A stretch of DNA of 64,000 bases from Sinorhizobium sp. 8-89. Lineage in GTDB: Bacteria > Pseudomonadota > Alphaproteobacteria > Rhizobiales > Rhizobiaceae. The position numbers and the translations under genes are program-made. The stretch spans positions 1-64,000 of the forward strand of contig NZ_JASKLR010000007.1 of assembly GCF_030124325.1 (NCBI RefSeq), in the 5' to 3' direction. Below are positions 1-64,000 of this stretch, piece after piece. Numbering within the stretch: position 1 is the first letter of the stretch; each line of letters opens with the position of its first letter. The notes beneath the pieces are model-generated. The model made no database searches and had not been told where the DNA came from. It was given only the letters and a program-made list of their open reading frames with translations.

Positions 1-163
1 CCATATGTTCCGGCAGCGCGTGCAGCCTGAGATAGAGGATGCCGACCAGGAAGACCACGAGCAGCACGAAGACGGTCATCACATTGAACAGGACGTCCGT
101 CTCTCCCGGTGCGGTGATGAAAAGCGGTAAATGGTCGACCGCGGCCGGATGCAACGATTCCAT
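1..163 (-). CDS. Small membrane protein, N-terminal part only (runs off the window)
   Basis: The gene begins at an ATG at 161-163 on the minus strand, behind a good ribosome site (AAGGAGG, about 9 bases upstream), and continues past the left edge. The 54 visible residues start MESLHPAAVDHLPLF and carry one strong hydrophobic segment, roughly residues 28-46 (a run of V, L, F and I), then a charged turn. A single-span or multi-span inner-membrane protein is likely. I do not recognise a named family. A FixK/FNR-type box lies 128 bases upstream, which suggests oxygen-dependent control; that is inference. Confidence 0.7.
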   Translation of the reverse strand, partial: MESLHPAAVDHLPLFITAPGETDVLFNVMTVFVLLVVFLVGILYLRLHALPEHM

Positions 164-601
164 CTCTGCGCTCCTCCTTGCTGGCCGGCCATAAACTTAG
201 TCGCTGCGGCGAAAGCGCTTGTTCCAGAGAAAGCTTGGGACACCTTGATTATTCAAAGACAATGATACGCGAAAATGTACCGCGCAGGCATTGATCGCAG
301 TCAATATCGACCCGTCGCGCGGTCGATCGAACGGGCACGATGCGGTGCTGGCTCTTCTCATGCTATCTGTAAGAGGAGAGGCTCGGATGGGGAACTTCGA
401 ATGACGTATGCTACGGTATGTTACTGCCACACGGCAGTAGTCGGCGTACCATAAGAGTGCGTTGCACGAAGCGGGCTCGCCACGCTGGCCCGGGCACGCC
501 GATGAGGGCTTTCAGTTCGATGTGCGTCGAAACCGCCGAGCGGCGGAGGTTCGGATGTCTTGGCTTCGCTTTGATTTCTTCATGAAGAGCGGGGGGCGAA
601 A
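164..601. other. Divergent intergenic region, 438 bp
   Basis: This stretch separates two divergent genes. Short open frames cross it on both strands but have poor codon use and no good ribosome sites, so I call no gene. It holds a TTGA-N6-TCAA box at 291-304 and nothing else I can support. Confidence 0.6.
291..304. promoter_or_regulatory. Putative FixK/FNR box (anaerobox)
   Basis: TTGATCGCAGTCAA fits the FNR/FixK consensus TTGA-N6-TCAA exactly. It lies 128 bases upstream of the minus-strand membrane-protein gene and about 300 bases upstream of the plus-strand permease gene, so the leftward gene is the likelier target. A FixK-like regulator is encoded at 4089-4733. Binding is inferred from the match alone. 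Confidence 0.5.
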
Positions 602-1741
602 ATGGATGATGATTCATCCCGAACGACTCCGGTCAGAGACGATCCAGCCGATCAATCATCCATTGAGGCGAAGATCACGGAACTTGCCAGGATCGGCATC
701 GTCGGGCTTTTCGCCTACTGGTCCCTGACCTTAATCGCTCCATTCGCGATCATTCTCGTCTGGGCGGCGATTCTGGCTGTAGCCCTTTACCCGGCCTACT
801 CAGCCCTTTCAGTCATGCTCGGTATACGGCCTCGGCTCACGGCGGTCCTGATCACGCTGGTCTGTTTGGTCGTCATCGTCGGTCCGCTCGCGGCCATTGC
901 CGTCAGCTTTGCCGAAGGAGTCCAGGCGCTGCTTGCAAGGCTGGACGACGGTTCGTTGCCTGTCCCGGTACCACCCGAGAGTGTCCGCAACTGGCCGCTC
1001 GTCGGCGAACGCATCTATGCTGCCTGGAGCATGACGTCCGGCAATCTCGAGCTTGTCCTGGAGCAGCTTGAGCCTTCGCTACTGCAGGCTGGGAGCAAGG
1101 CTCTCGGCAAGATCGCGAGTATCGGTGTCGACTTGCTCGGCTTTGTGATTTCCGTGCTCGTCGCTGGATTTCTTTTCGGGTCCGGGGAACGTCTCGCGGA
1201 AACGGCGCAAGGCTTCGCAAGCAGGATCGGTGGGGACAGGGGCGTCGGCTTCGTGCGGCTGGCGGCAGCGACAATCCGCAACGTGGCGCGTGGCGTCATT
1301 GGCGTCGCGCTGCTGCAAGCGTTTCTCTGCGCATTGGTGCTGAGCCTATTCAAGGTTCCCGCACCCGGAGCAATCGCCTTCGTGGTGCTCATTCTCTGCA
1401 TCATTCAGATCGGGCCGGCGCTGATCTTGCTACCGGTGATGATCTGGGCCTGGGTGGAGATGGACTTCGGCCCGGCAGTCTTACTCACACTTTTGCTGAT
1501 GCCGCTCTTTATCATCGACAATGTCATGAAGCCGATCTTGGTGGCGCGCGGACTGTCGACTCCGACGCTGATCATTTTACTCGGGGTGCTCGGCGGCACG
1601 CTTTCCTATGGACTGATCGGCCTCTTCCTCGGGCCGATCGTCCTTAGTGTTTTTCACGATTTGCTGATGATCTGGATGCGGCCGGATATCGCGTCGGAAA
1701 AACCCCTGTCCGAGACTTCACGATTACGGCGCCCGACCTGA
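602..1741 (+). CDS. AI-2E/PerM-family permease (UPF0118)
   Basis: This 379-residue integral membrane protein has the PerM/UPF0118 plan: a short charged N-terminus, a pair of hydrophobic segments around residues 25-65, another near 80-105, an amphipathic middle part, then a cluster of membrane segments from about residue 175 to 360. The C-terminal half contains LGVLGGTLSYGLIGLFLGP, typical of the family, in which members export small molecules, act as Na+/H+ antiporters, or have unknown substrates. The start has a purine-rich site (GGGGGGCG) just upstream. It stands alone, convergent with the next gene. The family is clear; the substrate is not. Confidence 0.85.
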   Translation: MDDDSSRTTPVRDDPADQSSIEAKITELARIGIVGLFAYWSLTLIAPFAIILVWAAILAVALYPAYSALSVMLGIRPRLTAVLITLVCLVVIVGPLAAIAVSFAEGVQALLARLDDGSLPVPVPPESVRNWPLVGERIYAAWSMTSGNLELVLEQLEPSLLQAGSKALGKIASIGVDLLGFVISVLVAGFLFGSGERLAETAQGFASRIGGDRGVGFVRLAAATIRNVARGVIGVALLQAFLCALVLSLFKVPAPGAIAFVVLILCIIQIGPALILLPVMIWAWVEMDFGPAVLLTLLLMPLFIIDNVMKPILVARGLSTPTLIILLGVLGGTLSYGLIGLFLGPIVLSVFHDLLMIWMRPDIASEKPLSETSRLRRPT

Positions 1742-1771
1742 GCATTTGGCCCAGGCGCATCGTCGATCGAA

Positions 1772-3541
1772 CTATCTTTGCCGTGTGGCTTCCGGGATTG
1801 TTACGCCGGCCTCACGCAAACCTTCAATGAAATGCCGCTGGTCTTCAGGACGACGAATCCGCAAGGCCACCTCCTGCCGGATGTTCTTGAGGAAGCCTGG
1901 AACGTTTGTTTCCAGCCATTTTTGTTCCTCAAGTGCCTGGTCCTCCTTGCCGAGTTTCCCTAGAATGGCAAGCAGTATGACGCGATAAATCGGGTTGGCG
2001 CGAAGGTCGGCCAAGCGCGCCCACCGCTCGGCGGCTGCGTAATCGCCCTCGATATAGGAGCAGACTGCTAACGCCGCCTCGAAATATCCCACCGGGCCTG
2101 GGTTCCGCTCTACAGTTTGCGATACAAGCTCGCAGCCTGAACGCCATTGACCAGAAAGGGCGAGCCGGAAACCGTATTCACCGGCAAGTTCGGTGTCATT
2201 GGGATTGATCGCGAAGGCGCGCGCGCCGACAGCCAAGGCGGCGTCCACTTCGCCACGGAAGAATAAGGCGAGCATCTCCGCCTGCAGGGCACGTACGTCC
2301 TGGGGATCCAGTTCCACGGCGCGCGCCGCTGCCTCGATTGCGTGTTCCAATGAAACCGGGGATGATCGATCGAGATGATACCGGAACCGGAGCTCATCGA
2401 TATAGGTCATCGACAAAAGCGCCCACGCCGTCGCGTAGTTCGGGAACTGTCGGGTCGAACGCTGAAGACAATCTTGAACGGACGCATGCGTTTGCGGGTT
2501 CAAATTGCTGCGATAACCGTAGTAGCCCAAGGTGCAGACATATGCTTGCCAATCGTTCGGAACTGCCTGGGTGAACCGCGTGGCGTTCGCCTGGAAAACG
2601 ACGCCATAGGGCTGCGCCACAGCGGTCGCCACGGCGGCGGCGGCCTTCTCTTGCAGTTCGATGATCTTATGCGTTTCTAAACTTTCGTCATAGTTGTTTG
2701 CCCACACCACGGACCCGTCGGACCGCTGTAGAAGTCTTATCCCAAGCCGAAGCCTGTCGCCGTCGAGTCGAACCCGCCCCTCAAGCGCGTAGGCAGGGCC
2801 GTCGATCTCTTCTCGTGGGTCGTCTGGTTTCTCGCGAGTGACAACGACGATCTCCTTGAACCGGGCAATTTTGCCAACGACCTCGTCGGCGAGTCCTCGC
2901 GCAATCATTGCCGATTGCGGCGAAGCGGAGAGATCCTCAAATGGCATAACAATCAGCGTCGGGATGTTTGGCCTAACACCGGACATATCCGAGCCGTCCC
3001 CTGCAGTGCTAGCAGGTTGAAGCAAGGCATTTGCTGCAAGACCGCCGAGGGCAAAAGCAATCGCCGCAATCCCGACCCAAATCCATGGCTGCCACGAGCG
3101 TTCCATGGAAGAATTCGGTCCTGCAACCGCAGGAGGCCCAAGGGCTGCTTCGGTCCACGCCTCGACGTGCCTTTCGAATGTCGGCACGTAGGCGCCTTTC
3201 GGTATCTTTATGACAATCGGATCGTCGCGCCCAGCGACCAGATAATAGCGTTCGAGCGCGCGTCGAATACGGCCAGCTTCGATCCGGACGGCCGGATCCG
3301 TTTGAGCGTCGAAGGAGGAATCTCGACCGAAGACTACGGTTGCTATTGAATAGGCCTTTATGCGGTCAGCACGGCCTGCAATCGTCTCTTCTATGATATA
3401 GGCAAGGAATTTGCGGGCGCGGTCCGGCGCTTCGAACTCGGCGCTGAACCGTATTCGATCAAGCTGTGCAAGAATTTCCGCGTCGGTGGGTAGAGCAATT
3501 GTCGGTTCGACCCGGACGCCCTGGTGGCCTACGATTACCAT
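1772..3541 (-). CDS. Membrane TPR protein with cyclase-associated N-terminal domain, no cyclase domain
   Basis: The protein has 589 residues. Residues about 20-125 form a domain common in rhizobial proteins annotated as adenylate cyclases (ILAQLDRIRFSAEF, then DPAVRIEAGRIRRALERYY). A single membrane segment follows at about 153-173. Residues 190-320 resemble the TolB/FlgO-like domain (LIVMPFEDLS, then YALEGRVRLDGDRLRLGIRL). From about 340 onward are TPR-type helices (ALELDPQDVRAL-like and AFAINPNDTELA). No class III cyclase catalytic motifs are present. A signalling or scaffolding role at the inner membrane is inferred. The start follows a purine-rich site (GGGGGCGGAAG) placed very close to the ATG. 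Confidence 0.7.
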   Translation of the reverse strand: MVIVGHQGVRVEPTIALPTDAEILAQLDRIRFSAEFEAPDRARKFLAYIIEETIAGRADRIKAYSIATVVFGRDSSFDAQTDPAVRIEAGRIRRALERYYLVAGRDDPIVIKIPKGAYVPTFERHVEAWTEAALGPPAVAGPNSSMERSWQPWIWVGIAAIAFALGGLAANALLQPASTAGDGSDMSGVRPNIPTLIVMPFEDLSASPQSAMIARGLADEVVGKIARFKEIVVVTREKPDDPREEIDGPAYALEGRVRLDGDRLRLGIRLLQRSDGSVVWANNYDESLETHKIIELQEKAAAAVATAVAQPYGVVFQANATRFTQAVPNDWQAYVCTLGYYGYRSNLNPQTHASVQDCLQRSTRQFPNYATAWALLSMTYIDELRFRYHLDRSSPVSLEHAIEAAARAVELDPQDVRALQAEMLALFFRGEVDAALAVGARAFAINPNDTELAGEYGFRLALSGQWRSGCELVSQTVERNPGPVGYFEAALAVCSYIEGDYAAAERWARLADLRANPIYRVILLAILGKLGKEDQALEEQKWLETNVPGFLKNIRQEVALRIRRPEDQRHFIEGLREAGVTIPEATRQR

Positions 3542-3673
3542 CTTCCGCCCCCATGGTCACAATACAAGGTTGTGTCCAGCGGCACTGTAAGCTCCCGTAT
3601 CTTACGTCCCTAACCGGCGAAAGGGCAATACACTAAGGTTGTATTTCATTTCGAACCCGGAGGGAGGAGTGAA

Positions 3674-3952
3674 ATGAACGCCCGATCGGGGAGCAGTGAC
3701 GAGGAACACCAGCTGACAGCTGCGTTGCGTCGATTTCCGAGACGCTCGTTGCAGATCAGGGAATTGTCGATCCGCGACGAGAGTTTTAGGGGCATGTGCG
3801 AGGACTTCGCAGCCGCTGAACACGCGCTTGCTCACGCCGATCAGCTTCCCGTTCATGTTCGCGAGGAGCGGCGTGCTGAGTTCAAAAGCTTGGTGGAGAG
3901 CCTGGCGGCAGAGATTGAGCAAGCGCTCGGGCCGGTGAAAGGGTTAATCTAA
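3674..3952 (+). CDS. Conserved small protein, 92 residues, function unknown
   Basis: A strong ribosome site (GGAGGGAGGAG) sits just before the ATG. The product is mostly charged and helical (REERRAEFKSLVESLAAEIE near the C-terminus), with no signal peptide or membrane segment. It opens with a Ser-rich tail and a basic patch (LRRFPRRSLQIRELSIRD). It lies between the TPR gene and the FixK-like gene and is probably cytosolic. I do not recognise its function. Codon use and the ribosome site argue that it is real. Confidence 0.6.
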   Translation: MNARSGSSDEEHQLTAALRRFPRRSLQIRELSIRDESFRGMCEDFAAAEHALAHADQLPVHVREERRAEFKSLVESLAAEIEQALGPVKGLI

Positions 3953-4088
3953 TTTTGGGTTGGCGTTTTACCTAGGCGTCAGAGTCGACGACGGACGGTT
4001 CGCTTCCTGTTGGCGCTCGCGGGACACAACGAAGATCCGCCGCATAAGGATCGTTGTAGGGCAGGTGGCACATTCTTGGGAGTCGAAC

Positions 4089-4733
4089 ATGCATACGTCA
4101 GTAATGACTTCTTCGGGGCGCCGCCTGATTGTCGCCCCCACGGGACCGCGCACGCAGGGGGAAGTTGAGGCGAGACCGACCAGCAGCTTCGTCGACGGAG
4201 AAAGCATTTACCATTCCGGGGAGAGGGCCGGCCGAGCTTACCGCGTGGAATTCGGGGCTGTCCGTGTGTACCGTGTGCTTGCAAACGGGCGGCGGCAAAT
4301 TCTTGCATTCCATTTCGGAGGAAACTGGTTCGGTCTGCAAAACGAGGACCGGCACCGTTCCACTGCGGAAGCGATAGGTATAACCGGTGTAAAGAGCATC
4401 ACCCTCACAGAGGACCTGCACACATGGCAGGGATTGTTGCCCGCGGTGTTGGAAAGCTTTTTGTCCGCTCAAGAACACCAACTGGTAATTGGCCGCCAAA
4501 GTGCCGTCGAAAGGGTCGCGGCATTCCTAGTCGAGATGTCGGATCGTTCGGGCCATTCCCATAGGTTCGAACTATTCATGCCCCGTGTCGACGTTGCCGA
4601 TTACCTCGGGCTGACGATCGAGACCGTTTCACGGTCGCTTACAAAGTTGAAGAACAAGGGTGTTATTAGACTACACGGCGCTCGCGGCATAGAGATAGTG
4701 GATTATCGCGCCCTTCAGAACCTATGTCTTTAG
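4089..4733 (+). CDS. Crp/Fnr-family regulator, FixK-like
   Basis: This 214-residue regulator has an N-terminal cyclic-nucleotide-binding-like beta barrel (about residues 30-120) and a C-terminal helix-turn-helix. The recognition helix reads LTIETVSRSLTKL and holds the E..SR triad that in FNR and FixK contacts TTGA half-sites. The N-terminal Cys cluster that binds the FNR iron-sulphur centre is absent, so it is FixK-like. An open frame extends upstream to 3960, but the ATG at 4089 has a GGGAG site six bases before it and begins the conserved region. It could act on the TTGA-N6-TCAA box at 291-304. Confidence 0.8.
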   Translation: MHTSVMTSSGRRLIVAPTGPRTQGEVEARPTSSFVDGESIYHSGERAGRAYRVEFGAVRVYRVLANGRRQILAFHFGGNWFGLQNEDRHRSTAEAIGITGVKSITLTEDLHTWQGLLPAVLESFLSAQEHQLVIGRQSAVERVAAFLVEMSDRSGHSHRFELFMPRVDVADYLGLTIETVSRSLTKLKNKGVIRLHGARGIEIVDYRALQNLCL

Positions 4734-4907
4734 TGGTTGCCCAAATGAGGAATGGCGAGCCGAACGCGCTGTGGATATTTCCGGCACCCAAGAGATCTCC
4801 TTCAAGACGGGAGTTTCACATGGGCCAACAGGAGGGGCGGCGCAGTGGACCGGGCACACTCTTCAGGGCTCACACAAACGGCCGCCAGCAAATCGTACGG
4901 GGGGCAT

Positions 4908-6113
4908 ATGTCAGCCTTGCAGGTTCCCGGATTCCTGACGTTCACCATATCGATCCTGGTCTTCTTCGCCGGCAACGCCCTCAACAGCTCGTTCGCGGCT
5001 CTTTCACGGTGGAATATACCGGAGGCAGTCACCGGGGGCCTGATTTCCGCGTTTCTGACACTTGTGGCATACGCATTCTTTGACACGGAAATACGCTTCG
5101 CACTCGGCGCGCGCGATCTATTGTTATTGTACTTTTTCACCGGCGTGGGCTTGAACGCGCGGCTCTCCGACCTGGTCGCCGGCGGGCGGCCTTTTCTCGT
5201 CCTCTTGGCGCTGACGCTCGTTTTTCTTGTCATCCAGAGCGTGGTCGCCGTCGGCGGCATGGCGTTGCTCGGCCTTCCTGCCGGCTTCTCGATCCTGCTC
5301 GGCTCGGCCTCGCTTGTCGGCGGGCACGGCACCACCATTGCCTGGGCACCGACGATCTCCACCCGCTTCGGGCTCGCCAATGCAATGGAAGTAGGCATTG
5401 CCAGTGCGACGCTCGGGCTCGTGATCGCGAGCATTCTGGGCGGACCGATTGCGCGCCACCTCATCTCGCGTAATGGCCTCCACGGGAAAATGGATGAGGA
5501 GTTGATCGTCGGGGTTTCCAACGAACAGGCCGATCGGCACGCAGACGAGGTGAGCTACCAGTCCGTGCTGCAAACGCTGCTTGTGATGAATATTGCGGTC
5601 ATTGGCGGCTACCTGCTGCACGAGCTGGTCGTCGAGCTTGGCATCAAGCTTCCGCTCTTCGTCGTTTGCATGTTTCTTGCAATCCTGTTGACCAACACGG
5701 TCCCGCTCCTCGCGCCGCGGCTGCCCTGGCCAACGAGGACCCGGCCGCTTTCGCTGATATCCGATCTTTCGCTGAACATCTTTCTCGCGATGTCACTCAT
5801 GAGCCTGCAGCTCTGGACGCTGCAAGGCCTCGGATTGTCGATTCTCGTGGTGCTGGCACTGCAGACTGTTACTGCGGTCGTCTACATCCTGTTCGTCGTT
5901 TTCCCGGCAATGGGGCGCAGCTACAACGCAGCGGTGATTTCGGCGGGCTTTGGCGGCATCGCACTCGGTGCGACGCCAACCGCGATTGCCAATATGGCCG
6001 CGGTGACGAAGACCCATGGTGCCGCCCCGCTCGCCTTCATCATTCTGCCGCTGGTATCGGCGTTCTTCATCGATATCGCCAACGCCGGAATCATTACGTT
6101 CATGGTCAGATAA
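4908..6113 (+). CDS. gltS: Sodium/glutamate symporter, GltS family
   Basis: The product has 401 residues, the same length as E. coli GltS as I recall it. It has about ten membrane segments in two inverted halves, and the glycine-rich re-entrant motifs LVGGHGTTIAWAP (first half) and FGGIALGATPTAIANMAAVT (second half) that mark this family. It should take up glutamate with Na+ across the inner membrane. I start it at the ATG at 4908, preceded by GGGGGG; the open frame reaches back to 4752, but that stretch has no membrane or family character. It stands alone downstream of the FixK-like gene, with a gap of about 170 bases. Confidence 0.88.
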   Translation: MSALQVPGFLTFTISILVFFAGNALNSSFAALSRWNIPEAVTGGLISAFLTLVAYAFFDTEIRFALGARDLLLLYFFTGVGLNARLSDLVAGGRPFLVLLALTLVFLVIQSVVAVGGMALLGLPAGFSILLGSASLVGGHGTTIAWAPTISTRFGLANAMEVGIASATLGLVIASILGGPIARHLISRNGLHGKMDEELIVGVSNEQADRHADEVSYQSVLQTLLVMNIAVIGGYLLHELVVELGIKLPLFVVCMFLAILLTNTVPLLAPRLPWPTRTRPLSLISDLSLNIFLAMSLMSLQLWTLQGLGLSILVVLALQTVTAVVYILFVVFPAMGRSYNAAVISAGFGGIALGATPTAIANMAAVTKTHGAAPLAFIILPLVSAFFIDIANAGIITFMVR

Positions 6114-6208
6114 AGGTGCATTTGGTTCACCTAAGCGGCTGGTCGCTCGGCAAGCAGAAGGCGGCCGACACCTTCGAGGTGCTTGCCCGCGAATGGCATG
6201 AGAAGGCC

Positions 6209-7141
6209 TCAGGCCTTGTCGAGTTGTACGTTGGATAGTTGCAGCCAAGGCGGGTTGTCGGCGTACATCTCGCGAATGAGCTGCTTGATCTCTTCGATTC
6301 TTCCTTTTGTATCGTCGCGCCGGAAGCTCATGATGATCGGCGACGTGGCCTTCTCATCTTTTATGACGCGGTAACACACGTCGTCGGGTCTTTGCCGCTG
6401 CGAGGCTGTGGGAATGATGCACAAGCTCATTCCGGCCGCTACGATGCCCAGCGCGGTCTGGATTTCACGGACCTCTTCCACGCTGCTAGGAGAAATGCCT
6501 TGCTCGCTCAACATGTTGAGGACCTCGTCGGCGAAGCTCGGACGAGGAACGGACGGATAGACGACCAGCGGTTCCCCCTCCAGTTCGGTAAGAGCGATCG
6601 GTTCGGTAGAAAGAGATTTCGGATGCCCCTTGGGGAAAGCAACGACCAGTCGTTCCTCTCGGAGCGTCAGCCTCTCAATCTCCCTATCATTGAAGCGGAC
6701 CCTGCCGAAGCCGACATCGATCCGCCTCTCCTTGAGAGCGGTAACCTGCTCGGTTGACATCATTTCCCGGATCTCGATGTCGAGATCCGGCCAGCGCTCG
6801 CGCATTCGGCGGACGAGGTCCGGGATGCCGCCATAAAGGGTCGAGCCGACGCAGCCGATGACGTAACGCTCCCGCCGAGATAAGCCGATCTTGCGCGTCT
6901 GCTCGCGCATGTGTTCGGTGCGAGCGATGATCTGTCCGGCCTGCTCGTAAAAGAAGCGGCCAGCCTCCGTCAAACCGAGAGGACGGTTCGACCGGTCGAT
7001 AAGCAGAACGCCGAGCTCGTCTTCCAATTGCTGGATCTGCCGGCTGAGAGGCGGCTGGGCAATATGCAGGATCTCCGCAGCACGCGAGAAGTTCCGCTCG
7101 CGCGCAACGGCGAGAAAATAACGCAGCTGCCTCAGCTCCAC
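6209..7141 (-). CDS. catR: LysR-type regulator of benzoate/catechol genes (BenM/CatM/CatR type)
   Basis: This is a 310-residue LysR regulator: an N-terminal winged helix (MELRQLRYFLAVARERNFS, then AQPPLSRQIQQLE) and an effector domain. It closely resembles Acinetobacter BenM/CatM in several places: VGSTLYGG after the linker, ALKERRIDVGFGRVRF, and VREIQTALGIVAAG. It should sense cis,cis-muconate, perhaps with benzoate, and activate the divergent catB operon. The start codon is GTG. Its ribosome site (AAAGG) lies inside the ATAC-N7-GTAT operator at 7146-7160, so bound protein would also shut its own gene: inference. CatR or BenM are equally fair names. Confidence 0.85.
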   Translation of the reverse strand: MELRQLRYFLAVARERNFSRAAEILHIAQPPLSRQIQQLEDELGVLLIDRSNRPLGLTEAGRFFYEQAGQIIARTEHMREQTRKIGLSRRERYVIGCVGSTLYGGIPDLVRRMRERWPDLDIEIREMMSTEQVTALKERRIDVGFGRVRFNDREIERLTLREERLVVAFPKGHPKSLSTEPIALTELEGEPLVVYPSVPRPSFADEVLNMLSEQGISPSSVEEVREIQTALGIVAAGMSLCIIPTASQRQRPDDVCYRVIKDEKATSPIIMSFRRDDTKGRIEEIKQLIREMYADNPPWLQLSNVQLDKA

Positions 7142-7145
7142 GATT

Positions 7146-7160
7146 ATACCTTTCAGGTAT
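7146..7160. promoter_or_regulatory. BenM/CatM-type LysR operator
   Basis: ATACCTTTCAGGTAT is a perfect 15-base inverted repeat (ATACC-N5-GGTAT). It fits both the general LysR box T-N11-A and the BenM/CatM consensus ATAC-N7-GTAT. It lies 5 bases from the regulator's start codon and about 76 bases before catB. Recognition is inferred from the consensus and the adjacent BenM-like gene. Confidence 0.75.
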
Positions 7161-7236
7161 CAAATCCAACTTTTATAGTTTTGGACGGTTTTCAAGGTGG
7201 ACGCTAAATTCCTTGCAATCAAGGGAGAAAAATCTG

Positions 7237-8388
7237 GTGTCTACGGGAATCCGTATCAGCGCGATCGAAACAATTATACTCGATCTGCCCACCATTCGGC
7301 CTCATCGGCTGTCGATGGTGACCATGAACCGGCAAAGCATGACCATCGTCCGCGTCCGCTGCTCCGACGGCCTCGGAGGGCTCGGAGAAGGGACGACGAT
7401 CGGCGGTCTCGCCTATGGGGCCGAAAGTCCGGAAGGCATGAAATTGACGATCGACGAGTATATCGCGCCACTGCTGATCGGCTGTGACGCGACGCGCATC
7501 CAGGCAGCCATGGACCTCGTCGTCAAAGCGGTCAAGGGAAATCACTTCGCTAAATGCGCTGTCGAGGCGGCCCTGCTCGATTGCCATGCGCGCCGCCTCG
7601 GTCTTCCGATGTCGGAACTGCTCGGTGGCCGGCGCCGCGACAGCCTCCCCATCGCCTGGACGCTCGCCTCCGGCGACACGGCCAAGGACATCGACGAAGC
7701 GCAAGCCATGCTCGACCGGCGGCGCCACAAGGACTTCAAGCTGAAGATCGGCGTAAAATCCATTGAAGATGATATCCGCCATGTGAGCGCGATCCGCAAG
7801 GCACTACCGGACATGGCCTCCATCCGGGTCGACGTGAATATGGCGTGGCGGGAGCGGGAGGCGCGCAATGCCATCCAAGCTCTGGCTGACGCCGGCTGCG
7901 TGCTGGTCGAACAACCGGTGCAGGGGATAGCAGCCCTCGCCCGTCTGCGGCGCGCTTCCCCGATCGCAATTATGGCCGACGAGGTTCTGGTTGGACCTGA
8001 AAGCGCGCTCGATGCGGCGACTGCACGGGCCGCCGACGTGTTCTCGATCAAGATCGAGCAGGCCGGAGGGTTGTTTGCCGCCGCCCGGGTGATCGCGATC
8101 GCGGAAGCTGCAGGCGTCAGCGTTTATGGCGGCACCATGCTGGAGGGGCCAATCGGCACGATCGCCGCCTCTCAGTTGATGGCGACGGTCAAGGAACTGG
8201 AATGGGGCACCGAGTTCTTCGGACCGCTGCTTCTGACTGAGGAGCTTTTGGAGGAGCCGCTGCGCTTCGAGAACTTTGAGCTGCGATTGCCAACGGGTCC
8301 AGGGCTCGGCGTGATCCTCTCCGAGGAAGCCGTCAATCGCTTCCGCAGGGATGGCAAGCAAGCTTCGACCTTGCGCGTGGTGGGGTGA
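7237..8388 (+). CDS. catB: Muconate cycloisomerase
   Basis: CatB converts cis,cis-muconate to muconolactone in the ortho-cleavage branch of the 3-oxoadipate pathway. The 383-residue protein belongs to the enolase superfamily. Visible landmarks are the KLKIG lysine motif near residue 169, the metal-binding acids in VDVNMAW and MADEV, and SIKIEQAGG on the later barrel strands. I start at the GTG at 7237, which has AAGGGAG nine bases upstream; a TTG eight codons earlier lacks this. It is the first gene of the operon, with catC 3 bases downstream, and is expected to be induced by muconate through the divergent LysR protein. Confidence 0.93.
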   Translation: MSTGIRISAIETIILDLPTIRPHRLSMVTMNRQSMTIVRVRCSDGLGGLGEGTTIGGLAYGAESPEGMKLTIDEYIAPLLIGCDATRIQAAMDLVVKAVKGNHFAKCAVEAALLDCHARRLGLPMSELLGGRRRDSLPIAWTLASGDTAKDIDEAQAMLDRRRHKDFKLKIGVKSIEDDIRHVSAIRKALPDMASIRVDVNMAWREREARNAIQALADAGCVLVEQPVQGIAALARLRRASPIAIMADEVLVGPESALDAATARAADVFSIKIEQAGGLFAAARVIAIAEAAGVSVYGGTMLEGPIGTIAASQLMATVKELEWGTEFFGPLLLTEELLEEPLRFENFELRLPTGPGLGVILSEEAVNRFRRDGKQASTLRVVG

Positions 8389-8391
8389 ACT

Positions 8392-8682
8392 ATGCTTTTT
8401 CATGTGCGGATGAACGTGAACCTTGCCCATGACCTGCCCGCTGCCGAGGCGGCCGATGTCATCGCCCGGGAGAAGGCCTATTCCCAGGAACTGCAGCGTA
8501 CCGGCAAGTGGCGGCATATCTGGCGGATTGCCGGTCAGTACGCGAACTACAGCGTGTTTGACGTCCGGGACAATGCGGAACTGCACGAGGTTCTCTCGGG
8601 ACTTCCGCTGTTCAAATTCATGGACATCGAGGTGACGCCGCTTCTGAGGCATCCCTCCGCGATCCGCGAGGACGATACCTAG
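8392..8682 (+). CDS. catC: Muconolactone delta-isomerase
   Basis: CatC moves the double bond of muconolactone to give 3-oxoadipate enol-lactone. The product has 96 residues, the usual size, and reads MLFHVRMNVNLAHDLP at its start, with the family's E.AYSQELQRTGKWRHIWRI core and the FDVRDNAELHEVLSGLP segment. It follows catB by 3 bases, so the two are surely co-transcribed. A strong GC hairpin at 8696-8722 lies between it and catA. Confidence 0.93.
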   Translation: MLFHVRMNVNLAHDLPAAEAADVIAREKAYSQELQRTGKWRHIWRIAGQYANYSVFDVRDNAELHEVLSGLPLFKFMDIEVTPLLRHPSAIREDDT

Positions 8683-8695
8683 AATCTTCGTCAGC

Positions 8696-8722
8696 GGCGG
8701 TCCCGGGAGGACGGGAACCGCC
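8696..8722 (+). other. Intercistronic hairpin between catC and catA
   Basis: GGCGGTCCCG and CGGGAACCGCC form a stem of about ten pairs with one bulged A around a six-base loop. No T-run follows, so it is more likely an mRNA stability or processing element, or a partial terminator, than an intrinsic terminator. Confidence 0.5.
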
Positions 8723-8755
8723 CAGTTTCAAGACAATCCAAGTGGAGGAATCAAC

Positions 8756-9694
8756 ATGAACGTGAAGATTTTCGATAAACCGGATATCCAGGAGTTTCTC
8801 AAGGTCCTGAGCGGTTTGGACAAGGCTGACGGCAATCCGCGCGTCAAAGAGATCGTTCATCGAATTGTGTCCGATCTGTTCAAGGCGATCGATGATCTGG
8901 ACATCACCCCCGACGAATACTGGACCGGCATCGCCTGGCTCAATGAGATCGGCGCCGCGGGTCAGGCCGGCCTGATCTCGCCAGGTCTTGGTCTCGACCA
9001 TTTCCTCGACGAGCGTCTCGACGCGATCGACGAGGCCCTCGGCATCGATAATCCGACCCCGCGCACCATCGAGGGGCCGCTCTATGTCGCCGGTGCGCCA
9101 GTTTCACACGGCTTTGCCCGTCTAGACGACGGCACGGACGAGAACGGCCACACCCTCGTCATGCACGGCACCGTCTATGGTGCCGACGGCAGGCCGCTGC
9201 CGGGCGCCATGGTCGAAGTCTGGCACTGTGATACCCGCGGCTTCTACTCGCATTTCGATCCGACGGGAAAGCAGGCGCCGTTCAACATGCGCCGCACGAT
9301 CATCGCCGACGCAAACGGGTGTTACAAGTTTCGGAGCATCGTGCCGCACGGCTACGGTGTGCCGCCGGGCAGCCCGACCGAGCAACTGCTTTCCGCGCTC
9401 GGCCGCCATGGTCAACGCCCGGCGCATATCCACTTCTTCATCAGCGCCGATGGTCACCGCAAGCTGACGACGCAGATCAACATTGAAGGCGATCCGCTGG
9501 TCAACGACGATTTCGCCTATGCGACGCGCGACGGCCTGGTTCCGGCCGTCATCGAGCGGACCGACGAGGCCAGCATCAAGGCCAATGATCTGAGCGGTCC
9601 CTTTGCGGAGATCAAGTTCGACATTCATCTTACGGCCATGGTGAATGGCGTCGACAACCAGGCCAACGAACTGCGCAAGCGCGCGGCCGCCTGA
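8756..9694 (+). CDS. catA: Catechol 1,2-dioxygenase
   Basis: CatA opens catechol between its two hydroxyls to give cis,cis-muconate, using non-haem Fe(III). The 312-residue protein has the family's helical N-terminal dimerisation region (about 1-100) and an intradiol dioxygenase barrel. Segments carrying the expected Fe ligands are visible: a Tyr in EGPLYVAGAP, a Tyr in GCYKFRSIVPHGY, and two His in RPAHIHFF. A good GGAGG site precedes the ATG. It lies between two GC hairpins, which may let it be expressed at a different level from catBC and benABCD. Confidence 0.93.
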   Translation: MNVKIFDKPDIQEFLKVLSGLDKADGNPRVKEIVHRIVSDLFKAIDDLDITPDEYWTGIAWLNEIGAAGQAGLISPGLGLDHFLDERLDAIDEALGIDNPTPRTIEGPLYVAGAPVSHGFARLDDGTDENGHTLVMHGTVYGADGRPLPGAMVEVWHCDTRGFYSHFDPTGKQAPFNMRRTIIADANGCYKFRSIVPHGYGVPPGSPTEQLLSALGRHGQRPAHIHFFISADGHRKLTTQINIEGDPLVNDDFAYATRDGLVPAVIERTDEASIKANDLSGPFAEIKFDIHLTAMVNGVDNQANELRKRAAA

Positions 9695-9705
9695 CAGGAA
9701 ATGCC

Positions 9706-9725
9706 GGCGGCCCGCGCGGGCCGCC
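9706..9725 (+). other. Intercistronic perfect palindrome between catA and benA
   Basis: GGCGGCCCGCGCGGGCCGCC is a perfect 20-base palindrome and can form a very stable RNA hairpin. No T-run follows. An mRNA segment boundary or partial terminator is likely. Confidence 0.5.
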
Positions 9726-9801
9726 AACAACCCTTACCGTCAGTATCGACACAGTTGCAGGAGAGCGCCGGTCGGAGCGCGCCTTCTGCGGGAGATAACC
9801 C

Positions 9802-11160
9802 ATGTCTGCGATTATCGACAAAGCCCGGGCCCTCGATCATCTGCTCGCCACTGCCGTGCAGGACGACAAGGAGGCCGGCATATTCCGCTGCCGCCGCGAC
9901 ATCTTCACCAACGAAGACCTGTTCGAACTGGAGATGAAACACATCTTCGAGAGCAACTGGGTCTATCTGGCCCATGAAAGCCAGATTCCGGAGAACAACG
10001 ACTATTACACGACCTATATCGGTCGCCAGCCGGTGGTCGTCACCCGTGACAAGAACGGCGAACTCAACGCGGTCATCAATGCCTGCGCCCACCGTGGCGC
10101 AATGCTGTGCCGGCGCAAGCACGGAAACAAGGGCAGCTTCACCTGTCCCTTCCACGGCTGGACCTTCTCCAACACTGGCAGGCTGCTCAAGGTCAAGGAC
10201 GAGAAATCCACCCAGTATCCGCCCCAGTTCGCGAAAAACGGCTCCCACGACCTGAGGCGGGTGCCGCGTTTCGAAAGCTATCGCGGCTTCCTGTTCGGCA
10301 GCCTGAAGGAGGACGTGGCGTCGCTCGAGGACTTCCTCGGCGAGACGAAGGTCATCATCGACCAGATCGTCGATCAGGCGCCGAACGGGCTGGAAGTGCT
10401 GCGGGGCAATTCGTCCTACATCTACGATGGAAATTGGAAACTGCAGATGGAGAACGGCTGCGACGGCTACCACGTCAGTTCCGTGCACTGGAACTACGCC
10501 GCGACAATGGGCCGGCGCAAGGAAGAGGGTACGAAGGCGGTCGACGCCAACGGCTGGAGCCGCTCCGTCGCGGGCGTCTACGGTTTCGAGAACGGCCATA
10601 TTTTGCTGTGGACGAACACGATGAATCCCGAGGTCCGTCCGATTTACAACAGCCGGGACGAGATCAAGGCACGGGTCGGCGAAGACAAGGCGGATTTCAT
10701 CGTCAACCAGACCCGCAATCTCTGCATCTATCCGAACGTGTTCCTGATGGACCAGTTCAGCACGCAGATCCGCGTGACGCGCCCGATCAGCGTCGACAAG
10801 ACTGAGATCAGCATCTTCTGTTTCGCGCCGAAGGGCGAAAGTGCCGCGGATCGCGCCCTGCGCATCCGCCAATACGAGGATTTCTTCAACGTGTCCGGCA
10901 TGGGCACGGCCGACGACCTCGAAGAATTCCGTGCCTGCCAGGCCGGTTACGCCGGCACGGCGGCGCTCTGGAACGACCTGTCGCGGGGCGCGCCGCTCTG
11001 GATCGATGGTCCGGACGAAAACGCAAGGAGGATGGGCATAGTGCCGCTGCTTTCCGGCGAACGCAGCGAGGACGAGGGGCTGTTCGTCCGCCAGCACGAG
11101 TACTGGGCCAAGGTGATGTGCCAGGCGCTGGCCGCCGAAAGGGAAGGGGTCGTCGCATGA
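9802..11160 (+). CDS. benA: Benzoate 1,2-dioxygenase, large (alpha) subunit
   Basis: BenA carries the catalytic centre of the three-component ring-hydroxylating dioxygenase that makes the benzoate cis-diol. The 452-residue protein has a Rieske motif with C95, H97, C115 and H118 (CAHRGAMLC, then CPFHGW). The mononuclear iron site follows in [15 protein letters not shown], with the bridging Asp and two His. It overlaps benB by four bases (ATGA). A GGGAG site precedes the ATG. Toluate or anthranilate dioxygenases are close relatives; the cat and benK neighbours favour benzoate. Confidence 0.92.
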
Positions 11161-11645
11161 GCATTTCCTATGAAGCCGCGTGTGCATTCCTCTACCGGGA
11201 AGCGCGTCTTTTGGACGACCGCGAGTGGGATGAATGGCTCACCTGCTATGCGCCTGATGTGACCTATTGGATGCCGGCCTGGGACGACGACGATCAGCTC
11301 ACCGAGGATCCGCAGACGCAGATCTCGCTGATCTATTATCCGAGCCGTGACGGCCTGGAAGATCGGGTCTTCCGCATCAAGACCGAGCGTTCGGGCGCCT
11401 CGACGCCGGAGCCGCGCACCAGCCACAACGTGACCAATGTCGAGTTCGTGGAGATCCGAGGCGATGAGGTCGACCTTCGCTACAACTTCCACACGCTCAA
11501 TCACCGCTACAAGGTCACCGACCACTTCTTCGGCACCATGTTCGTCACGCTGCGCAGGAGCGACGACCGCCTGGTGATCTCGCGCAAGAAGATCGTGCTG
11601 AAGAATGACTACATCCGCCAGGTCATCGACGTCTATCACATCTGA
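11157..11645 (+). CDS. benB: Benzoate 1,2-dioxygenase, small (beta) subunit
   Basis: This 162-residue structural subunit pairs with BenA in the hetero-oligomeric dioxygenase. It starts [21 protein letters not shown] and has the family's [17 protein letters not shown] segment and the C-terminal [13 protein letters not shown]. The ATG overlaps the benA stop codon, so the two are translationally coupled. An earlier in-frame start at 11118 lies inside benA and lacks the coupling. Confidence 0.92.
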
Positions 11646-11686
11646 CGGCGTCGCCGGACGGCACAGGGACTGATGAGGAGGGTTCC

Positions 11687-12712
11687 ATGGCCAGTTACAG
11701 CATCGCTTTGAACTTCGAGGACGGCGTGACCCGTTTCATCGAATGCAAGGACGGCGAGAAGGTTCTCGACGCCGCCTTCCGCAACAAGATCAACCTGCCA
11801 ATGGACTGTTCCGACGGCGTCTGCGGTACCTGCAAGTGCCGCGCCGAGAGCGGCAGCTACGAGCTCGGCGACGACTATATCGATGATGCTCTGACGGCCG
11901 ACGAGGCTGAGAGCGGTCTCGTGTTGACCTGCCAGATGAGGCCGTCCTCCGACTGCATCATCGCGGTCCCAACCACCTCCATCGCCTGCAAGACCGGGCA
12001 GCAGACTTTCGCCGCCACCGTCGCCGCTGTGGTGCCGCACAACGATGCGGCGATCGCGCTGGAACTGGATGTCGACGCTGAGGCGCCTGCGTTCCTGCCC
12101 GGTCAGTACGTCAATATCGGTGTGCCGGGCAGCGGCGAGCACCGTTCCTATTCCTTCAGCACGGCGCCGAGCGAACGGCGCATCGGTTTCCTGATCAAGA
12201 AGATCCCCGGCGGCGTCATGAGCAACTGGCTGGAGCGCGCCGAAACCGGGACCAGGCTCGAGCTGACCGGTCCCTTGGGCAGTTTCTACCTGAGGGAGGT
12301 CGAGCGACCGCTCCTGTTCCTGGCCGGCGGCACAGGTCTTGCGCCGTTCCTGTCGATGCTCGAGGTGCTGGCGCGCGAGAATTCGCAAGAGCGGGTTCAC
12401 CTCGTCTACGGCGTCACCCGGGATCTGGACCTGGTTCTCGTCGACGAGATCGAGGCTTACGCAAAACGGCTCGCCAACTTCACTTACAGCACCGTCGTGG
12501 CCGAGGAGTCGTCCAGCCACCCGCGCAAGGGCTGGGTGACCCAGCATATGCCGGCCGAGGCGCTCAATGGCGGCGATGTCGACGTTTATCTATGCGGTCC
12601 GCCGCCGATGGTCGACGCCGTGCGTACCTATTTCGACGACAACGGGGTGAAGCCCCACAGCTTCCACTACGAGAAATTCACGCCCAATGCGTCAGCGAAG
12701 GTGGCTGCATGA
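11687..12712 (+). CDS. benC: Benzoate 1,2-dioxygenase electron-transfer component
   Basis: BenC passes electrons from NADH to BenAB. The 341-residue protein combines a plant-type [2Fe-2S] ferredoxin domain (residues about 1-95; cysteines in MDCSDGVCGTCKC and LTCQM) with an FAD- and NAD-binding reductase domain (HRSYSFSTAP for FAD, GGTGLAPFLSMLE for NAD). A GAGGAGG site precedes the ATG. Its stop overlaps the benD start (ATGA). Confidence 0.93.
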   Translation: MASYSIALNFEDGVTRFIECKDGEKVLDAAFRNKINLPMDCSDGVCGTCKCRAESGSYELGDDYIDDALTADEAESGLVLTCQMRPSSDCIIAVPTTSIACKTGQQTFAATVAAVVPHNDAAIALELDVDAEAPAFLPGQYVNIGVPGSGEHRSYSFSTAPSERRIGFLIKKIPGGVMSNWLERAETGTRLELTGPLGSFYLREVERPLLFLAGGTGLAPFLSMLEVLARENSQERVHLVYGVTRDLDLVLVDEIEAYAKRLANFTYSTVVAEESSSHPRKGWVTQHMPAEALNGGDVDVYLCGPPPMVDAVRTYFDDNGVKPHSFHYEKFTPNASAKVAA

Positions 12713-13494
12713 GCACGGCGCGTTTAGAAGGCCGCTTCGCGGGCAAGGTGCTGGTCGTCACGGGTGCTGCGCAGGGTATCGGCCGGGCCGTGGCGGTCCG
12801 CGCGGTGGAGGAGGGCGGCCAAGTGTTGTTCGTCGACCGCGCCGACTTCGTCGCCGAGGTGGCGACTGCGGCCGGCGAGAATGCTGCGGCTTTCAACGCC
12901 GATCTCGAAACCTATGAGGGGGCGGCGGCGGCGATGCGGTTTGCGGCCGAACGGTTCGGCGGCATCGACATCCTGATCAACAATGTCGGCGGCGCGATCC
13001 GCATGCGTCCCTACGCTGAGTTCGAACCGCAGCAGATTGACGCCGAAATCCGTCGCTCGTTGATGCCGACGCTTTACTGTTGCCACGCCGTGCTGCCGCA
13101 TCTCGTCGCCCGCGGCGGCGGCACGATCGTCAACGTGTCCTCGAACGCCACGCGCGGCATCCATCGCGTGCCGTATTCCGCGGCCAAGGGCGGCGTGAAT
13201 GCCATCACGCAGTCGCTCGCCATGGAGTTGGCCGAGCGCAACATCCGCGTGGTCGCCACGGCGCCCGGCGGGACGGAGGCGCCGCCGCGCCGCATTCCCC
13301 GCAACGCGGAAGGCGACAGCGAGGCCGAAGAGGGCTGGATGGCCGAAGTCGTGAGCCAGGTGAAGCAATCCAGCTTCATGAAGCGGTACGGAACCATGGA
13401 GGAGCAGGCCGCACCGATCCTGTTTCTGGCCTCGGAAGAGGCGTCATACATCACCGGCAGTGTGCTGCCGGTCGCCGGCGGTGATCTCGGCTGA
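12709..13494 (+). CDS. benD: cis-1,2-dihydroxybenzoate (benzoate diol) dehydrogenase
   Basis: BenD oxidises and decarboxylates the benzoate cis-diol to catechol with NAD+. The 261-residue short-chain dehydrogenase has the cofactor motif TGAAQGIG near residue 19, NNVGG, and the catalytic Ser with YSAAKGG (Tyr and Lys). The start overlaps the benC stop; an open frame running upstream from there lies wholly inside benC. The gene ends 40 bases before benK. Confidence 0.92.
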   Translation: MSTARLEGRFAGKVLVVTGAAQGIGRAVAVRAVEEGGQVLFVDRADFVAEVATAAGENAAAFNADLETYEGAAAAMRFAAERFGGIDILINNVGGAIRMRPYAEFEPQQIDAEIRRSLMPTLYCCHAVLPHLVARGGGTIVNVSSNATRGIHRVPYSAAKGGVNAITQSLAMELAERNIRVVATAPGGTEAPPRRIPRNAEGDSEAEEGWMAEVVSQVKQSSFMKRYGTMEEQAAPILFLASEEASYITGSVLPVAGGDLG

Positions 13495-13534
13495 AAGCTC
13501 ATTATTACCATGCGTAACAACTCGGGGAGGAGTG

Positions 13535-14869
13535 ATGATGCGCACCATCGATGTCAATGAAACAATAGACAATACCCCTTTCGGGGCCTTCCAATGGACG
13601 GTGGTCGCTCTCTGCGGGCTGCTGCTGATCGTCGATGGCTACGACGTCTTCGTCGCCGGCACCGTGCTGCCGACGCTGATCGCTGAATGGGGTCTGAGCA
13701 AGCCACAGGCCGGCGCGCTGCAGGCATGGGCGCTGTTCGGCATGATGTTCGGCGCGATCATTTTCGGCGCCTTGGCGGACAAGATCGGACGGAAGAAGGG
13801 CATCGCGATCAGTTTCATGCTGTTCACCCTGTCCACGCTGCTCACCGGCTTCGCCAATTCGCCGGAACAATTCAAGGCCTTTCGCTTCTTCGCCGGCCTC
13901 GGCTGCGGCGGGCTGATGCCGAACGGGGTGGCGCTGATGAACGAATATGCGCCGAAGCGCCTGCGCGGCACCATGGTCGCGCTGATGTTCTCCGGATATT
14001 CGGTCGGCGGCATGGTTGCGGCCGGACTCGGCATCGGCATGATCCCGCAATACGGCTGGAAGCCGATGTTCTTCATCGCCGCCGTGCCGCTGCTGATGTT
14101 ACCTTTCATCCTGTGGAAACTGCCGGAATCGCTGGGTTTCCTCATCCGTCAGGGCAAGCAGGAGCAGGCAAAGCGGATCTACGGAAAGATCGATCCCTCC
14201 GCGCCTCTCCGCCACGACGACAAGCTGGTCTTCTCCGAGACCAAGGGCGCGTCGGCCTCGATCGTCGAACTGTTCCGTCACCAGCGTGCGCTGCGCACGC
14301 TCATGCTGTGGGTTGCTTTCTTCTGCTGCCTGCTGCTCGTCTATCTGTTGTCCTCCTGGCTGCCGAAAGTGCTGCAGCAAGCAGGTTATGGCGAAAAGGC
14401 CAGCCTCTTGAGCCTGTTCTCGCTGAATTTCGGCGGCATGGTCGGAGCGATCGCTGGCGGCCGGTTGGGCGATCGGTTCGGCCTGCCGAAGGTGGTTGTC
14501 GGCTTCTTCATCGCCGCCGCCTTCTCGATTGCGCTGATCGGCTTCAACCTGCCAGCAGGGCTACTGTTCCTGATGGTCTTCGTCGCCGGCGCCACGACTA
14601 TCGGAACACAGATCCTGCTCTATGCCAGCGTCGCACAGCTCTACAATCTCTCGGTGCGTTCGACCGGGCTGGGTTGGGCCTCGGGCGTGGGCCGCATCGG
14701 CGCCATCGTCGGGCCGACGCTCGGCGGCGTCCTTCTGGCGCAGGAACTTCCGCTCCAGCATAACTTCCTGATCTTCGCCATCCCGGCGGCAGTCTCGGCT
14801 CTGGCGATGCTGGTGTTCGTGGTCAGCAATGCGCGGCGTTCAAGCGACGTGCAGCTTGTTCCGGCATAA
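13535..14869 (+). CDS. benK: Benzoate transporter, major facilitator superfamily (AAHS family)
   Basis: This 444-residue protein has twelve predicted membrane segments and is an H+-coupled importer of aromatic acids. The AAHS signature is clear: DGYDVFVAGTVLPTL in the first segment, GALADKIGRKKG in loop 2-3 and GGRLGDRFGLPKV in loop 8-9. I use the ATG at 13535, with GGGGAGG upstream; the frame extends back into benD. Benzoate is the likely substrate from context; PcaK-like proteins for hydroxybenzoate look similar. Confidence 0.88.
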   Translation: MMRTIDVNETIDNTPFGAFQWTVVALCGLLLIVDGYDVFVAGTVLPTLIAEWGLSKPQAGALQAWALFGMMFGAIIFGALADKIGRKKGIAISFMLFTLSTLLTGFANSPEQFKAFRFFAGLGCGGLMPNGVALMNEYAPKRLRGTMVALMFSGYSVGGMVAAGLGIGMIPQYGWKPMFFIAAVPLLMLPFILWKLPESLGFLIRQGKQEQAKRIYGKIDPSAPLRHDDKLVFSETKGASASIVELFRHQRALRTLMLWVAFFCCLLLVYLLSSWLPKVLQQAGYGEKASLLSLFSLNFGGMVGAIAGGRLGDRFGLPKVVVGFFIAAAFSIALIGFNLPAGLLFLMVFVAGATTIGTQILLYASVAQLYNLSVRSTGLGWASGVGRIGAIVGPTLGGVLLAQELPLQHNFLIFAIPAAVSALAMLVFVVSNARRSSDVQLVPA

Positions 14870-14882
14870 CAAAGGTGATCGG

Positions 14883-14914
14883 CGGCGGTCGCGAACAGCC
14901 TAGCGCGACCGCCG
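14883..14914 (+). other. Intercistronic hairpin between benK and catD
   Basis: CGGCGGTCGCG and CGCGACCGCCG form a perfect 11-pair stem with a ten-base loop. No T-run follows. It is the third GC-rich hairpin separating segments of this operon. Confidence 0.5.
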
Positions 14915-14998
14915 GCGATTCCCATCCATGCTGAACCTTCAACACCTGCTTGAAAGGCCGGTGTTCAACCGGTTTACGGCTTATAAAGGCATTCGCCC

Positions 14999-15823
14999 AT
15001 GTCTTATCTCGATCTTGCCACCCATCGCCTCCACTACCGTATCGACGGCGACACGGACGGTAGCCAAAACAAGCCGTGGCTTATGTTCTGCAATTCGCTA
15101 GGCACCGACCTGCACATGTGGGACGCGCAGGTAGCCGGACTGTCGCGGGATTTCCGCGTGCTGCGCTATGATCGTCGCGGTCATGGACTGTCGTTGGCTC
15201 CACCGCCGCCATACGGTTTGCCCGACCTCGGCAACGACGTGCTCGCGCTGCTCGACGCGCTGGAGATAGAGCGGGCGCACTTCTGCGGCCTTTCTCTTGG
15301 CGGCCTGACAGGGCAGTGGCTGGGTGTTCATGCCGGACATCGCCTTGGAAAGATCGCTATCTGCGCGACATCCGCGAAGATCGGTACCGCGGAAAGCTGG
15401 ACCGCGCGAATGAACACCGTTCGGGAAAATGGTCTCACGGCACTGACCGCCGCCACCGTCGAGCGCTGGTTCACGCCGCGGTTCAACGCAGTCGAACCCG
15501 GCACTGTCGGCAAGGTGCTAGACAGTTTTGTCGCGACCTCGATCGACGGGTATATCGGCTGCTGCGCGGCTTTGGCCGGAGCCGACCTGCGGGAGGATAT
15601 CGAACGGGTCGCCAACCCGCTGCTGGCCGTTTCCGGCGATTACGACCCGGTGTGCCCGCCAGCCGACCTCGAAAATATTGCCGCCTGCGTGCGGCAAGGG
15701 CGGCATCTATCGTTACCTGGCCGGCACGTAGTTAACATCGAGTCTTCGCAAGCATTCAACGCGGCGCTGTTGGAGTTTCTTCATTCCGAAGACGGCTTTG
15801 ATAAGCAACTCGAGCAGGTTTGA
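14999..15823 (+). CDS. catD: 3-oxoadipate enol-lactonase
   Basis: CatD (PcaD) hydrolyses 3-oxoadipate enol-lactone to 3-oxoadipate and closes the module. The 274-residue alpha/beta hydrolase has the nucleophile elbow GLSLGG (Ser near residue 99), the oxyanion-region NSLGTDLHMWD, YDRRGHG, and later acid and His residues (SGDYDPVCPP; GRHVVNIE). It is the last gene, 129 bases after benK and separated from it by a hairpin. A second promoter in that gap cannot be excluded. PcaI, PcaJ and PcaF are not in the window. Confidence 0.88.
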   Translation: MSYLDLATHRLHYRIDGDTDGSQNKPWLMFCNSLGTDLHMWDAQVAGLSRDFRVLRYDRRGHGLSLAPPPPYGLPDLGNDVLALLDALEIERAHFCGLSLGGLTGQWLGVHAGHRLGKIAICATSAKIGTAESWTARMNTVRENGLTALTAATVERWFTPRFNAVEPGTVGKVLDSFVATSIDGYIGCCAALAGADLREDIERVANPLLAVSGDYDPVCPPADLENIAACVRQGRHLSLPGRHVVNIESSQAFNAALLEFLHSEDGFDKQLEQV

Positions 15824-15889
15824 TATCGGCGAGAGCTGCGTACGAGACAGTGGCTTTTGCCGTACGACGCCTGATCGGTGTTACTGACC

Positions 15890-15916
15890 GCGGCGGCCGA
15901 GCTTCTCGGCCGCCGC
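15890..15916. terminator. GC-rich stem-loop between convergent catD and sulfotransferase genes
   Basis: GCGGCGGCCGAG and CTCGGCCGCCGC form a perfect 12-pair stem around a CTT loop. It sits between the ends of two convergent genes, as a two-way terminator would, but lacks a T-run on either side. Position and stability are the evidence. Confidence 0.55.
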
Positions 15917-15930
15917 GTCGGCCTGACGCG

Positions 15931-16671
15931 CTAATCGGGAAAACGGTATTTAAAATGCTCGATCTCGGGGCCGAAGAGCCGCTCGACGCGCTCACGGTCG
16001 CCCGGTTTATAGTAGCTGCGAATGTCGGGCCGCGTCGGGTTCGCCTTCGCTCTTATCAGAAAGCGATCGTCAAACGGCAGGCCGAGTCTGTCGCATATCA
16101 TGCGTAGATCCTCCGAGAGGCGCTCCTGCCGTCCTACGAAATCCACAACGATCTCGTCGTTTTTGGTGTAGAGTTGCCAGGATTCCCAGTTAATACGCTC
16201 ACTCCTGGCGGCGCCTTCTTCGATCAAGCAGAGCATTTGCGAGAAGCTCGGCCGCGTTTCCGTCTTCCTGTAGTGCCAGTTGTAAATTGAAACGGCACGC
16301 TCGAATGGGTTCCGCACGAAGCAAAACTTGAAGTACTGTCTCCAGGCAGAAGGATCGAAGGCCTCGATTTCGCTTGCGCCTGAATGATCCGCGAGCTTGC
16401 CTGCAAAGCGACGGCTGAGAGCAGCCCCGGCCAATGAATCGACTTTGCCGTTGCGGACGAGCGTTTTCGCGATCTTGAGGGGAGAGAGATGGCAAAAGAT
16501 AGCGATCAATGCCAGCCGATTTGCATTCGCTCCATTGCCGAGCGCATCCTTCCAGGACCCGAGTTGCAGGTCCCAGGGCCCGAATTCGCGAGCAAGATAA
16601 GCGGAGATCGTGCTGCCGGCGGTTTTCGGTATGTGGATGAAAATGAATTTATGGCGATGGGATATAATCAT
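15931..16671 (-). CDS. Sulfotransferase family 2 protein
   Basis: This 246-residue protein has the PAPS-binding signature of carbohydrate sulfotransferases: KFIFIHIPKTAGSTI near the N-terminus (5'-phosphosulfate loop) and KFCFVRNPFERAVSIYNWHY near residue 115 (3'-phosphate loop). Members move sulfate from PAPS to sugars; in rhizobia such enzymes modify Nod factors, LPS or K antigens. It has no signal peptide and should act in the cytosol. It lies next to the glycan island and is convergent with catD. The acceptor is unknown. Confidence 0.8.
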   Translation of the reverse strand: MIISHRHKFIFIHIPKTAGSTISAYLAREFGPWDLQLGSWKDALGNGANANRLALIAIFCHLSPLKIAKTLVRNGKVDSLAGAALSRRFAGKLADHSGASEIEAFDPSAWRQYFKFCFVRNPFERAVSIYNWHYRKTETRPSFSQMLCLIEEGAARSERINWESWQLYTKNDEIVVDFVGRQERLSEDLRMICDRLGLPFDDRFLIRAKANPTRPDIRSYYKPGDRERVERLFGPEIEHFKYRFPD

Positions 16672-17022
16672 TGCCTGGCCAAATCCTTAGCCGGAAAGTT
16701 GAACCGGCGAGTGATCATGAACACGATGACGGCAGCAGGCCTGACGCCAATGCCCGCCGTCTCGGCGTCCTGTGCATTGTCTCGATTCCGTAAGCTTGGA
16801 CGACCGCACCAGATTCCCCGCTTAAGGGAGAATTGGACCTGTTCTCCTCGGTCCTGCGCCTGCCTGCGCCATCTCACTTGATCTAAGCGTTCAACACTCG
16901 ACGATAAAGCCAAACATGGAGAGTGATGCGCAGCAAGGAAGCGGGCTGCCAGAAGGGTTTCCCATCTGGATACCAGCGATCCGCTTGGGATCGTTACTCG
17001 CCGGCGACATGTCGAGCACGAG
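16672..17022. other. Intergenic region, 351 bp, no feature seen
   Basis: This lies between two minus-strand genes. Open frames here are short, have no ribosome sites and overlap on both strands. I see no RNA gene or clear terminator. Confidence 0.5.
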
Positions 17023-18852
17023 CTAAGTGACATCGGTCCCCACGGTCAATTCCAAATCGCCACCTTGCAGATTGTGGAGGCGAGCGTAGAGACCCTCCGG
17101 ACGGTGCGCGAGCTCCTCATGCGTCCCCTCCTCGACGACCAGACCCTGCTTCATCACGACGATCTTGTCAGCATTGACGACGGTGGAAAGCCGGTGGGCG
17201 ATAACGATGACAGTGCGACCGTTCATCGCCTGATCGAGCGCCTCCTGAACGGCAGCCTCGGATTCGGTGTCGAGAGCAGAGGTGGCTTCGTCGAGAAGGA
17301 GGATCGGCGCATTGCGAACGAGCGCACGAGCGATCGACAGCCGCTGACGCTGGCCGCCGGAGAGGGTCATCCCCTGTTCACCGACGGGGGTATCGTAGCC
17401 CTGCGGTTGCGCGAGGATGAAATCATGCGCATAGGCAAGCCTCGCCGCCTCTTCGATTTCCGCATCCGTGGCCTCCGGCCGCCCGTAGCGGATATTGTCA
17501 CGGATCGAGCCCTCGAAGAGGTATGGTTGCTGCGAGACATAGGCAAGCCTATTGCGCAGCGATTGCTTGGTGACAGCGGCGATGTCCTGGCCGTCGACCA
17601 GAATTTGGCCCGATCGGGGATCGTAGAAGCGCGGGATAAGGCTGATGATCGTGGACTTGCCGGCACCGGACGGGCCGACCAACGCGGTCGTCTTGCCACC
17701 CTCCGCGCGGAAGCTGACCCCCTTCAGGATCTCCTCGCCATTGGCATAGGAGAAGCGCACGTCGCGAAACTCGACGGTCGCTTCGCTAAAGGTCAGCTCC
17801 GTGGCGCCCGGAAGGTCTCGCTGGTGCGGAACGGTATCCAGGACCTCATAAAGCATGCGTGCGTTGACGGCGGCGCGCTCCAGCGACAGCTGCAGACGAG
17901 CCAGCCGCCGGGCCGGGTCGTACGCCATGAGAAGTGCGGTCACAAAGGCAAAGAAGGCACCCGGAGGCACGTTGCTGTAGATGATTCGAAAGGTGGCGTA
18001 AGCAAGGACGCTTGAGATCGCCAGGCCTGCGAAGCTCTCCGTCAATGGCGCCGTGCGTTCGCTCAGGCGCGCGATGCGATTGGCCCGATTCTCGGCCCGA
18101 TCGATGATCGCGTCGACCTTGCGTCGCAATTCCTCCTCCATAGTGAAGGCCTTGACGATGGAAATGCCCTGAATGGTCTCCTGCATCGCGCCGAGCACGC
18201 GGCTGTTGGCCTCGACCGCTTCGCGTGTCGCCAGACGCAGCCGCTTGGAGAGGTAGCGAAGCCCAAGCAGCAACGGCGGAGCGACGAGAAGGATGACAAG
18301 TGACAGCAGCCAGTCCTTGCTGACCATGACGCCGACGAGGCCGACCAAAGTCAGAAGATCGCGAGCAATCGAGGTGACCGTCATATTGAGCACGTCACGG
18401 ATGCCGGCGATGTTCTGGTTGATCTTGGCTGTGAGCTGTGCCGAGCGCTTCTCCTGGAAATAGCCGACGCTCAACGCCATTAGATGCGCATAAAGCCGGC
18501 GTTTGTAGCGGGCAACGATACTGTTGCCGATCTTCGACAAAGCGACGGCTTGTCCGTAAGTCGCCAAACCTCTCAGCACGAAGGCAGCAAAAATCGAAAA
18601 GCAGATGAGGAGAACCGCGTCGCCGCGCCTGTTGGCGAAAGCTTCGTTGACCACTGTCTCACTGATCCAGGCGATGAAGCCCGTCGTCGCGGCCACAACT
18701 ATCAGGCAGGCAATGGCAAACGCGTAGCCGCGGATATGGTCGCGACCGTTTTCGGCAATGACGCGCTTTAGGACCCCAGTGATCGTTTCGGGATCGATAT
18801 CGTGCTGTTTCCGATCCTTGACGTTCAAGAAGCCTTCCCTGCAACCACCCAT
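17023..18852 (-). CDS. ABC transporter, fused permease and ATPase (MsbA type)
   Basis: This 609-residue half-transporter has an N-terminal six-helix permease domain (about 40-340) and a C-terminal ATPase with Walker A GPSGAGKST (about 390), the signature LSGGQRQRLS, Walker B ILLLDEATSALD and the switch HRLS. It is of the MsbA/LPS-flippase class and should form a homodimer exporting a lipid or lipid-linked glycan. The ATG at 18852 has a poor ribosome site; a TTG at 18828 has AGGGAAGG four bases before it and may be the true start. Its place beside glycan genes suggests a surface glycolipid as cargo. Confidence 0.88.
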   Translation of the reverse strand: MGGCREGFLNVKDRKQHDIDPETITGVLKRVIAENGRDHIRGYAFAIACLIVVAATTGFIAWISETVVNEAFANRRGDAVLLICFSIFAAFVLRGLATYGQAVALSKIGNSIVARYKRRLYAHLMALSVGYFQEKRSAQLTAKINQNIAGIRDVLNMTVTSIARDLLTLVGLVGVMVSKDWLLSLVILLVAPPLLLGLRYLSKRLRLATREAVEANSRVLGAMQETIQGISIVKAFTMEEELRRKVDAIIDRAENRANRIARLSERTAPLTESFAGLAISSVLAYATFRIIYSNVPPGAFFAFVTALLMAYDPARRLARLQLSLERAAVNARMLYEVLDTVPHQRDLPGATELTFSEATVEFRDVRFSYANGEEILKGVSFRAEGGKTTALVGPSGAGKSTIISLIPRFYDPRSGQILVDGQDIAAVTKQSLRNRLAYVSQQPYLFEGSIRDNIRYGRPEATDAEIEEAARLAYAHDFILAQPQGYDTPVGEQGMTLSGGQRQRLSIARALVRNAPILLLDEATSALDTESEAAVQEALDQAMNGRTVIVIAHRLSTVVNADKIVVMKQGLVVEEGTHEELAHRPEGLYARLHNLQGGDLELTVGTDVT

Positions 18853-19094
18853 GGTGTTCTGTGCACTCGCGGAGCCCCTCGGTCTCTATAGTGTCTTGAT
18901 GCCGCTTTGGCGAGTCCTGGTCGAGCCCACCCGCCCAGCTTTTCCAGCGGCGTCTCTCCCTGCAAATTTCGAAGCGTCCCGGCGCGAGCAAGGTCGGAGA
19001 GGTTCTTCGCGATCAATTTGTCCTCCCATGTTTTCGATCCCGGCGATCCTGTGCCCGACGGAGGAGGTCCAGAAGATGCATTCCGCAGTTCTTG

Positions 19095-20477
19095 ATGTCT
19101 GGTTGTATTTTGTGCACTTATACGGCTGCCATCATCCTCAACTCACCGGAACTAAGGAAATTGTTCGAGGGGATAAAGTCCGCCTTACATTGGCGGCTCG
19201 CGAAGAATCTGAGGAAGTCGAATCCTGACAAAGCTGCAAGGCACCTGGTGCTTGCAGCAACGGGACGTGGAGCCGATGTTGCCAAGGCACGGCGCGCCGT
19301 GGGTTTTCTCGTCGCAGACAAAATGTACTCGGACGCTCGTACTGTGTGCCGAGAGCACATTTCTGCCGGCGATCCTTCCGGCTTTTGGCGACATTACGAG
19401 AGCTTCGTTGACGAGCTCGGAAGCTCTAACCGACACCAAGAAGTGCCTCGCTCGAAAATCAAGATTGCTCTGTTCAACGATACGGACTTCAGGGTCAATA
19501 TCGGATGTCGGCTGACGAGCCAGGGCCTCAAGCAACAAATTCTGGATGCGTTCCCGGACGCCGAGATAACGTCCATCGGTTTTAACTTCGCGGCCTTTAG
19601 GCTGGAGTTCCCAAAAAAAACATCCTCTGAGCCGGATGAACCCTCGGGCATAGAAAGCCGACTTTCTGTTGCGTATGGCGAAGACGCGATCGATCACATA
19701 GAGGCCGCCGATTTCGTGATCCTGCAGCCAGAGGGATCGTTGGACCACAGGACAACGGCCGAAGGGCTTGAAACTTTCTTCACTCCTGTCCTTGCCGCCA
19801 GGAAGCTGGGCAAGCCGTTCGCGGTCTTGAACGGAACCATACCTATCTACGACGACGAACGATCAGACTATCTCAGAAAGCTCTTCCGCGAGCTCGGTAA
19901 CGTCGCCGCCCGCGACGAAATCTCAGCTGAATACTACGGAATCGAGTTTCTGACGGATGCTGCGTTCCTTCGGATATCGCCAGCACCTTCGGCCGAACGC
20001 GACGGCTGCCTGATCACCACCGGGGCCAGGAACAATGCCGAAGAAGACGTTGGAATCCTAAAGACCGCATTGCGGGCTTGCCACGCGTTGAAGCTTCGGC
20101 CAGTTGTTCTTACGCATGCAGTTGAGCGCTTCAATGCTTATGAAGCCGAGATCATTGCCCGTGGCGGAGTTTTTGCTGAGACAGCCAGCATAGAACGTGC
20201 TGCCGAGACAATTTCAAAATGCCGCCTGCACATTGGTGGCCGATATCACATGGCTATTTTCAGTCTCCTCTGTGACGTCCCTTCGCTGCTCTTCGACGTC
20301 AAAACGCACAAAAACCAGTGGCTAGAGCAATACTCACCTCTCATAAAACTTGTGCATCCGCAGACAGATCTCAACGCGGCGGCAGTTACGCTACTAAGCG
20401 ATGGCGTGTCGCAAGACCATCGCGAAACAGGTATGGCGGACAAATACCTCCACTTCCTGAAGCGCGCCTATGGCTAA
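19095..20477 (+). CDS. Polysaccharide pyruvyl transferase-like protein
   Basis: This protein of about 460 residues has a basic N-terminal region (to about residue 115) and a GT-B-like domain of the polysaccharide pyruvyl transferase type. The middle begins IALFNDTDFRVNIGC and has FVILQPEGSLDH; the late motif HIGGRYHMAIFSLLCDVPSL is the family's GxRxH...A...G.P block. Members put pyruvate ketals on exopolysaccharide sugars, though many divergent ones are uncharacterised. The start is uncertain: a TTG directly precedes the ATG at 19095 and neither has a strong ribosome site. It diverges from the ABC transporter. Confidence 0.7.
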   Translation: MSGCILCTYTAAIILNSPELRKLFEGIKSALHWRLAKNLRKSNPDKAARHLVLAATGRGADVAKARRAVGFLVADKMYSDARTVCREHISAGDPSGFWRHYESFVDELGSSNRHQEVPRSKIKIALFNDTDFRVNIGCRLTSQGLKQQILDAFPDAEITSIGFNFAAFRLEFPKKTSSEPDEPSGIESRLSVAYGEDAIDHIEAADFVILQPEGSLDHRTTAEGLETFFTPVLAARKLGKPFAVLNGTIPIYDDERSDYLRKLFRELGNVAARDEISAEYYGIEFLTDAAFLRISPAPSAERDGCLITTGARNNAEEDVGILKTALRACHALKLRPVVLTHAVERFNAYEAEIIARGGVFAETASIERAAETISKCRLHIGGRYHMAIFSLLCDVPSLLFDVKTHKNQWLEQYSPLIKLVHPQTDLNAAAVTLLSDGVSQDHRETGMADKYLHFLKRAYG

Positions 20478-20769
20478 AGCAGCCGCCATTCGTGGAAATC
20501 AGGGTGCACGATCATGAGCCGGGCTGCCTGCCGAGGCCTGCAGGATTAGGCGAAATGGATAGTCGATGGGCTAGAACTCCGCGGCTGCCGGCCCGATGAA
20601 CTCTCTCGCCGATCGTCTATTCCCACTCACAACTCTTAATCATGAAGCCCGCAACGTCCGCGGGCAACCGACCCTACCAGGTCGAGTTCATGTAATATTT
20701 TTCGGCGATAACGGCGGGCCTGAGCAGATGCGGCTTCGTCAATGACCGGCGCGAGGGGCATGTCGCCAA

Positions 20770-21066
20770 CTAGCGCCATTCGCGATAGTGCGAGACAGAC
20801 AACGGTCTACCCTCAATCGGTGAAATCGTGCTCGCCCCTCCGCCCACTGCCCATCTCAGAATTGCATCCGCCTCCGCATGCATCCTTGCTCTGATCTCGG
20901 CTTGCTCTACTTCATTGGAGGCGCATTGCGGCGAGATACGTTCAAGGGCACTGAGAACGTCATACCTCAGGTCAGCAAAAGGGGTGTCCCTGACCTTACT
21001 GGTTACAAGGAGTTTTACCAGAAACTCCAGGGTCGCGACCCGCAGCCGGTCATCGTCGATATGCAA
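20770..21066 (-). CDS. Hypothetical protein, about 98 residues
   Basis: The open frame extends to 21237, but its first third runs through a dispersed repeat at 21141-21199. A better start is the TTG at 21066, with GGGGGAGGG about seven bases upstream, giving a product that begins HIDDDRLRVATLEFLVKLL after the initiator. The body is charged and helical (SNEVEQAEIRARMHAEADAI), without membrane segments. I do not recognise a family. An opposite-strand frame of similar size overlaps it but reads as a shadow. Confidence 0.4.
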   Translation of the reverse strand: MHIDDDRLRVATLEFLVKLLVTSKVRDTPFADLRYDVLSALERISPQCASNEVEQAEIRARMHAEADAILRWAVGGGASTISPIEGRPLSVSHYREWR

Positions 21067-21140
21067 ACTTCCGCCCTCCCCCGGTGATTGCACGCTTGCT
21101 GGCAGACTAACAGCAGCGTTGATCGTTTGCAATTTAGACT

Positions 21141-21199
21141 GCAGCGTCGCGCATCCAATCGGACGGGCAAGATCGCTGCAGCACTTTGAATTGCTACGG
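21141..21199 (+). repeat. Dispersed intergenic palindromic repeat, copy 1
   Basis: This copy shares GCACTTTGAATTGCTAC and the preceding hairpin region (GCGCATCCAATCGGACGGGC, partly paired) with four other copies in the window. It is the most degenerate at its first stem. It lies inside the upstream extension of the 20770-21066 frame, which is why I do not trust that extension. Confidence 0.65.
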
Positions 21200-21325
21200 T
21201 CGTGGTGGAAGCGAGGCCGCGCAATCAGCAAAGCCATTGGACGATCGAGACGGCCCTCGCGTCCATTCGGTCGACGACAAACACGCGCACGAGAACCATT
21301 TCGGCTTCTTCTTTGAATGGGATGA

Positions 21326-23371
21326 TCAAGATCTCGGTTCAGAGCTCAAGGAGTGGACATTCTCTCGGACTATGTTCAGCACCGGACGGAAGAGTGCCGA
21401 GAGACTTTCCGCACCTTTCGCTGACAGGTGATCTCCGTCCTTGTAGAGAACGGTGCCCTCGCGCATGACATGACACCTGGTGGCGTCGCAGATCAAGCTC
21501 ATCGGGTCGACGATCAAGGCTCCGCTTGATTTTGCCGCTTCACTCAAAACGCGCCGAGCCAAGGCTTGCCGCATCTTCATGTATTCAAGGGGAGGGGCAA
21601 TGTCGAGCGGGCGTCCTGACACAACGGCTCGTGCGAGGGCTTCGGGGACTTCGTGTCCCATCTCTGGCACATCCATCACCAGGACTGCCTTTGTTCCTTG
21701 CCGAGCCAGCTTGGTCAAAGTCGTGTTGAGACCTGTACTGATCGGCGCTGACCAATCTGGCAGTGAGGGTTTGACGCGAGGATCAAAAAAGACGCCCTCG
21801 CCAGGAAGTTCTGCCCGGTGGACGTACTTCGGCCAAAAGCCAACCATGAAAACGAAGGCGAACCTCTTCTGCTCGATGAGTGACATCACGGCGGAATTGT
21901 ACTCGATACACCGCTTCACCGCTGCCGGACGGCCGAAGTCCGTATTTGGCAAAGGCGGGCACGATGCGCGCCCCACGAACATGCCCGACATGCCCATTTG
22001 ACGAGCTGCAACGTCGATCGCAGGAGCGATGGCCGCGGCATGAGAATCTCCCCATACAAGGAACTGCGGCTCGCTTGCAGTGTCGATGCCCACCCTACAA
22101 AGATTCCCTCTCCTTATCTGGGCCGGTGTCAGACCTTCTCCATTTGAATCGGCGAAACACCGCTCAGAGAAGAATCGGCTCTCATCATAGGTGGCTTGGT
22201 AAAGCGCGCGGGCCTCTTCGGGCAACCTTTGGGGAATGCCTTGCAGACCGTTGACGATGCCAGCGAAGGCGACCGCCGAAGAAATCGCAGCGCTGCTCAC
22301 GCCGACGATTGCGCCGGGCGAGGGTGCCAGTCCGCCATACCGGGCAGGCTGCTCGACGAACCTCCACGAAACGTAGGCTAGCGCGAACGACATTGCCACG
22401 ACGCTCAGCGCCCATCCGGTTGTAAGCTCGTGACCAAGCCCATAGCGCGCGAACACAATCAAGGGCCAATGCCAGAGGTAGAGGGAATATGAAATGCGTC
22501 CGGTGAAGACAGCAACCGGATTACTTAGAAGGCGCGCGATCAAGCCGCCCCGACAGTGCGCGTGGATCAGAAGGGCTGTACCAAGGCAGGGCACTGCGGC
22601 ATAGGCGCCGGGAAAGGGCGTATCAGGAGTATAGGTAAAAACGGCCAGGAATATCGCCAGCAGTCCGAGTGCCGCCAGTGCCTGCGCCCCCCGAGCGGCA
22701 TAGGCAGGGCGCGGAGCAATGGCAACAAGAACTCCCGTCAGCAACTCCCAAATGCGAAAATGAAGCAAGTAGAATGCCTTTTCGGGAGAGTGTGCGACCC
22801 CCCAAGTGCTTGCCCCGAAGGACAGGAGCGCCACCGCCAACACGATCGCAAATATGTGCCTGCGCGCGAATTTGAAGCAAAGGAAGACCGCGACGGGAAA
22901 AATCAGGTAGAATTGCTCTTCCACGGACAAAGACCAGGTATGAAGCAATGGCTTCATCTCTGCGGCAACATCAAAATAACCGCTTTCGCTCCGGAACAGA
23001 ACGTTCGAAGTGAATAAAGCAGCGGCCTGAACACTATCGCCGAAGTAGCGGAACTCTTGCGGCATGAGCAAAAACCACGCTGCCACGGTCGAAACCGCGA
23101 TCATCGAGAACAGAGCCGGGAAAATGCGCCTCATCCGTCGAACGTAGAACGCCCGGAAACTGAAGCTGCCGCGCTCGAGCTCGGTCAGGATGATCCTCGC
23201 CATGAAGAACCCGGACAGCACAAAGAAAACGTCAACCCCGACGAATCCTCCTGAGAACGCCCTGAAGCCAGCGTGAAAGAGGAGCACCGGCAAGATCGCC
23301 ACGGCTCGTAAACCGTCCAGGTCCGGCCGATATTCGAAGTCTTGGTGGGTTACTGCCAAGCTGCTCCCCAT
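21326..23371 (-). CDS. Surface-glycan O-acyltransferase (OafA type) with C-terminal SGNH domain
   Basis: The 681-residue product has an N-terminal acyltransferase-3 membrane domain with about ten segments, starting YRPDLDGLRAVAILPVLLFHAG, with FFVLSGFFMARII and YVRRMRRIFPAL. From about residue 400 it has an SGNH esterase-like domain with the Ser block VWGDSHAAAI and a late DHLS (Asp-His). Such proteins move acetyl groups across the inner membrane onto O-antigen, peptidoglycan or other glycans. I start at the ATG at 23371; a GTG extension to 23419 abuts a dispersed repeat. It is probably an O-acetylating tailoring enzyme of the island. Confidence 0.87.
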   Translation of the reverse strand: MGSSLAVTHQDFEYRPDLDGLRAVAILPVLLFHAGFRAFSGGFVGVDVFFVLSGFFMARIILTELERGSFSFRAFYVRRMRRIFPALFSMIAVSTVAAWFLLMPQEFRYFGDSVQAAALFTSNVLFRSESGYFDVAAEMKPLLHTWSLSVEEQFYLIFPVAVFLCFKFARRHIFAIVLAVALLSFGASTWGVAHSPEKAFYLLHFRIWELLTGVLVAIAPRPAYAARGAQALAALGLLAIFLAVFTYTPDTPFPGAYAAVPCLGTALLIHAHCRGGLIARLLSNPVAVFTGRISYSLYLWHWPLIVFARYGLGHELTTGWALSVVAMSFALAYVSWRFVEQPARYGGLAPSPGAIVGVSSAAISSAVAFAGIVNGLQGIPQRLPEEARALYQATYDESRFFSERCFADSNGEGLTPAQIRRGNLCRVGIDTASEPQFLVWGDSHAAAIAPAIDVAARQMGMSGMFVGRASCPPLPNTDFGRPAAVKRCIEYNSAVMSLIEQKRFAFVFMVGFWPKYVHRAELPGEGVFFDPRVKPSLPDWSAPISTGLNTTLTKLARQGTKAVLVMDVPEMGHEVPEALARAVVSGRPLDIAPPLEYMKMRQALARRVLSEAAKSSGALIVDPMSLICDATRCHVMREGTVLYKDGDHLSAKGAESLSALFRPVLNIVRENVHSLSSEPRS

Positions 23372-23418
23372 TGCCGTGACCTGCCGCCGAAAGCCAGCGG
23401 CATTTGCGTTCACCCCCA

Positions 23419-23512
23419 CAGAGCCGCGCGTCCAATCAGACGCGCAAGGTCGCTGCAGAGCACTGAGCTGCTACATGGTTTTGTCCCTGAATTGATCCCG
23501 ACTCTAGGGATC
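23419..23512 (+). repeat. Dispersed intergenic palindromic repeat, copy 2
   Basis: This copy contains the perfect inverted repeat GCGCGTC-CAATCA-GACGCGC (23425-23444), then AAGGTCGCTGCAGAGCACT, then a second arm starting TCCCTGAATTGATCCC and ending TAGGGA. It lies between the divergently oriented upstream end of the acyltransferase gene and the end of kpsF. Confidence 0.75.
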
Positions 23513-23572
23513 ATCAGTTGAATAGTACGCTGCGCTACTTAGGACAGCGGCCTGTCAGCCATCCAATCGGCC

Positions 23573-24562
23573 TTACGCAACGCCGGCACGCAGAAGATCG
23601 TGGACGTGCAAGATGCCGAGCGGCCGACGCAAATCATCGATCAGGAATAGCACCGTGATCTTTTGCGACTGCATCATTTCCATTGCCGCGCTGGCCAGCA
23701 TTCCACCCGTAATCACCCTTGGCATATGTGACATCACGGTCTCGACAGTGAGCAGCAAAAGATCCTCCGACATATGCCGCCGCAGATCCCCGTCGGTAAT
23801 CACCCCAACAAGATCACCGTCGCTACCAACTACACCGACGACCCCGAAACCCTTCGAGGACATCTGGATGAGCGCCTCGCCCATTGGACTGCCAATTGGC
23901 AATAGGGGCACGGCTTCCCCCGAATGGGCCAGCTCGTGTGCAAGAAGCAACTGAGAACCGAGCTTGCCGCCGGGGTGAAACGTCTTGAAGTCCTGAGCCG
24001 AAAATCCTCTCCGCTCAAGCAAGGCTATCGCGAGAGCATCTCCCACCGCCAACTGCAGCATCGCGGACGTGGTCGGGGCTAGCCCATGAGGGCATGCCTC
24101 CGACACTTTCGGCAGGACGATCGGCACCGTCGAGTTGCGCGCGATTATGCTGTCGGCATTCGAAGTGACGGAAATAACGGGAACATTGAAGCGCTTGGCG
24201 TAGGTGAGCATGTTGCCGAGTTCGACGGTCTCACCGGACCATGAAAGCAGAATAAGCAGATCCTGTGCCGTGATCATGCCGAGATCGCCGTGACTTGCTT
24301 CCGTCGGATGCACGAAATAGGCAGAGGTGCCGGTAGAAGCGAGCGTTGCGGCGATCTTGCGTCCGATGTGTCCGCTCTTGCCTATGCCCGCGACCACGAC
24401 GCGGCCACTCCTCGAGGCGACCAGTTCGACCGCGTCGACAAAACTGCTACGCAGGGCCGCGTCAGCCTCGAGACAAACCGCCAGCGCATCTATCCCGTCA
24501 GCAGCAGTGGCAACCGTGCGACGGATCGACGCCAGTATCGCGTCGCTTACAATCATATCCAT
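23573..24562 (-). CDS. kpsF: Arabinose-5-phosphate isomerase, KpsF/GutQ family
   Basis: KpsF converts ribulose 5-phosphate to arabinose 5-phosphate, the first committed precursor of Kdo. The 329-residue protein has an SIS sugar-isomerase domain (VVVAGIGKSGHIGRKIAATL near residue 55; STGTSAYFVHPTEASHGDLG; LLSWSGETVE) and two CBS domains from about residue 205 (GVVGSDGDLVGVITDGDLRR). Capsule clusters often carry their own copy beside the housekeeping one. Here it hints that the island's product contains Kdo or depends on Kdo supply. Confidence 0.9.
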   Translation of the reverse strand: MDMIVSDAILASIRRTVATAADGIDALAVCLEADAALRSSFVDAVELVASRSGRVVVAGIGKSGHIGRKIAATLASTGTSAYFVHPTEASHGDLGMITAQDLLILLSWSGETVELGNMLTYAKRFNVPVISVTSNADSIIARNSTVPIVLPKVSEACPHGLAPTTSAMLQLAVGDALAIALLERRGFSAQDFKTFHPGGKLGSQLLLAHELAHSGEAVPLLPIGSPMGEALIQMSSKGFGVVGVVGSDGDLVGVITDGDLRRHMSEDLLLLTVETVMSHMPRVITGGMLASAAMEMMQSQKITVLFLIDDLRRPLGILHVHDLLRAGVA

Positions 24563-24768
24563 TTCTACACTGCCCGAAACTATCGATGGCTGGAGTTGAA
24601 GCCTTCGAAATCAAATCAAAATGGCTAAATTGTGCGAGTTTGCGAGTATATCCCACACTTTTTGGCGCGTGACCGACAGAAAAACCAGGAAGTTGCATAC
24701 TGCCCACAGCCCGAAAACGAAGACTGAGTGGCGAATGGACACGTGGCCGGGCTTGTGCGAGACATAAG

Positions 24769-25560
24769 ATGGCAGCCCGTAAGTCAATCTCGCCTTCGCT
24801 ACTTGGCCAATTGGAACTCGTGATGACGATTGAACCTGACGCGCTTGAAACATTGCGAGAAAAGCACCGCCGCTGGCTCTCGCGGCTCGGGATTCTCGAT
24901 AGGCCGTGGTTGGTCCTCGGCTCCGCACCGTCCCCCACGATACCACCGGACCTGATAGGACATTGCGCGCGCGTTGACGTTAATAACTCGGGCAAGACGG
25001 CCAACGCACTAGGTCTCCCGCGCGCCGATTTGACATTCCGGAAGCGGAAGAAGTCGTGGGAAGAGCATCCCTATGTAAGGACGAGAGGCCTGTTATGGCT
25101 CCACACGAGGCCTCTTTGGATGATGTACCTGAAACTTCTTTCAATGCCGCGCGTGCGTTACAAGAGCCTGATGCGCGCCACCAAGGATGAGCGCGAGGCC
25201 ATCGTCGACCTCGTGAGTGGCGGGCTTCCCTCCGATATTGGAGAGTTGGGCAAGGTGACGAACGGAGTTGCCGCCGTCTGCTACGGACTTTTCATGGGGG
25301 TGCCGTCTGTGACCCTCGCCGGGTTCTCAGTCACCAAGATGGGCCATTCTTACGACGACAAGGGGAGAATCCGGCGGCAGATCGCAGAAGACACCTTCGT
25401 TCTGACGCGTTTGAAAGATCGAGGAAATGTTTTCACGACCGAGTTGGAGCTCTCTGAGCACATCGGTCTGCCTTTCGTTCGTGATAGAAGCGACATTGCC
25501 GCCAACATGGACGGCTCGGCCGGCCCGGACCGGCTTCACCGGAGGTCCGCCCAAACATAG
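24769..25560 (+). CDS. Putative sialyltransferase-fold (GT42-like) protein, family copy 1
   Basis: This 263-residue protein has no firm family name. Its layout resembles GT42 sialyltransferases: GSAPS at 51-55 after a hydrophobic strand (WLVL), paired Asn at 72-73, TNG at 164-166, LAGFS at 183-187, GHSYD at 192-196 and Asp 208. The copy at 29128-29859 has the same landmarks at the same residue numbers, and two more relatives follow at 28163 and 29900. A CMP-sugar glycosyltransferase role in the cytosol is inferred. It is convergent with the GT39 gene and overlaps it by 25 bases. A downstream ATG at 24823 is an alternative start. Confidence 0.55.
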   Translation: MAARKSISPSLLGQLELVMTIEPDALETLREKHRRWLSRLGILDRPWLVLGSAPSPTIPPDLIGHCARVDVNNSGKTANALGLPRADLTFRKRKKSWEEHPYVRTRGLLWLHTRPLWMMYLKLLSMPRVRYKSLMRATKDEREAIVDLVSGGLPSDIGELGKVTNGVAAVCYGLFMGVPSVTLAGFSVTKMGHSYDDKGRIRRQIAEDTFVLTRLKDRGNVFTTELELSEHIGLPFVRDRSDIAANMDGSAGPDRLHRRSAQT

Positions 25561-27038
25561 GCAAAGGTGTATACGTCGCCCGGGCGCCCGGCGTTGTAGG
25601 GAACTGAGACCATCGTCGGCTTCGAATCGACCATTCTGATGGGTATGGATTCCAGCAGGACCGAAATGCGAGGAGGGATCGCTTCGAGCCCTCGACCCTC
25701 TGCCGACCAAGCAGCCAGAATTCGTCCCGCCGGAAGCCGTTTCTCCGCCCCTTGGGAAAATCCGGTCAGGATAATCGGAGTGTCGGGAAACTGAATTCTG
25801 AAGTTGCCCGCCACGATCCGGTCGTCGACTACAATAGCCACCGGTGGCGGACCGGGCTCAGCGCGCACAGCGGTGGCAAAGCCGCTATAGGGCGTGTGCG
25901 CGAAGGAATAGTCGCCGATCATCGGACCGATGAAGACCCTTGCCCACAGCATCAGGATGGCGCCGACGGAGAGGACGCCCGCTATCGAAAGAAGCGCGGG
26001 AAGGCGCCGAGCAGGATCCAGACCGGCGGCATCGATTTTCAGCGTGAGATAAAGCGGGAAAAGCGCCGTAAAAAGCGCCAGCCACTTCGGCCGAATGTGG
26101 GTCGCATCCATTGCGACGACGATAACCGCTACAATGAGGAAGCAGGCAAGAAGCATCCTGCCGACGACCCTCGTCCAGAGACTTTCGGCGCGAAGGATCT
26201 TTCCGAGATCCGCATGGAAGATGGAGCCGAAGACGGCGAGGGTCAGCGCGACACCCTTCAGCGTTGCAAATGCCAGCGAAACGAGCCCCTGGATCGCGTG
26301 CGGCAGCGCGTCGCCGGCCCCCTCCTTCATCTCAGCGACAGTGACACCCGTGGCATGGCCTATATTGTTGACGATCCAGAAGGCATGGGGTGCCACAATC
26401 AACACGCAAACCGCAGCCGAAGCGAGTACACGCCAGTCAAACAAGTGTTTGCGCAGCATCGCTTCCGGCAAAACGGCAAGCAATGCCGCGAGGGGGAGTA
26501 TAACGAAGTTGTATTTCGAAATCGCCCCGAGCCCTACGGCAGCGCCGACAAGCAAGTGGCGGCCAAGCCGGGGCGGTCTCTTTAGAGCTCGAAAAAAGGC
26601 ATAAAGGAAGAGCGACACCGCAAATAATGCTGCGACGGTATGGGACAGGTCGCGCTGCGACAGAAGGAAAACTGGTGGGAGCGTCAGGACGCCCAGCACC
26701 GCCACCGCCGGGGCGAACTCGCTGCTCGCGAGTACACGCGCGGTAAAGCCGTAGAATAGAAGAAAGAGGAACAGAAATCCGGCTTTTACGACAGTCAGCG
26801 ATGCGACGGAGATTCCAAATAGGGCCACGACTCCATATTGAAGCCAGTTGTAGAAGGGTGGCTGGGTTCCGTATCCGAGGAGCAGATATTGAGAGAGCAG
26901 AGCTTGTTCGGACTCGTCGATCTCGAGCGAATCCGGGCGCAGAATTTTCAAGACGATGCTCAGCAGGCAATAACCGGCAATCAGAACGTATAAGAGATTC
27001 GGTCGTCGAACCAGGAGACTGCGCATTCCCCCTCCCAT
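25536..27038 (-). CDS. Glycosyltransferase family 39 (ArnT/PMT-like) membrane protein
   Basis: About 500 residues with ten or more membrane segments. The first periplasmic loop reads SLEIDESEQALLSQYLL with the acidic pair typical of GT39, followed by TQPPFYNWLQ. QRDLSHTVAALFAVSLFLYA and GLGAISKYNFVILP follow the ArnT/RgtA-like plan. Such enzymes move a sugar from a polyprenyl phosphate to a glycan or lipid A on the periplasmic side. Two close ATGs (27038 and 27026) are possible starts; the second has GGGAGGGG before it. The frame extends to 27074. Donor and acceptor are unknown. Confidence 0.82.
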   Translation of the reverse strand: MGGGMRSLLVRRPNLLYVLIAGYCLLSIVLKILRPDSLEIDESEQALLSQYLLLGYGTQPPFYNWLQYGVVALFGISVASLTVVKAGFLFLFLLFYGFTARVLASSEFAPAVAVLGVLTLPPVFLLSQRDLSHTVAALFAVSLFLYAFFRALKRPPRLGRHLLVGAAVGLGAISKYNFVILPLAALLAVLPEAMLRKHLFDWRVLASAAVCVLIVAPHAFWIVNNIGHATGVTVAEMKEGAGDALPHAIQGLVSLAFATLKGVALTLAVFGSIFHADLGKILRAESLWTRVVGRMLLACFLIVAVIVVAMDATHIRPKWLALFTALFPLYLTLKIDAAGLDPARRLPALLSIAGVLSVGAILMLWARVFIGPMIGDYSFAHTPYSGFATAVRAEPGPPPVAIVVDDRIVAGNFRIQFPDTPIILTGFSQGAEKRLPAGRILAAWSAEGRGLEAIPPRISVLLESIPIRMVDSKPTMVSVPYNAGRPGDVYTFAYVWADLR

Positions 27039-27367
27039 CGTCCTCGCCCGTACTGGTCGTAATCCCGCGGGCAAGCGACAGCTACTAGGCGAAGTTGGAG
27101 GAATTTGCCAGACGCCCTCCTATGGCTACCAACTACAAAGCACAAGATTTCGCTTCATCCACAGGGACGAGACACTGCGACATGGAAGTGGTGTATGCCG
27201 GCGAGATAAACGTTATCCGCTGTCCCAGGCTTCACGCCGCCGCCATTTTTGGCTAAACCGGTTATTGGGTTGAGACGCAAATCAAAAGTCAGTTCAAGTC
27301 GTTTCGCCGCTTTGAGGAACAAGCCAGACCCAGGAAGTTTTGAAGCCTACCTATAATCGGAGGTGTG
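27039..27367. other. Divergent intergenic region, about 330 bp, no feature seen
   Basis: It separates the GT39 gene and a GT8-like gene and must hold both promoters. The part nearest the plus-strand gene looks A+T-richer than the surroundings. I see no convincing operator, RNA or small gene. Confidence 0.45.
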
Positions 27368-28057
27368 ATGACGCAAAGTGCTCATATTTACATCGGCTTC
27401 GATAGCAAGGAAGTCGTTGCCTATCATGTTCTTTGCCAAAGTATTCTGGAAAAGAGCTCCATCCCGGTCTCGTTCACGCCAATATCCCTGAACAACGTCG
27501 AGAGGATTTTTACGCGCGAGCGGAATCCTCTCCAATCTACCGAATTTTCCTTTTCGCGATTCCTCGTGCCGTATTTGAGCAGCTACGAAGGTTGGTCGCT
27601 TTTCGTCGACTGCGACATGCTGATGCGAACTGACATCGCCCAGTTGTGGGAGCTGAGAGACGATCGCTACGCGGCGATGTGCGTAAAACACAACTACGTT
27701 CCGAAAGTCGAAACGAAGTTCCTGGGGCAGGTCCAGACCAAGTACGAAAAGAAGAACTGGTCGAGCGTGATCCTGTTCAACAATGCCAAGTGCCGAAAGC
27801 TGGATCTGGATTACGTCAATACTGCTACCGGGCTGGAGTTGCATCAGTTCAAATGGCTGGATTCCGACGACCTGATCGGCGAACTGCCGGCGAACTGGAA
27901 CTGGCTCGTCAACGAGTACGAATATTCGCCGGATGCAAAGCTTGTCCATTTCACAGATGGCGGGCCTTACTTCGATGAATACAAGAACGATGACTACGCC
28001 GAGGAATGGTTGGCTGCACGTGATCGCGTTCTTCATGTAACGCAGCGATTGTCTTAA
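27368..28057 (+). CDS. Glycosyltransferase, GT8-like (GT-A fold)
   Basis: This 229-residue protein begins MTQSAHIYIGFDSKEVVAYH and has a DxD-type metal site, FVDCDM, at residues 79-84 after SRFLVPYLSSYEGW. VKHNYVP and SSVILFNNAKCR follow, as in GT8-like enzymes that use UDP-sugars. CGGAGG sits four bases before the ATG at 27368; a GTG directly precedes it. It is cytosolic, with no membrane segment. The C-terminus has LVHFTDGGPYFD, where family members place the His that helps bind the donor diphosphate. It ends against a terminator-like hairpin. Confidence 0.72.
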   Translation: MTQSAHIYIGFDSKEVVAYHVLCQSILEKSSIPVSFTPISLNNVERIFTRERNPLQSTEFSFSRFLVPYLSSYEGWSLFVDCDMLMRTDIAQLWELRDDRYAAMCVKHNYVPKVETKFLGQVQTKYEKKNWSSVILFNNAKCRKLDLDYVNTATGLELHQFKWLDSDDLIGELPANWNWLVNEYEYSPDAKLVHFTDGGPYFDEYKNDDYAEEWLAARDRVLHVTQRLS

Positions 28058-28080
28058 TCGCGCGACGCCATGAGCATTTC

Positions 28081-28118
28081 ATCGGGGCGGTGGAGACGAT
28101 CTGCCGCCCTGCCCCGAT
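28081..28118. terminator. Stem-loop between convergent glycan genes
   Basis: ATCGGGGC and GCCCCGAT form an eight-pair outer stem; GGTGG and CCGCC extend it inside a two-base bulge. It lies between the ends of two convergent genes, so it may end transcription both ways. No clear T-run is present. Confidence 0.5.
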
Positions 28119-28162
28119 GTCAGTTCTTCGATGCACCTTCGCTTCCAATCCCAGCTAAAACG

Positions 28163-29068
28163 TCAGTCAGTTTTGGCTAACGTCGCGTCGTAGCCAAACC
28201 CCACCTCGATAAGCGCCGAGACCGGCGAGTAATTTGCGATCTCGATGCCGCTTTCGACGGCTATGCTCCGAGCCATTACCAGATGGTCGATAATCCATTT
28301 TTGGGCCGTGATGATTCCCGAATAGGCTTTATCGGTTGTTTCATAGTATCTGGGCTCATCAGCATTACTGATATCGATCCCCACGAACCCGATCGCGCGA
28401 GGCTTCCAAGCGACGGCAAACTGTGTAGCTGAAACGGCCACTGAGCCTGCCTGGAAGACGCCGGCGGAGGGATCCTCAGAAAACCCTATCGCACCGTCCT
28501 CGCTCAACCTCACATGGGACAGCTTGCGCAGTTCCACGGTGTCTCGGCGTGCCAACCCATATGGCTTTCGTAAGTTATCGATCAATACGATCGTTTTATC
28601 TCGCAACCATGTGCTGTCCAATTCACAGATCGCCCTTATGACGCTCACCGACAAGAGACACACGCATCCGGCCGGGACCCGCTTCATGAGATCGAAGTGT
28701 CTCCATACGAACCGCTCGTCTTCAATTGCAACCGCCAGGGGCTTTGCTATTACCGCGGGAAAAAGATGCACTGCGCCGTTCAAGAGAATGCAGGAAGACT
28801 CATCTGCGCGGGTGAGGTCGCATTGCGCAATCGAAGGACCGGAGCCGACGATAAGCACGCTCGATGATTTTGCCTCCAGGGCGCGCGAGTGGCTCGTGAG
28901 ATGTCCCACCAACTCGCCCCGATACTGGATCATGCCATCGCGATCTGCAGTCGCACGCTCGAGCTTGAGACCGGGAAACCAGTCCTGCACGTGTGCCCTG
29001 GAATGTCCTAGTAGCAGACGAACGGCGATCTTGATGCAAGAACGGGAAAAGGGGCGGTTCGAGCGCAT
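28163..29068 (-). CDS. Putative sialyltransferase-fold (GT42-like) protein, family copy 2
   Basis: From the ATG at 29068 (AAGGAA just upstream) the product has 301 residues. After an N-terminal basic helix region it has LIVGSGPSI (G75-S79), Asn 97 in ILLNGA, DPSAG ending at Gly 203, VGIDIS at 229-234, and SPVSAL at 281-286. GT42 enzymes such as CstII show the same order: GNGPSL, an Asn after the second strand, TSG, SGID, and a C-terminal P.S.L. The frame extends to 29149 but would then overlap the next gene. Likely donor (CMP-sugar) and role are inferred. It follows the 29128-29859 gene on the same strand. Confidence 0.55.
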   Translation of the reverse strand: MRSNRPFSRSCIKIAVRLLLGHSRAHVQDWFPGLKLERATADRDGMIQYRGELVGHLTSHSRALEAKSSSVLIVGSGPSIAQCDLTRADESSCILLNGAVHLFPAVIAKPLAVAIEDERFVWRHFDLMKRVPAGCVCLLSVSVIRAICELDSTWLRDKTIVLIDNLRKPYGLARRDTVELRKLSHVRLSEDGAIGFSEDPSAGVFQAGSVAVSATQFAVAWKPRAIGFVGIDISNADEPRYYETTDKAYSGIITAQKWIIDHLVMARSIAVESGIEIANYSPVSALIEVGFGYDATLAKTD

Positions 29069-29127
29069 TGATTTCCTTATCGCAGGCGTCGGGCAGGCAA
29101 ATGACAACGACGTGAGTGCAAGAAATT

Positions 29128-29859
29128 TCAGCGGCTTGGATCGGTCCACAACGGTATGCCGAGCTCTTCCGAAACCGGCGGATCCGCCGTGAAGATCGGG
29201 CGCCCCTCACTAATCAACTTCGAAACGAGAGCTTTGTCCATGTGAACGTGAAGACGTGTCAAACCCGCTGAATTATACACATGACCGGTTGAGTTCGGGT
29301 TTATACCAGTAATGATGACGGCGGGGGCACCGTTATAAAGGGCAAAGAGAACCGCGTTCATTCCATTCGAGCATTTGGAATCCGCGTCCATCTCGAGGGA
29401 ACGCAAATTCGCCACGCGGTCCAGCAACGCCATCCGCTCGTATCGGTCAACGATTTCCAGCCGGTCGTATTTGTAATCGAACGCCCTTAAGCCCTCCTCC
29501 AGCCGCGCGCGGTCGTCCTTTCGCCAGAGAAATACATAGAGCGTCCCGGTGCGCTGCCCCGTTAGCACACGCCTGACTTCAACCGCATTCGGAGTGGTTC
29601 CTTCGACCTGGTTGAACATCATCATGGTTATATCGGGCGCATCGACGCCCCACTTGCTGATGACCGATTGAGAGCCGTTCACGGTAATGATCCTGAAGCT
29701 CTCGTCCAATCCGGCCGGTTTATGGGACACAGGAGCGGACCCGACGACCACGACGGGACTATTGAATCGAAAGGGCGCAGCCGGCGGATCCGGACGCATT
29801 ATGCGGTACTTCAGATTTCGGTATATGCGCTTGCGCGCGTCGGAGATCCATGATCCCAT
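29128..29859 (-). CDS. Putative sialyltransferase-fold (GT42-like) protein, family copy 3
   Basis: The 243-residue protein starts at an ATG with TGAGGA three bases upstream. Landmarks are VVVGSAPVS (G40-V44), Asn 61 in ITVNGSQS, SNG at 164-166, ITGINP at 183-188, GHVYN at 192-196, Asp 208 and a closing SEELGIPLW. These match copy 1 (24769-25560) almost residue for residue in position, although overall identity is low. It forms a minus-strand run with the 29900 gene upstream and the 28163 gene downstream and is probably co-transcribed with them. Function as a glycosyltransferase is inferred from the fold pattern. Confidence 0.55.
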   Translation of the reverse strand: MGSWISDARKRIYRNLKYRIMRPDPPAAPFRFNSPVVVVGSAPVSHKPAGLDESFRIITVNGSQSVISKWGVDAPDITMMMFNQVEGTTPNAVEVRRVLTGQRTGTLYVFLWRKDDRARLEEGLRAFDYKYDRLEIVDRYERMALLDRVANLRSLEMDADSKCSNGMNAVLFALYNGAPAVIITGINPNSTGHVYNSAGLTRLHVHMDKALVSKLISEGRPIFTADPPVSEELGIPLWTDPSR

Positions 29860-29899
29860 TTATCCTCACCGGAAATCGATACTCGGAAATTTGATGCTA

Positions 29900-30730
29900 C
29901 TACGCCTTCGTTTTCCTTGGAAACTTCGGCTTCAGCCGCCGTAATAATTCGTCAATGGATCGCAATACGTTTGTCAAAGAAATCAACTTGTCGACTTGCG
30001 CATCGGTCTGGCTCAGTCGCGATGACAAGACTTCAGCGATCGTCGAGGAGATTTCAGCAGCGGGCAATTCCGGGAAGCGCGAAGCGAGCGATGTGTAACT
30101 GTTTGTCGTGATACCACCATGCATCGTCAGCTTGCCCACTCTTGCAAAGAGGCGCAAGAAGACCTGCTCGAAAGTCCAGTCATGAACAGCCACCACCCGC
30201 CACTTTTCGCTGCGCTTTGCCGAGAACCCCGCCAGAACGATCTCGGCCGGAAGCGCCTGGTCCACCAGCCACAGGGCGATGGCGAAGCCGCTTGTGGGGA
30301 CTTTATCCTGCGGGTAAAAGTCCGCGCAGAAGCCCGTCAAATCCAAATGGCCGGTGGGCGTCCCCAGGTAATCCGAACTAGTGTTCAATCTCTCGCTCGC
30401 CGCCAGGCGGATGTTCATGATGCCTAGAAACGCTTGGGGCGCGAACAGCTTGACGACGTCAGCGACCTCTTGTCGGTAGACGATGTTGGCGCCTCTTGGC
30501 TGGGCGCGTGAGATCAGTAGGGAGCGGCCGGAAAATTGTTCGTCAAGAACCTTGTAGACCTTGTTGAAGAATACAAAGAGAGCCGTCCGCGGATATTCGG
30601 CCTCAAGTGCCTTGACGCTAACCTGGTCGCTGTTGGCGACGAGAATGATGTGTGAGAACGCCGAAAACAGTGCACGCCATTGCTCCGTTGTCGTCAACTT
30701 CTCCGTCGTTCCGGAAGCGGGAAAGTCCAT
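29900..30730 (-). CDS. Putative sialyltransferase-fold (GT42/GT29-like) protein, divergent family copy 4
   Basis: This 276-residue protein is the most distant member. It has HIILVANSDQ at 27-36 in place of the GSxPS loop, Asn 56 in FVFFNKVY, TSG at 146-148, LAGFS at 166-170 and HDWTFEQ at 183-189. The block TSGFAIALWLVD...IVLAGFS recalls the S motif of GT29 and the TSG...SGID block of GT42. It lies 40 bases upstream of copy 3 on the same strand. Without the glycine-rich loop its donor binding may differ, or it may be a non-catalytic partner. Start at the ATG at 30730 is plausible but has no strong ribosome site. Confidence 0.45.
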   Translation of the reverse strand: MDFPASGTTEKLTTTEQWRALFSAFSHIILVANSDQVSVKALEAEYPRTALFVFFNKVYKVLDEQFSGRSLLISRAQPRGANIVYRQEVADVVKLFAPQAFLGIMNIRLAASERLNTSSDYLGTPTGHLDLTGFCADFYPQDKVPTSGFAIALWLVDQALPAEIVLAGFSAKRSEKWRVVAVHDWTFEQVFLRLFARVGKLTMHGGITTNSYTSLASRFPELPAAEISSTIAEVLSSRLSQTDAQVDKLISLTNVLRSIDELLRRLKPKFPRKTKA

Positions 30731-30970
30731 TCACAACCCATCCCAACCTTAGCGTGCTTTCAGCGCGCCTTCTCGATATTTCCGAGGCTCGGATTCCAAG
30801 TTCGGCTCGCCCCATCTATAAAGGGTGATGTATTCCAAATCAAAGCAGGTACGCTTGATAAGTCGGGAAAATGCATGTTCAACGGCGCTGAAAGTTCCCC
30901 TTCCTTCTGCGGCGACTTAAGATGCGGCCAACAAATGAGCCACTCCATGTTTAGCAACCAAGGGGCGTAG

Positions 30971-31885
30971 ATGTTTGGACTGAAGGCTAAACGGCATCTT
31001 ACGAGAGAACTTGCTATCACGCCTCCGGCAGCAGAACTGAATCGACGTGGCATTGCGATTGTCGCCTGCGTGAAAAACGAAGCTAGCTACATCGAGGAGT
31101 GGGTGCGTTTTCACCAAGCTGTCGGTGTTCGACATTTTCATGTCTATGACGACGGCTCGACTGATGGCACGCTCGGTGTGCTTCAGCGGGTATTGAAGCC
31201 CCAGGAACTGACCGTCGTCCCTTGGAAAATGCGCATGCGGGACGAGGAAAGTGGTGAGTTTTTGAACGGGCAGACGATTGCCTTCGCACATGCGATTCTA
31301 AACTTTGGCGGCAGATATGATCGTATGGCGTTCATCGACGTCGATGAATTCTTGCTTCCCAAGAAAGGTCGGACGCTAGAGGAAGCCCTACGAGGAGCAG
31401 GTGGGTTTCCGAATATTTCCTTGCCCTGGCACATGTTCGGCCATAGCGGTCATGTCGCCCGACCAGCAGGGCCCATATGCCTCAATTACAAAATGCGGGT
31501 CGCCGATCCGATGCAGCAGAACCTCGACGCAAGTAATTTCAAGTGCATTATCGATCCGGTCGAGGTCACGAAAGTGGGCGTGCATCACTTCCAAACACGT
31601 TCCTACGGCGACAGAACCGCAAATGATGCGGGGAAAGTGGTATCAAAGAAGAAGCGGAAGGCTGCCGAATTTTACTCTGCGGAGTTCGTACAGCTCAACC
31701 ACTATTACGCGAAGTCGGTCGAGGAGCTGAAGGAAAAGACAGACAGAGGCTGGTCTTTCGACGGATCTGCAGAGAAATACCGCAACAAGGTCGCTACCAC
31801 CATCAAGTATATTGAATCCAACGTCGTCGAAGACCGCAGCATGCTCGAATTCATCGACGAAAATGGGATCGATCTCGGTCAGTGA
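30971..31885 (+). CDS. Glycosyltransferase family 92 (DUF23-like)
   Basis: The 304-residue protein has the GT92 pattern: IAIVACVKNEASYIEEWVRF at residues 28-47, HVYDDGSTDGT at 57-67, and the metal-binding FIDVDEFLLP at 121-130. A His in VGVHHFQTRS and the late FVQLNHYYAKS are also typical. Such proteins are cytosolic GT-A enzymes that often add galactose-like sugars. It opens a short plus-strand pair with the ELM1-type gene 75 bases downstream. The acceptor is unknown. Confidence 0.8.
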   Translation: MFGLKAKRHLTRELAITPPAAELNRRGIAIVACVKNEASYIEEWVRFHQAVGVRHFHVYDDGSTDGTLGVLQRVLKPQELTVVPWKMRMRDEESGEFLNGQTIAFAHAILNFGGRYDRMAFIDVDEFLLPKKGRTLEEALRGAGGFPNISLPWHMFGHSGHVARPAGPICLNYKMRVADPMQQNLDASNFKCIIDPVEVTKVGVHHFQTRSYGDRTANDAGKVVSKKKRKAAEFYSAEFVQLNHYYAKSVEELKEKTDRGWSFDGSAEKYRNKVATTIKYIESNVVEDRSMLEFIDENGIDLGQ

Positions 31886-31959
31886 TTTGAGCCAGCGCAA
31901 GGGTAACGCGCGGAATGAAGTAAGCGTCAGATCGGAGTTAAGGCTTGCAAGATAAAGCG

Positions 31960-32907
31960 ATGACAACGTCGAACACGACCTGCGTATGGGCGGTGGCGGA
32001 AAGCAAGGCGGGAACGCTCACGCAGTGCCTTGGCGTTGGAAAAGAGTTTCACCGGGAACCCGTGGTCAAATTGATCAGTCGGGCCCGCGGCCTGAGGAAG
32101 CTGTTCGAACCCAGGCTCTTTCGCAAAAAGGAACAGCGTCCCGAGTTGGTAATCTCCTGCGGTTTTCGGGCTGAGCCGGCAGTTCTTGATATTAAGGCGG
32201 CCTATGGCGGCAAACCTCTGACCGTGCACCTCCAACGTCCGCGCATCGAAGGATATGATCTCGTTTTCGTCTCTCGTCACGATTGGGTAGACGAATTGAA
32301 AGAGCGGCCGAACTATCATTCAATGGTCGGAGTACCGCATCAGATTACCTGGGCGCGGTTGGCGCCTCTCAGGGATGCCGCGCGCAAACGATTCTCGCCG
32401 GACGGCCGCCCAATAGCCGCCGTCTTCGTAGGTGGCTCGAATGGCGCATATGTATATGACGACAGAACCCACCAGAATATAAAACGCGCCATCGAGCAAT
32501 TGGAGAAAGAGGGTTGGCGCATCGTTGTGTCGGTCTCACGCAGATCTGAAGACCACACTCAGCAGGCCCTGTCGGCACTCAACAGCGAAAACATCGCCGT
32601 GTGGGACAGGCGAAGCGAGAACCCATATCTCGACTACATGGCCGCCGCCGACGCGTTCTTGATCGCAAAGGACTCGATCACAATGCCCTGCGAGGCTCTG
32701 GCGACGGGCAAGCCGGTCTTTACACTTGACTTAAGCCCCGTCGTTGGCCCGCGGCTGGACAAGTTCGAGCGCTATCACCGGGACCTGCACGAGACACTCC
32801 GGCTGACGCGGCCGTTCGAAGGAAAGCTCGAATCCTACAGCTACGAGCCTCTCGACGAAACGCGCAGGATCGCCTCGGTAATCCGTTCGAAGCTCAACCG
32901 CCCGTAA
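31960..32907 (+). CDS. ELM1/DUF1022-family protein, GT-B-like
   Basis: This protein of about 315 residues belongs to the family named after plant ELM1 (mitochondrial fission); bacterial members are common in Rhizobiales and usually unassigned. It has the family's SKAGTLTQCLGV near the N-terminus, ELVISCGFRAEP, AVFVGGSNGAYVYDD as the start of a second Rossmann half, and the late block DSITMPCEALATGKPV, like the donor site of GT-B enzymes. A glycosyltransferase role is an inference from that block and the neighbours. A TTG at 31945 is an alternative start; the ATG at 31960 is preferred. Confidence 0.75.
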   Translation: MTTSNTTCVWAVAESKAGTLTQCLGVGKEFHREPVVKLISRARGLRKLFEPRLFRKKEQRPELVISCGFRAEPAVLDIKAAYGGKPLTVHLQRPRIEGYDLVFVSRHDWVDELKERPNYHSMVGVPHQITWARLAPLRDAARKRFSPDGRPIAAVFVGGSNGAYVYDDRTHQNIKRAIEQLEKEGWRIVVSVSRRSEDHTQQALSALNSENIAVWDRRSENPYLDYMAAADAFLIAKDSITMPCEALATGKPVFTLDLSPVVGPRLDKFERYHRDLHETLRLTRPFEGKLESYSYEPLDETRRIASVIRSKLNRP

Positions 32908-32962
32908 GACGCTGCGGCAAGGTGCCATAGCGTCCTTTGTGCGTCCGAAAGGGGCCGCACGC

Positions 32963-33808
32963 TTATTCGCGCCAGTGCTCGGCCACCCAAGGCGTCGGAC
33001 GAATATAGTGTCGGAGATATTGCAGCGCGCCCTTGTTCTTTCGTTGTTTCGTATCGAAGATGCCCGCTATGTGTTTGAACGCCGTCTTGCGGGGACCCTT
33101 GGTTCCATATCGCCCCTCGATCGCATGCTGTGGATGCAGGCCTCGCGGGAAAATAACGACACGTGCATCGCTCGGCAGACGTGGGGCAAGAAAGTAGTTG
33201 AGCGGGAATGGCCAACGGCAGTCCTGGCGAAAATGGAGAACCCATTTTCGTGGGAAGAATGTTATGCCCCCCGGGGCGTTGCGGCTTACGAAGCGCTGCT
33301 CGTAACGGTACTCGTCGGCTACGCCCTGTGGATCTGATCGAAATTTTTCCTGCAGCGGCACGAGCTTCCCAACGGGAAAGCGGAAGAGCGACGTTTGCCC
33401 GAGGCGCTCAAAGGGCGTCGTTTGATTTCTCGCCATGACGATGTCATCCGCCTCGCCAATCTCAAAAAATGCGTCGAGCGAGGAAACGATCACGAGATCT
33501 AGATCGAGAAAAAGAACTGGACCTTTCAGCTTTCCCAGCGTTGTCCCCCAGAGTCGGGCCTTTGGCCAAATGCCTCTGGTATTTGTAGGCATGTTCTCCA
33601 CGTCGAGCGGGGGCAAGTCTTCGCAAAGTATTTCCGGGTGCAAACCTGCACGGTTGTCGGTAAAGCAAGTGAAGGTGAATGGCGGCGTAATGTTGCGAGC
33701 CACCATCGCGTAAAGTCTGTTTATGAATGGGGCTCCATACTTCGTTCCCCAATTGATGCAGATCACTTGCTTAACGCCGCCGCTGGCTGCCAAAACATTT
33801 GTGGTCAT
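32963..33808 (-). CDS. Glycosyltransferase, GT8-like with DxD motif
   Basis: From the ATG at 33808 (AGGA nine bases before it) the product has 281 residues. It reads VICINWGTKYGAPFINRLYA near the start and LFLDLDLVIV at 99-108, a DxD metal site. GGITFFPRKW and the closing WVAEHW are shared with rhizobial proteins annotated as glycosyltransferases. The frame runs open to 34093 but the extra 95 residues are Arg- and Cys-rich without structure, so I leave them out. It is convergent with the ELM1-type gene, 55 bases apart, and closes the glycan island. Confidence 0.72.
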   Translation of the reverse strand: MTTNVLAASGGVKQVICINWGTKYGAPFINRLYAMVARNITPPFTFTCFTDNRAGLHPEILCEDLPPLDVENMPTNTRGIWPKARLWGTTLGKLKGPVLFLDLDLVIVSSLDAFFEIGEADDIVMARNQTTPFERLGQTSLFRFPVGKLVPLQEKFRSDPQGVADEYRYEQRFVSRNAPGGITFFPRKWVLHFRQDCRWPFPLNYFLAPRLPSDARVVIFPRGLHPQHAIEGRYGTKGPRKTAFKHIAGIFDTKQRKNKGALQYLRHYIRPTPWVAEHWRE

Positions 33809-34557
33809 TTGCTCCATTCCTCGCCTGCTGCGCATTTCTGCAGAACCGGTTCTTCTCTTGCTCTTCAACGAGGCCGAGCGGCCGAGTGGGTGTGTACGAG
33901 CGACTTGCATGACGTAATTACTTGCCGGCGGCGCCCCCGCCAAGTCTGAGTGTTTTCGTTCAACTGAGCATTCGCCGTCACAGCATGGCCATGCCCGACA
34001 GCGGCTCTGCTTTCCTCCTTTGCGCCGTCCTGGGCCATATCTTCCTTCGACCGACCACGTCGCCCTCGTCAGGGCAAGTATTTTCTTTGCCATCCGGAGC
34101 GGTAAACGTCCGCGCGTGCATCAGACGTCCGCGAGCACCTGCTGATTGGCTGTCAGCGCGGTGGCAAGGGGGCAAGCCACCGATTGCCGCTCTCGGCTGC
34201 AACCCGCCGCTCCTCGCGCTTGCCGGCGACGGCAGCAACGGTCGATGCGTCGGCCTCGCCTATGTATTCGAAGCGCTCTTCGAGGACGACATCGATTGCG
34301 GCAGACGGCGCGAGCGGTCACTCGCCATTAGAGCCTCTTTTCCCGAGCGGGCCTGTTCCCCTTTTCGCTCGAGGCGGTGTCTCTTCGGCCGCCAAACATG
34401 CCATCTTAGTCCCACGTCAGCGCCATCGTTCGTCTGCGGCTACTCAGGATGCAGGGCGATCTTTTCCGGCGTGATCATTCGTAACGGGGAGTTGATTGGG
34501 CAGTCAGCCTACGCTGCACGATCCTTGGCCTTCTAGTGAACGACGGAGTTTGATCGG
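33809..34557. other. Intergenic region, about 750 bp, possible gene remnant
   Basis: This is the longest gene-poor stretch. Plus-strand frames (one of 204 codons from 33922) are rich in Arg, Ser and Pro and look random. On the minus strand a 54-codon frame from 34317 to 34155 has good codon use and includes AIDVVLEERFEYIGEAD; one frame change later the sequence reads TALTANQQVLADV and stops at 34121. It may be a decayed gene end. I cannot name the parent. Confidence 0.4.
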
Positions 34558-35412
34558 ATGCTTCTCAAAACGCGGGACGAACAGGTGTGGAGGGTCAGGC
34601 CAGATGCAGATCAACGTCGCCGCTTCACTTGGCGCGGTGGCGCCTTCGAGACCGGACGACGCGGGCATGCGGATAGCGTGGAAGGCCACATAAGCAGTGA
34701 CGTGCACCTGGTCATGGCGACCTTGAAAGGTGGGGCCCAACTCCACGAGTATGTGACCGACGAGGGCTTTCGTTTTTCCGGTAGCGACCGGCCGGGTTAC
34801 GTGTCCTACCTTCCGGCCAATTGCGCCCGGAGGCTGAGGCTGAGGAACGTCTCCTGGGAGTGGGCAGCGATTGCCCTGCCTGTCGACGGAGGGCCCAGGC
34901 TTTCTGAGAAGCCTTTCACTACAAGGCGGGACGACTTTCTCTTTGGCATGCTGTCCCAGTTTCAGGGGCTATACGAGAAAGACTCCGCCTTGGATGTCAC
35001 CTACTGCGATGCGATGACGCTTGCGCTGCGCACGTATCTCGTACACCGAAGCGGGGTTGCCGGTAGGACGGCTCCCCATGTCAGCGGCGGATTGACACCA
35101 CGGCAGGTGCGTGACGTCACCGCTTACATCGAGAGCCGGCTTACCGGTCACATCCGCATTACCGAGCTTGCTGCGATCGCCGGTTTGTCAGAAGGCTACT
35201 TCCACAGGGCCTTTCGGCAGACAAACGGCCAGTCTCCTTTGGAATATGTGAACCGGAAGCGTGTGGAAAGGGCACTCGCGCTTTTGGCTCAAACCGATAA
35301 AACCGTCATCGAGATTGCGCTCGATAGCGGCTTTGCGGGCCCAAGCCATTTCGCACGAACCTTCCGTTCGATCATGGGCGTGGCGCCGCAGCAGTACAGG
35401 CGCAGCCTGTGA
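34558..35412 (+). CDS. AraC/XylS-family regulator
   Basis: The 284-residue protein has an N-terminal sensing region (about 1-180) and two helix-turn-helix units at the C-terminus: RITELAAIAGLSEGYFHRAFRQ and DKTVIEIALDSGFAGPSHFAR, ending FRSIMGVAPQQYRRSL as in the family. GGAG lies nine bases before the ATG. It precedes, on the same strand, the exported aldo/keto reductase and SUMF1-domain genes and may control them; the 105-base gap allows a separate promoter. The inducer is unknown. Confidence 0.85.
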   Translation: MLLKTRDEQVWRVRPDADQRRRFTWRGGAFETGRRGHADSVEGHISSDVHLVMATLKGGAQLHEYVTDEGFRFSGSDRPGYVSYLPANCARRLRLRNVSWEWAAIALPVDGGPRLSEKPFTTRRDDFLFGMLSQFQGLYEKDSALDVTYCDAMTLALRTYLVHRSGVAGRTAPHVSGGLTPRQVRDVTAYIESRLTGHIRITELAAIAGLSEGYFHRAFRQTNGQSPLEYVNRKRVERALALLAQTDKTVIEIALDSGFAGPSHFARTFRSIMGVAPQQYRRSL

Positions 35413-35517
35413 CTTCTCAAATCGGGTCAGAATCCGATCACTCAGGTCAGGATCACGCGCGCAGGGGCAGGTCAATCTCGTTAGATTGGAATTCTTCAAT
35501 TCGGAAACGAGGATGAC

Positions 35518-36561
35518 ATGGCTCGCGACAATGCCTTTATCAACCGTAGAAACATGCTGAAGGGCGTCGGCGCACTGGCAACTGCTGCCGCGCTCGGCGC
35601 CGTTGGCGTTCCCCGGATCGCGCGAGCGCAATCCGCGTCGCCGATCATGCGCGCTATTCCGAAAACGGGTGAAATGATCCCCGCGGTAGGGCTCGGAACC
35701 TTCGAGACGTTCGACATCATGCCCGGCGAGCCGCGCAGTCACATCCGCGAAGTCATCCGTCGCTTCTACGAGGCTGGCGGGCGCGTGATCGACACGTCAC
35801 CCCTGTATGGTATGTCGGAGGTCAGCGTCGGGGATTTCATCATCGAACTCGGCATTGCCGATGAAATCTTCATCACGAACAAGACTTGGACAACTGGGGA
35901 GTGGCTTTCAGACAACAGTCATTCTGAAGCCCAGTTCCGTCGGTCAGCCGAGAGACTCTGGCGCAACCGCATGGACGTACAGCAGGTTCATAGCCTCGAA
36001 AATCACGATCAGGTTCTTCACCTTCTCCGGCAATGGAAGGACCAGGGCCGGGTGCGCTACATCGGCGCGACGCAATGGAGCGCGGAGTATTACGATACGC
36101 TGGAGCGGCTGGTGAGGACCGGCAATTTGGACTTCATCCAGGTCAACTACACGATCTTCTCCAGACAGGCGGAGGAACGGTTGTTTCCCGCCTGCATCGA
36201 CAACGGGGTCGCAGTCCAGGTCAATATCCCGTTTGAGAAGGCACGGCTCTTCACCTGTGTGGCGGGCCGCGAACTGCCAGGTTTTGCCGCGGACTTCGGC
36301 GCCGAAAGCTGGGCGCAATTTTTCCTGAAGTTCGCCATATCCCACCCTGCTGTCACTGTGGTCATCCCGGCGACGAGCAGTCCAGACCATCTGGCCGACA
36401 ATATGGGTGCGCTTTACGGCGACTTGCCGGATCCTGATCTTCGCCGCCGCATGGTGGCCCACATGATGGAATTGCCGGAATTCGCCAACACGTTGAAAGG
36501 TCCGCCTTACCCCGGCAAGAGTTATGGCGGTGTCGTGGCCTGGCCCTTCCGCCAGACATGA
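35518..36561 (+). CDS. Aldo/keto reductase with Tat-type signal peptide
   Basis: The 347-residue protein begins with a twin-arginine leader: NRRNMLKGVGALATAAALGA, and ARA at about residues 35-37 as a cleavage site. The mature part is an aldo/keto reductase barrel with the usual tetrad visible: Asp in VIDTSPLYG (with the Tyr), Lys in ITNKTW and His in QQVHSLEN. NADPH-type enzymes normally stay in the cytosol, so export, presumably folded with cofactor, is unusual though known for a few such proteins. It lies 15 bases before the SUMF1-domain gene, which also has an export signal. Substrate unknown. Confidence 0.83.
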   Translation: MARDNAFINRRNMLKGVGALATAAALGAVGVPRIARAQSASPIMRAIPKTGEMIPAVGLGTFETFDIMPGEPRSHIREVIRRFYEAGGRVIDTSPLYGMSEVSVGDFIIELGIADEIFITNKTWTTGEWLSDNSHSEAQFRRSAERLWRNRMDVQQVHSLENHDQVLHLLRQWKDQGRVRYIGATQWSAEYYDTLERLVRTGNLDFIQVNYTIFSRQAEERLFPACIDNGVAVQVNIPFEKARLFTCVAGRELPGFAADFGAESWAQFFLKFAISHPAVTVVIPATSSPDHLADNMGALYGDLPDPDLRRRMVAHMMELPEFANTLKGPPYPGKSYGGVVAWPFRQT

Positions 36562-36576
36562 GGATGGAAACACGTG

Positions 36577-37269
36577 ATGCTGCGCGCCCTCCCGATGAGC
36601 CTTTTGATCCCGCTCTCCGCCGCGCTGGCAGAGCCCGTTACTATCGGCAATCGGTTTGCGATCGATCGCACCGAGGTGACGATCGGCGAGTTCCAGGAAT
36701 TCGCCCGAGCAAAGGGCATGAAAACCGCCGCCGAGCGGGACGGCGGCGGATTCGAATATGGCGCCGGCTGGGAACGGCGGCCGGGATGGTGGTACCGACG
36801 ACCTTTCGGCGAAGACCCTGCCAGCACGAGTGAGCCTGCCGTTCACGTATCCTGGGCGGAGGCGCGCGACTTCTGCTCAGAACGAAATGGGCGGCTGCCG
36901 TCCGCCGAGGAGTGGCAGCTCGCAGCCTACACCGAGACGCGGCAGAAACCGACTGGCAGCTTTGAGACCGGCCGTACCTACACCTATCCGACCGGCGACA
37001 CCCCAGCCGGGCTCAACACAGATGCCGGCGACCGATGGCCCCGCCTGGCTGCCGCCGGCGCGACGGCCATGGGCGTGAACGGGCTCCACGAAATTGGCGG
37101 CAATGCCTGGGAATGGCTGGCAGACCGTCGCGGCGGTGATGCGCTGACGGCGGGCGGATCTTGGTGGTACGGCCCTGACAAGACAAGACGCGAAGCCATG
37201 CAATGGAAAGCGGCGAATTTTTATGCTGTCTACATAGGATTTCGATGCGTGTACGACATAGGTGACTGA
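36577..37269 (+). CDS. Exported SUMF1/FGE-fold protein without the catalytic cysteine pair
   Basis: The 230-residue product starts with a Sec-type signal (LRALPMSLLIPLSAALA) and is then almost wholly a formylglycine-generating-enzyme-like domain: RTEVTIGEFQEFA, VSWAEARDFC, RLPSAEEWQLAA, GVNGLHEIGGNAWEW and a closing IGFRCVYD. Catalytic FGE needs two nearby cysteines before the end; here that region reads GGSWWYGPDK and has none, so sulfatase activation is unlikely. A sugar- or ligand-binding partner role is possible. ATG at 36577 follows a GTG. It sits directly after the aldo/keto reductase gene and is probably co-transcribed. Confidence 0.78.
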   Translation: MLRALPMSLLIPLSAALAEPVTIGNRFAIDRTEVTIGEFQEFARAKGMKTAAERDGGGFEYGAGWERRPGWWYRRPFGEDPASTSEPAVHVSWAEARDFCSERNGRLPSAEEWQLAAYTETRQKPTGSFETGRTYTYPTGDTPAGLNTDAGDRWPRLAAAGATAMGVNGLHEIGGNAWEWLADRRGGDALTAGGSWWYGPDKTRREAMQWKAANFYAVYIGFRCVYDIGD

Positions 37270-37414
37270 GGCAATCAAAAGTGTAGCGGACGACCGCCTG
37301 CCTAACGGGGAAAAGTCCCGGAGTGAGATCCGCCAAGTGCCGATGGCGATATCTGGCGGGTGGACGGGGAGAGTCGGGTTTGACGAGTTGTGCGACATGG
37401 CCCGCTTTGCGGCC

Positions 37415-38347
37415 TCAGCGTCCAACGTCAATCGCCGATGACATATCCATCGCCGCCGTGACAATGGCGCGTCTCAACCATATGTGCCGGGGCGCGTCTT
37501 GCTGGCGGGCGTGCCAGGCGAGGCTCATTGTGAAGCTCCCAAGATCGAGGGGCGGCGGCAACGATACGAAGCGCCTCATGTTGGCGGCCGCTCGCGCCAG
37601 GCCCGACGGCAGGGTCATGATGAGGTCGGAGCGAGCGGCGATCTCGACCGCCGCGAAGAAGTTCGGCACGCGCAGCTTCACTCGTCGCGTTCGCCCCATC
37701 CGCGCGAGCACCTCATCGACAGGTGCAGGCCCGACGCCGGTGACGCTCACCACGATATGCTCAAGCGCCAGGAAACGGTCGAGCGTGAGTTTTCCGGCGA
37801 GCGCAGGGTGATGCGCCCGCATGAGGGTCACGAGCTCTTCGTCATAGAGGCGGCGTCGATGAATGCCGGCCGGCGCTTCGTCGATCAGCGCCACCATCGC
37901 ATCCGCGACACCGTGCTCCAGTGCTTCGATCCCGTTCATGCCCGGCGCGACAATATCGAGATCGAGGGAGGGTGCCTCGCGGGCGAAGCGGGCGAGCAAA
38001 TGCGGCGCGAGCACGGCGGCCTGGAGATCGGGCATAAGAAGCCGGATCCGGCCCGTAGCCGTCGCGGGATCGAACGAGTTCGCTTCCAACAATTCCCCGA
38101 CACCTGCCAGTATCCTGCGCAGCATGGGGCGCACCTCTTCGGCACGCGAGCTGAGGACGTAGCCCCCGGGCCCATCGACCAGCAGCGCGTCCGAAAACAC
38201 CGCGCGCAATCGCCCGAGCGCTCGGCTCGCGGCCGGTTGGCTCATGCCGAGCCGGTGGGCCGCCCGTGTGACGTTCTTCTCATCCAGCAGTGCCTCAAGC
38301 GCCACCAGCAGGTTGAGGTCGATCCGACGTAAATCCACTTCGCGCAT
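37415..38347 (-). CDS. LysR-type transcriptional regulator
   Basis: A 310-residue LysR protein: DLRRIDLNLLVALEALLDE and MSQPAASRALGRLR form the winged helix, followed by an effector-binding domain from about residue 90. It resembles the NodD/Nac-like branch starting with LNLL. The ATG at 38347 begins the conserved region; the frame extends to 38431 without a family match. It diverges from an NmrA-type gene, and a T-N11-A palindrome lies between them at 38364-38378, suggesting that pair as its target. Inducer unknown. Confidence 0.85.
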   Translation of the reverse strand: MREVDLRRIDLNLLVALEALLDEKNVTRAAHRLGMSQPAASRALGRLRAVFSDALLVDGPGGYVLSSRAEEVRPMLRRILAGVGELLEANSFDPATATGRIRLLMPDLQAAVLAPHLLARFAREAPSLDLDIVAPGMNGIEALEHGVADAMVALIDEAPAGIHRRRLYDEELVTLMRAHHPALAGKLTLDRFLALEHIVVSVTGVGPAPVDEVLARMGRTRRVKLRVPNFFAAVEIAARSDLIMTLPSGLARAAANMRRFVSLPPPLDLGSFTMSLAWHARQQDAPRHIWLRRAIVTAAMDMSSAIDVGR

Positions 38348-38363
38348 GCGGACTATATACAGC

Positions 38364-38378
38364 ATGCATTGGACGCAT
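38364..38378. promoter_or_regulatory. LysR-type box between divergent genes
   Basis: ATGCATTGGACGCAT is a perfect ATGC-N7-GCAT inverted repeat with the T-N11-A form of LysR sites. It lies 17 bases from the LysR start and 56 bases before the NmrA-type gene. Confidence 0.5.
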
Positions 38379-38433
38379 GGAAATCCCGCGCCTATTAGTT
38401 CCTCTATCGAGCGAGCGAGACGGAGTGGCAATC

Positions 38434-39300
38434 ATGTACGTTGTACTTGGAGCAAACGGACGGGCCGGCGGCGAGGTAGCGCGCGCTCTTATCGAACGCG
38501 GCGAGGCCGTGCGTGTCGTTCTGCGTCGCAGGGAACAGGGTGAAAAATGGACAGCCCTTGGCGCTGAGGTGGCCGTCGCGAGCATCGAGGATACCGACGC
38601 GATGGCTGATGCGCTGAAGGGCGCGTCGGGAGCGTTCCTGCTCAATCCGCCGCCCGTGAGCGGTGATCCCTATGCCCGCACGGAAGAACTCGGCCCGGCG
38701 CTGGCTGATGCAGCACGGCGGGCGCGTCTGCCCAAGGCCGTTGTCCTGTCGTCCATCGGAGCGCAGCATGCCTCCGGCACCGGCGTCATCGCCACCCTCA
38801 ACCGGTTCGAGGCACTGCTTGACGCGGTGGCACCGGCGACCGCCTTCCTGCGGTCGGGCTATTTTGTCGAGACCTGGGGCGAGGTGGCGGAAACTGTCAT
38901 GTCGGAAAGCGTGCTGCCGACCTTTCTCGAACCCTCTCAGAAAATTCCGATGGTGAGCACGATCGATGTCGGGCGTGCGGCGGCAACCGTGCTGTGCGAG
39001 GAGTGGACCGGGAAGCGGGTCGTTGAGCTAGCCGGGCCGGAAAACTGGAGCGCCGGCGATGTAGCGTCGGCCTTCGCCGACGTTCTCGGCCGCCCGGTAG
39101 TGGCGGTGCCGGTCCCGCCGGAGCGCCGCGCCGCGCTGCTTGCCGAAGAAGGCGTGCCCATCGAGGTGGCGAGCGCGCTTCTCGGCATGTATGAGGGAAT
39201 CGCCAACGGCCTGTTTATTCGCCAGGTCGACAGCGAACACCGGCGCGGCACGATTTCTCTGATGACGGCGATAGCGCGCCTTGGTCGGATCCCGGATTAA
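38434..39300 (+). CDS. NmrA-family NAD(P)-binding protein
   Basis: A 288-residue atypical short-chain dehydrogenase: MYVVLGANGRAGGEVARALI carries the GxxGxxG nucleotide loop, followed by VVLRRREQGEKW, VVLSSIGAQHASGTG and TAFLRSGYFVETW. Members of this family (NmrA/YtfG-like) sense or reduce with NAD(P)H and many are uncharacterised. I start at the ATG at 38434, with GGAG eight bases before; the frame opens at 38377. Divergent from the LysR gene and likely its target. Confidence 0.82.
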   Translation: MYVVLGANGRAGGEVARALIERGEAVRVVLRRREQGEKWTALGAEVAVASIEDTDAMADALKGASGAFLLNPPPVSGDPYARTEELGPALADAARRARLPKAVVLSSIGAQHASGTGVIATLNRFEALLDAVAPATAFLRSGYFVETWGEVAETVMSESVLPTFLEPSQKIPMVSTIDVGRAAATVLCEEWTGKRVVELAGPENWSAGDVASAFADVLGRPVVAVPVPPERRAALLAEEGVPIEVASALLGMYEGIANGLFIRQVDSEHRRGTISLMTAIARLGRIPD

Positions 39301-39574
39301 GTCGAGTCTGGGCATCCCTGAAATCGTCGGCAGGTTGTTACCGCGGAGACCCGGGAGAAGGACAATAATCCCGGGCAAAGTGTCTACTTCTTGGCACAGA
39401 GTGGACCTCGGCCTCTCGTTCCTGTTCCGGTTACGTGCTTCTAGGTCGATCCTGTAGGCGCGCTTGATCAAGCAACAGCGTGCAACGCATTTCCGGCTTG
39501 AATCGCGTGATCTCCAGGACTTGGAGCGGCTCACGGTTTCTGATGACGTCAACCGCTCTGTCCCGTTGGCAGAG

Positions 39575-41866
39575 TCAGATGGCCGTCGCGGGTAAGCCCG
39601 GGAGCACCTTGTCCAGGGTGATCGGAAACTCGCGTACGCGCACACCGCTCGCGTTGTAGATGGCGTTGGCCATCGCCGCCCCGGCGCCGCAGACGCCGAG
39701 TTCACCGAGCCCCTTGGCTCCGAGCGGATTGGCCTTGTCGTCGTATTCCTCGAGAAAGACGACCTCCATCTCCGGTACATCGCCGTGGACGGGGACATGA
39801 TATTCGGCGAGGTCGTGGTTGACGAAATGGCCGTAGCGGGGATCGAGAACGGTTTCCTCCATCAGCGCAGCACCAATGCCCCAGGTCATTCCGCCGAGGA
39901 TCTGCGAGCGTGCGGTCTTGGGGTTGAGGATGCGCCCCGCACCGATCACCGACAGCATGCGGCGCATGCGGATCTCGCCCGTGTCGCTGTCGACCGCGAC
40001 TTCCGCGAAGTGCGCCCCATAGGAGTGCTGGGAGTAGGTCCTGTAACTTTCGGTGTCGCGCGCGGCGGCGACCGAGCCGGTGACCTCCATGCCGTGGGGA
40101 GCAATTCTGCCGATGAGATCGGCCAGGCTTACGGAACGGTCGCCGACCCGGATCTCCCCGCCGACGAAGATCGGTGCGACGTCGTTCGCACCTCGAAGCG
40201 GGGAGCGGTCGCTAGATCGGGCCGCTTCCATGATTCTCTCCTTAAGGGCGTTGCAGGCATGGTGCAGTGCCGAACCCGCGCTCGCCGCTCCCCAGGAACC
40301 GCCGGAGCCGGCCGTGCGCGGGAAGCGGCTGTCGCCGAGCTCGACCTTGATTGCGGCGATCGGAACCCCGAGGCTTTCCGCCGCGATCTGGGTGAGGATG
40401 GTGTAGGTGCCGGTTCCGATATCGGTCATGTCGAGGCGAGCCGTGACGCGGCCGGTTGCATCGATCGCCACCTTGGCCGTCCCCGCGCCGATATAGTTCG
40501 GCCGGATGGCGGCCGCCATGCCGTAGCCGATAAGCTTGCGGCCTTCGCGGATGCGTCCCGGGCTCGGGTTGCGGCGTTCCCAGCCGAAGCGGCGCGCGCC
40601 TTCCTGCATGCAGGCGACGAGGTTGCGTGTTGAAAACGGCACGCCCTGTTCCGGGTCCACAGTCGGCTCGTTGCGGATCCTGAGTTCGATCGGATCGAGA
40701 CCGAGCTTTTCAGCGAGCTCATCCATCGCCGATTCAAAGGCGAGCATGCCTGGCGCCTCGCCCGGCGAACGCATCCATTCGCCGCGATTAAGGTCGACGG
40801 GGACGAGGCGGTGGCGGGTCAACCGGTTCGGCGCGGCGTAAAGCGAGCGGCCGAAGACCGCGGTCTGCTCGCAGAACTCCTCGAAGCCGGACGTCGCGGA
40901 CCAGACATCATGACAGATCGACGTCAGCCGCCCATCGCGGTCCGCGCCGAGCCGCACCTGTTGGACCATCTCCGCCCGATGACCGGCATTGGCAAACATC
41001 TGCTGCCGCGTCAGCGCGACCTTGACCGGGCGGCGCAGGACCCTTGCGGCGAGCGCGGCGAGCACGCTGTCGGCATGGACGATCAACTTGGAGCCGAAAC
41101 CACCGCCGATGAATGGGCTGACGATGCGAACACGCTCTCGCGGAATGCCGAGCGTGCTGGCGAGGCCGGCCTGGAAATTGGCAAGCGTCTGTGCGGACGT
41201 ATAGACAGTCACCTCGTCGCCCGACCAGAGCGCGAGCGTCGCATGCGGCTCCATGGGGTTGTGGTGCTCGTAGGGGGTCCGGTAGGTCGCATCGACCGTG
41301 ACGGGAGCGGCGGCGAAGGCGCCGTCGAAGTCCCCGACGGCGCTGTCCGTCTCGAAGCCGGCGTTGGTGCGCCGGGGCGCGTAGGCTTCGGCGAGACGCG
41401 CCGGCAGATCGAAGGCCCCGCGCTCCTCTTCATAGCGCACCCGAATGAGCCCCGCGGCGGCGCGCGCCGCTTCGAACGTTTCCGCCACGACGAGCGCGAC
41501 CGGCTCGTCGTAGAAACGAACGCGGTTGCTATTGAGCATGGGCCTCGCGCGGGTAAAGACCTCCGGCACGGTGGGCGTGACCGCGGGGCCGAATGCCGGT
41601 TGGGCCGGTGCGTTCCGATAGGTCATCACATGAAGGACGCCGGGCGCCTGCTCGGCATTCGCGCTGTCGATCTCGGCGATACGACCCTTGGCGATGGCGG
41701 CGCCGAGGATGTAGCCGTACGCGGCCCCATTCACGGCGTGCTCATAGGCGTAGGTCGCGCGGCCGGTGACTTTCAGCGGTCCGTCGACGCGCGCGATCGG
41801 CTGACCGACAGGGCCAGTGCCGGTCTCGGAGGAACGGTATTCGGGGATTGTTGTCTCGGTCATCAT
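39575..41866 (-). CDS. paoC: Molybdenum aldehyde dehydrogenase, large subunit (PaoC/YagR type)
   Basis: This 763-residue subunit of the xanthine oxidase family binds the molybdopterin cofactor. It begins PVGQPIARVDGPLKVTGRATY and contains SPFIGGGFGSKL, GEAPGMLAFESAMDELA, GSGGSWGAASAGSA and a late KGLGELGVCGAG that carries the catalytic Glu. In E. coli PaoABC is a periplasmic enzyme that oxidises aromatic and other aldehydes. It is the last gene of a paoA-paoB-paoC operon, 6 bases after paoB. The exact aldehyde cannot be told. Confidence 0.87.
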   Translation of the reverse strand: MMTETTIPEYRSSETGTGPVGQPIARVDGPLKVTGRATYAYEHAVNGAAYGYILGAAIAKGRIAEIDSANAEQAPGVLHVMTYRNAPAQPAFGPAVTPTVPEVFTRARPMLNSNRVRFYDEPVALVVAETFEAARAAAGLIRVRYEEERGAFDLPARLAEAYAPRRTNAGFETDSAVGDFDGAFAAAPVTVDATYRTPYEHHNPMEPHATLALWSGDEVTVYTSAQTLANFQAGLASTLGIPRERVRIVSPFIGGGFGSKLIVHADSVLAALAARVLRRPVKVALTRQQMFANAGHRAEMVQQVRLGADRDGRLTSICHDVWSATSGFEEFCEQTAVFGRSLYAAPNRLTRHRLVPVDLNRGEWMRSPGEAPGMLAFESAMDELAEKLGLDPIELRIRNEPTVDPEQGVPFSTRNLVACMQEGARRFGWERRNPSPGRIREGRKLIGYGMAAAIRPNYIGAGTAKVAIDATGRVTARLDMTDIGTGTYTILTQIAAESLGVPIAAIKVELGDSRFPRTAGSGGSWGAASAGSALHHACNALKERIMEAARSSDRSPLRGANDVAPIFVGGEIRVGDRSVSLADLIGRIAPHGMEVTGSVAAARDTESYRTYSQHSYGAHFAEVAVDSDTGEIRMRRMLSVIGAGRILNPKTARSQILGGMTWGIGAALMEETVLDPRYGHFVNHDLAEYHVPVHGDVPEMEVVFLEEYDDKANPLGAKGLGELGVCGAGAAMANAIYNASGVRVREFPITLDKVLPGLPATAI

Positions 41867-41872
41867 CGCACC

Positions 41873-42859
41873 TCATGCACCTTCGACAGCCGCGGCGAGC
41901 GTCTGCCGTAGCGTGCGCTTTGCCAGCGGGATCTTGAAATCATTGCCACCACGGCCGACGGCTCCGGCGAGCGCGCTCTCGGCGGCCTCGGTAAAGGCGG
42001 AGTCGGCGGCCGCTGCCCCGGCAAGCACGTACTCCGCTTCCAACGGGCGCCAGGGCTTCGGTGCAACGCCGCCGATCGCGATGCGGGCACTCCGTATGCG
42101 GTCGCCGCTCTTTTCGATAACGGTCGCGACCGAGACGAGCGCAAAGGCGTAGGAAGCGCGGTCGCGCACCTTGCGGTAAAGCTGACGGCCGGGCGGCGCG
42201 GGCGGCAGGATCACGGCGGTGATCATTTCGCCGTGGCCGAGGGCCGTCTCGACATGCGGCGTCGCTCCCGGCAACCGGTGGAGGTCGCCGATGGGCATCG
42301 TGCGGATTGTGCCGTCGGGCAAGGTGGTCTCGACCTCGGCGTTGAGTGCGGCCATGGCCACCGCCATGTCCGAGGGGTGCACGGCGATGCAAGCCTCACT
42401 GGCGCCGAGCACGGCATGTATCCGGTTGAAGCCCTCGAGGGCCGCGCAGCCTGTTCCCGGCTCTCGCTTGTTGCAGGGCATGTTGCGGTCGTAGAAATAG
42501 AAACAGCGTGTGCGCTGCAGGAGATTGCCTGCGGTCGAGGCCTTGTTGCGGATCTGGCCGGATGCGCCCGCGAGAAGCGCTTGCGAGAGCACGGGATAGC
42601 GTGATCGCACCCGTGGGTCGGCGGCGAGATCGCTGTTGCGGACCTGTGCCCCGACCCGCAGGCCGCCCTCCGGCGTCTCCTCGATGCTGTCGAGCGGCAG
42701 CCGACTGATGTCGAGGAGATGTGTCGGCCGCTCGATCTCCAGTTTCATCAAGTCGAGAAGATTGGTGCCGCCGCTGATGAACCTCGCTTCACGATTGGCC
42801 GCCACTGCGGCGGCCGCCTCCTTCACGTTGTTAGCGCGCTGGTAGGTAAAGGGTTGCAT
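41873..42859 (-). CDS. paoB: Molybdenum aldehyde dehydrogenase, FAD-binding subunit (PaoB/YagS type)
   Basis: The 328-residue subunit starts [20 protein letters not shown] and has the FAD loop [13 protein letters not shown]. The block [19 protein letters not shown] with its cysteines matches the extra [4Fe-4S] insertion of PaoB-like subunits. A CO-dehydrogenase flavoprotein C-terminal domain follows ([13 protein letters not shown]). I start at the ATG at 42859, four bases after the paoA stop; the frame runs back into paoA. It carries electrons between the Mo and [2Fe-2S] subunits. Confidence 0.87.
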
Positions 42860-42863
42860 GGGC

Positions 42864-43520
42864 TCAGACCTCTTCGGCTGCGTCGCGGATCGCGGCGACG
42901 ATGTTGGGATAGGCAGCACAGCGGCAGATGTTGCCGCTCATGCGCTCGCGGATCTCTGCTTCGGTAAGCGCCCCCGGCCCGGATGCCACGTCGGCACTTG
43001 CATGGCTCGGCCAGCCGGCCCTGACTTCCTCGAGCATTCCGACGGCGGAACAGATCTGTCCTGGCGTGCAATAGCCGCATTGAAATCCATCCTGGGCGAC
43101 AAAGGCTGCCTGGACTGGGTGCAGTCGGTCGCCGTCAGCGAGCCCCTCGACGGTCGTTATCTCGTCGCCTTCATGCTGGGCTGCGAGCGAGAGGCAGGAA
43201 TTGATCCGTCGGCCGTTCACGAGAACTGTGCAGGCGCCGCACTGGCCGTGGTCGCAGCCTTTCTTCGAACCGGTGAGGCCGAGGTGGTTTCGCAAGGCGT
43301 CAAGCAGGGTCGTGCGCGGGTCAAGCTCCAGTGCATGTTCGGTTGCGTTGATCCTGAACGTCATCGGTATTCGCGATATCGGTGCATTGGCAGGCCCGGC
43401 CGTCATGACCACGCCAGCGTTCTGAGCACCGACGGGTAAGCCGGATGCCAGGAACAGGCAGGTCGCTGCCCCGCCTTCCAGAACCGCCCGGCGCGTGATC
43501 CTGTAGTCCGTTTCAGCCAT
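42864..43520 (-). CDS. paoA: Molybdenum aldehyde dehydrogenase, [2Fe-2S] subunit with Tat signal (PaoA/YagT type)
   Basis: The 218-residue protein begins with a twin-arginine leader ([19 protein letters not shown]), which would carry the whole complex to the periplasm. Two [2Fe-2S] domains are visible: [16 protein letters not shown] with a later Cys in INSCLS, and [12 protein letters not shown] with [10 protein letters not shown] start at the ATG at 43520, with CGGGAG nine bases upstream. First gene of the operon; an AraC-type regulator gene lies 138 bases upstream on the same strand. Confidence 0.88.
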
Positions 43521-43658
43521 GAATGATCTCCCGGTCACAAGGGCTCGGGCCGCCCGCAAGGGTCTCTACCCTCCGGCGAGCCGGGCGAATTGCTTTCTTT
43601 GACCTGTTGGACTTGGGAGTATGCGGGACCGTTTTCTTTCAGGAAACCGGGGGCGCTG

Positions 43659-44543
43659 TCAGGATTCCGGAGAAAAGTGCAGCCGGTAGACTCGCGGGGT
43701 GATGCCCTTGAGGCGGCGGAACGTCGTGGTGAAGTGGCTCTGGCTGGAGAAGCCGAGGCGGAACGCAATGGCGCCTATTGCGATGTTGGTATCGCGCAGG
43801 AGCAGTTCCGCCCTCCTTACGCGTTCTTCGAGTACATAGGCATAGGGCGGACGGCCGGTCGTCTCCTTGAAACGACGCGCGAACGTGTCGACCGGCATGC
43901 CGGCAATGGCTGCCACGTCGCTGAGCGAGATATCGGAGGCGATGTGGGTGTCGATGTAGTCGCGGACACGCTCTAGCATCCGGCGGCCGAGCCGGCCGCG
44001 GTTCGAGGTCGGAAACCGATTTCCGCTCAAGCCAGCCATGCGCAAACCGGCGAGGGATACCAGATGCTCGACATAGACGGTGTCCGGCCGGTGGCCGAAT
44101 AACATCTCGGTGCAAAGCGAGCGCAAAAGCGTGCCGATGACCGCGTCGCTTTCGTTTACCAGAATCGGAATGTCGCGCAGGCGTTCCAAACCCGGAAGCG
44201 CAAGCGCGGGATCGATCCACAGAGCAGAATAGGAGAGGTCCACGTCGCGGTAAAAGCCGACGCGTTCTGCGCCGGCGGGAACAAAAGTGAGGACTCCGGG
44301 TCGGTCCCGCCCGTCATAAAGTGTCTTGCCCTCGGTCCGGATCGATGTTCGGGACGTGCTTCCCGCATCTGTCAACACGATCAAATGATGAGGTGCCGTC
44401 CAACGTAGTTCTGCCTCCTGGCATGCCCAGCGCCGGCTGTCGAATATGACTGACGAATCAATCCAGGACGCAGTTTGCAGCGGTGCTGATTGTTCTTCCC
44501 GGGTCCGGATACGTCCGTGGCCAAGCAATGGTTTGAATGACAT
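43659..44543 (-). CDS. AraC-family regulator next to the paoABC operon
   Basis: A 294-residue AraC protein with an N-terminal sensing part (about 1-180; VLTFVPAGAERVGFYRD) and a C-terminal double helix-turn-helix: DISLSDVAAIAGMPVDTFAR and IAIGAIAFRLGFSSQSHFTT, then FRRLKGITPRVYRL. It is on the same strand as and upstream of paoABC and probably controls it; the gap allows a separate promoter. A perfect 11-base inverted repeat 57 bases upstream of its start could be its own operator. Confidence 0.85.
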   Translation of the reverse strand: MSFKPLLGHGRIRTREEQSAPLQTASWIDSSVIFDSRRWACQEAELRWTAPHHLIVLTDAGSTSRTSIRTEGKTLYDGRDRPGVLTFVPAGAERVGFYRDVDLSYSALWIDPALALPGLERLRDIPILVNESDAVIGTLLRSLCTEMLFGHRPDTVYVEHLVSLAGLRMAGLSGNRFPTSNRGRLGRRMLERVRDYIDTHIASDISLSDVAAIAGMPVDTFARRFKETTGRPPYAYVLEERVRRAELLLRDTNIAIGAIAFRLGFSSQSHFTTTFRRLKGITPRVYRLHFSPES

Positions 44544-45066
44544 CGCAGGATTCCATCAGTTCACCTCGGGAGCCCGGCGGCCTGTGCCACAAAGCATGGT
44601 GTGTCGGTGAGGCTCGTCACCGACACAGGGAGAGTCATAGGAACAACAGTCCGGCCTTGATAGACCCCAGTTGTTCAAGGATTTTCAATGATTGGTGACC
44701 GCTTATTGCCGTGCGTTGTTAGAGGCGCTTCGAACGTCACGGCGTGGCGGCCGATTTGTACAACGTCACCGTCCCCTTCCGCATGGCGTGTGGGCGTGAG
44801 AGTGCGGACACCTGCATAGCTTCCTATCACGGTGAGGGATAACAGCCGACACACGGGAAGGGCGTTCGCGGCCGCCCGACCGTCTCAATTGGGTGGAAGT
44901 CCGGGTTGAACGAGCAATACCCGACGGCTGACTGACAGCGGAGAGATCGGCTCGGTAGGCCCGTTGCTGCCGCAATACGAGCGCGTTGCCTATCACGTTG
45001 TTATATGATGCGAAGTCAGACATCATGCCGGACGGTTGAATTCGCAAAACACAACATGCCTGCGCC
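44544..45066. other. Intergenic region, 523 bp
   Basis: It separates divergent genes. It holds an 11-base perfect inverted repeat at 44600-44627. A minus-strand frame of 133 codons (45167-44766) crosses it but is rich in Arg, Ser and Pro and overlaps the DUF2905 gene, so I do not call it. No RNA gene is seen. Confidence 0.5.
44600..44627. promoter_or_regulatory. Perfect inverted repeat upstream of an AraC-family gene
   Basis: TGTGTCGGTGA and TCACCGACACA are perfect complements around a six-base spacer. No T-run follows on either strand, so an operator is likelier than a terminator. It lies 57 bases upstream of the regulator start at 44543. Confidence 0.4.
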
Positions 45067-45267
45067 ATGTCCCGAATCCTGATCATCGTCGGACTTGTTA
45101 TAGTCGCGGTCGGTATTCTCTGGCCGTGGCTGACGCGCATTGGCTTGGGCAGGCTGCCCGGCGACATTCTGATCCAGCGAGAGAACTTTACGATTTATAT
45201 TCCCATCACAACCGGGCTGCTTTTCAGCATTGTGCTTTCGGCGATCCTTTGGCTCCTCAATCGCTAG
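45067..45267 (+). CDS. DUF2905-family small membrane protein
   Basis: A 66-residue protein with two hydrophobic segments (residues about 4-22 and 46-63) joined by the conserved loop RIGLGRLPGDILIQRENF, which is the DUF2905 signature. It should sit in the inner membrane. The length equals the family norm. Function is not known. It is convergent with the GlxA-type gene. Confidence 0.82.
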   Translation: MSRILIIVGLVIVAVGILWPWLTRIGLGRLPGDILIQRENFTIYIPITTGLLFSIVLSAILWLLNR

Positions 45268-45336
45268 GGGCAGCGCGACTGACTCCGAACGGGCTGATGC
45301 TCCCTCGCTCGATGGCTGGCGACGCGGTTTTCTGAG

Positions 45337-46275
45337 TCAGGCCATCGCCCTGGCATTGCGGCGGATGGTCTGGGGCGGTTGCCCCAGGATCCGGAGAAAT
45401 GCCCGGCGCATTCGCTCCCGGTCGGCAAAGCCGGCCTCGCGAGCGATCACATCCATGGAATGACGTCCTTCTTCCATCATCACGCGTGCAGCCTCGACAC
45501 GGAGATGCTCGACGGCCTTTGCCGGCGATTGGCCGGTTTCCGCACGAAATGCGCGGCTGAACTGGCGCGGGCTGAGGCGGGCGGCATCGGCGAGCTCCTC
45601 CACCGACAGCGTGTTCCGCAGGTTCCGCCGGGCATGGCTGAGCGCGCTCTGGATCCGATCCGACTTCGGATCGAGTTCGAGCAGCGTCGAAAATTGCGAC
45701 TGGCCACCGGCCCTTCGATGATAGACGACCAGCTTCCGCGCCACGGCGCGCGCCACGTCCTGACCGTGATCCTTCTCGACCATAGCGAGCGCAAGGTCGA
45801 TCCCCGCGGTCATTCCCGCCGAAGTCCAGACCGGCCCGTCTATCAGGTAGATACGGTCTTCCTCCACCTCTAGATCCGGGAAGCGATTTTGCAGGTCGCG
45901 GGCGAAGTACCAGTGGGTGGTGACGCGCCGTCCCTCGAGAACGCCCGCATCCGCGAGGACGAAGGCGCCGGTGCAGGGCGCCGCGATACGGCGCGCCGTT
46001 TCCATTGAATGCCGGACCAAGGCGACGAGGCCGGGCGACGACGGCTCGATCTCGGTGCCGGCGCCGAAAACGACCGTGTCGAACGTCGCATCGCCGAACG
46101 CCTCTGTGTCGACGCTAAAGCCCGCGGACGAGCGCACCGGTCCGCCTTTCTCCGAGAGCAATGTGATCGCGTAAGCGGGAGTGCCAAGATGAATGTTCGT
46201 CACCTCGAACACCGTCAGGACAGAGAGGCTCATGACCTGAAATCCGGGAAAGACCACGAAACCGAGACGATGCAT
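45337..46275 (-). CDS. GlxA-type regulator: DJ-1/PfpI-like domain plus AraC helix-turn-helix
   Basis: The 312-residue protein has an N-terminal class I amidotransferase-like domain (IGFVVFPGFQ-like start; the nucleophile elbow APCTGAFVLADAG with Cys; VTTHW after it) and a C-terminal AraC domain (TLSVEELADAARLSPRQFSR; SMDVIAREAGFADRERMRRAF). Such proteins usually act as regulators, with the first domain sensing a ligand. It is followed by no obvious partner on its strand, so the target is unknown. The start is an ATG with a purine-rich upstream stretch. Confidence 0.87.
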   Translation of the reverse strand: MHRLGFVVFPGFQVMSLSVLTVFEVTNIHLGTPAYAITLLSEKGGPVRSSAGFSVDTEAFGDATFDTVVFGAGTEIEPSSPGLVALVRHSMETARRIAAPCTGAFVLADAGVLEGRRVTTHWYFARDLQNRFPDLEVEEDRIYLIDGPVWTSAGMTAGIDLALAMVEKDHGQDVARAVARKLVVYHRRAGGQSQFSTLLELDPKSDRIQSALSHARRNLRNTLSVEELADAARLSPRQFSRAFRAETGQSPAKAVEHLRVEAARVMMEEGRHSMDVIAREAGFADRERMRRAFLRILGQPPQTIRRNARAMA

Positions 46276-46448
46276 CGGGATTCTCCTGCGTGTCCTAAAA
46301 GGTGGTGTATACGATCTTCAGGACTTGACCGGAAGAGCCTCTCCGAAGCGAACGGACGCACGCTCGGGTAATTACCAGCCCGGCAACGGTTTAGCCGGAT
46401 GCCGCTCGAATTAAGCAGACCAAACGCGAGCAGTGGTCACCGACGCCA

Positions 46449-46781
46449 TCATCGCTCGACCAGCGCCTTGAGCCGCGCCAGGGCCTCGTCCCATTGGGCT
46501 GAAACCCTGTCGAGATACGACCGTGCCTCGGCTACCGGCTCGGGGCGGTAGCCGAACTGGCTTTCGCGGCCGACGCGGATGCTTGCCACGAGACCGGCCC
46601 GTTCCAACACGTGCAGGTGTTTGGTCACGGCCTGCCGCGTCAGCTTCGTGTCGGCCGAAAGCGTGGCGATCGACCGCGTTTGGCCATCGCTGAGCTTCGT
46701 CAGAAGCGAAAGGCGGGTCGGGTCGCCGAGCGCGGCGAAGACCTCGACGGGGCCAGGATCGCCAAGCTCAGGCTTCGACAT
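46449..46781 (-). CDS. ArsR-family winged-helix repressor
   Basis: The 110-residue protein has the ArsR fold: VEVFAALGDPTRLSLLTKLS, then TKLTRQAVTKHLHVLERAGL as the recognition part. No metal-binding Cys pair is present. I start at the ATG at 46781, with AAGG before it, which overlaps the end of the AHSA1 gene by 14 bases, so the two form an operon. ArsR/AHSA1 pairs of this kind are common; two GCAACC-N4-GGTTGC palindromes upstream of the operon are its likely operators. Confidence 0.85.
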   Translation of the reverse strand: MSKPELGDPGPVEVFAALGDPTRLSLLTKLSDGQTRSIATLSADTKLTRQAVTKHLHVLERAGLVASIRVGRESQFGYRPEPVAEARSYLDRVSAQWDEALARLKALVER

Positions 46782-47211
46782 AAACCTTGATGTTTCCCGC
46801 CTGAATCTCCCATCCGCCTTCATTGCCGCGCAACGCTTCCATGCGGCGATCCTCCGGCAGCGTCTCGAAACCGGACTCGACGATGGTCAGGCGCGTGCCC
46901 TTCGCCGTCGGTTCGAGACGGAATTCCACCAGCGTGGTGGGTGACGTCGAGAGATCGGCGCCGGGATTCTCGGCATGCGGCCATCGGAAGGAAAACAATG
47001 TCGGCGCCTCCATTCGCTCCGTCACCGACCTCCACTTTGTGCCCTCATGGCCGGGATAGGTCATTTCGCCGGTTGTTTCCTTTCCGACGGCGAAGGGCCC
47101 GTCGAGTCTTACCCGAAACCATTCGCCGAACGCCGTGTGGTCCGTGAGCGCACGCCAAACCTTTTCGACTGGCGCGTCGATTTCGATGCTCTTTTGAATG
47201 CGATCCATCAT
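46768..47211 (-). CDS. AHSA1/SRPBCC-domain protein
   Basis: A 147-residue START-like protein: RIQKSIEIDAPVEKVWRALT at the start, FRVRLDGPFAVGK, and GNEGGWEIQ near the end, typical of the AHSA1 (Aha1 C-terminal-like) family with a hydrophobic ligand cavity. Function is unknown; such proteins are often paired with an ArsR repressor, as here. GGAGG lies seven bases before the first of two ATGs and is inside one of the two palindromes. Confidence 0.85.
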   Translation of the reverse strand: MMDRIQKSIEIDAPVEKVWRALTDHTAFGEWFRVRLDGPFAVGKETTGEMTYPGHEGTKWRSVTERMEAPTLFSFRWPHAENPGADLSTSPTTLVEFRLEPTAKGTRLTIVESGFETLPEDRRMEALRGNEGGWEIQAGNIKVYVEA

Positions 47212-47214
47212 GAT

Positions 47215-47230
47215 GCAACCTCCAGGTTGC
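47215..47230. promoter_or_regulatory. Probable ArsR operator, copy 1 (over the ribosome site)
   Basis: GCAACCTCCAGGTTGC is a six-base inverted repeat with a four-base spacer. It covers the ribosome site of the AHSA1 gene. The same GCAACC-N4-GGTTGC pattern recurs 45 bases away at 47260-47275. Confidence 0.6.
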
Positions 47231-47259
47231 CAATATCTTCGCAGGTCGAAACGAAAAAG

Positions 47260-47275
47260 GCAACCAAAAGGTTGC
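47260..47275. promoter_or_regulatory. Probable ArsR operator, copy 2; also terminator-like
   Basis: GCAACCAAAAGGTTGC lies within a seven-base perfect repeat (47259-47276). Read on the minus strand a T-run follows, so it could also end transcription of the BON-domain gene. Repetition of the same half-sites in copy 1 favours an operator. Confidence 0.6.
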
Positions 47276-47313
47276 CTTTTGTCCGTGTGCGCGCCATCTC
47301 GTGGCCGTTGTGC

Positions 47314-47589
47314 TCAGTCGGCTGCTTCGTCCGGCCGCACCGTCAGCCGGTTCTCGACGCTCGTGACGCCGATGACCGAGGCGGCGGCCTCTCCGGCGGA
47401 GGCAATGTCTGCCTCTTCGGCGACATTGCCGGAAAGCACAACCATGCCGCCAAGCGCCATGACGGAAATCCCGCTCGTGTCCACGAAGGTCGCGTAGCGA
47501 ATGAAGCGCAGCACCTTATCGGCTAGATCGTCATCCGTCAGATGCGGATCGTCGTCACGATGCGAATAGAAGGACTTATCTGTCGCCAT
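47314..47589 (-). CDS. BON-domain protein
   Basis: The 91-residue product from the ATG at 47589 is nearly all one BON domain: DDDLADKVLRFIRYATFVDT, then ISVMALGGMVVLSGNVAEEA and VIGVTSVENRLTV. BON domains bind phospholipid or are found in osmotic-stress proteins; there is no signal peptide here, so it may be cytosolic. The frame reaches back to 47721 but that stretch is built from 14-base tandem repeats and I leave it out. Confidence 0.75.
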   Translation of the reverse strand: MATDKSFYSHRDDDPHLTDDDLADKVLRFIRYATFVDTSGISVMALGGMVVLSGNVAEEADIASAGEAAASVIGVTSVENRLTVRPDEAAD

Positions 47590-47679
47590 CAGCGTTTTCC
47601 CGTAGTCTTTCGGAACGCTTGCGCAGGCGGAATGTTCCGCCTGCAATATCTCTCGGAGCCGGTGCCGCGGCCTGTCCTG

Positions 47680-47735
47680 GAATGTGCCCTTGAGAATGTG
47701 CCCTTGAGAATGTGCCCTCACGAATGCGCCCTTGC
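47680..47735. repeat. Four tandem 14-base repeats in a divergent promoter region
   Basis: Units at 47680, 47694, 47708 and 47722 read GAATGTGCCCTTGA, the same again, GAATGTGCCCTCAC and GAATGCGCCCTTGC. The first two are identical. They lie between the divergent BON-domain and AEC-transporter genes, 91-146 bases from the former and 51-106 from the latter. Confidence 0.8.
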
Positions 47736-47785
47736 CTCGATCGATCGAACGGGTTTATGCCTCTAGCACCCACCCAAGGCTCACC

Positions 47786-48730
47786 ATGTCCGATATTTTC
47801 CTGAATGTTCTCCCGATCTTCGTTCTGATTCTGACCGGCTGGTTGGTCGTGAAGCTCGGTTATCTGAAACCGGCCGTCGGCGATGCGCTCGGCGACTTCG
47901 TCTTTCGTGTCGCGGTGCCGGTCCTTTTATTCCGCACGATCGCCGAGGCCGATTTCAAGGAGGGCTCGCCATGGCCGCTCTGGGTCGCCTATTTTTCCGG
48001 CGTCGCCGTGACCTGGACGGTCGGCCATCTGGCGGCGACCTTTGCCTTCGGCCGCGATGCGCGCATGGGCGTGCTCGCGGGTGTGTCGTCGGCCTTCGCC
48101 AACACCGTGTTCATAGGGCTGCCCCTGGTTTCACGCGTGGTCGGCGAGGATGGAGTCGTGGCGCTGTCGATCCTGCTCTCCGTCCATCTGCCCGTCATGA
48201 TGATCGCCGGCACGGTGTTGATGGAGCGCGCGGACCGGAAAACGAGCGGCAGGCCAGGGCAAAGCCCCTTGAAGCTGCTTGCCGGCGTCGCGCGCAATCT
48301 CGCTCGCAATCCCCTGGTGATCGGTCTCGCCTTTGGCGCACTCTTTCACCTTCTGGAGCAACCGCTTGGCGGACCGGCGAAGGTCGTCGTCGACCAGCTC
48401 GCCGGCACGGCGGCGCCGGCCGCGCTCGTGTCGATCGGCATGGCGCTCGACAAATACGGTCTGGCCGGAAATACCGGGCTTGCGGCCGTCACCAGCACGC
48501 TGAAGCTGCTCGTGCTGCCGGGCGTCGTCTTTGGCGCCTGTCATCTCCTGGGACTCAACGAGAGCTGGACGGCCGCGCTCGTGCTGACCTCCTCCGTCCC
48601 GACCGGCGTAAACGCCTGGCTGATTGCTAATCATTTCAACGTCGGTCATGCGCTCGCCTCGTCGACGATCACGCTGACGACGGCGCTGGGCGTGCTTAGC
48701 GTTTCGGCCTGGGCCTATCTGCTGATGTGA
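47786..48730 (+). CDS. AEC-family transporter (auxin efflux carrier type)
   Basis: The 314-residue protein has about ten membrane segments in two halves: FLNVLPIFVLILTGWLVVKLG, FAGVSSAFANTVFIGLPLV-like segment (GVSSAFANTVFIGLP), and in the second half ALVSIGMALDKYG and SVPTGVNAWLIANHF. These are AEC landmarks. Bacterial members export or import carboxylates such as malate. AAGG lies six bases before the ATG at 47786; the upstream extension to 47732 is in the tandem repeats. A strong terminator follows. Confidence 0.85.
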   Translation: MSDIFLNVLPIFVLILTGWLVVKLGYLKPAVGDALGDFVFRVAVPVLLFRTIAEADFKEGSPWPLWVAYFSGVAVTWTVGHLAATFAFGRDARMGVLAGVSSAFANTVFIGLPLVSRVVGEDGVVALSILLSVHLPVMMIAGTVLMERADRKTSGRPGQSPLKLLAGVARNLARNPLVIGLAFGALFHLLEQPLGGPAKVVVDQLAGTAAPAALVSIGMALDKYGLAGNTGLAAVTSTLKLLVLPGVVFGACHLLGLNESWTAALVLTSSVPTGVNAWLIANHFNVGHALASSTITLTTALGVLSVSAWAYLLM

Positions 48731-48747
48731 CCCGGAAAACAAAGAAA

Positions 48748-48768
48748 CCCGGCCAGAGGCCGGGCTTT
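48748..48768 (+). terminator. Intrinsic terminator after the AEC transporter
   Basis: CCCGGCC-AGA-GGCCGGG gives a perfect seven-pair stem with a three-base loop, followed by CTTTC. It lies 18 bases after the stop codon. Confidence 0.75.
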
Positions 48769-48798
48769 CAAATCAGATCTCGCGTCTGACGACTCGGA

Positions 48799-48831
48799 GC
48801 AATTCCGTAACGGCTTTCCGTCCGGAATTGC
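48799..48831 (-). terminator. Stem-loop after cycM
   Basis: GCAATTCCG and CGGAATTGC form a nine-pair outer stem, with ACGG and CCGT pairing inside. It lies 13 bases after the cycM stop codon on that strand. No T-run, so the terminator call is moderate. Confidence 0.5.
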
Positions 48832-48843
48832 GTCGTTTCAGAG

Positions 48844-49491
48844 TTAGTTCGCCGGTGCGGGTGCCGGGGCCTGGCCTTCCTGAGCGGTCTGGCCCTCCGC
48901 GGGCTTTGCTTCGCTGGAGCCGGAATCGCCGGCTGCTGCCGGGTCCGGAAGCGGTGCAGGGCTATCGGCCTGTTCGCGCAGCCAGGCGATCAGGTTGGCG
49001 CGTTCGTCGCCTTTCTTGAGACCGGCAAAGCCCATGGCCGTGCCCGGGACATGTTTCTTCGGCGCTTCGAGGAAGAAGCTCAGGTGGTCATAGTCCCATA
49101 CGACCTTGCCGCCTTCGGCGAAGGTCTGCATGCCGGCGGAATAGCTGAAGCCCTCATGCGACGCGACCGGGCGGTTGATCACGCCCCAGAGATTCGGGCC
49201 GACCTTGTTCGCTCCGCCCTTCTCAATGGTGTGACAGCTCGCGCATTTCTTGAACACGGCTTCCCCGGCAGAAGCATCCGCCTTGGCAAGCAGCGCTGCG
49301 ATCGGTTCGGACTGCGCTTCTTCGCCGCCCGCACCACCAGCTTCCGTCGCGGTTTCCTCCGCGACGATGGCGAAGCCTTCCTTCTCGGGAGCTTCGGAAT
49401 GGAAAATGCCTTCCGATGCAATGGATACAGACATCAGAACGAAGACCGTACCCAGCAAGGCACCCACGCCCATGTTCACATATGAATTCAT
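48844..49491 (-). CDS. cycM: Membrane-anchored cytochrome c, CycM type
   Basis: The 215-residue protein has an uncleaved N-terminal anchor ([17 protein letters not shown], residues about 10-26), an acidic linker, and a class I cytochrome c domain with the haem motif CASCH at 83-87 and an axial Met in PGTAMGFAG. The tail is rich in Pro, Ala and Glu. In rhizobia CycM links the bc1 complex to the aa3 oxidase in the periplasm. AAGGGAG lies nine bases before the ATG at 49491. It diverges from kdsB, a conserved arrangement. Confidence 0.9.
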
Positions 49492-49647
49492 CTGCAAACG
49501 CTCCCTTTGCCACCGGCGTCAACAAAAACCCGGCCCATCTTGAAATCGCGCGGAACCTATGTCTTTTGGCTCTGCGTTGCAACAGAGATTATGGCCCCTG
49601 AAGTGAGACTTTTTGACACTTTCAGCGGGGTTTTTTAAGGCTAGACG

Positions 49648-50400
49648 ATGAATCGCGGAAATTCTGCCAAAGCTCTCGTGCTCATTCCTGCGCGGATGGC
49701 GTCCACACGCCTGCCCGGCAAACCTCTCGCCGACATTTGCGGCTTGCCGATGATCGTGCAGGTGGCCAAGCGGGCGGCCGAGGCGGACGTCGGGCGTATC
49801 GTCGTCGCCGTTGACCACCGCGACGTGTTCGAAGCGGTCAGCGATGCCGGTTTCGAGGCGATCATGACGCGGGTCGACCATCAGTCCGGCTCGGACCGTA
49901 TCCATGAAGCCCTGCTGAAGGCGGACCCCGACGGGAATGCCGAGATCGTGATCAACGTCCAGGGCGACCTGCCGACGATCGAGCCCGGCCCGATCCGCGC
50001 GGCGCTCAAGCCGCTCGAAAACGCCGCGACCGACATCGCGACGCTCACGGTCGAGATCACCGACGAGCATGAAAAGACCAATCCCAATGTCGTGAAGGTT
50101 GTCGGCTCGCCGATTTCCGAGAGCCGCCTGCGCGCTCTCTATTTCACCCGCGCGACCGCACCACACGGCCCCGGACCGCTCTACCATCACATCGGCCTCT
50201 ACGCCTATCGGCGCAAGGCGCTTGAAACGTTCGTGTCGCTGAAACCTTCGGTCCTCGAAAAGCGCGAGTCGCTCGAACAATTGCGGGCGCTTGAGGCAGG
50301 GATGCGCATCGACGTCGAGATCGTCAACTCGGTCCCCCTCGGTGTCGACACGCCGGAAGATCTCGAAAAGGCCCGCCGCATTCTCTCCGTCAAAGCCTGA
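49648..50400 (+). CDS. kdsB: 3-deoxy-manno-octulosonate (Kdo) cytidylyltransferase
   Basis: KdsB activates Kdo with CTP to CMP-Kdo for lipid A-core and Kdo-containing capsules. The 250-residue protein reads [20 protein letters not shown] at the CTP loop, [12 protein letters not shown], and [12 protein letters not shown], all family blocks. It is 15 bases from pheA. If KpsF in the glycan island feeds Kdo synthesis, this would be the shared activating enzyme. Confidence 0.93.
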
Positions 50401-50415
50401 GAAGGAATTCGAAAA

Positions 50416-51270
50416 GTGACCGTCAAGACCAACAGGATTTCCTTCCAGGGCGACTTCGGTGCCAATTCCGATATGGCTTGCCGTGACATGTTCCCGTCGA
50501 TGGAACCGCTGCCGTGCCAGACCTTCGAGGATGCCTTCGTGGCGGTGGAGAACGGCGACGCCGATCTCGCCATGATTCCGATCGAAAACACGATCGCCGG
50601 GCGTGTCGCCGACATCCATCACCTGCTCCCGGAATCGCGCCTGCACATCGTTGGCGAATATTTCATGCCGATTCGCTTTCAATTGATGGTGCTGCCCAGC
50701 GTCTCCCGGGAAGAGATCCGTACGGTGCACAGTCATATCCATGCGCTGGGCCAGTGCCGCAAGATCGTTCGCGCCAACGGCTGGAAGCCGGTGGTGGCCG
50801 GTGACACGGCCGGTGCGGCAAAGCTGGTAGCGGAAACCGGCGACCGTTCCATGGCGGCCCTGGCTCCGCGCCTTGCCGCCGACCTTTACGGACTCGACAT
50901 CATCGCCGAGAATGTCGAGGACACCGACAGCAACGTCACACGATTCGTCGTTCTTTCGCGGGAAGAGCAGCGGATCGCGCGGACCTCTGACGATGAACTG
51001 ATCATCACCACCTTCGTTTTCAACGTGCGCAATATTCCTGCCGCGCTCTACAAGGCGATGGGCGGCTTTGCCACCAACGGCATCAACATGACGAAGCTCG
51101 AGAGCTACCAGCTCGGCGGCAAGTTCGTCGCCACCCAGTTTTACGCCGATATCGAAGGCCACCCTGACGACGCGCCGGTTCGCCACGCGATGGACGAGCT
51201 GCGCTTTTTCTCGGAGAAGGTGCGCATCCTCGGCACCTACCGGGCGCATCCGATGCGCGGCGTACTCTAA
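50416..51270 (+). CDS. pheA: Prephenate dehydratase
   Basis: PheA makes phenylpyruvate from prephenate in phenylalanine synthesis. The 284-residue protein has a dehydratase domain (IPIENTIAGRVADIHHLL; the TRF motif in NVTRFVVLSR near residue 177) and a C-terminal ACT domain (IPAALYKAMGGFATNGINM). Where many relatives have ESRP for feedback binding, this one reads LESYQLGG. There is no chorismate mutase domain. The start is GTG, with GAAGGA nine bases upstream. Confidence 0.92.
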   Translation: MTVKTNRISFQGDFGANSDMACRDMFPSMEPLPCQTFEDAFVAVENGDADLAMIPIENTIAGRVADIHHLLPESRLHIVGEYFMPIRFQLMVLPSVSREEIRTVHSHIHALGQCRKIVRANGWKPVVAGDTAGAAKLVAETGDRSMAALAPRLAADLYGLDIIAENVEDTDSNVTRFVVLSREEQRIARTSDDELIITTFVFNVRNIPAALYKAMGGFATNGINMTKLESYQLGGKFVATQFYADIEGHPDDAPVRHAMDELRFFSEKVRILGTYRAHPMRGVL

Positions 51271-51301
51271 GCGGACGATCGCGCCGTCGGGCGATATCGG
51301 A

Positions 51302-51321
51302 GCGTCGAGCTGGCTCGACGC
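51302..51321 (+). terminator. Stem-loop after pheA
   Basis: GCGTCGAGC and GCTCGACGC are perfect complements around a two-base loop, 31 bases after the pheA stop. No T-run; termination is likely but not certain. Confidence 0.45.
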
Positions 51322-51510
51322 CTGTCCACTTGAATTGTCATGATCCGGACTGCGCCAGGATTTTGGCAATCGAGGGCCCGCGGACGGAAAAGATGGCGAA
51401 ATTTCGTTAACTGGCTACGCGTCTGGTGCATGCCTAATCTGCAATCATGGAACTACTTAAATCTTAGGCAAATGCCTATTTGACCTTCATCAAAATATGG
51501 AGTGTCAAAG

Positions 51511-51648
51511 ATGAAGATCCGCCAGAAGATCATGGAATATGCAAAGATGCGCCGCGCTGTCCGCGAGCTGAACGCTCTCGACGATCATGTGCTAAGCGAC
51601 ATCGGTATTTCCCGTTCTCAGATTCACGCTGCCGTTTACGGCCGGTAA
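51511..51648 (+). CDS. DUF1127 (YjiS-like) small protein, 45 residues
   Basis: This short gene begins at an ATG with GGAG eight bases upstream. It encodes MKIRQKIMEYAKMRRAVREL, then NALDDHVLSDIGISRSQI, which is the DUF1127 signature (L.dhlLaDIGisR.qI). Such Arg-rich small proteins in alphaproteobacteria have been tied to RNA turnover and to phosphate and carbon metabolism. It is monocistronic, with a clear terminator after a dispersed repeat copy. Confidence 0.85.
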   Translation: MKIRQKIMEYAKMRRAVRELNALDDHVLSDIGISRSQIHAAVYGR

Positions 51649-51679
51649 TACAAATGCCGCGCGCCAAGGCAGGCGGGCG

Positions 51680-51787
51680 GCGCTGTATGTTTCCTTAGAT
51701 CGGAATCGATTTCAGGAGAAGAACATGCAGCAACTGAAAGTGTAACAGCGACCTTTGTGCGTCTGATAAAAGACGCACGGCGCTGCA
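51680..51787 (-). repeat. Dispersed intergenic palindromic repeat, copy 3 (most complete)
   Basis: This copy is inverted relative to the others. On its own strand it has GTGCGTCTTTTATCAGACGCAC, pairing as GTGCGTCT/AGACGCAC, then AAAGGTCGCTGTTACACTTT, GTTGCTGCATG, and a second arm CTGAAATCGATTCCGATCTA. Both stems are kept while the bases change between copies. Confidence 0.75.
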
Positions 51788-51794
51788 AGTCTTC

Positions 51795-51835
51795 CACACC
51801 CCGCCGGCGTTCCGCGCGGGGTGTGAGTGTTTTTA
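51795..51835 (+). terminator. Strong intrinsic terminator after the DUF1127 gene
   Basis: CACACCCCGC (51795-51804) and GCGGGGTGTG (51816-51825) form a perfect ten-pair stem, followed by AGTGTTTTT. Confidence 0.85.
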
Positions 51836-51956
51836 TACCTCAGAAGCCGCCGTGCCCTTTCGGACTTGTCATTCGTCGTAGAGACAGAGGCTGGCGATGT
51901 CCGTCCGGATCGAACGTGACGAATGTGTCAGTAGTAGTCGCATCCGCGCCCGCGAT

Positions 51957-52937
51957 TCAGCTCCGTTCCGGCCAGGCAAGCCAGTCGCGCATCAACTGAT
52001 GGGCGATGGCGCCCTTCGGCGGCGGAATGTGCTCGTCGCCCGTGTCGGCCACGCCCGTCGTGCGTTCGAGCATCGCTTCGGTCTCGGCCCGCGTGAACCA
52101 CCGGACGTCTTCGAGTTCCTGCTCGTCGCGCTTGATCACGGTCGATTTCGCTTCGGCGTAGCAGCCGATCATCAGCGAATGCGGCAACGGCCAGGGCTGC
52201 GAGGCATGATAGCGCACCCGGCCGATGCGGATGCCGGACTCCTCCCGCGTTTCGCGGCGCACGGCGTTCTCGATCGTCTCGCCCGGCTCGACGAAGCCCG
52301 CGAGGCAGGAATACATACCCGGCACGAAATGCGGGCTGCGGCCAAGGAGGCAGAGATCGCGCTCGAGATCGATCGTCAGCATGATAACGACAGGATCGGT
52401 GCGTGGAAAGACCATGTGGTTGCAGGCCGTGCACACGCGCCGGTAACCGCCCGCCGCGCCGTCCATCGGCCCGCCGCAGCGGCCGCAAAAGCGGTTGTTG
52501 GCGTTCCACACGATCAGGCTCGATCCCTGTGCAAACTGGCCGAGCAATTCTTCGGGCAGCATCTGCTGCCGGTAGAGCGTGCGCGCGTCGGCACACTTGA
52601 ACGGCCCGGGCAGCGTTTCCTCGGTCAGGCCTGACGGCACGGCCAGCCGCGGCTCGCCGTTCGGCAGATATCCGAGCAGGATCGCCTCGTCGAGCGCCGG
52701 CTCCAGACCTTCGAGCTCATAGGGTGCGAAGAGCGGATCGATGATCTTCTCGTCGTGCTTGACGATCAGCTTCGCGCCGGAAAAGGCGAGGAAATGCGCG
52801 CCCGGATGCTTCGACGCCACCTCCACGCAATCGTCTGGGCGGTGCTCGGATTGTCGGTCCAGGTGGTTTTCCGCAAAGGCGACGAGGGTGCTCGGCTCCG
52901 GATGCGGGCTTCGAAGGTCAAAGATCGTTTTTGTCAT
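51957..52937 (-). CDS. nudC: NAD(+)/NADH pyrophosphatase, Nudix family
   Basis: The 326-residue protein from the ATG at 52937 has an N-terminal domain, a zinc ribbon (CGRCGGPMDGAAGGYRRVC, then TAC) and a Nudix box GFVEPGETIENAV with REESG. The SQPWPLPHSLM motif after the box marks NADH pyrophosphatases. NudC cleaves NADH and may decap NAD-RNA. The open frame extends to 53249 across the HIT gene; the ATG two bases after the HIT stop is the likely start, making a two-gene operon. Confidence 0.88.
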   Translation of the reverse strand: MTKTIFDLRSPHPEPSTLVAFAENHLDRQSEHRPDDCVEVASKHPGAHFLAFSGAKLIVKHDEKIIDPLFAPYELEGLEPALDEAILLGYLPNGEPRLAVPSGLTEETLPGPFKCADARTLYRQQMLPEELLGQFAQGSSLIVWNANNRFCGRCGGPMDGAAGGYRRVCTACNHMVFPRTDPVVIMLTIDLERDLCLLGRSPHFVPGMYSCLAGFVEPGETIENAVRRETREESGIRIGRVRYHASQPWPLPHSLMIGCYAEAKSTVIKRDEQELEDVRWFTRAETEAMLERTTGVADTGDEHIPPPKGAIAHQLMRDWLAWPERS

Positions 52938-52939
52938 CT

Positions 52940-53344
52940 TCAGAGATTTTCCAGAATGCGTGCTGCAAATGCCTGATGCTCGTCCGCCGGCCACGGCTCG
53001 GCTTTGCCGAAGCCCCAGACCGGGCCCGGCCAGTTCGGATCGCCTTCCCGGCGGGCTATGATATGCACATGAAGCTGCCGGACGATATTGCCGAGCGCGC
53101 CGATATTGATCTTGTCGGCGCCTGTGACCTTTTTCAGCGCGGCTGCCACCATGTTGGTCTCGAAGGTCAGCATCGTCTGGTCGAGCGGCGTCAGCTCGAA
53201 AATCTCTGAAATGTCCGGGCGCTGGGGAATGAGGATCAGCCACGGCCAACGGCGGTCATTCATCAGCCTCAATTGGCAAAGGCCGATCGAGGCGATCGGT
53301 ATGCCGTCGCGCTGAAGTCGCTCGTCGAGAGGAAAGGTCGTCAA
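52940..53344 (-). CDS. HIT-family nucleotide-binding protein
   Basis: The product has the histidine-triad block IVRQLHVHIIAR and the preceding LKKVTGADKINIGALGN, so it is a HIT-family hydrolase or transferase acting on nucleotides. A TTG at 53344 has GAGGA seven bases upstream and begins the conserved TFPLDERLQRD region, giving 134 residues; an ATG at 53401 would add 19 residues without a ribosome site. It is two bases from nudC and probably co-transcribed. Confidence 0.82.
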   Translation of the reverse strand: MTTFPLDERLQRDGIPIASIGLCQLRLMNDRRWPWLILIPQRPDISEIFELTPLDQTMLTFETNMVAAALKKVTGADKINIGALGNIVRQLHVHIIARREGDPNWPGPVWGFGKAEPWPADEHQAFAARILENL

Positions 53345-53527
53345 CAGAATATCCTCGGCTGGAGCGGGATGAGGAAAGTGTGTTCGGTTTTCCGCCCGCA
53401 TCCCGCGTCAACTCTCTAGAACCAAGCACGTTTATGATTTGGGCCGTTTTCGACCCAGAATCATCATGATCTAGGGCGCGGATTCGCCCTTGTTTTGCAT
53501 ATCGATACCAGTTTTTTGAAGGCTTGG

Positions 53528-53556
53528 CTTGCATTTGCTTTCGATATTGCCGATAT
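53528..53556 (+). promoter_or_regulatory. Putative promoter of the SRP RNA gene
   Basis: CTTGCA, 17 bases, then CGATAT, close to the alphaproteobacterial pattern CTTGAC-N17-CTATAT. The RNA's first paired base (53564) lies eight bases after the -10 element. Confidence 0.5.
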
Positions 53557-53562
53557 GAAAGC

Positions 53563-53661
53563 CGGGAGGTTGGTGGTGGACGAGCCACTCGCCAACCGGG
53601 TCAGGTCCGGAAGGAAGCAGCCCTAACGAGCCCCGGCACGGGTCATCGTGCCAGCCTCCCA
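53563..53661 (+). ncRNA. ffs: Signal recognition particle RNA (4.5S RNA)
   Basis: The apical domain GGTCAGGTCCGGAAGGAAGC, followed by AGCCC, is the conserved SRP RNA tetraloop region with the asymmetric Ffh-binding loop. The ends pair as GGGAGG (53564-53569) with CCTCCC (53655-53660), so the ends are approximate to a few bases. It binds Ffh and guides membrane-protein ribosomes to FtsY. It precedes dnaX, as in other rhizobia. Confidence 0.93.
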
Positions 53662-53717
53662 CCTTATCTTCGTGTCTCCGTCCTGTCGGGACAAGAATTC
53701 GAGCAGCGGCAGGGTCG

Positions 53718-55583
53718 ATGAGCGACGAAACGTCTTTTTCATCCGAACAAAAGCCAGCCGCCTACCGTGTTCTGGCGCGTAAATATCGGCCCAAGGACTT
53801 CTCCGATTTAATGGTCGGGCAGGAGCCGATGGTGCGCACGCTCATCAACGCTTTTGAGACCGGCCGGATCGCGCAGGCCTATATGCTGACGGGTGTCCGC
53901 GGCGTCGGCAAAACGACGACAGCCCGCATCCTGGCGCGCGCCCTCAACTACAAGACCGCCGAGATCGACAAGCCGACGATCGATCTGCGCGTGCCGGGCG
54001 AGCACTGCCAGGCGATCATGGACGGCCGCCATGTCGACGTGATCGAGATGGACGCCGCGTCGCACACCGGCATCGACGATATCCGCGAGATCATCGAGCA
54101 GGTGCGCTACCGCCCGGTTTCCGCCCGCTACAAGGTCTATATCATCGACGAAGTTCACATGCTCTCGACGCAGGCCTTCAATGGCCTGTTGAAGACGCTC
54201 GAGGAGCCGCCGGAGCATGTGAAGTTCATCTTCGCGACCACCGAAATCCGTAAGGTTCCGATTACTGTCCTGTCGCGCTGCCAGCGCTTCGACCTGCGTC
54301 GCATCGGAGCGTCGGACCTCGTCGGTCTCTTCTCTACGATCCTAGCCAAGGAAGGCGTGCCTTTCGATCCCGAGGCGCTGGCCATGGTCGCGCGCGCGGC
54401 CGAAGGCTCGGCACGCGACGGCCTTTCCCTGCTCGACCAGGCGATCGCCCATGGCGGAGGCTCCGTCGAGCTTGAAACCGTGCGTTCCATGCTCGGACTT
54501 GCCGACCGTGCCCGCATCGTCGACCTCTTCGAGCATATCGTCAAAGGCGACGTGACGGCGGCGCTTCAAGAGTTCGCCGCGCAATACGAGGCAGGCGCCA
54601 ATCCGACCGTAGTGCTGACCGACCTTGCCGACTTCACCCATCTCGTCACCCGGATGAAATATGTTCCCGACGCAGCGAACGACCAGTCGCTGAGCGAGAT
54701 TGAACGCATGCGCGGCGCCGAATTCGCCGGCAACGTCGCGGTGACGGCGCTTTCGCGCATCTGGCAGATGCTTTTGAAGGGCATCCCCGAGGCGGAAAGC
54801 TCGTCACGCCCCGCCGGCGCCGCGGAAATGGTCCTGATCAGGCTCGCCCATGCCGCCCATTTGCCGTCGCCAGAAGATGCTGCACGCCGGCTGCTGGAGC
54901 TTTCGGACGGCGAGGGAGCCGGCGATCGCCCGACGCCACGCAGCAATGGCGGCGGAAGTCAGGTCCAGGCAGGCTCCTCCACACAGGCGCGTTCCGTTGA
55001 GGCAGCGCCCGTTCACCGATCGTCGGGCAATGGCGCCACCATGCTGCGTGCCGTGCCGGATGCAGCGCCTCAGCCGATGAGTGTCGGCCGCATCGAGGAG
55101 CGGCCCGCGCCGGTGAGCACCGCAAAGCCGCAGCCGAAGGTTCCGGTCAACTCCATCAGCGACATCGCCGATCTCTGCGGGAAGAACAGGGACATCAAGC
55201 TGAAGACGCTGGTGCGCGGTTTCCTGAGGCTCGTCCATATCGAGCCCGGCCGCCTCGACGTCAACGTGCCGGACGACGCGCCGAAAACGCTGCTCGGCGA
55301 GCTCGCCGTCAAGCTCAAGGAATGGACCGGCATTCATTGGGTCGTCAGCTACAGCCGCGAGACGGGCGAGCCGACATTGATCGAGGCGGAGCAGCGCGCG
55401 CAGGAGCAGCGGGTCAACGACGCCCGCCAGGACCCGGATGTCGCGGCAATTCTCGCGCGCTTTCCGGGCGCCAGAGTCACCGACGTGCGGATCCGTGTGG
55501 CCGAACAGGAAATCGAGAGTGTCGCTCCGGCAGCAGCCGAATCGGAAGACGGCGATATCGTCCCGAGCGACGACATCGAATAA
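53718..55583 (+). CDS. dnaX: DNA polymerase III subunits gamma and tau
   Basis: DnaX is the clamp-loader ATPase of the replicase. The 621-residue protein opens with YRVLARKYRPKDFSDLMVGQ, has Walker A GVRGVGKTTTAR near residue 58, the DEVHMLS box, and a sensor RCQRFDLRRI; the tau-type C-terminal part follows from about residue 370. The zinc module normally holding four cysteines (as in E. coli) has just one Cys here (GEHCQAIM), in an otherwise intact domain. No slippery heptamer for gamma frameshifting was noticed. It lies 57 bases after ffs and before ybaB and recR. Confidence 0.95.
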   Translation: MSDETSFSSEQKPAAYRVLARKYRPKDFSDLMVGQEPMVRTLINAFETGRIAQAYMLTGVRGVGKTTTARILARALNYKTAEIDKPTIDLRVPGEHCQAIMDGRHVDVIEMDAASHTGIDDIREIIEQVRYRPVSARYKVYIIDEVHMLSTQAFNGLLKTLEEPPEHVKFIFATTEIRKVPITVLSRCQRFDLRRIGASDLVGLFSTILAKEGVPFDPEALAMVARAAEGSARDGLSLLDQAIAHGGGSVELETVRSMLGLADRARIVDLFEHIVKGDVTAALQEFAAQYEAGANPTVVLTDLADFTHLVTRMKYVPDAANDQSLSEIERMRGAEFAGNVAVTALSRIWQMLLKGIPEAESSSRPAGAAEMVLIRLAHAAHLPSPEDAARRLLELSDGEGAGDRPTPRSNGGGSQVQAGSSTQARSVEAAPVHRSSGNGATMLRAVPDAAPQPMSVGRIEERPAPVSTAKPQPKVPVNSISDIADLCGKNRDIKLKTLVRGFLRLVHIEPGRLDVNVPDDAPKTLLGELAVKLKEWTGIHWVVSYSRETGEPTLIEAEQRAQEQRVNDARQDPDVAAILARFPGARVTDVRIRVAEQEIESVAPAAAESEDGDIVPSDDIE

Positions 55584-55589
55584 TCCACT

Positions 55590-55655
55590 ACAGCGCCGTG
55601 CCTCTTTTCAGACGCACAAAGGTCGCTGTAGCACTTGGATTCAAGGACACGCAGT
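55590..55655 (+). repeat. Dispersed intergenic palindromic repeat, copy 4
   Basis: CAGCGCCGTGCCTCTTTTC and AGACGCACAAAGGTCGCTGT match copy 3 (on its strand) closely, with one mismatch in the first stem. The second arm is truncated. It fills the gap between dnaX and ybaB. Confidence 0.75.
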
Positions 55656-55693
55656 AGCTTCTTGGAAGAGAATACGAAGGACAGGAGACGACG

Positions 55694-56017
55694 ATGCGCG
55701 ACATCATGGGCATGATGGGCAAGGTCAAGGAAATGCAGGCCAAGATGGAGAAGCTGCAGGCGGAGATCGCCGCGCTCGAAATCGACGGGACATCCGGCGG
55801 CGGCCTCGTTGCTGTCCGCCTTGATGGTAAGGGCCACATGAAAAGCCTGAAGATCGATCCCTCCCTCTTCAAGGAAGACGATGTCGAGATCCTCGAGGAC
55901 CTGATCGTCGCCGCGCACAAGGATGCCAAGGACAAGGCCGAGGCCGTACAGGCGGAAAAGACCCGCGAATTGACCGCAGGCCTGCCGATTCCACCCGGCA
56001 TGAAGCTGCCCTTCTGA
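55694..56017 (+). CDS. YbaB/EbfC nucleoid-associated protein
   Basis: The 107-residue protein has the YbaB pattern: [20 protein letters not shown], then [18 protein letters not shown] and [15 protein letters not shown], ending PPGMKLPF. It binds DNA as a tweezer-like dimer. The dnaX-ybaB-recR order is widely conserved in bacteria. AGGAGAC precedes the ATG. Here the LysE-family gene intervenes before recR. Confidence 0.92.
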
Positions 56018-56102
56018 TTAGCGGCCCTTCTAAGTATACGGCTATGGCACTCCACCGAGCGGATAGTGGCACAAGCAAAAAGCATGTTACCTTGCCGGCC
56101 CA

Positions 56103-56190
56103 CAGCGCCGCCGGCCGCAATCAGACGCGCAAGGAACGCTGTAACACTTTGAATTGCTGCGTGTGTCCTTGAATCGGCTGCGATTTGGGG
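56103..56190 (+). repeat. Dispersed intergenic palindromic repeat, copy 5
   Basis: CAGACGCGCAAGGAACGCTG and TAACACTTTGAATTGCTGC match the family; the first stem's left arm is degenerate and the second arm continues GTCCTTGAATCGGCTGCGAT. It is directly upstream of the LysE-family gene and forms part of a false upstream extension of that frame. Confidence 0.7.
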
Positions 56191-56213
56191 AATGCGGGAG
56201 GGAGGAACAGGCC

Positions 56214-56825
56214 ATGAGCCTTGCGTCACTGCTTGTCTTTGCGGGAGCGTTGCTGATTGCAGCCGGATCACCGGGACCGAGCATCGCGGCGCTTGTCGCC
56301 CGTGTGCTTTCGAAGGGCGCGCGCGACGTGCTTCCCTTCCTCGCCGCCATGTGGATTGGCGAGGCGATCTGGCTTTCCTTCGCCGTTGCCGGTCTTGCGG
56401 CGATCGCCGAGACCTTCCACTGGATGTTCGTCGCGATCAAATGGGCGGGTGTGGCCTATCTTTTGTTCCTCGCCTGGAAGATGTGGTCGGCTGAGCCGGA
56501 ACTGCCGGGCGACAACCTGCCGGAAACCCGGTCGGCGTCGAAGCTCTTCTTTGCCGGCCTCACCGTCACGCTTGGCAATCCCAAGATCATGATGTTCTAC
56601 GTGGCGCTGCTGCCGTCGATCATCGATCTCGGTTCGGTCACTTTCCTCGGCTGGACGGAGCTGGTGGCGACCATGTTCGTCGTGCTCGTCGCGATCGATC
56701 TCGGCTGGGTGGTGATGGCCGCCAAGGCGCGCCAGTTCCTGAGGAGCCGCCGTGCGGTCCGGATCGCCAACCGCGCCAGCGCCGGCACGATGGCCGGCGC
56801 TGCGGTCGCGATCGCTGTGCGCTGA
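56214..56825 (+). CDS. LysE/RhtB-family amino-acid exporter
   Basis: The 203-residue protein has about six membrane segments and the family blocks LIAAGSPGPSIAALVAR near the N-terminus, KWAGVAYLLFLAWKMW, and FFAGLTVTLGNPKIMMFYV. It should export an amino acid or analogue with proton exchange. GGGAGGGAGGA is just before the ATG at 56214. It is inserted between ybaB and recR with a repeat copy at its head, suggesting a later addition to this cluster. Confidence 0.85.
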   Translation: MSLASLLVFAGALLIAAGSPGPSIAALVARVLSKGARDVLPFLAAMWIGEAIWLSFAVAGLAAIAETFHWMFVAIKWAGVAYLLFLAWKMWSAEPELPGDNLPETRSASKLFFAGLTVTLGNPKIMMFYVALLPSIIDLGSVTFLGWTELVATMFVVLVAIDLGWVVMAAKARQFLRSRRAVRIANRASAGTMAGAAVAIAVR

Positions 56826-56875
56826 TCGGCGTCAAAGCGATTCCGTTTGCTGATGAATTGAGCTAAAAGCCCGGC

Positions 56876-57481
56876 ATGGCAAAGCGAGTCACCGGCCCCG
56901 AAATCGAAAAACTCATCCAGCTTCTGGCGAAAGTGCCGGGCCTCGGCCCCCGTTCCGCCCGCCGGGCGGCGCTGCACCTCGTCAAGAAGAAGGAGCAACT
57001 GCTCGGACCGCTCGCCGAAGCGATGGGCGAGGCGCATCGCAAGGTCCGCATCTGCTCCTGCTGCGGCAATGTCGACACGATCGATCCCTGCACGGTCTGC
57101 GCCGACGAGCGGCGCGACCAGTCGGTTATCATCGTCGTCGAGGATGTCGCCGACCTCTGGGCGCTGGAGCGCGCAGGAGCGATGAATACCGCCTATCACG
57201 TGCTCGGCGGCACGCTGTCGCCGCTCGACGGGATCGGACCGGACGATCTCAACATCAAGGGCTTGGTCGATCGTGTTGCGAAGGGCGGCGTGCGCGAGCT
57301 GATCATCGCGGTCAATGCGACGGTCGAGGGGCAGACGACGGCGCATTACATCACCGATCAGCTCGAAGGCATGGATGTCAAAATCACGCGTCTCGCCCAT
57401 GGCGTTCCTGTCGGTGGCGAGCTTGATTATCTCGATGAAGGCACTTTGGCGGCCGCCTTGCGGGCACGCACGACAATCTGA
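56876..57481 (+). CDS. recR: Recombination protein RecR
   Basis: RecR works with RecF and RecO to load RecA at gaps. The 201-residue protein has the helix-hairpin-helix [14 protein letters not shown], the zinc finger [16 protein letters not shown] and a Toprim domain ([30 protein letters not shown]). The length is standard. Confidence 0.95.
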
Positions 57482-57520
57482 CGCCGCGCGCATCGCGCGC
57501 CACCTCATTCAGGAAGCCAG

Positions 57521-58759
57521 ATGCTGAAACTCCTTTCTGCCTTGATCCTTTGCCTTAGCTCCTTTGCCGGCCTTTCCTTCGCGGCTTCGAAAGCCGACGT
57601 GGAGGGGCAGTTCCGCCAATGGCTGCAGAACGACCTCTGGCCAGAGGCGCAGAAATCCGGCATCTCGGCCGCATCCTTCAAGGCGGCCTTTGCCGATGTG
57701 AAGCTCAATTGGGACCTGCCCGACCTTGCGCCTCCCGGCTTCCCGAAGCCGAAGGAGCGCAAGCAGAGCCAGGCGGAGTTTTCATCTCCCGGTTCCTATT
57801 TTTCCGAGAAGCGACTGCAGGGATTGGCGGTGACCGGCCGAAGCCTAGCCTCCGCCCACGCCTCGACCTTGAAGCGCATCGAACGCACATACGGCGTTCC
57901 CGGGCCGATCGTGCTGGCCATCTGGGGCCGGGAATCCGGCTTCGGGCGGGCGAAGATCCCGCATCCGATCATGGACGTGCTGGCGACCAAGGCCTTCATG
58001 TCGACGCGGCCCGAGCTTTTTCGGCGCGAACTGATCGCCGCGCTGCACATTCTCGAAAGCGGCGACGTCCGGGAGACGCAGATGCGCGGATCGTGGGCCG
58101 GCGCCATGGGCCAGCCGCAGTTCCTGCCGTCGAGCTTCCTGAAATATGCCGTGGATTTCGACGGCGATGGACGCCGCGACATCTGGAATTCGGTGCCGGA
58201 CAGCCTGGCTTCGATCGCCAACTACCTTTCGAAGAAAGGCTGGCAGGGCGGTCGTGACTGGGGCTTTGAAGTCCTGATCCCCGAGACCGTTTCCTGCGCC
58301 CAGGAAGGGCCGGATCTGGCGCGCCCGATCACCGACTGGGCCGGCATGGGTATCTCCCGCATCTCCGGCAAGGCTTTTCCGCCGGCGGAGCGCGCGGCAT
58401 CCGGCATGATGCTGGTGCCGGCCGGGATCCATGGACCGCAATTCATCGTCACGCCGAATTTCTACGTGATCAAGGAATACAACAATTCGGATCTCTACGC
58501 GCTCTTCATCGGCAACCTGGCCGATCGCATCGCGTCCGGCGGCGGCGCCTTCCGGGGACAGTGGGGCGATGTCGGAAACATGCTGCGTTCCGACGTGCTG
58601 GCGATGCAGAAGGCGCTCGTTTCCAAGGGCTACGACGTCGGCAAGGTGGATGGCCTGCCGGGCTACAAGACGCGCCGCTCGCTCGGCGACTGGCAGGCGA
58701 AGAACGGCCTGTCCGCCACCTGCTTCCCGGCTGCCTCGCTGAAGGCGCAGCTGCGCTGA
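57521..58759 (+). CDS. Lytic murein transglycosylase, MltB-like
   Basis: A 412-residue exported enzyme: signal peptide (LLSALILCLSSFAGLSFAAS), an SLT_2 domain with the catalytic Glu in AIWGRESGFGR near residue 140 and MRGSWAGAMGQPQFLPSSF, and a C-terminal peptidoglycan-binding domain (DVLAMQKALVSKGYDVGKVD). It cleaves the glycan strand to anhydromuropeptides in the periplasm. No lipobox is seen, so it is soluble rather than a lipoprotein. It follows recR by 39 bases. Confidence 0.9.
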   Translation: MLKLLSALILCLSSFAGLSFAASKADVEGQFRQWLQNDLWPEAQKSGISAASFKAAFADVKLNWDLPDLAPPGFPKPKERKQSQAEFSSPGSYFSEKRLQGLAVTGRSLASAHASTLKRIERTYGVPGPIVLAIWGRESGFGRAKIPHPIMDVLATKAFMSTRPELFRRELIAALHILESGDVRETQMRGSWAGAMGQPQFLPSSFLKYAVDFDGDGRRDIWNSVPDSLASIANYLSKKGWQGGRDWGFEVLIPETVSCAQEGPDLARPITDWAGMGISRISGKAFPPAERAASGMMLVPAGIHGPQFIVTPNFYVIKEYNNSDLYALFIGNLADRIASGGGAFRGQWGDVGNMLRSDVLAMQKALVSKGYDVGKVDGLPGYKTRRSLGDWQAKNGLSATCFPAASLKAQLR

Positions 58760-58769
58760 CTGAACCGCA

Positions 58770-59273
58770 CTAGGCGGACGCTTGTCGCACGATCTTCGCG
58801 ACGAAGTCAGATTTGCCGCCAGTGTAGAATTTCCAGTCGCCGTTTGCCTCCGCTGCCAGTTTGCGCTTCAGAGCGGCATATTCGGCAGCGTCAACCGGAT
58901 GAGTACGGAGCCAATCGCGAAATAGCATGCGTTTGAAGTGCGTGGGGTTCTCCGGCCCGCAGAGATAGAGCCGAGTGCCATAGGAGCCGTGGCCTGAGGT
59001 GAACGTCCACATGCCATCACTGTATGGATCGCCGTGGAAGGTAAAGTCGCAGCACACCTTCACTCGCTCGACTGCGTCGACAACGATCGCATTGCTGCGA
59101 AGCACTGCGTCGATGTCAATTTTGGGCTTCGCACAAAGGCCGACGACCGATGTGCTCCCGACATGGTGAATGTCATCCACCATGCCACCGATCAGTTCCA
59201 TGATCCGACTCTTTCCCTCCTCAAATAGACCGGGCCATGCTGGGTTGTAATCAACAACCTTTATCGCGCTCAT
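58770..59273 (-). CDS. GrpB family protein (UPF0157)
   Basis: A 167-residue protein of the nucleotidyltransferase-fold GrpB family: VVDYNPAWPGLFEEGKSRI, HHVGSTSVVGLCAKPKIDID, and RLYLCGPENPTHFKRMLF. Its substrate is unknown; it is not related to GrpE. The ATG at 59273 fits the family start; the frame opens at 59309. It is convergent with the transglycosylase gene, 10 bases apart. Confidence 0.83.
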   Translation of the reverse strand: MSAIKVVDYNPAWPGLFEEGKSRIMELIGGMVDDIHHVGSTSVVGLCAKPKIDIDAVLRSNAIVVDAVERVKVCCDFTFHGDPYSDGMWTFTSGHGSYGTRLYLCGPENPTHFKRMLFRDWLRTHPVDAAEYAALKRKLAAEANGDWKFYTGGKSDFVAKIVRQASA

Positions 59274-59418
59274 TGGTGCAGTCACTCGGTTGGATTTTGA
59301 TTGCAGCATGTCCGATTCGAAGAGTTGGTAGAATGCCTTATTGCTGGCTGGGCTGTCCTAAGAGCGAAAACCGGAATTTCCGCTCCGGTACTAAGTGTCA
59401 GATTTTCGTGTCCGCACC

Positions 59419-61047
59419 TCAATGCATCTCGACCGGCCGCTTGTAGCGCTCATAGTGTTCTGGAACGATGGTCTGCCGCTCGATCATCCGGTGGACGCGC
59501 GGCGGCGCCGTGTCGCGGTGGAGCGCCGTCAGCTTGTCACCGACCGCCGCATCGGCCTGCGTGCGCCGCTGGTTGTGCCGGACATATTCGACCCAGGTCG
59601 GCACGTGATAGGTTTCGGTCCAGGTCGTCGGGTTTTCGAGGTCGCGCATCAGTGCCCAGTGCCCCGCGCCGTCACGGATGCGGATGCGGCGGCGTTCCGC
59701 CATGGTCGTCAGGAATTCGGGAATGTCGGGTTCGTGGATCTCGTAGTCGATCATGATGACGATCGGGCCGCTGCGCGGCTTGAGATCGAGTTGAAGCGGC
59801 GGCTCGTTGAAACGGTTGAGCGGGTCGAGGTTCAGCGACCTGAATTCCGGCAGGGCGAAACGTAAGCCGACGGCCGCTCCGGCAAGCATGAGGAGACAGG
59901 AGCCGATGAGCGCGTTGGCGGCGCCGTATTGCTCGGCGGCAACGCCCCAGAGCCAACTGCCGCCGGCAATCCCGCCGAAGGTCATGGTCTGGTAGAGGGA
60001 AAGTGCCCGCCCGACCACCCAGCGCGGAGTCGAGAGCTGAACCGTGGTGTTGAACAGCGACAGCGCCAGCACCCAGCAGGCGCCGGAGACGGCGAGGGCG
60101 AGCGAGGTTAGCCACGCCTCAGTGCTGATCGCCGTAACCGCCGCGCTTACGGCAAAGCCGGCGAAGGCGTAGCGCACGATCGCTTCGCTTGACAGGTGTT
60201 CGCGAAGCCTGGCGCTGAGGAGCGCGCCGCCGATCGCGCCGAGCCCGAAGGCACCAAGCATGATGCCGTAGGTGAGCGGACCGCCGCCGACCAGATCGCG
60301 GGCGACGAGCGGCAGCAGGGCAAGGATGGCGCTTGCCGACAGGCCGAAGACGAAGCCGCGCAGCAGGACCTTGCCGATGTTGGGCGACATCGCGACATAG
60401 CGAAGCCCGGCCGAAACCGCCCGGCCGAGTGTTTCTCGCGGCAAGGGGTTTTCCGGAATGTCCCGTTTCCAGCGGGCAACGGCGAAGAGGATCGCGAAAT
60501 AGCTGAGTGTGTTGGCTGCGAAGGCTGCGGCGGCACCTGCGGCTGCAACGATCGCGCCGCCGATCGCCGGACCGACGCTGCGGGTAATGTTGAAGCCCAT
60601 GCTGTTCAGTGCCACCGCCGCCGGCAGGTCATCGCGCGGCACCATGTCGCCGACCGATGCCTGCCAGGATGGATTGTTGAGCGCCGTGCCGCACCCGATC
60701 AGGAAGGTGAAGAGCAGAAGGAGCCACGGCGTGATCAGGCTTAAATAGGCGCAGACGGTAAGCACGGCCGAGACGCTGAGCATGAAAATCTGTGCGATGA
60801 GCATGATCCGCCGTCGGTCGAAATTGTCGGCAAGCGCACCCGACACCAGCGAGAAAAGCATTATCGGCAGCGCAGTGGAGGCCTGCACCAGCGCCACCAT
60901 GTTCACCGACTGCGAGATGGAGGTCATCAGCCAGGCAGCGCCCACCGCCTGGATCAGTCCGCCGAAATTGGAGGCAAGACTGGCGATCCAGATGATCCGG
61001 AACGTGTCATGTTTGAAGGGGGCCAGGGGCGACATGCGGTTCGTCAC
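59419..61047 (-). CDS. MFS transporter, MFS_3/EntS-like family with soluble C-terminal domain
   Basis: The 542-residue protein has twelve membrane segments: FKHDTFRIIWIASLASNFGG, ALADNFDRRRIM in loop 2-3, LNNPSWQASVGDMVPRDDLP, ALNSMGFNITRSVGPAIGG. The last 120 residues (PIVIMIDYEIHEPDI to HYERYKRPVEMH) form a soluble domain that goes with this family. It exports siderophores or drugs; the substrate is unknown. The start is GTG at 61047 or ATG at 61038. Confidence 0.85.
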   Translation of the reverse strand: MTNRMSPLAPFKHDTFRIIWIASLASNFGGLIQAVGAAWLMTSISQSVNMVALVQASTALPIMLFSLVSGALADNFDRRRIMLIAQIFMLSVSAVLTVCAYLSLITPWLLLLFTFLIGCGTALNNPSWQASVGDMVPRDDLPAAVALNSMGFNITRSVGPAIGGAIVAAAGAAAAFAANTLSYFAILFAVARWKRDIPENPLPRETLGRAVSAGLRYVAMSPNIGKVLLRGFVFGLSASAILALLPLVARDLVGGGPLTYGIMLGAFGLGAIGGALLSARLREHLSSEAIVRYAFAGFAVSAAVTAISTEAWLTSLALAVSGACWVLALSLFNTTVQLSTPRWVVGRALSLYQTMTFGGIAGGSWLWGVAAEQYGAANALIGSCLLMLAGAAVGLRFALPEFRSLNLDPLNRFNEPPLQLDLKPRSGPIVIMIDYEIHEPDIPEFLTTMAERRRIRIRDGAGHWALMRDLENPTTWTETYHVPTWVEYVRHNQRRTQADAAVGDKLTALHRDTAPPRVHRMIERQTIVPEHYERYKRPVEMH

Positions 61048-61194
61048 CTCGTCTTCTCTTTCGTTTGACCAAAGCGTAGCGAAGCGGATGCTTCCTTATA
61101 GACTGCGAAATGTGGCGTGCCAGCCGCTGAAATTTACAATCGGACGGGAAAGCGACCCCACTCTCGGCCGCCGTCCCGGGCCGCGGCCACAAGC

Positions 61195-61223
61195 CTTGCA
61201 ATTTGCGGCGATGAAGCGTATAT
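61195..61223 (+). promoter_or_regulatory. Putative promoter of the rimP-nusA operon
   Basis: CTTGCA, 17 bases, then GTATAT, the same -35 and spacing as the ffs promoter and close to CTTGAC-N17-CTATAT. A start near 61230 would give a leader that passes through the terminator-like hairpin at 61252-61286 before rimP. Confidence 0.5.
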
Positions 61224-61251
61224 GAGCCTCAAATTCTTGATCGGTTAGATG

Positions 61252-61286
61252 AAGAGTGGGCCCGACAGGACCCGCTCTTTTTTATT
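61252..61286 (+). terminator. Intrinsic terminator or attenuator in the rimP leader
   Basis: AAGAGTGGGCCC pairs with GGACCCGCTCTT (one G-T pair, one mismatch, five-base loop), followed by a run of T (TTTTTTATT). It lies between the putative promoter and rimP, on the coding strand. Confidence 0.7.
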
Positions 61287-61312
61287 AGCCGGTCCGATGA
61301 GGAGACGATCGT

Positions 61313-61930
61313 TTGTCCGATAAGACAACGGCTGAAAATGCAAATGAACCGCGGCTGATCACCGAAACCGGTCTCGATCAGCGTGTTGCAGACATCATCG
61401 AGCCCGTGCTCGTGCAGATGGGCTTCCGGCTCGTGCGCGTCCGCATGTCCGGCCAGAACGGTTTGACGCTGCAGGTCATGACGGAGCGCAACGACGGCAC
61501 CATGACCGTCGAGGATTGCGAAGAGGTTTCCAAGGCCATTTCGCCTGTTCTCGATGTGGAAGATCCGATCGACAAGGCGTATCATCTGGAAGTGTCGTCG
61601 CCGGGCATCGACCGCCCGATGGTGCGCAAGTCCGATTTCTTCCGCTGGCAGGGCCATCTGATGAAATGCGAGACTTCGGTGATGGTCGACGGTCGCAAGC
61701 GGTTTCGCGGCAAGATCGTGTCGGTGGACGAGGACAGCTTCCGTCTCGAGCGGGACCAGCCCGCCTATGGCGAGGAGGCGGTTGTCGCAATCCCGTTCAC
61801 GGCGCTTTCGGATGCTCGCCTGATCCTGACCGACGACCTGATCCGCGATGCGCTGACGGCCGACAAAAAGGCGAAGGCGGCGCGCGCCGCCAACGAGAAT
61901 TTCGAAGACGAAGATTCACCTATCGAATAA
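61313..61930 (+). CDS. rimP: Ribosome maturation factor RimP
   Basis: RimP helps assemble the 30S subunit. The 205-residue protein has [21 protein letters not shown] and [20 protein letters not shown] in the N-terminal domain, [11 protein letters not shown] as the signature, then an SH3-like domain. The start is TTG with GAGGAG nine bases upstream. It leads rimP-nusA-ylxR, a universally recurring order. Confidence 0.93.
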
Positions 61931-61975
61931 GGCAGGGCGCGCCTCAAGGCCCCTGCAACCAGACGGAGACAAGAT

Positions 61976-63586
61976 ATGGCAGTCAGTGCTAACCGGCTCG
62001 AACTTCTGCAGATCGCAGATGCTGTGGCACGCGAAAAGGTGATCGACCGCGAGATCGTTCTGGCCGCGATGGCGGATGCCATCCAGAAGGCGGCTCGTTC
62101 GCGTTATGGCTCGGAATCGAACATTCGTGCGGACATCAATTCGAAGACCGGCGAAATCCGTCTGCAGCGCCTTCTGGAAGTGGTCGAGAAGGCTGACGAC
62201 TATTCGACGCAGATCCCGCTGGAGCTTGCTCGTGATCGCAATCCCGACGCCAAGATCGGCGATTTCATCGCGGATCCGCTGCCTCCGATGGATTTCGGCC
62301 GCATCGCCGCGCAGTCGGCCAAGCAGGTGATCGTGCAGAAGGTTCGCGAGGCCGAGCGTGACCGCCAGTACGAGGAATTCAAGGACCGCGTCGGTGAGAT
62401 CGTCAACGGTACGGTGAAGCGTGTCGAATACGGCAACGTCATCGTCGATCTCGGCCGTGGCGAAGGCATCATCCGCCGCGACGAGATGATCCCGCGCGAA
62501 AACATGCGCTACGGCGACCGCGTCCGCGCTTTCGTCTACGATGTGCGCCGCGAACAGCGCGGGCCGCAGATTTTCCTGTCGCGCACGCATCCGCAGTTCA
62601 TGGTCAAGCTCTTCACCATGGAAGTGCCGGAAATCTACGACGGCATCATCCAGATCAAGTCGGTTGCTCGCGATCCCGGCTCGCGCGCCAAGATCGCCGT
62701 TGTCTCCAACGACTCGTCGATCGATCCGGTCGGCGCCTGCGTCGGTATGCGCGGTTCCCGCGTTCAGGCCGTCGTCGGCGAGCTTCAGGGCGAGAAGATC
62801 GACATCATTCCGTGGTCACAGGACCCGGCCTCGTTCATCGTCAACGCACTGCAACCGGCGGAAGTCGCCAAGGTGGTTCTCGACGAGGATGCCGAGCGCA
62901 TCGAAGTCGTGGTTCCGGACGAGCAGCTTTCGCTTGCCATCGGCCGCCGCGGCCAGAACGTCCGCCTCGCCTCCCAACTGACCGGCTGGGATATCGATAT
63001 CCTCACCGAGCAGGAGGAAAGCGAACGCCGTCAGAAGGAGTTCAACGAGCGGACGCAGCTCTTCATGGAAGCGCTTGACGTCGACGAGATGGTCGGCCAG
63101 GTGCTCGCCTCCGAAGGCTTTGCGCAGGTCGAGGAACTCGCCTATGTAGAGCTCGACGAAATCTCATCGATCGATGGTTTCGACGATGAGACGGCGACCG
63201 AGATCCAGACCCGCGCCCGCGAGTACCTGGACAAGATCGAGGCGGAGATGGACGCCAAGCGCAAGGAACTCGGCGTCGCCGATGAACTGCGCACGATCAA
63301 CGGGTTGACCAGCCAGATGCTGGTTGCGCTCGGCGAAGAGGGCATCAAGACCGTCGAGGACTTCGCCGGTTGCGCCGCCGACGATCTCGTCGGCTGGACC
63401 GAGCGCAAGGACGGCGAGACCAAGCGCTTCGAGGGCATCTTCTCGAAGTTCGAGGTAACCCGCGAAGAGGCCGAGGCGATGATCGTCCAGGCGCGTCTGG
63501 CCGCCGGCTGGATCACCGAAGAGGATCTGGCGAGCGAGGCGGAAGAGCCGATCGAGGTCGCCGAAGGCGCCGAGCAGGACGCCTGA
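61976..63586 (+). CDS. nusA: Transcription elongation/termination factor NusA
   Basis: The 536-residue protein has the RNA-polymerase-binding N-terminal domain ([20 protein letters not shown]), an S1 domain ([20 protein letters not shown] near residue 140), two KH domains ([36 protein letters not shown]) and C-terminal helix-hairpin-helix acidic repeats. It controls pausing, termination and antitermination. An acidic tail closes it. It follows rimP by 45 bases. Confidence 0.95.
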
Positions 63587-63591
63587 TCACG

Positions 63592-64000
63592 ATGATTGCG
63601 GAAACCGATGCTGACACCCTGCCTTCGGACAAGGGTCCGAAGGATCGGAGCGGCAGCAGCCGGACCTGCATCGTCAGCCGCGAGAGCGGGTCGCCTGACG
63701 AGTTGATCCGCTTCGTTGCCGGTCCCGACGGGCGCGTCGTGCCGGATCTGAAGCGGCAGCTTCCCGGGCGCGGATGCTGGGTCAAGGCGGAACGGGCGCT
63801 TGTCGAGAAGGCGGTAGCGAAGAAGCTCTTCGCCCGTGCTCTCAAGGCCGACGTCAAGGCCGACGCCGCGCTGGCGGAGGATGTCGACAGGCTGCTCGCC
63901 GAGCAGCTTGCCGGAATGATGAACATGGCGCGCAAGGCGGGCCAGTTCATCTCCGGGGCGACGAAGACGGAACAGGCGGTGCGGGGTCTCGCGGCGCTTG
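63592..64000 (+). CDS. YlxR-family RNA-binding protein, N-terminal part only
   Basis: The gene starts at an ATG six bases after the nusA stop and runs off the right edge, so 136 residues are visible. It has a Ser/Gly/Asp-rich start, then the DUF448/YlxR domain: RTCIVSRESGSPDELIRFVA, DGRVVPDLKRQLPGRGCWV. The part after residue 105 (MARKAGQFISGATKTEQAV) begins an L7Ae-like domain, a fusion common in alphaproteobacteria. It belongs to the nusA operon and is likely to bind RNA. Confidence 0.9.
   Translation, partial: MIAETDADTLPSDKGPKDRSGSSRTCIVSRESGSPDELIRFVAGPDGRVVPDLKRQLPGRGCWVKAERALVEKAVAKKLFARALKADVKADAALAEDVDRLLAEQLAGMMNMARKAGQFISGATKTEQAVRGLAAL

Follow-up and report, generated by a model that had tools for sequence, protein, structure and literature searches.

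Do four neighbouring open reading frames in a 64,000-nucleotide stretch of Sinorhizobium sp. 8-89, a nitrogen-fixing soil bacterium (the stretch is the window hereafter), encode sialyltransferase-like enzymes, as an earlier note on this DNA had proposed, and if so, which sugar would they attach? ORF calls found all four frames where the note had placed them: c1 (24769–25560, forward strand, 263 aa), c2 (28163–29068, reverse strand, 301 aa counted from the ATG, with an alternative GTG start at 29149), c3 (29128–29859, reverse strand, 243 aa) and c4 (29900–30730, reverse strand, 276 aa). The genes for c4, c3 and c2 follow each other on the same strand, 40 and 59 bases apart; c1 lies nearby. The surroundings are rich in glycan genes. 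A KpsF/GutQ-type sugar-phosphate (arabinose-5-phosphate) isomerase gene of the Kdo precursor pathway (23573–24562, reverse; TIGR00393, 273 bits, above cut-off) adjoins c1, and a gene for a GT39/PMT_2-type membrane glycosyltransferase (25536–27074, reverse; PF13231, E 1e-11) converges with it; between c1 and c2 stands a GT8-like glycosyltransferase gene (27365–28057, forward; PF01501, E 4.3e-5, slightly under the cut-off), for which tblastn gave a match at 38 of 80 c3 loci (the best 80 of 89). Further on come genes for a GT92-type glycosyltransferase (30971–31885, forward; PF01697, E 1.8e-38) and an ELM1/GtrOC1-type putative glycosyltransferase (31945–32907, forward; PF06258, E 1.7e-74; annotated alike in CP140959.1).

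The four proteins most likely fall into three separate families within the sialyltransferase superfamily, with its GT42/GT29/MptE-like fold. Neither folds unlike GT42/GT29 nor a high-confidence match to an unrelated family came up, and the proposed sialyltransferase-type fold is supported by the models of c3 and c4, the homology of c1 and the profile matches of c2. The picture of four equal copies did not survive: by sequence comparison, c1 and c3 are one family (c1 against the c3 family, hhalign probability 98.7%, E 2.6e-16), while c2 and c4 have no significant similarity to c1/c3 or to each other, and hhalign detected no sequence-profile homology among c2, c4 and c1/c3 (probabilities < 1%).

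Within the c1/c3 family, the landmark residues are exactly those described earlier: T164-N165-G166, G192-H193-S194-Y195 and D208 in c1, and S164-N165-G166, G192-H193-V194-Y195 and D208 in c3. Our alignments drew on the best 120 of 203 (c3), 354 (c2) and 433 (c4) homologues, of which those exceeding 90% of the query length were kept and thinned at 85% identity to 69, 79 and 33, respectively, with six loci added for c4; conservation counts thus reflect mostly near relatives. S164, G166, G192, H193, Y195 and D208 are invariant in the c3 alignment and N165 nearly so, and all eight named landmark residues are invariant in the 11 c1 sequences, which come from the genus only, 4 of the 15 orthologues having been omitted for a stop codon inside the matched stretch. 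Of the c3-type ORFs, 84/85 carry the pattern G[SN]xP, N, [TS]xG, 18 residues, G[IF], 8 residues, Y, as do 18/18 c1-type ORFs and 1 of the 3592 others (stop-to-stop ORFs of at least 150 aa from the window and loci L041, L042 and L049–L128); as the pattern was fitted to c1/c3, this background controls for chance only and provides no independent test. The ordered landmarks described earlier were thus confirmed, if less tightly outside c1/c3: c2 is outside the tight pattern and fits a looser order in 12 of 22 c2-type ORFs (vs. 12 of the 3592 others), and c4 fits neither pattern as written (0/31) but retains an ordered motif of its own.

The support for the fold differs among the proteins. For c3 it is strong: on the predicted structure, both Foldseek and VIA placed CstII/CstI closest, with MptE and Maf (5mu5) also near. 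Elsewhere, c3 is annotated as a "membrane-anchored protein." A SufE match of c3 (E 0.16; 6/70 family sequences at E ≤ 0.1, best 0.0094) was judged to be noise since the confident c3 model has another fold. The same fold is strongly indicated for c1, itself without a Pfam or NCBIfam match, through its homology to c3. Support is moderate for c4: VIA put its model nearest to CstI, sialyltransferases (10.5) and MptE (10.2) being tied, and Foldseek gave no match at E ≤ 1e-3. Its family carries T-x-G-F, 18 residues, G-F, 13 residues and H-D-W in 40/40 aligned sequences, and many database records name it 3-deoxy-manno-octulosonate cytidylyltransferase. In the copies scanned, neither the c1/c3 nor the c4 family has a credible match to the Pfam/NCBIfam models, and searches of the PDB by sequence yielded nothing significant, whether c1, c2 and c3 were used singly or as queries the c3-, c2- and c4-family profiles.

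For c2, the fold is suggested by profile only. The protein matches TIGR04437, the profile of the Kdo-III transferase WaaZ, over residues 66–265 (E 1.2e-10), as do all 80 aligned family sequences at E ≤ 1e-3 (best 1e-13), 35 of the 80 also matching the WaaZ profile PRK09822; the likeness has its limit in c2 scoring 41.2 bits against a cut-off of 200. PF01973 (MptE-like) is matched by 74/80 of the family at E ≤ 0.01 (best 1.2e-6), and the c3 and c4 models are likewise near MptE; however, MptE is a pyrophosphokinase, and c2 itself reaches 18.1 bits, under the gathering cut-off of 34.6. Against PDB sequences, the sole match of the c2 profile was the Maf structure 5mu5, on the GSGPS loop and not significant (E 0.16). 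Most c2 relatives among the matches listed carry the precomputed label PF27901.1, and the c2 family thus already has a Pfam entry, one absent from the results of the Pfam copy that we scanned with it.

How close, then, are these proteins to GT42? The CstII-type fold of the earlier proposal stood and GT42 membership did not: none of c1–c4 matched PF06002 (CST-I) at E ≤ 1, nor did anything in the genome or in the control genomes, and the same model did pick up L047, a GT42 domain, with a score over the cut-off. Aligned by hhalign with a single genuine GT42 sequence, the c3 and c4 families gave no significant match, the c3 family falling in the expected register, and c2 reached 73.8% over 33 columns. 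What c3 and c4 have in common with CstII and CstI is the predicted fold and, possibly, a conserved His just before a helix, at 9–14% identity in structural alignments. In CstII, T-S-G is followed after 18 residues by G-I-D, with a Tyr at +10 from that Gly, and this spacing ([TS]xG, 18 residues, GI/GF, Tyr at +10) recurs in 70/70 c3 and 11/11 c1 sequences; the CstII Tyr four residues past the Gly of GID is replaced by Asn in c3 and by Thr in c1. The available part of PMC4202792 gives His188 as the catalytic His of CstII. Its candidate counterparts in the stretch following the GI/GF loop, matched by position and helix order only, are His204 of c3 (invariant in 70 sequences), His183 of c4 (invariant in 40) and, at the position of c3 His204, Gln204 of c1, in which His193 is invariant. 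To GT29 sialyltransferases, no sequence relationship of c1–c4 was found.

A route to function comes from Sinorhizobium meliloti. From sequence similarity and gene order, we infer that c4, c3 and c2 are orthologues of the pSymB genes kdsB2, SMb20804 and SMb20805, and c1 of SMb20808. The NC_003078.1 record has no gene table, and the locus tags were therefore mapped by counting genes between the anchors SMb20813, SMb20817 and SMb20820, a count that relies on the small ORF SMb20811, for which the annotated record of strain ml45 is the sole source; no ORF of at least 150 aa corresponded to mocE. A search for true kdsB found none on pSymB of strain 1021, NC_003078.1 not being among the 7 matching Sinorhizobium records, all within the 60 matches listed (13 further records include none from Sinorhizobium by count). 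Muller, Forsberg and Keating reportedly found in 2009 that mutations in these pSymB genes alter how the Kdo capsule is polymerised. The excerpt of PMC5539429 lists kdsB2, smb20804 and smb20805 among the genes affecting the capsule of S. meliloti 1021 and describes that capsule as a beta-(2-7) Kdo homopolymer.

With confidence a little above even, we propose that c1–c4 are glycosyltransferases that assemble a Kdo-containing glycan of the envelope, in Sinorhizobium including the poly-Kdo capsule, with CMP-Kdo or a closely related CMP-ulosonate as donor. They would transfer Kdo, or a close ulosonate, from the CMP donor onto the envelope glycan, possibly by single displacement with His204 (c3) or His183 (c4) as the base; with Gln at that position, c1 may use another residue, such as the invariant His193, or be a noncatalytic partner. 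The WaaZ matches and the S. meliloti genetics point to CMP-Kdo as the probable donor, the KpsF gene beside c1 fits this context, and a clostridial Maf reported to transfer Kdo (excerpt of PMC11339370) supports the same reading, as Maf shares the fold of c3 (5mu5). Two links count against it. GT42 enzymes invert (PMC4202792, in part) and CMP-beta-Kdo is the donor form (PMC12887879, in part), so GT42-type inversion predicts alpha-Kdo, at odds with the reported beta-(2-7) capsule; and the genome, with four matches to PF05159 (KpsC/KpsS type) on contigs C13 and C24, already encodes candidates for polymerising beta-Kdo. Also against Kdo transfer are the relatives outside Sinorhizobium, the occurrence of the fold in pyrophosphokinases and SteA, the Gln of c1, the lack of a Foldseek match for c4 and the c2 scores below cut-offs.

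These same PF05159 matches feed the best surviving alternative, possible though on balance doubtful: retaining GT107-type enzymes (KpsC/RkpZ) make the poly-Kdo chain, and c1–c4 contribute some other residue (primer, cap, branch or a different CMP-ulosonate) or serve a separate glycan of the envelope, affecting the capsule indirectly. RkpZ we take to be KpsC-type (PF05159). GT107, GT99 and GT140 are, in the available text of PMC12887879, characterised retaining beta-Kdo families with a modified GT-B fold; they share the Kdo capsule context and would suit the reported beta linkage, whereas none of c1–c4 matches PF05159. Relatives of c2–c4 occur in Rhizobium, and those of c3 also in Phyllobacterium and Pigmentiphaga, and the excerpt of a review (PMC8227245) places KPS, among rhizobia, in Sinorhizobium; in an order-level search, c4 relatives appeared in 3/249 genomes, its own counted. 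Among 151 family genomes, which the c2, c3, c4 and PF05159 searches are taken to cover alike, no PF05159 match was found in 6/17 with c3 and 17/31 with c4, which favours separate roles. The genetic listing of kdsB2, smb20804 and smb20805 and the WaaZ likeness of c2 speak against this alternative, as does the co-occurrence of c2, c3 and c4 with PF05159 above expectation (Fisher p 0.001, 0.0003 and 0.009, shared ancestry uncorrected; c3 taken at E < 1e-40, 17 of 26 matching genomes, and c2 in 9/10, the weak match G687 omitted).

Structure searches with the c3 and c4 models also returned pyrophosphokinases and SteA, and the proteins might share the fold as pyrophosphokinases (MptE, thiamin pyrophosphokinase) or SteA-like regulators rather than glycosyltransferases. 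We regard this as improbable given that sialyltransferases rank first for both models (in a tie with MptE for c4), that every c2-family sequence matches a Kdo transferase profile and that the neighbouring genes encode glycosyltransferases and the capsule phenotype is reported (PMC5539429, in part). Its database name notwithstanding, it is highly improbable that c4 is a divergent CMP-Kdo synthetase, a function that we reject as c4 has no match to PF02348 or TIGR00466, aligns with the window's own KdsB without significance (BLASTP E 0.83) and has a model nearest to sialyltransferases, and kdsB is already present twice in the genome with scores above the curated cut-off, on contig C19 and as the true KdsB gene of the window (49675–50367, stop codon excluded, forward, 231 aa; TIGR00466, E 4.2e-64; PF02348, E 1.3e-45).

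Overall, c1–c4 are good candidates for unrecognised Kdo-attaching enzymes. It is a more tentative suggestion that CMP-Kdo transferases of the sialyltransferase superfamily assemble the whole or some indispensable part of the Sinorhizobium poly-Kdo capsule, with "kdsB2" as one of them and not a CMP-Kdo synthetase. The S. meliloti capsule genes have so far been named "CMP-Kdo synthetase," "membrane-anchored protein" and "glycosyl transferase." A sialyltransferase fold in all of them would make capsule assembly directly testable, allow a misleading annotation in many records to be corrected and, if the proposed activity is true, widen the donor range known for the fold. Should these transferases build the capsule, either the reported beta linkage needs re-examination or the fold can make beta-Kdo. 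As mutations in the same genes change how well the bacteria compete when exposed to an antimicrobial nodule peptide of the host (PMC5539429, in part), this chemistry is relevant to symbiosis.

The open reading frames (ORFs) of all four copies lie where the earlier note had placed them (copy 1, 24769-25560, plus strand; copies 2, 3 and 4, 28163-29068, 29128-29859 and 29900-30730, minus strand), and the residue positions it had named in copies 1 and 3 are exact in the protein sequences. Its central proposal, a shared sialyltransferase fold, holds unevenly: the fold is well supported for copies 3 and 1, moderately supported for copy 4, and supported by profile for copy 2, while membership of GT42 was not borne out for the four. 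Copies 1 and 3 are, on sequence evidence, homologues; a search of the own genome with copy 1 also recovered copy 3 (E 5.7e-11, 27% identity), and their profile comparison reached 98.7%. Profile comparisons gave no significant similarity of copy 2 or copy 4 to this pair, or of copy 2 to copy 4. Because copies 1 and 3 are homologous and copies 2 and 4 stand apart, the island's four genes fall into three sequence families and do not all belong to a single one. Most relatives of copy 2 among the matches listed already carry the newer Pfam label PF27901.1.

The ordered motif string is rare. A pattern search found it in 84/85 ORFs of the copy 3 type, in 18/18 of the copy 1 type and in 1 of 3592 other ORFs of at least 150 aa from the window and 82 related loci, a background that controls for chance only, as the pattern was fitted to the copy 1 and copy 3 proteins. 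Twelve of the 22 copy 2-type ORFs have a looser form only, and copy 4-type ORFs have neither form (0/31). In the GT42 sialyltransferase CstII, T-S-G is followed after 18 residues by G-I-D, with a Tyr ten residues past that Gly, and this spacing is matched by copy 3 in 70/70 and by copy 1 in 11/11 aligned sequences; copy 4 has T-x-G-F, 18 residues, G-F, 13 residues and an H-D-W invariant in 40/40. The base in CstII is His188 (PMC4202792). Judged from position and helix order, the candidate bases are the invariant His204 of copy 3, with a helix directly after, and the invariant His183 of copy 4, where the helix starts three residues later. Copy 1 has Gln204 where its homologue has His204; its catalysis may differ, or it may serve as a non-catalytic partner.

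Among 33 genus genomes, own genome included, orthologues of copy 1 (at least 76% identity) and copy 4 (at least 81%) occur in the same 15, and the cluster therefore behaves as a cassette. All four types lie within about 10 kb, copy 1 at 69% or more, at 11 of 80 copy 3 loci (L049-L058, L060). The 80 loci are the best of 89 found; their neighbours, counted by tblastn at any identity, include copy 4 at 28, GT92 at 26, copy 2 at 19 (counting distant 25-28% matches in Pigmentiphaga) and, at 38, a relative of the GT8-like gene that lies between copies 1 and 2 in the window. Across 151 family genomes, copy 3 (E < 1e-40) was found in 17, copy 4 in 31, copy 2 in 9 and the KpsC/KpsS-type PF05159 in 38; pairs co-occur above expectation (p 0.0002 to 0.009, shared ancestry ignored), and a PF05159 match is absent from 6/17 copy 3 and 17/31 copy 4 genomes.

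Copies 4 and 2 are adjacent in opposite orientation in two genomes (G698 and G723), and copy 4-type genes are paired closely on the same strand in three contigs (G740:C18, G667:C4 and G690:C3). In other genus genomes, at loci L036 (690-1454 and 1510-2301) and L038 (1492-2274 and 2330-3067), a copy 4 paralogue (~33% identity) adjoins a gene judged GT8-like by visual inspection of its translation. At L047 (460-2265, minus strand), in a genome of the same taxonomic order, a genuine GT42 domain is fused to a glycogenin-like GT8 domain. Locus L124 has a second match of the copy 1/3 type (27% to copy 1) beside copy 3, on the opposite strand, at about 10001-12300. In the window, the end of copy 1 overlaps that of a convergent GT39-type gene by 25 bases (25536-25560).

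Many records name the copy 4 protein (29900-30730) 3-deoxy-manno-octulosonate cytidylyltransferase. This appears to be a propagated misannotation, the protein having no detectable similarity to KdsB, the CMP-Kdo synthetase: a profile scan of copy 4 against cytidylyltransferase models gave no match, its alignment to the window's own KdsB (49675-50367) was not significant (E 0.83), and its predicted structure resembles sialyltransferases. Two kdsB genes in the genome score higher than the curated cut-off. By tblastn, the window's KdsB matched seven Sinorhizobium plasmid records, from which NC_003078.1, pSymB of S. meliloti 1021, is absent.

The region is syntenic with S. meliloti pSymB, with 80 matching plasmid records, in 63 of which a single stretch spans at least 80% of the query. 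Strain ml45 gives copy 4 the cytidylyltransferase name, copy 3 that of a membrane-anchored protein and copy 2 that of a glycosyl transferase. For strain 1021, ORFs were listed, anchored by published genes (the msbA homologue SMb20813, PMC10945364; the LacI regulator gene SMb20817 and the mocF ferredoxin reductase gene SMb20820, PMC11387232) and counted back, giving SMb20808, SMb20805, SMb20804 and SMb20803 for copies 1 to 4; SMb20803 is taken as kdsB2, going by the product name and by its position ahead of SMb20804. Among the matches listed, from a search that subscription papers mostly fell outside, no paper besides PMC5539429 concerned SMb20802-SMb20807.

The most likely reading is that these proteins would carry out CMP-Kdo-dependent transfer by single displacement. 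GT42 enzymes are inverting (PMC4202792), and inversion starting from CMP-beta-Kdo would yield alpha-Kdo. The main difficulty, a stereochemical one, is that the capsule is reported to be a beta-(2-7) Kdo homopolymer (PMC5539429); the enzymes known to form beta-Kdo linkages (families GT99, GT107 and GT140) are retaining and of a different fold (PMC12887879). Either the proteins make an alpha-linked part, or their target is a different glycan, or this fold works in another way here. A Kdo role for these putative transferases is plausible and is now tied to published genetics, in which rkpA, kdsB2, smb20804 and smb20805 are reported to affect the capsule and mutants in these genes to have a raised competitive index under NCR247, a nodule peptide (PMC5539429).
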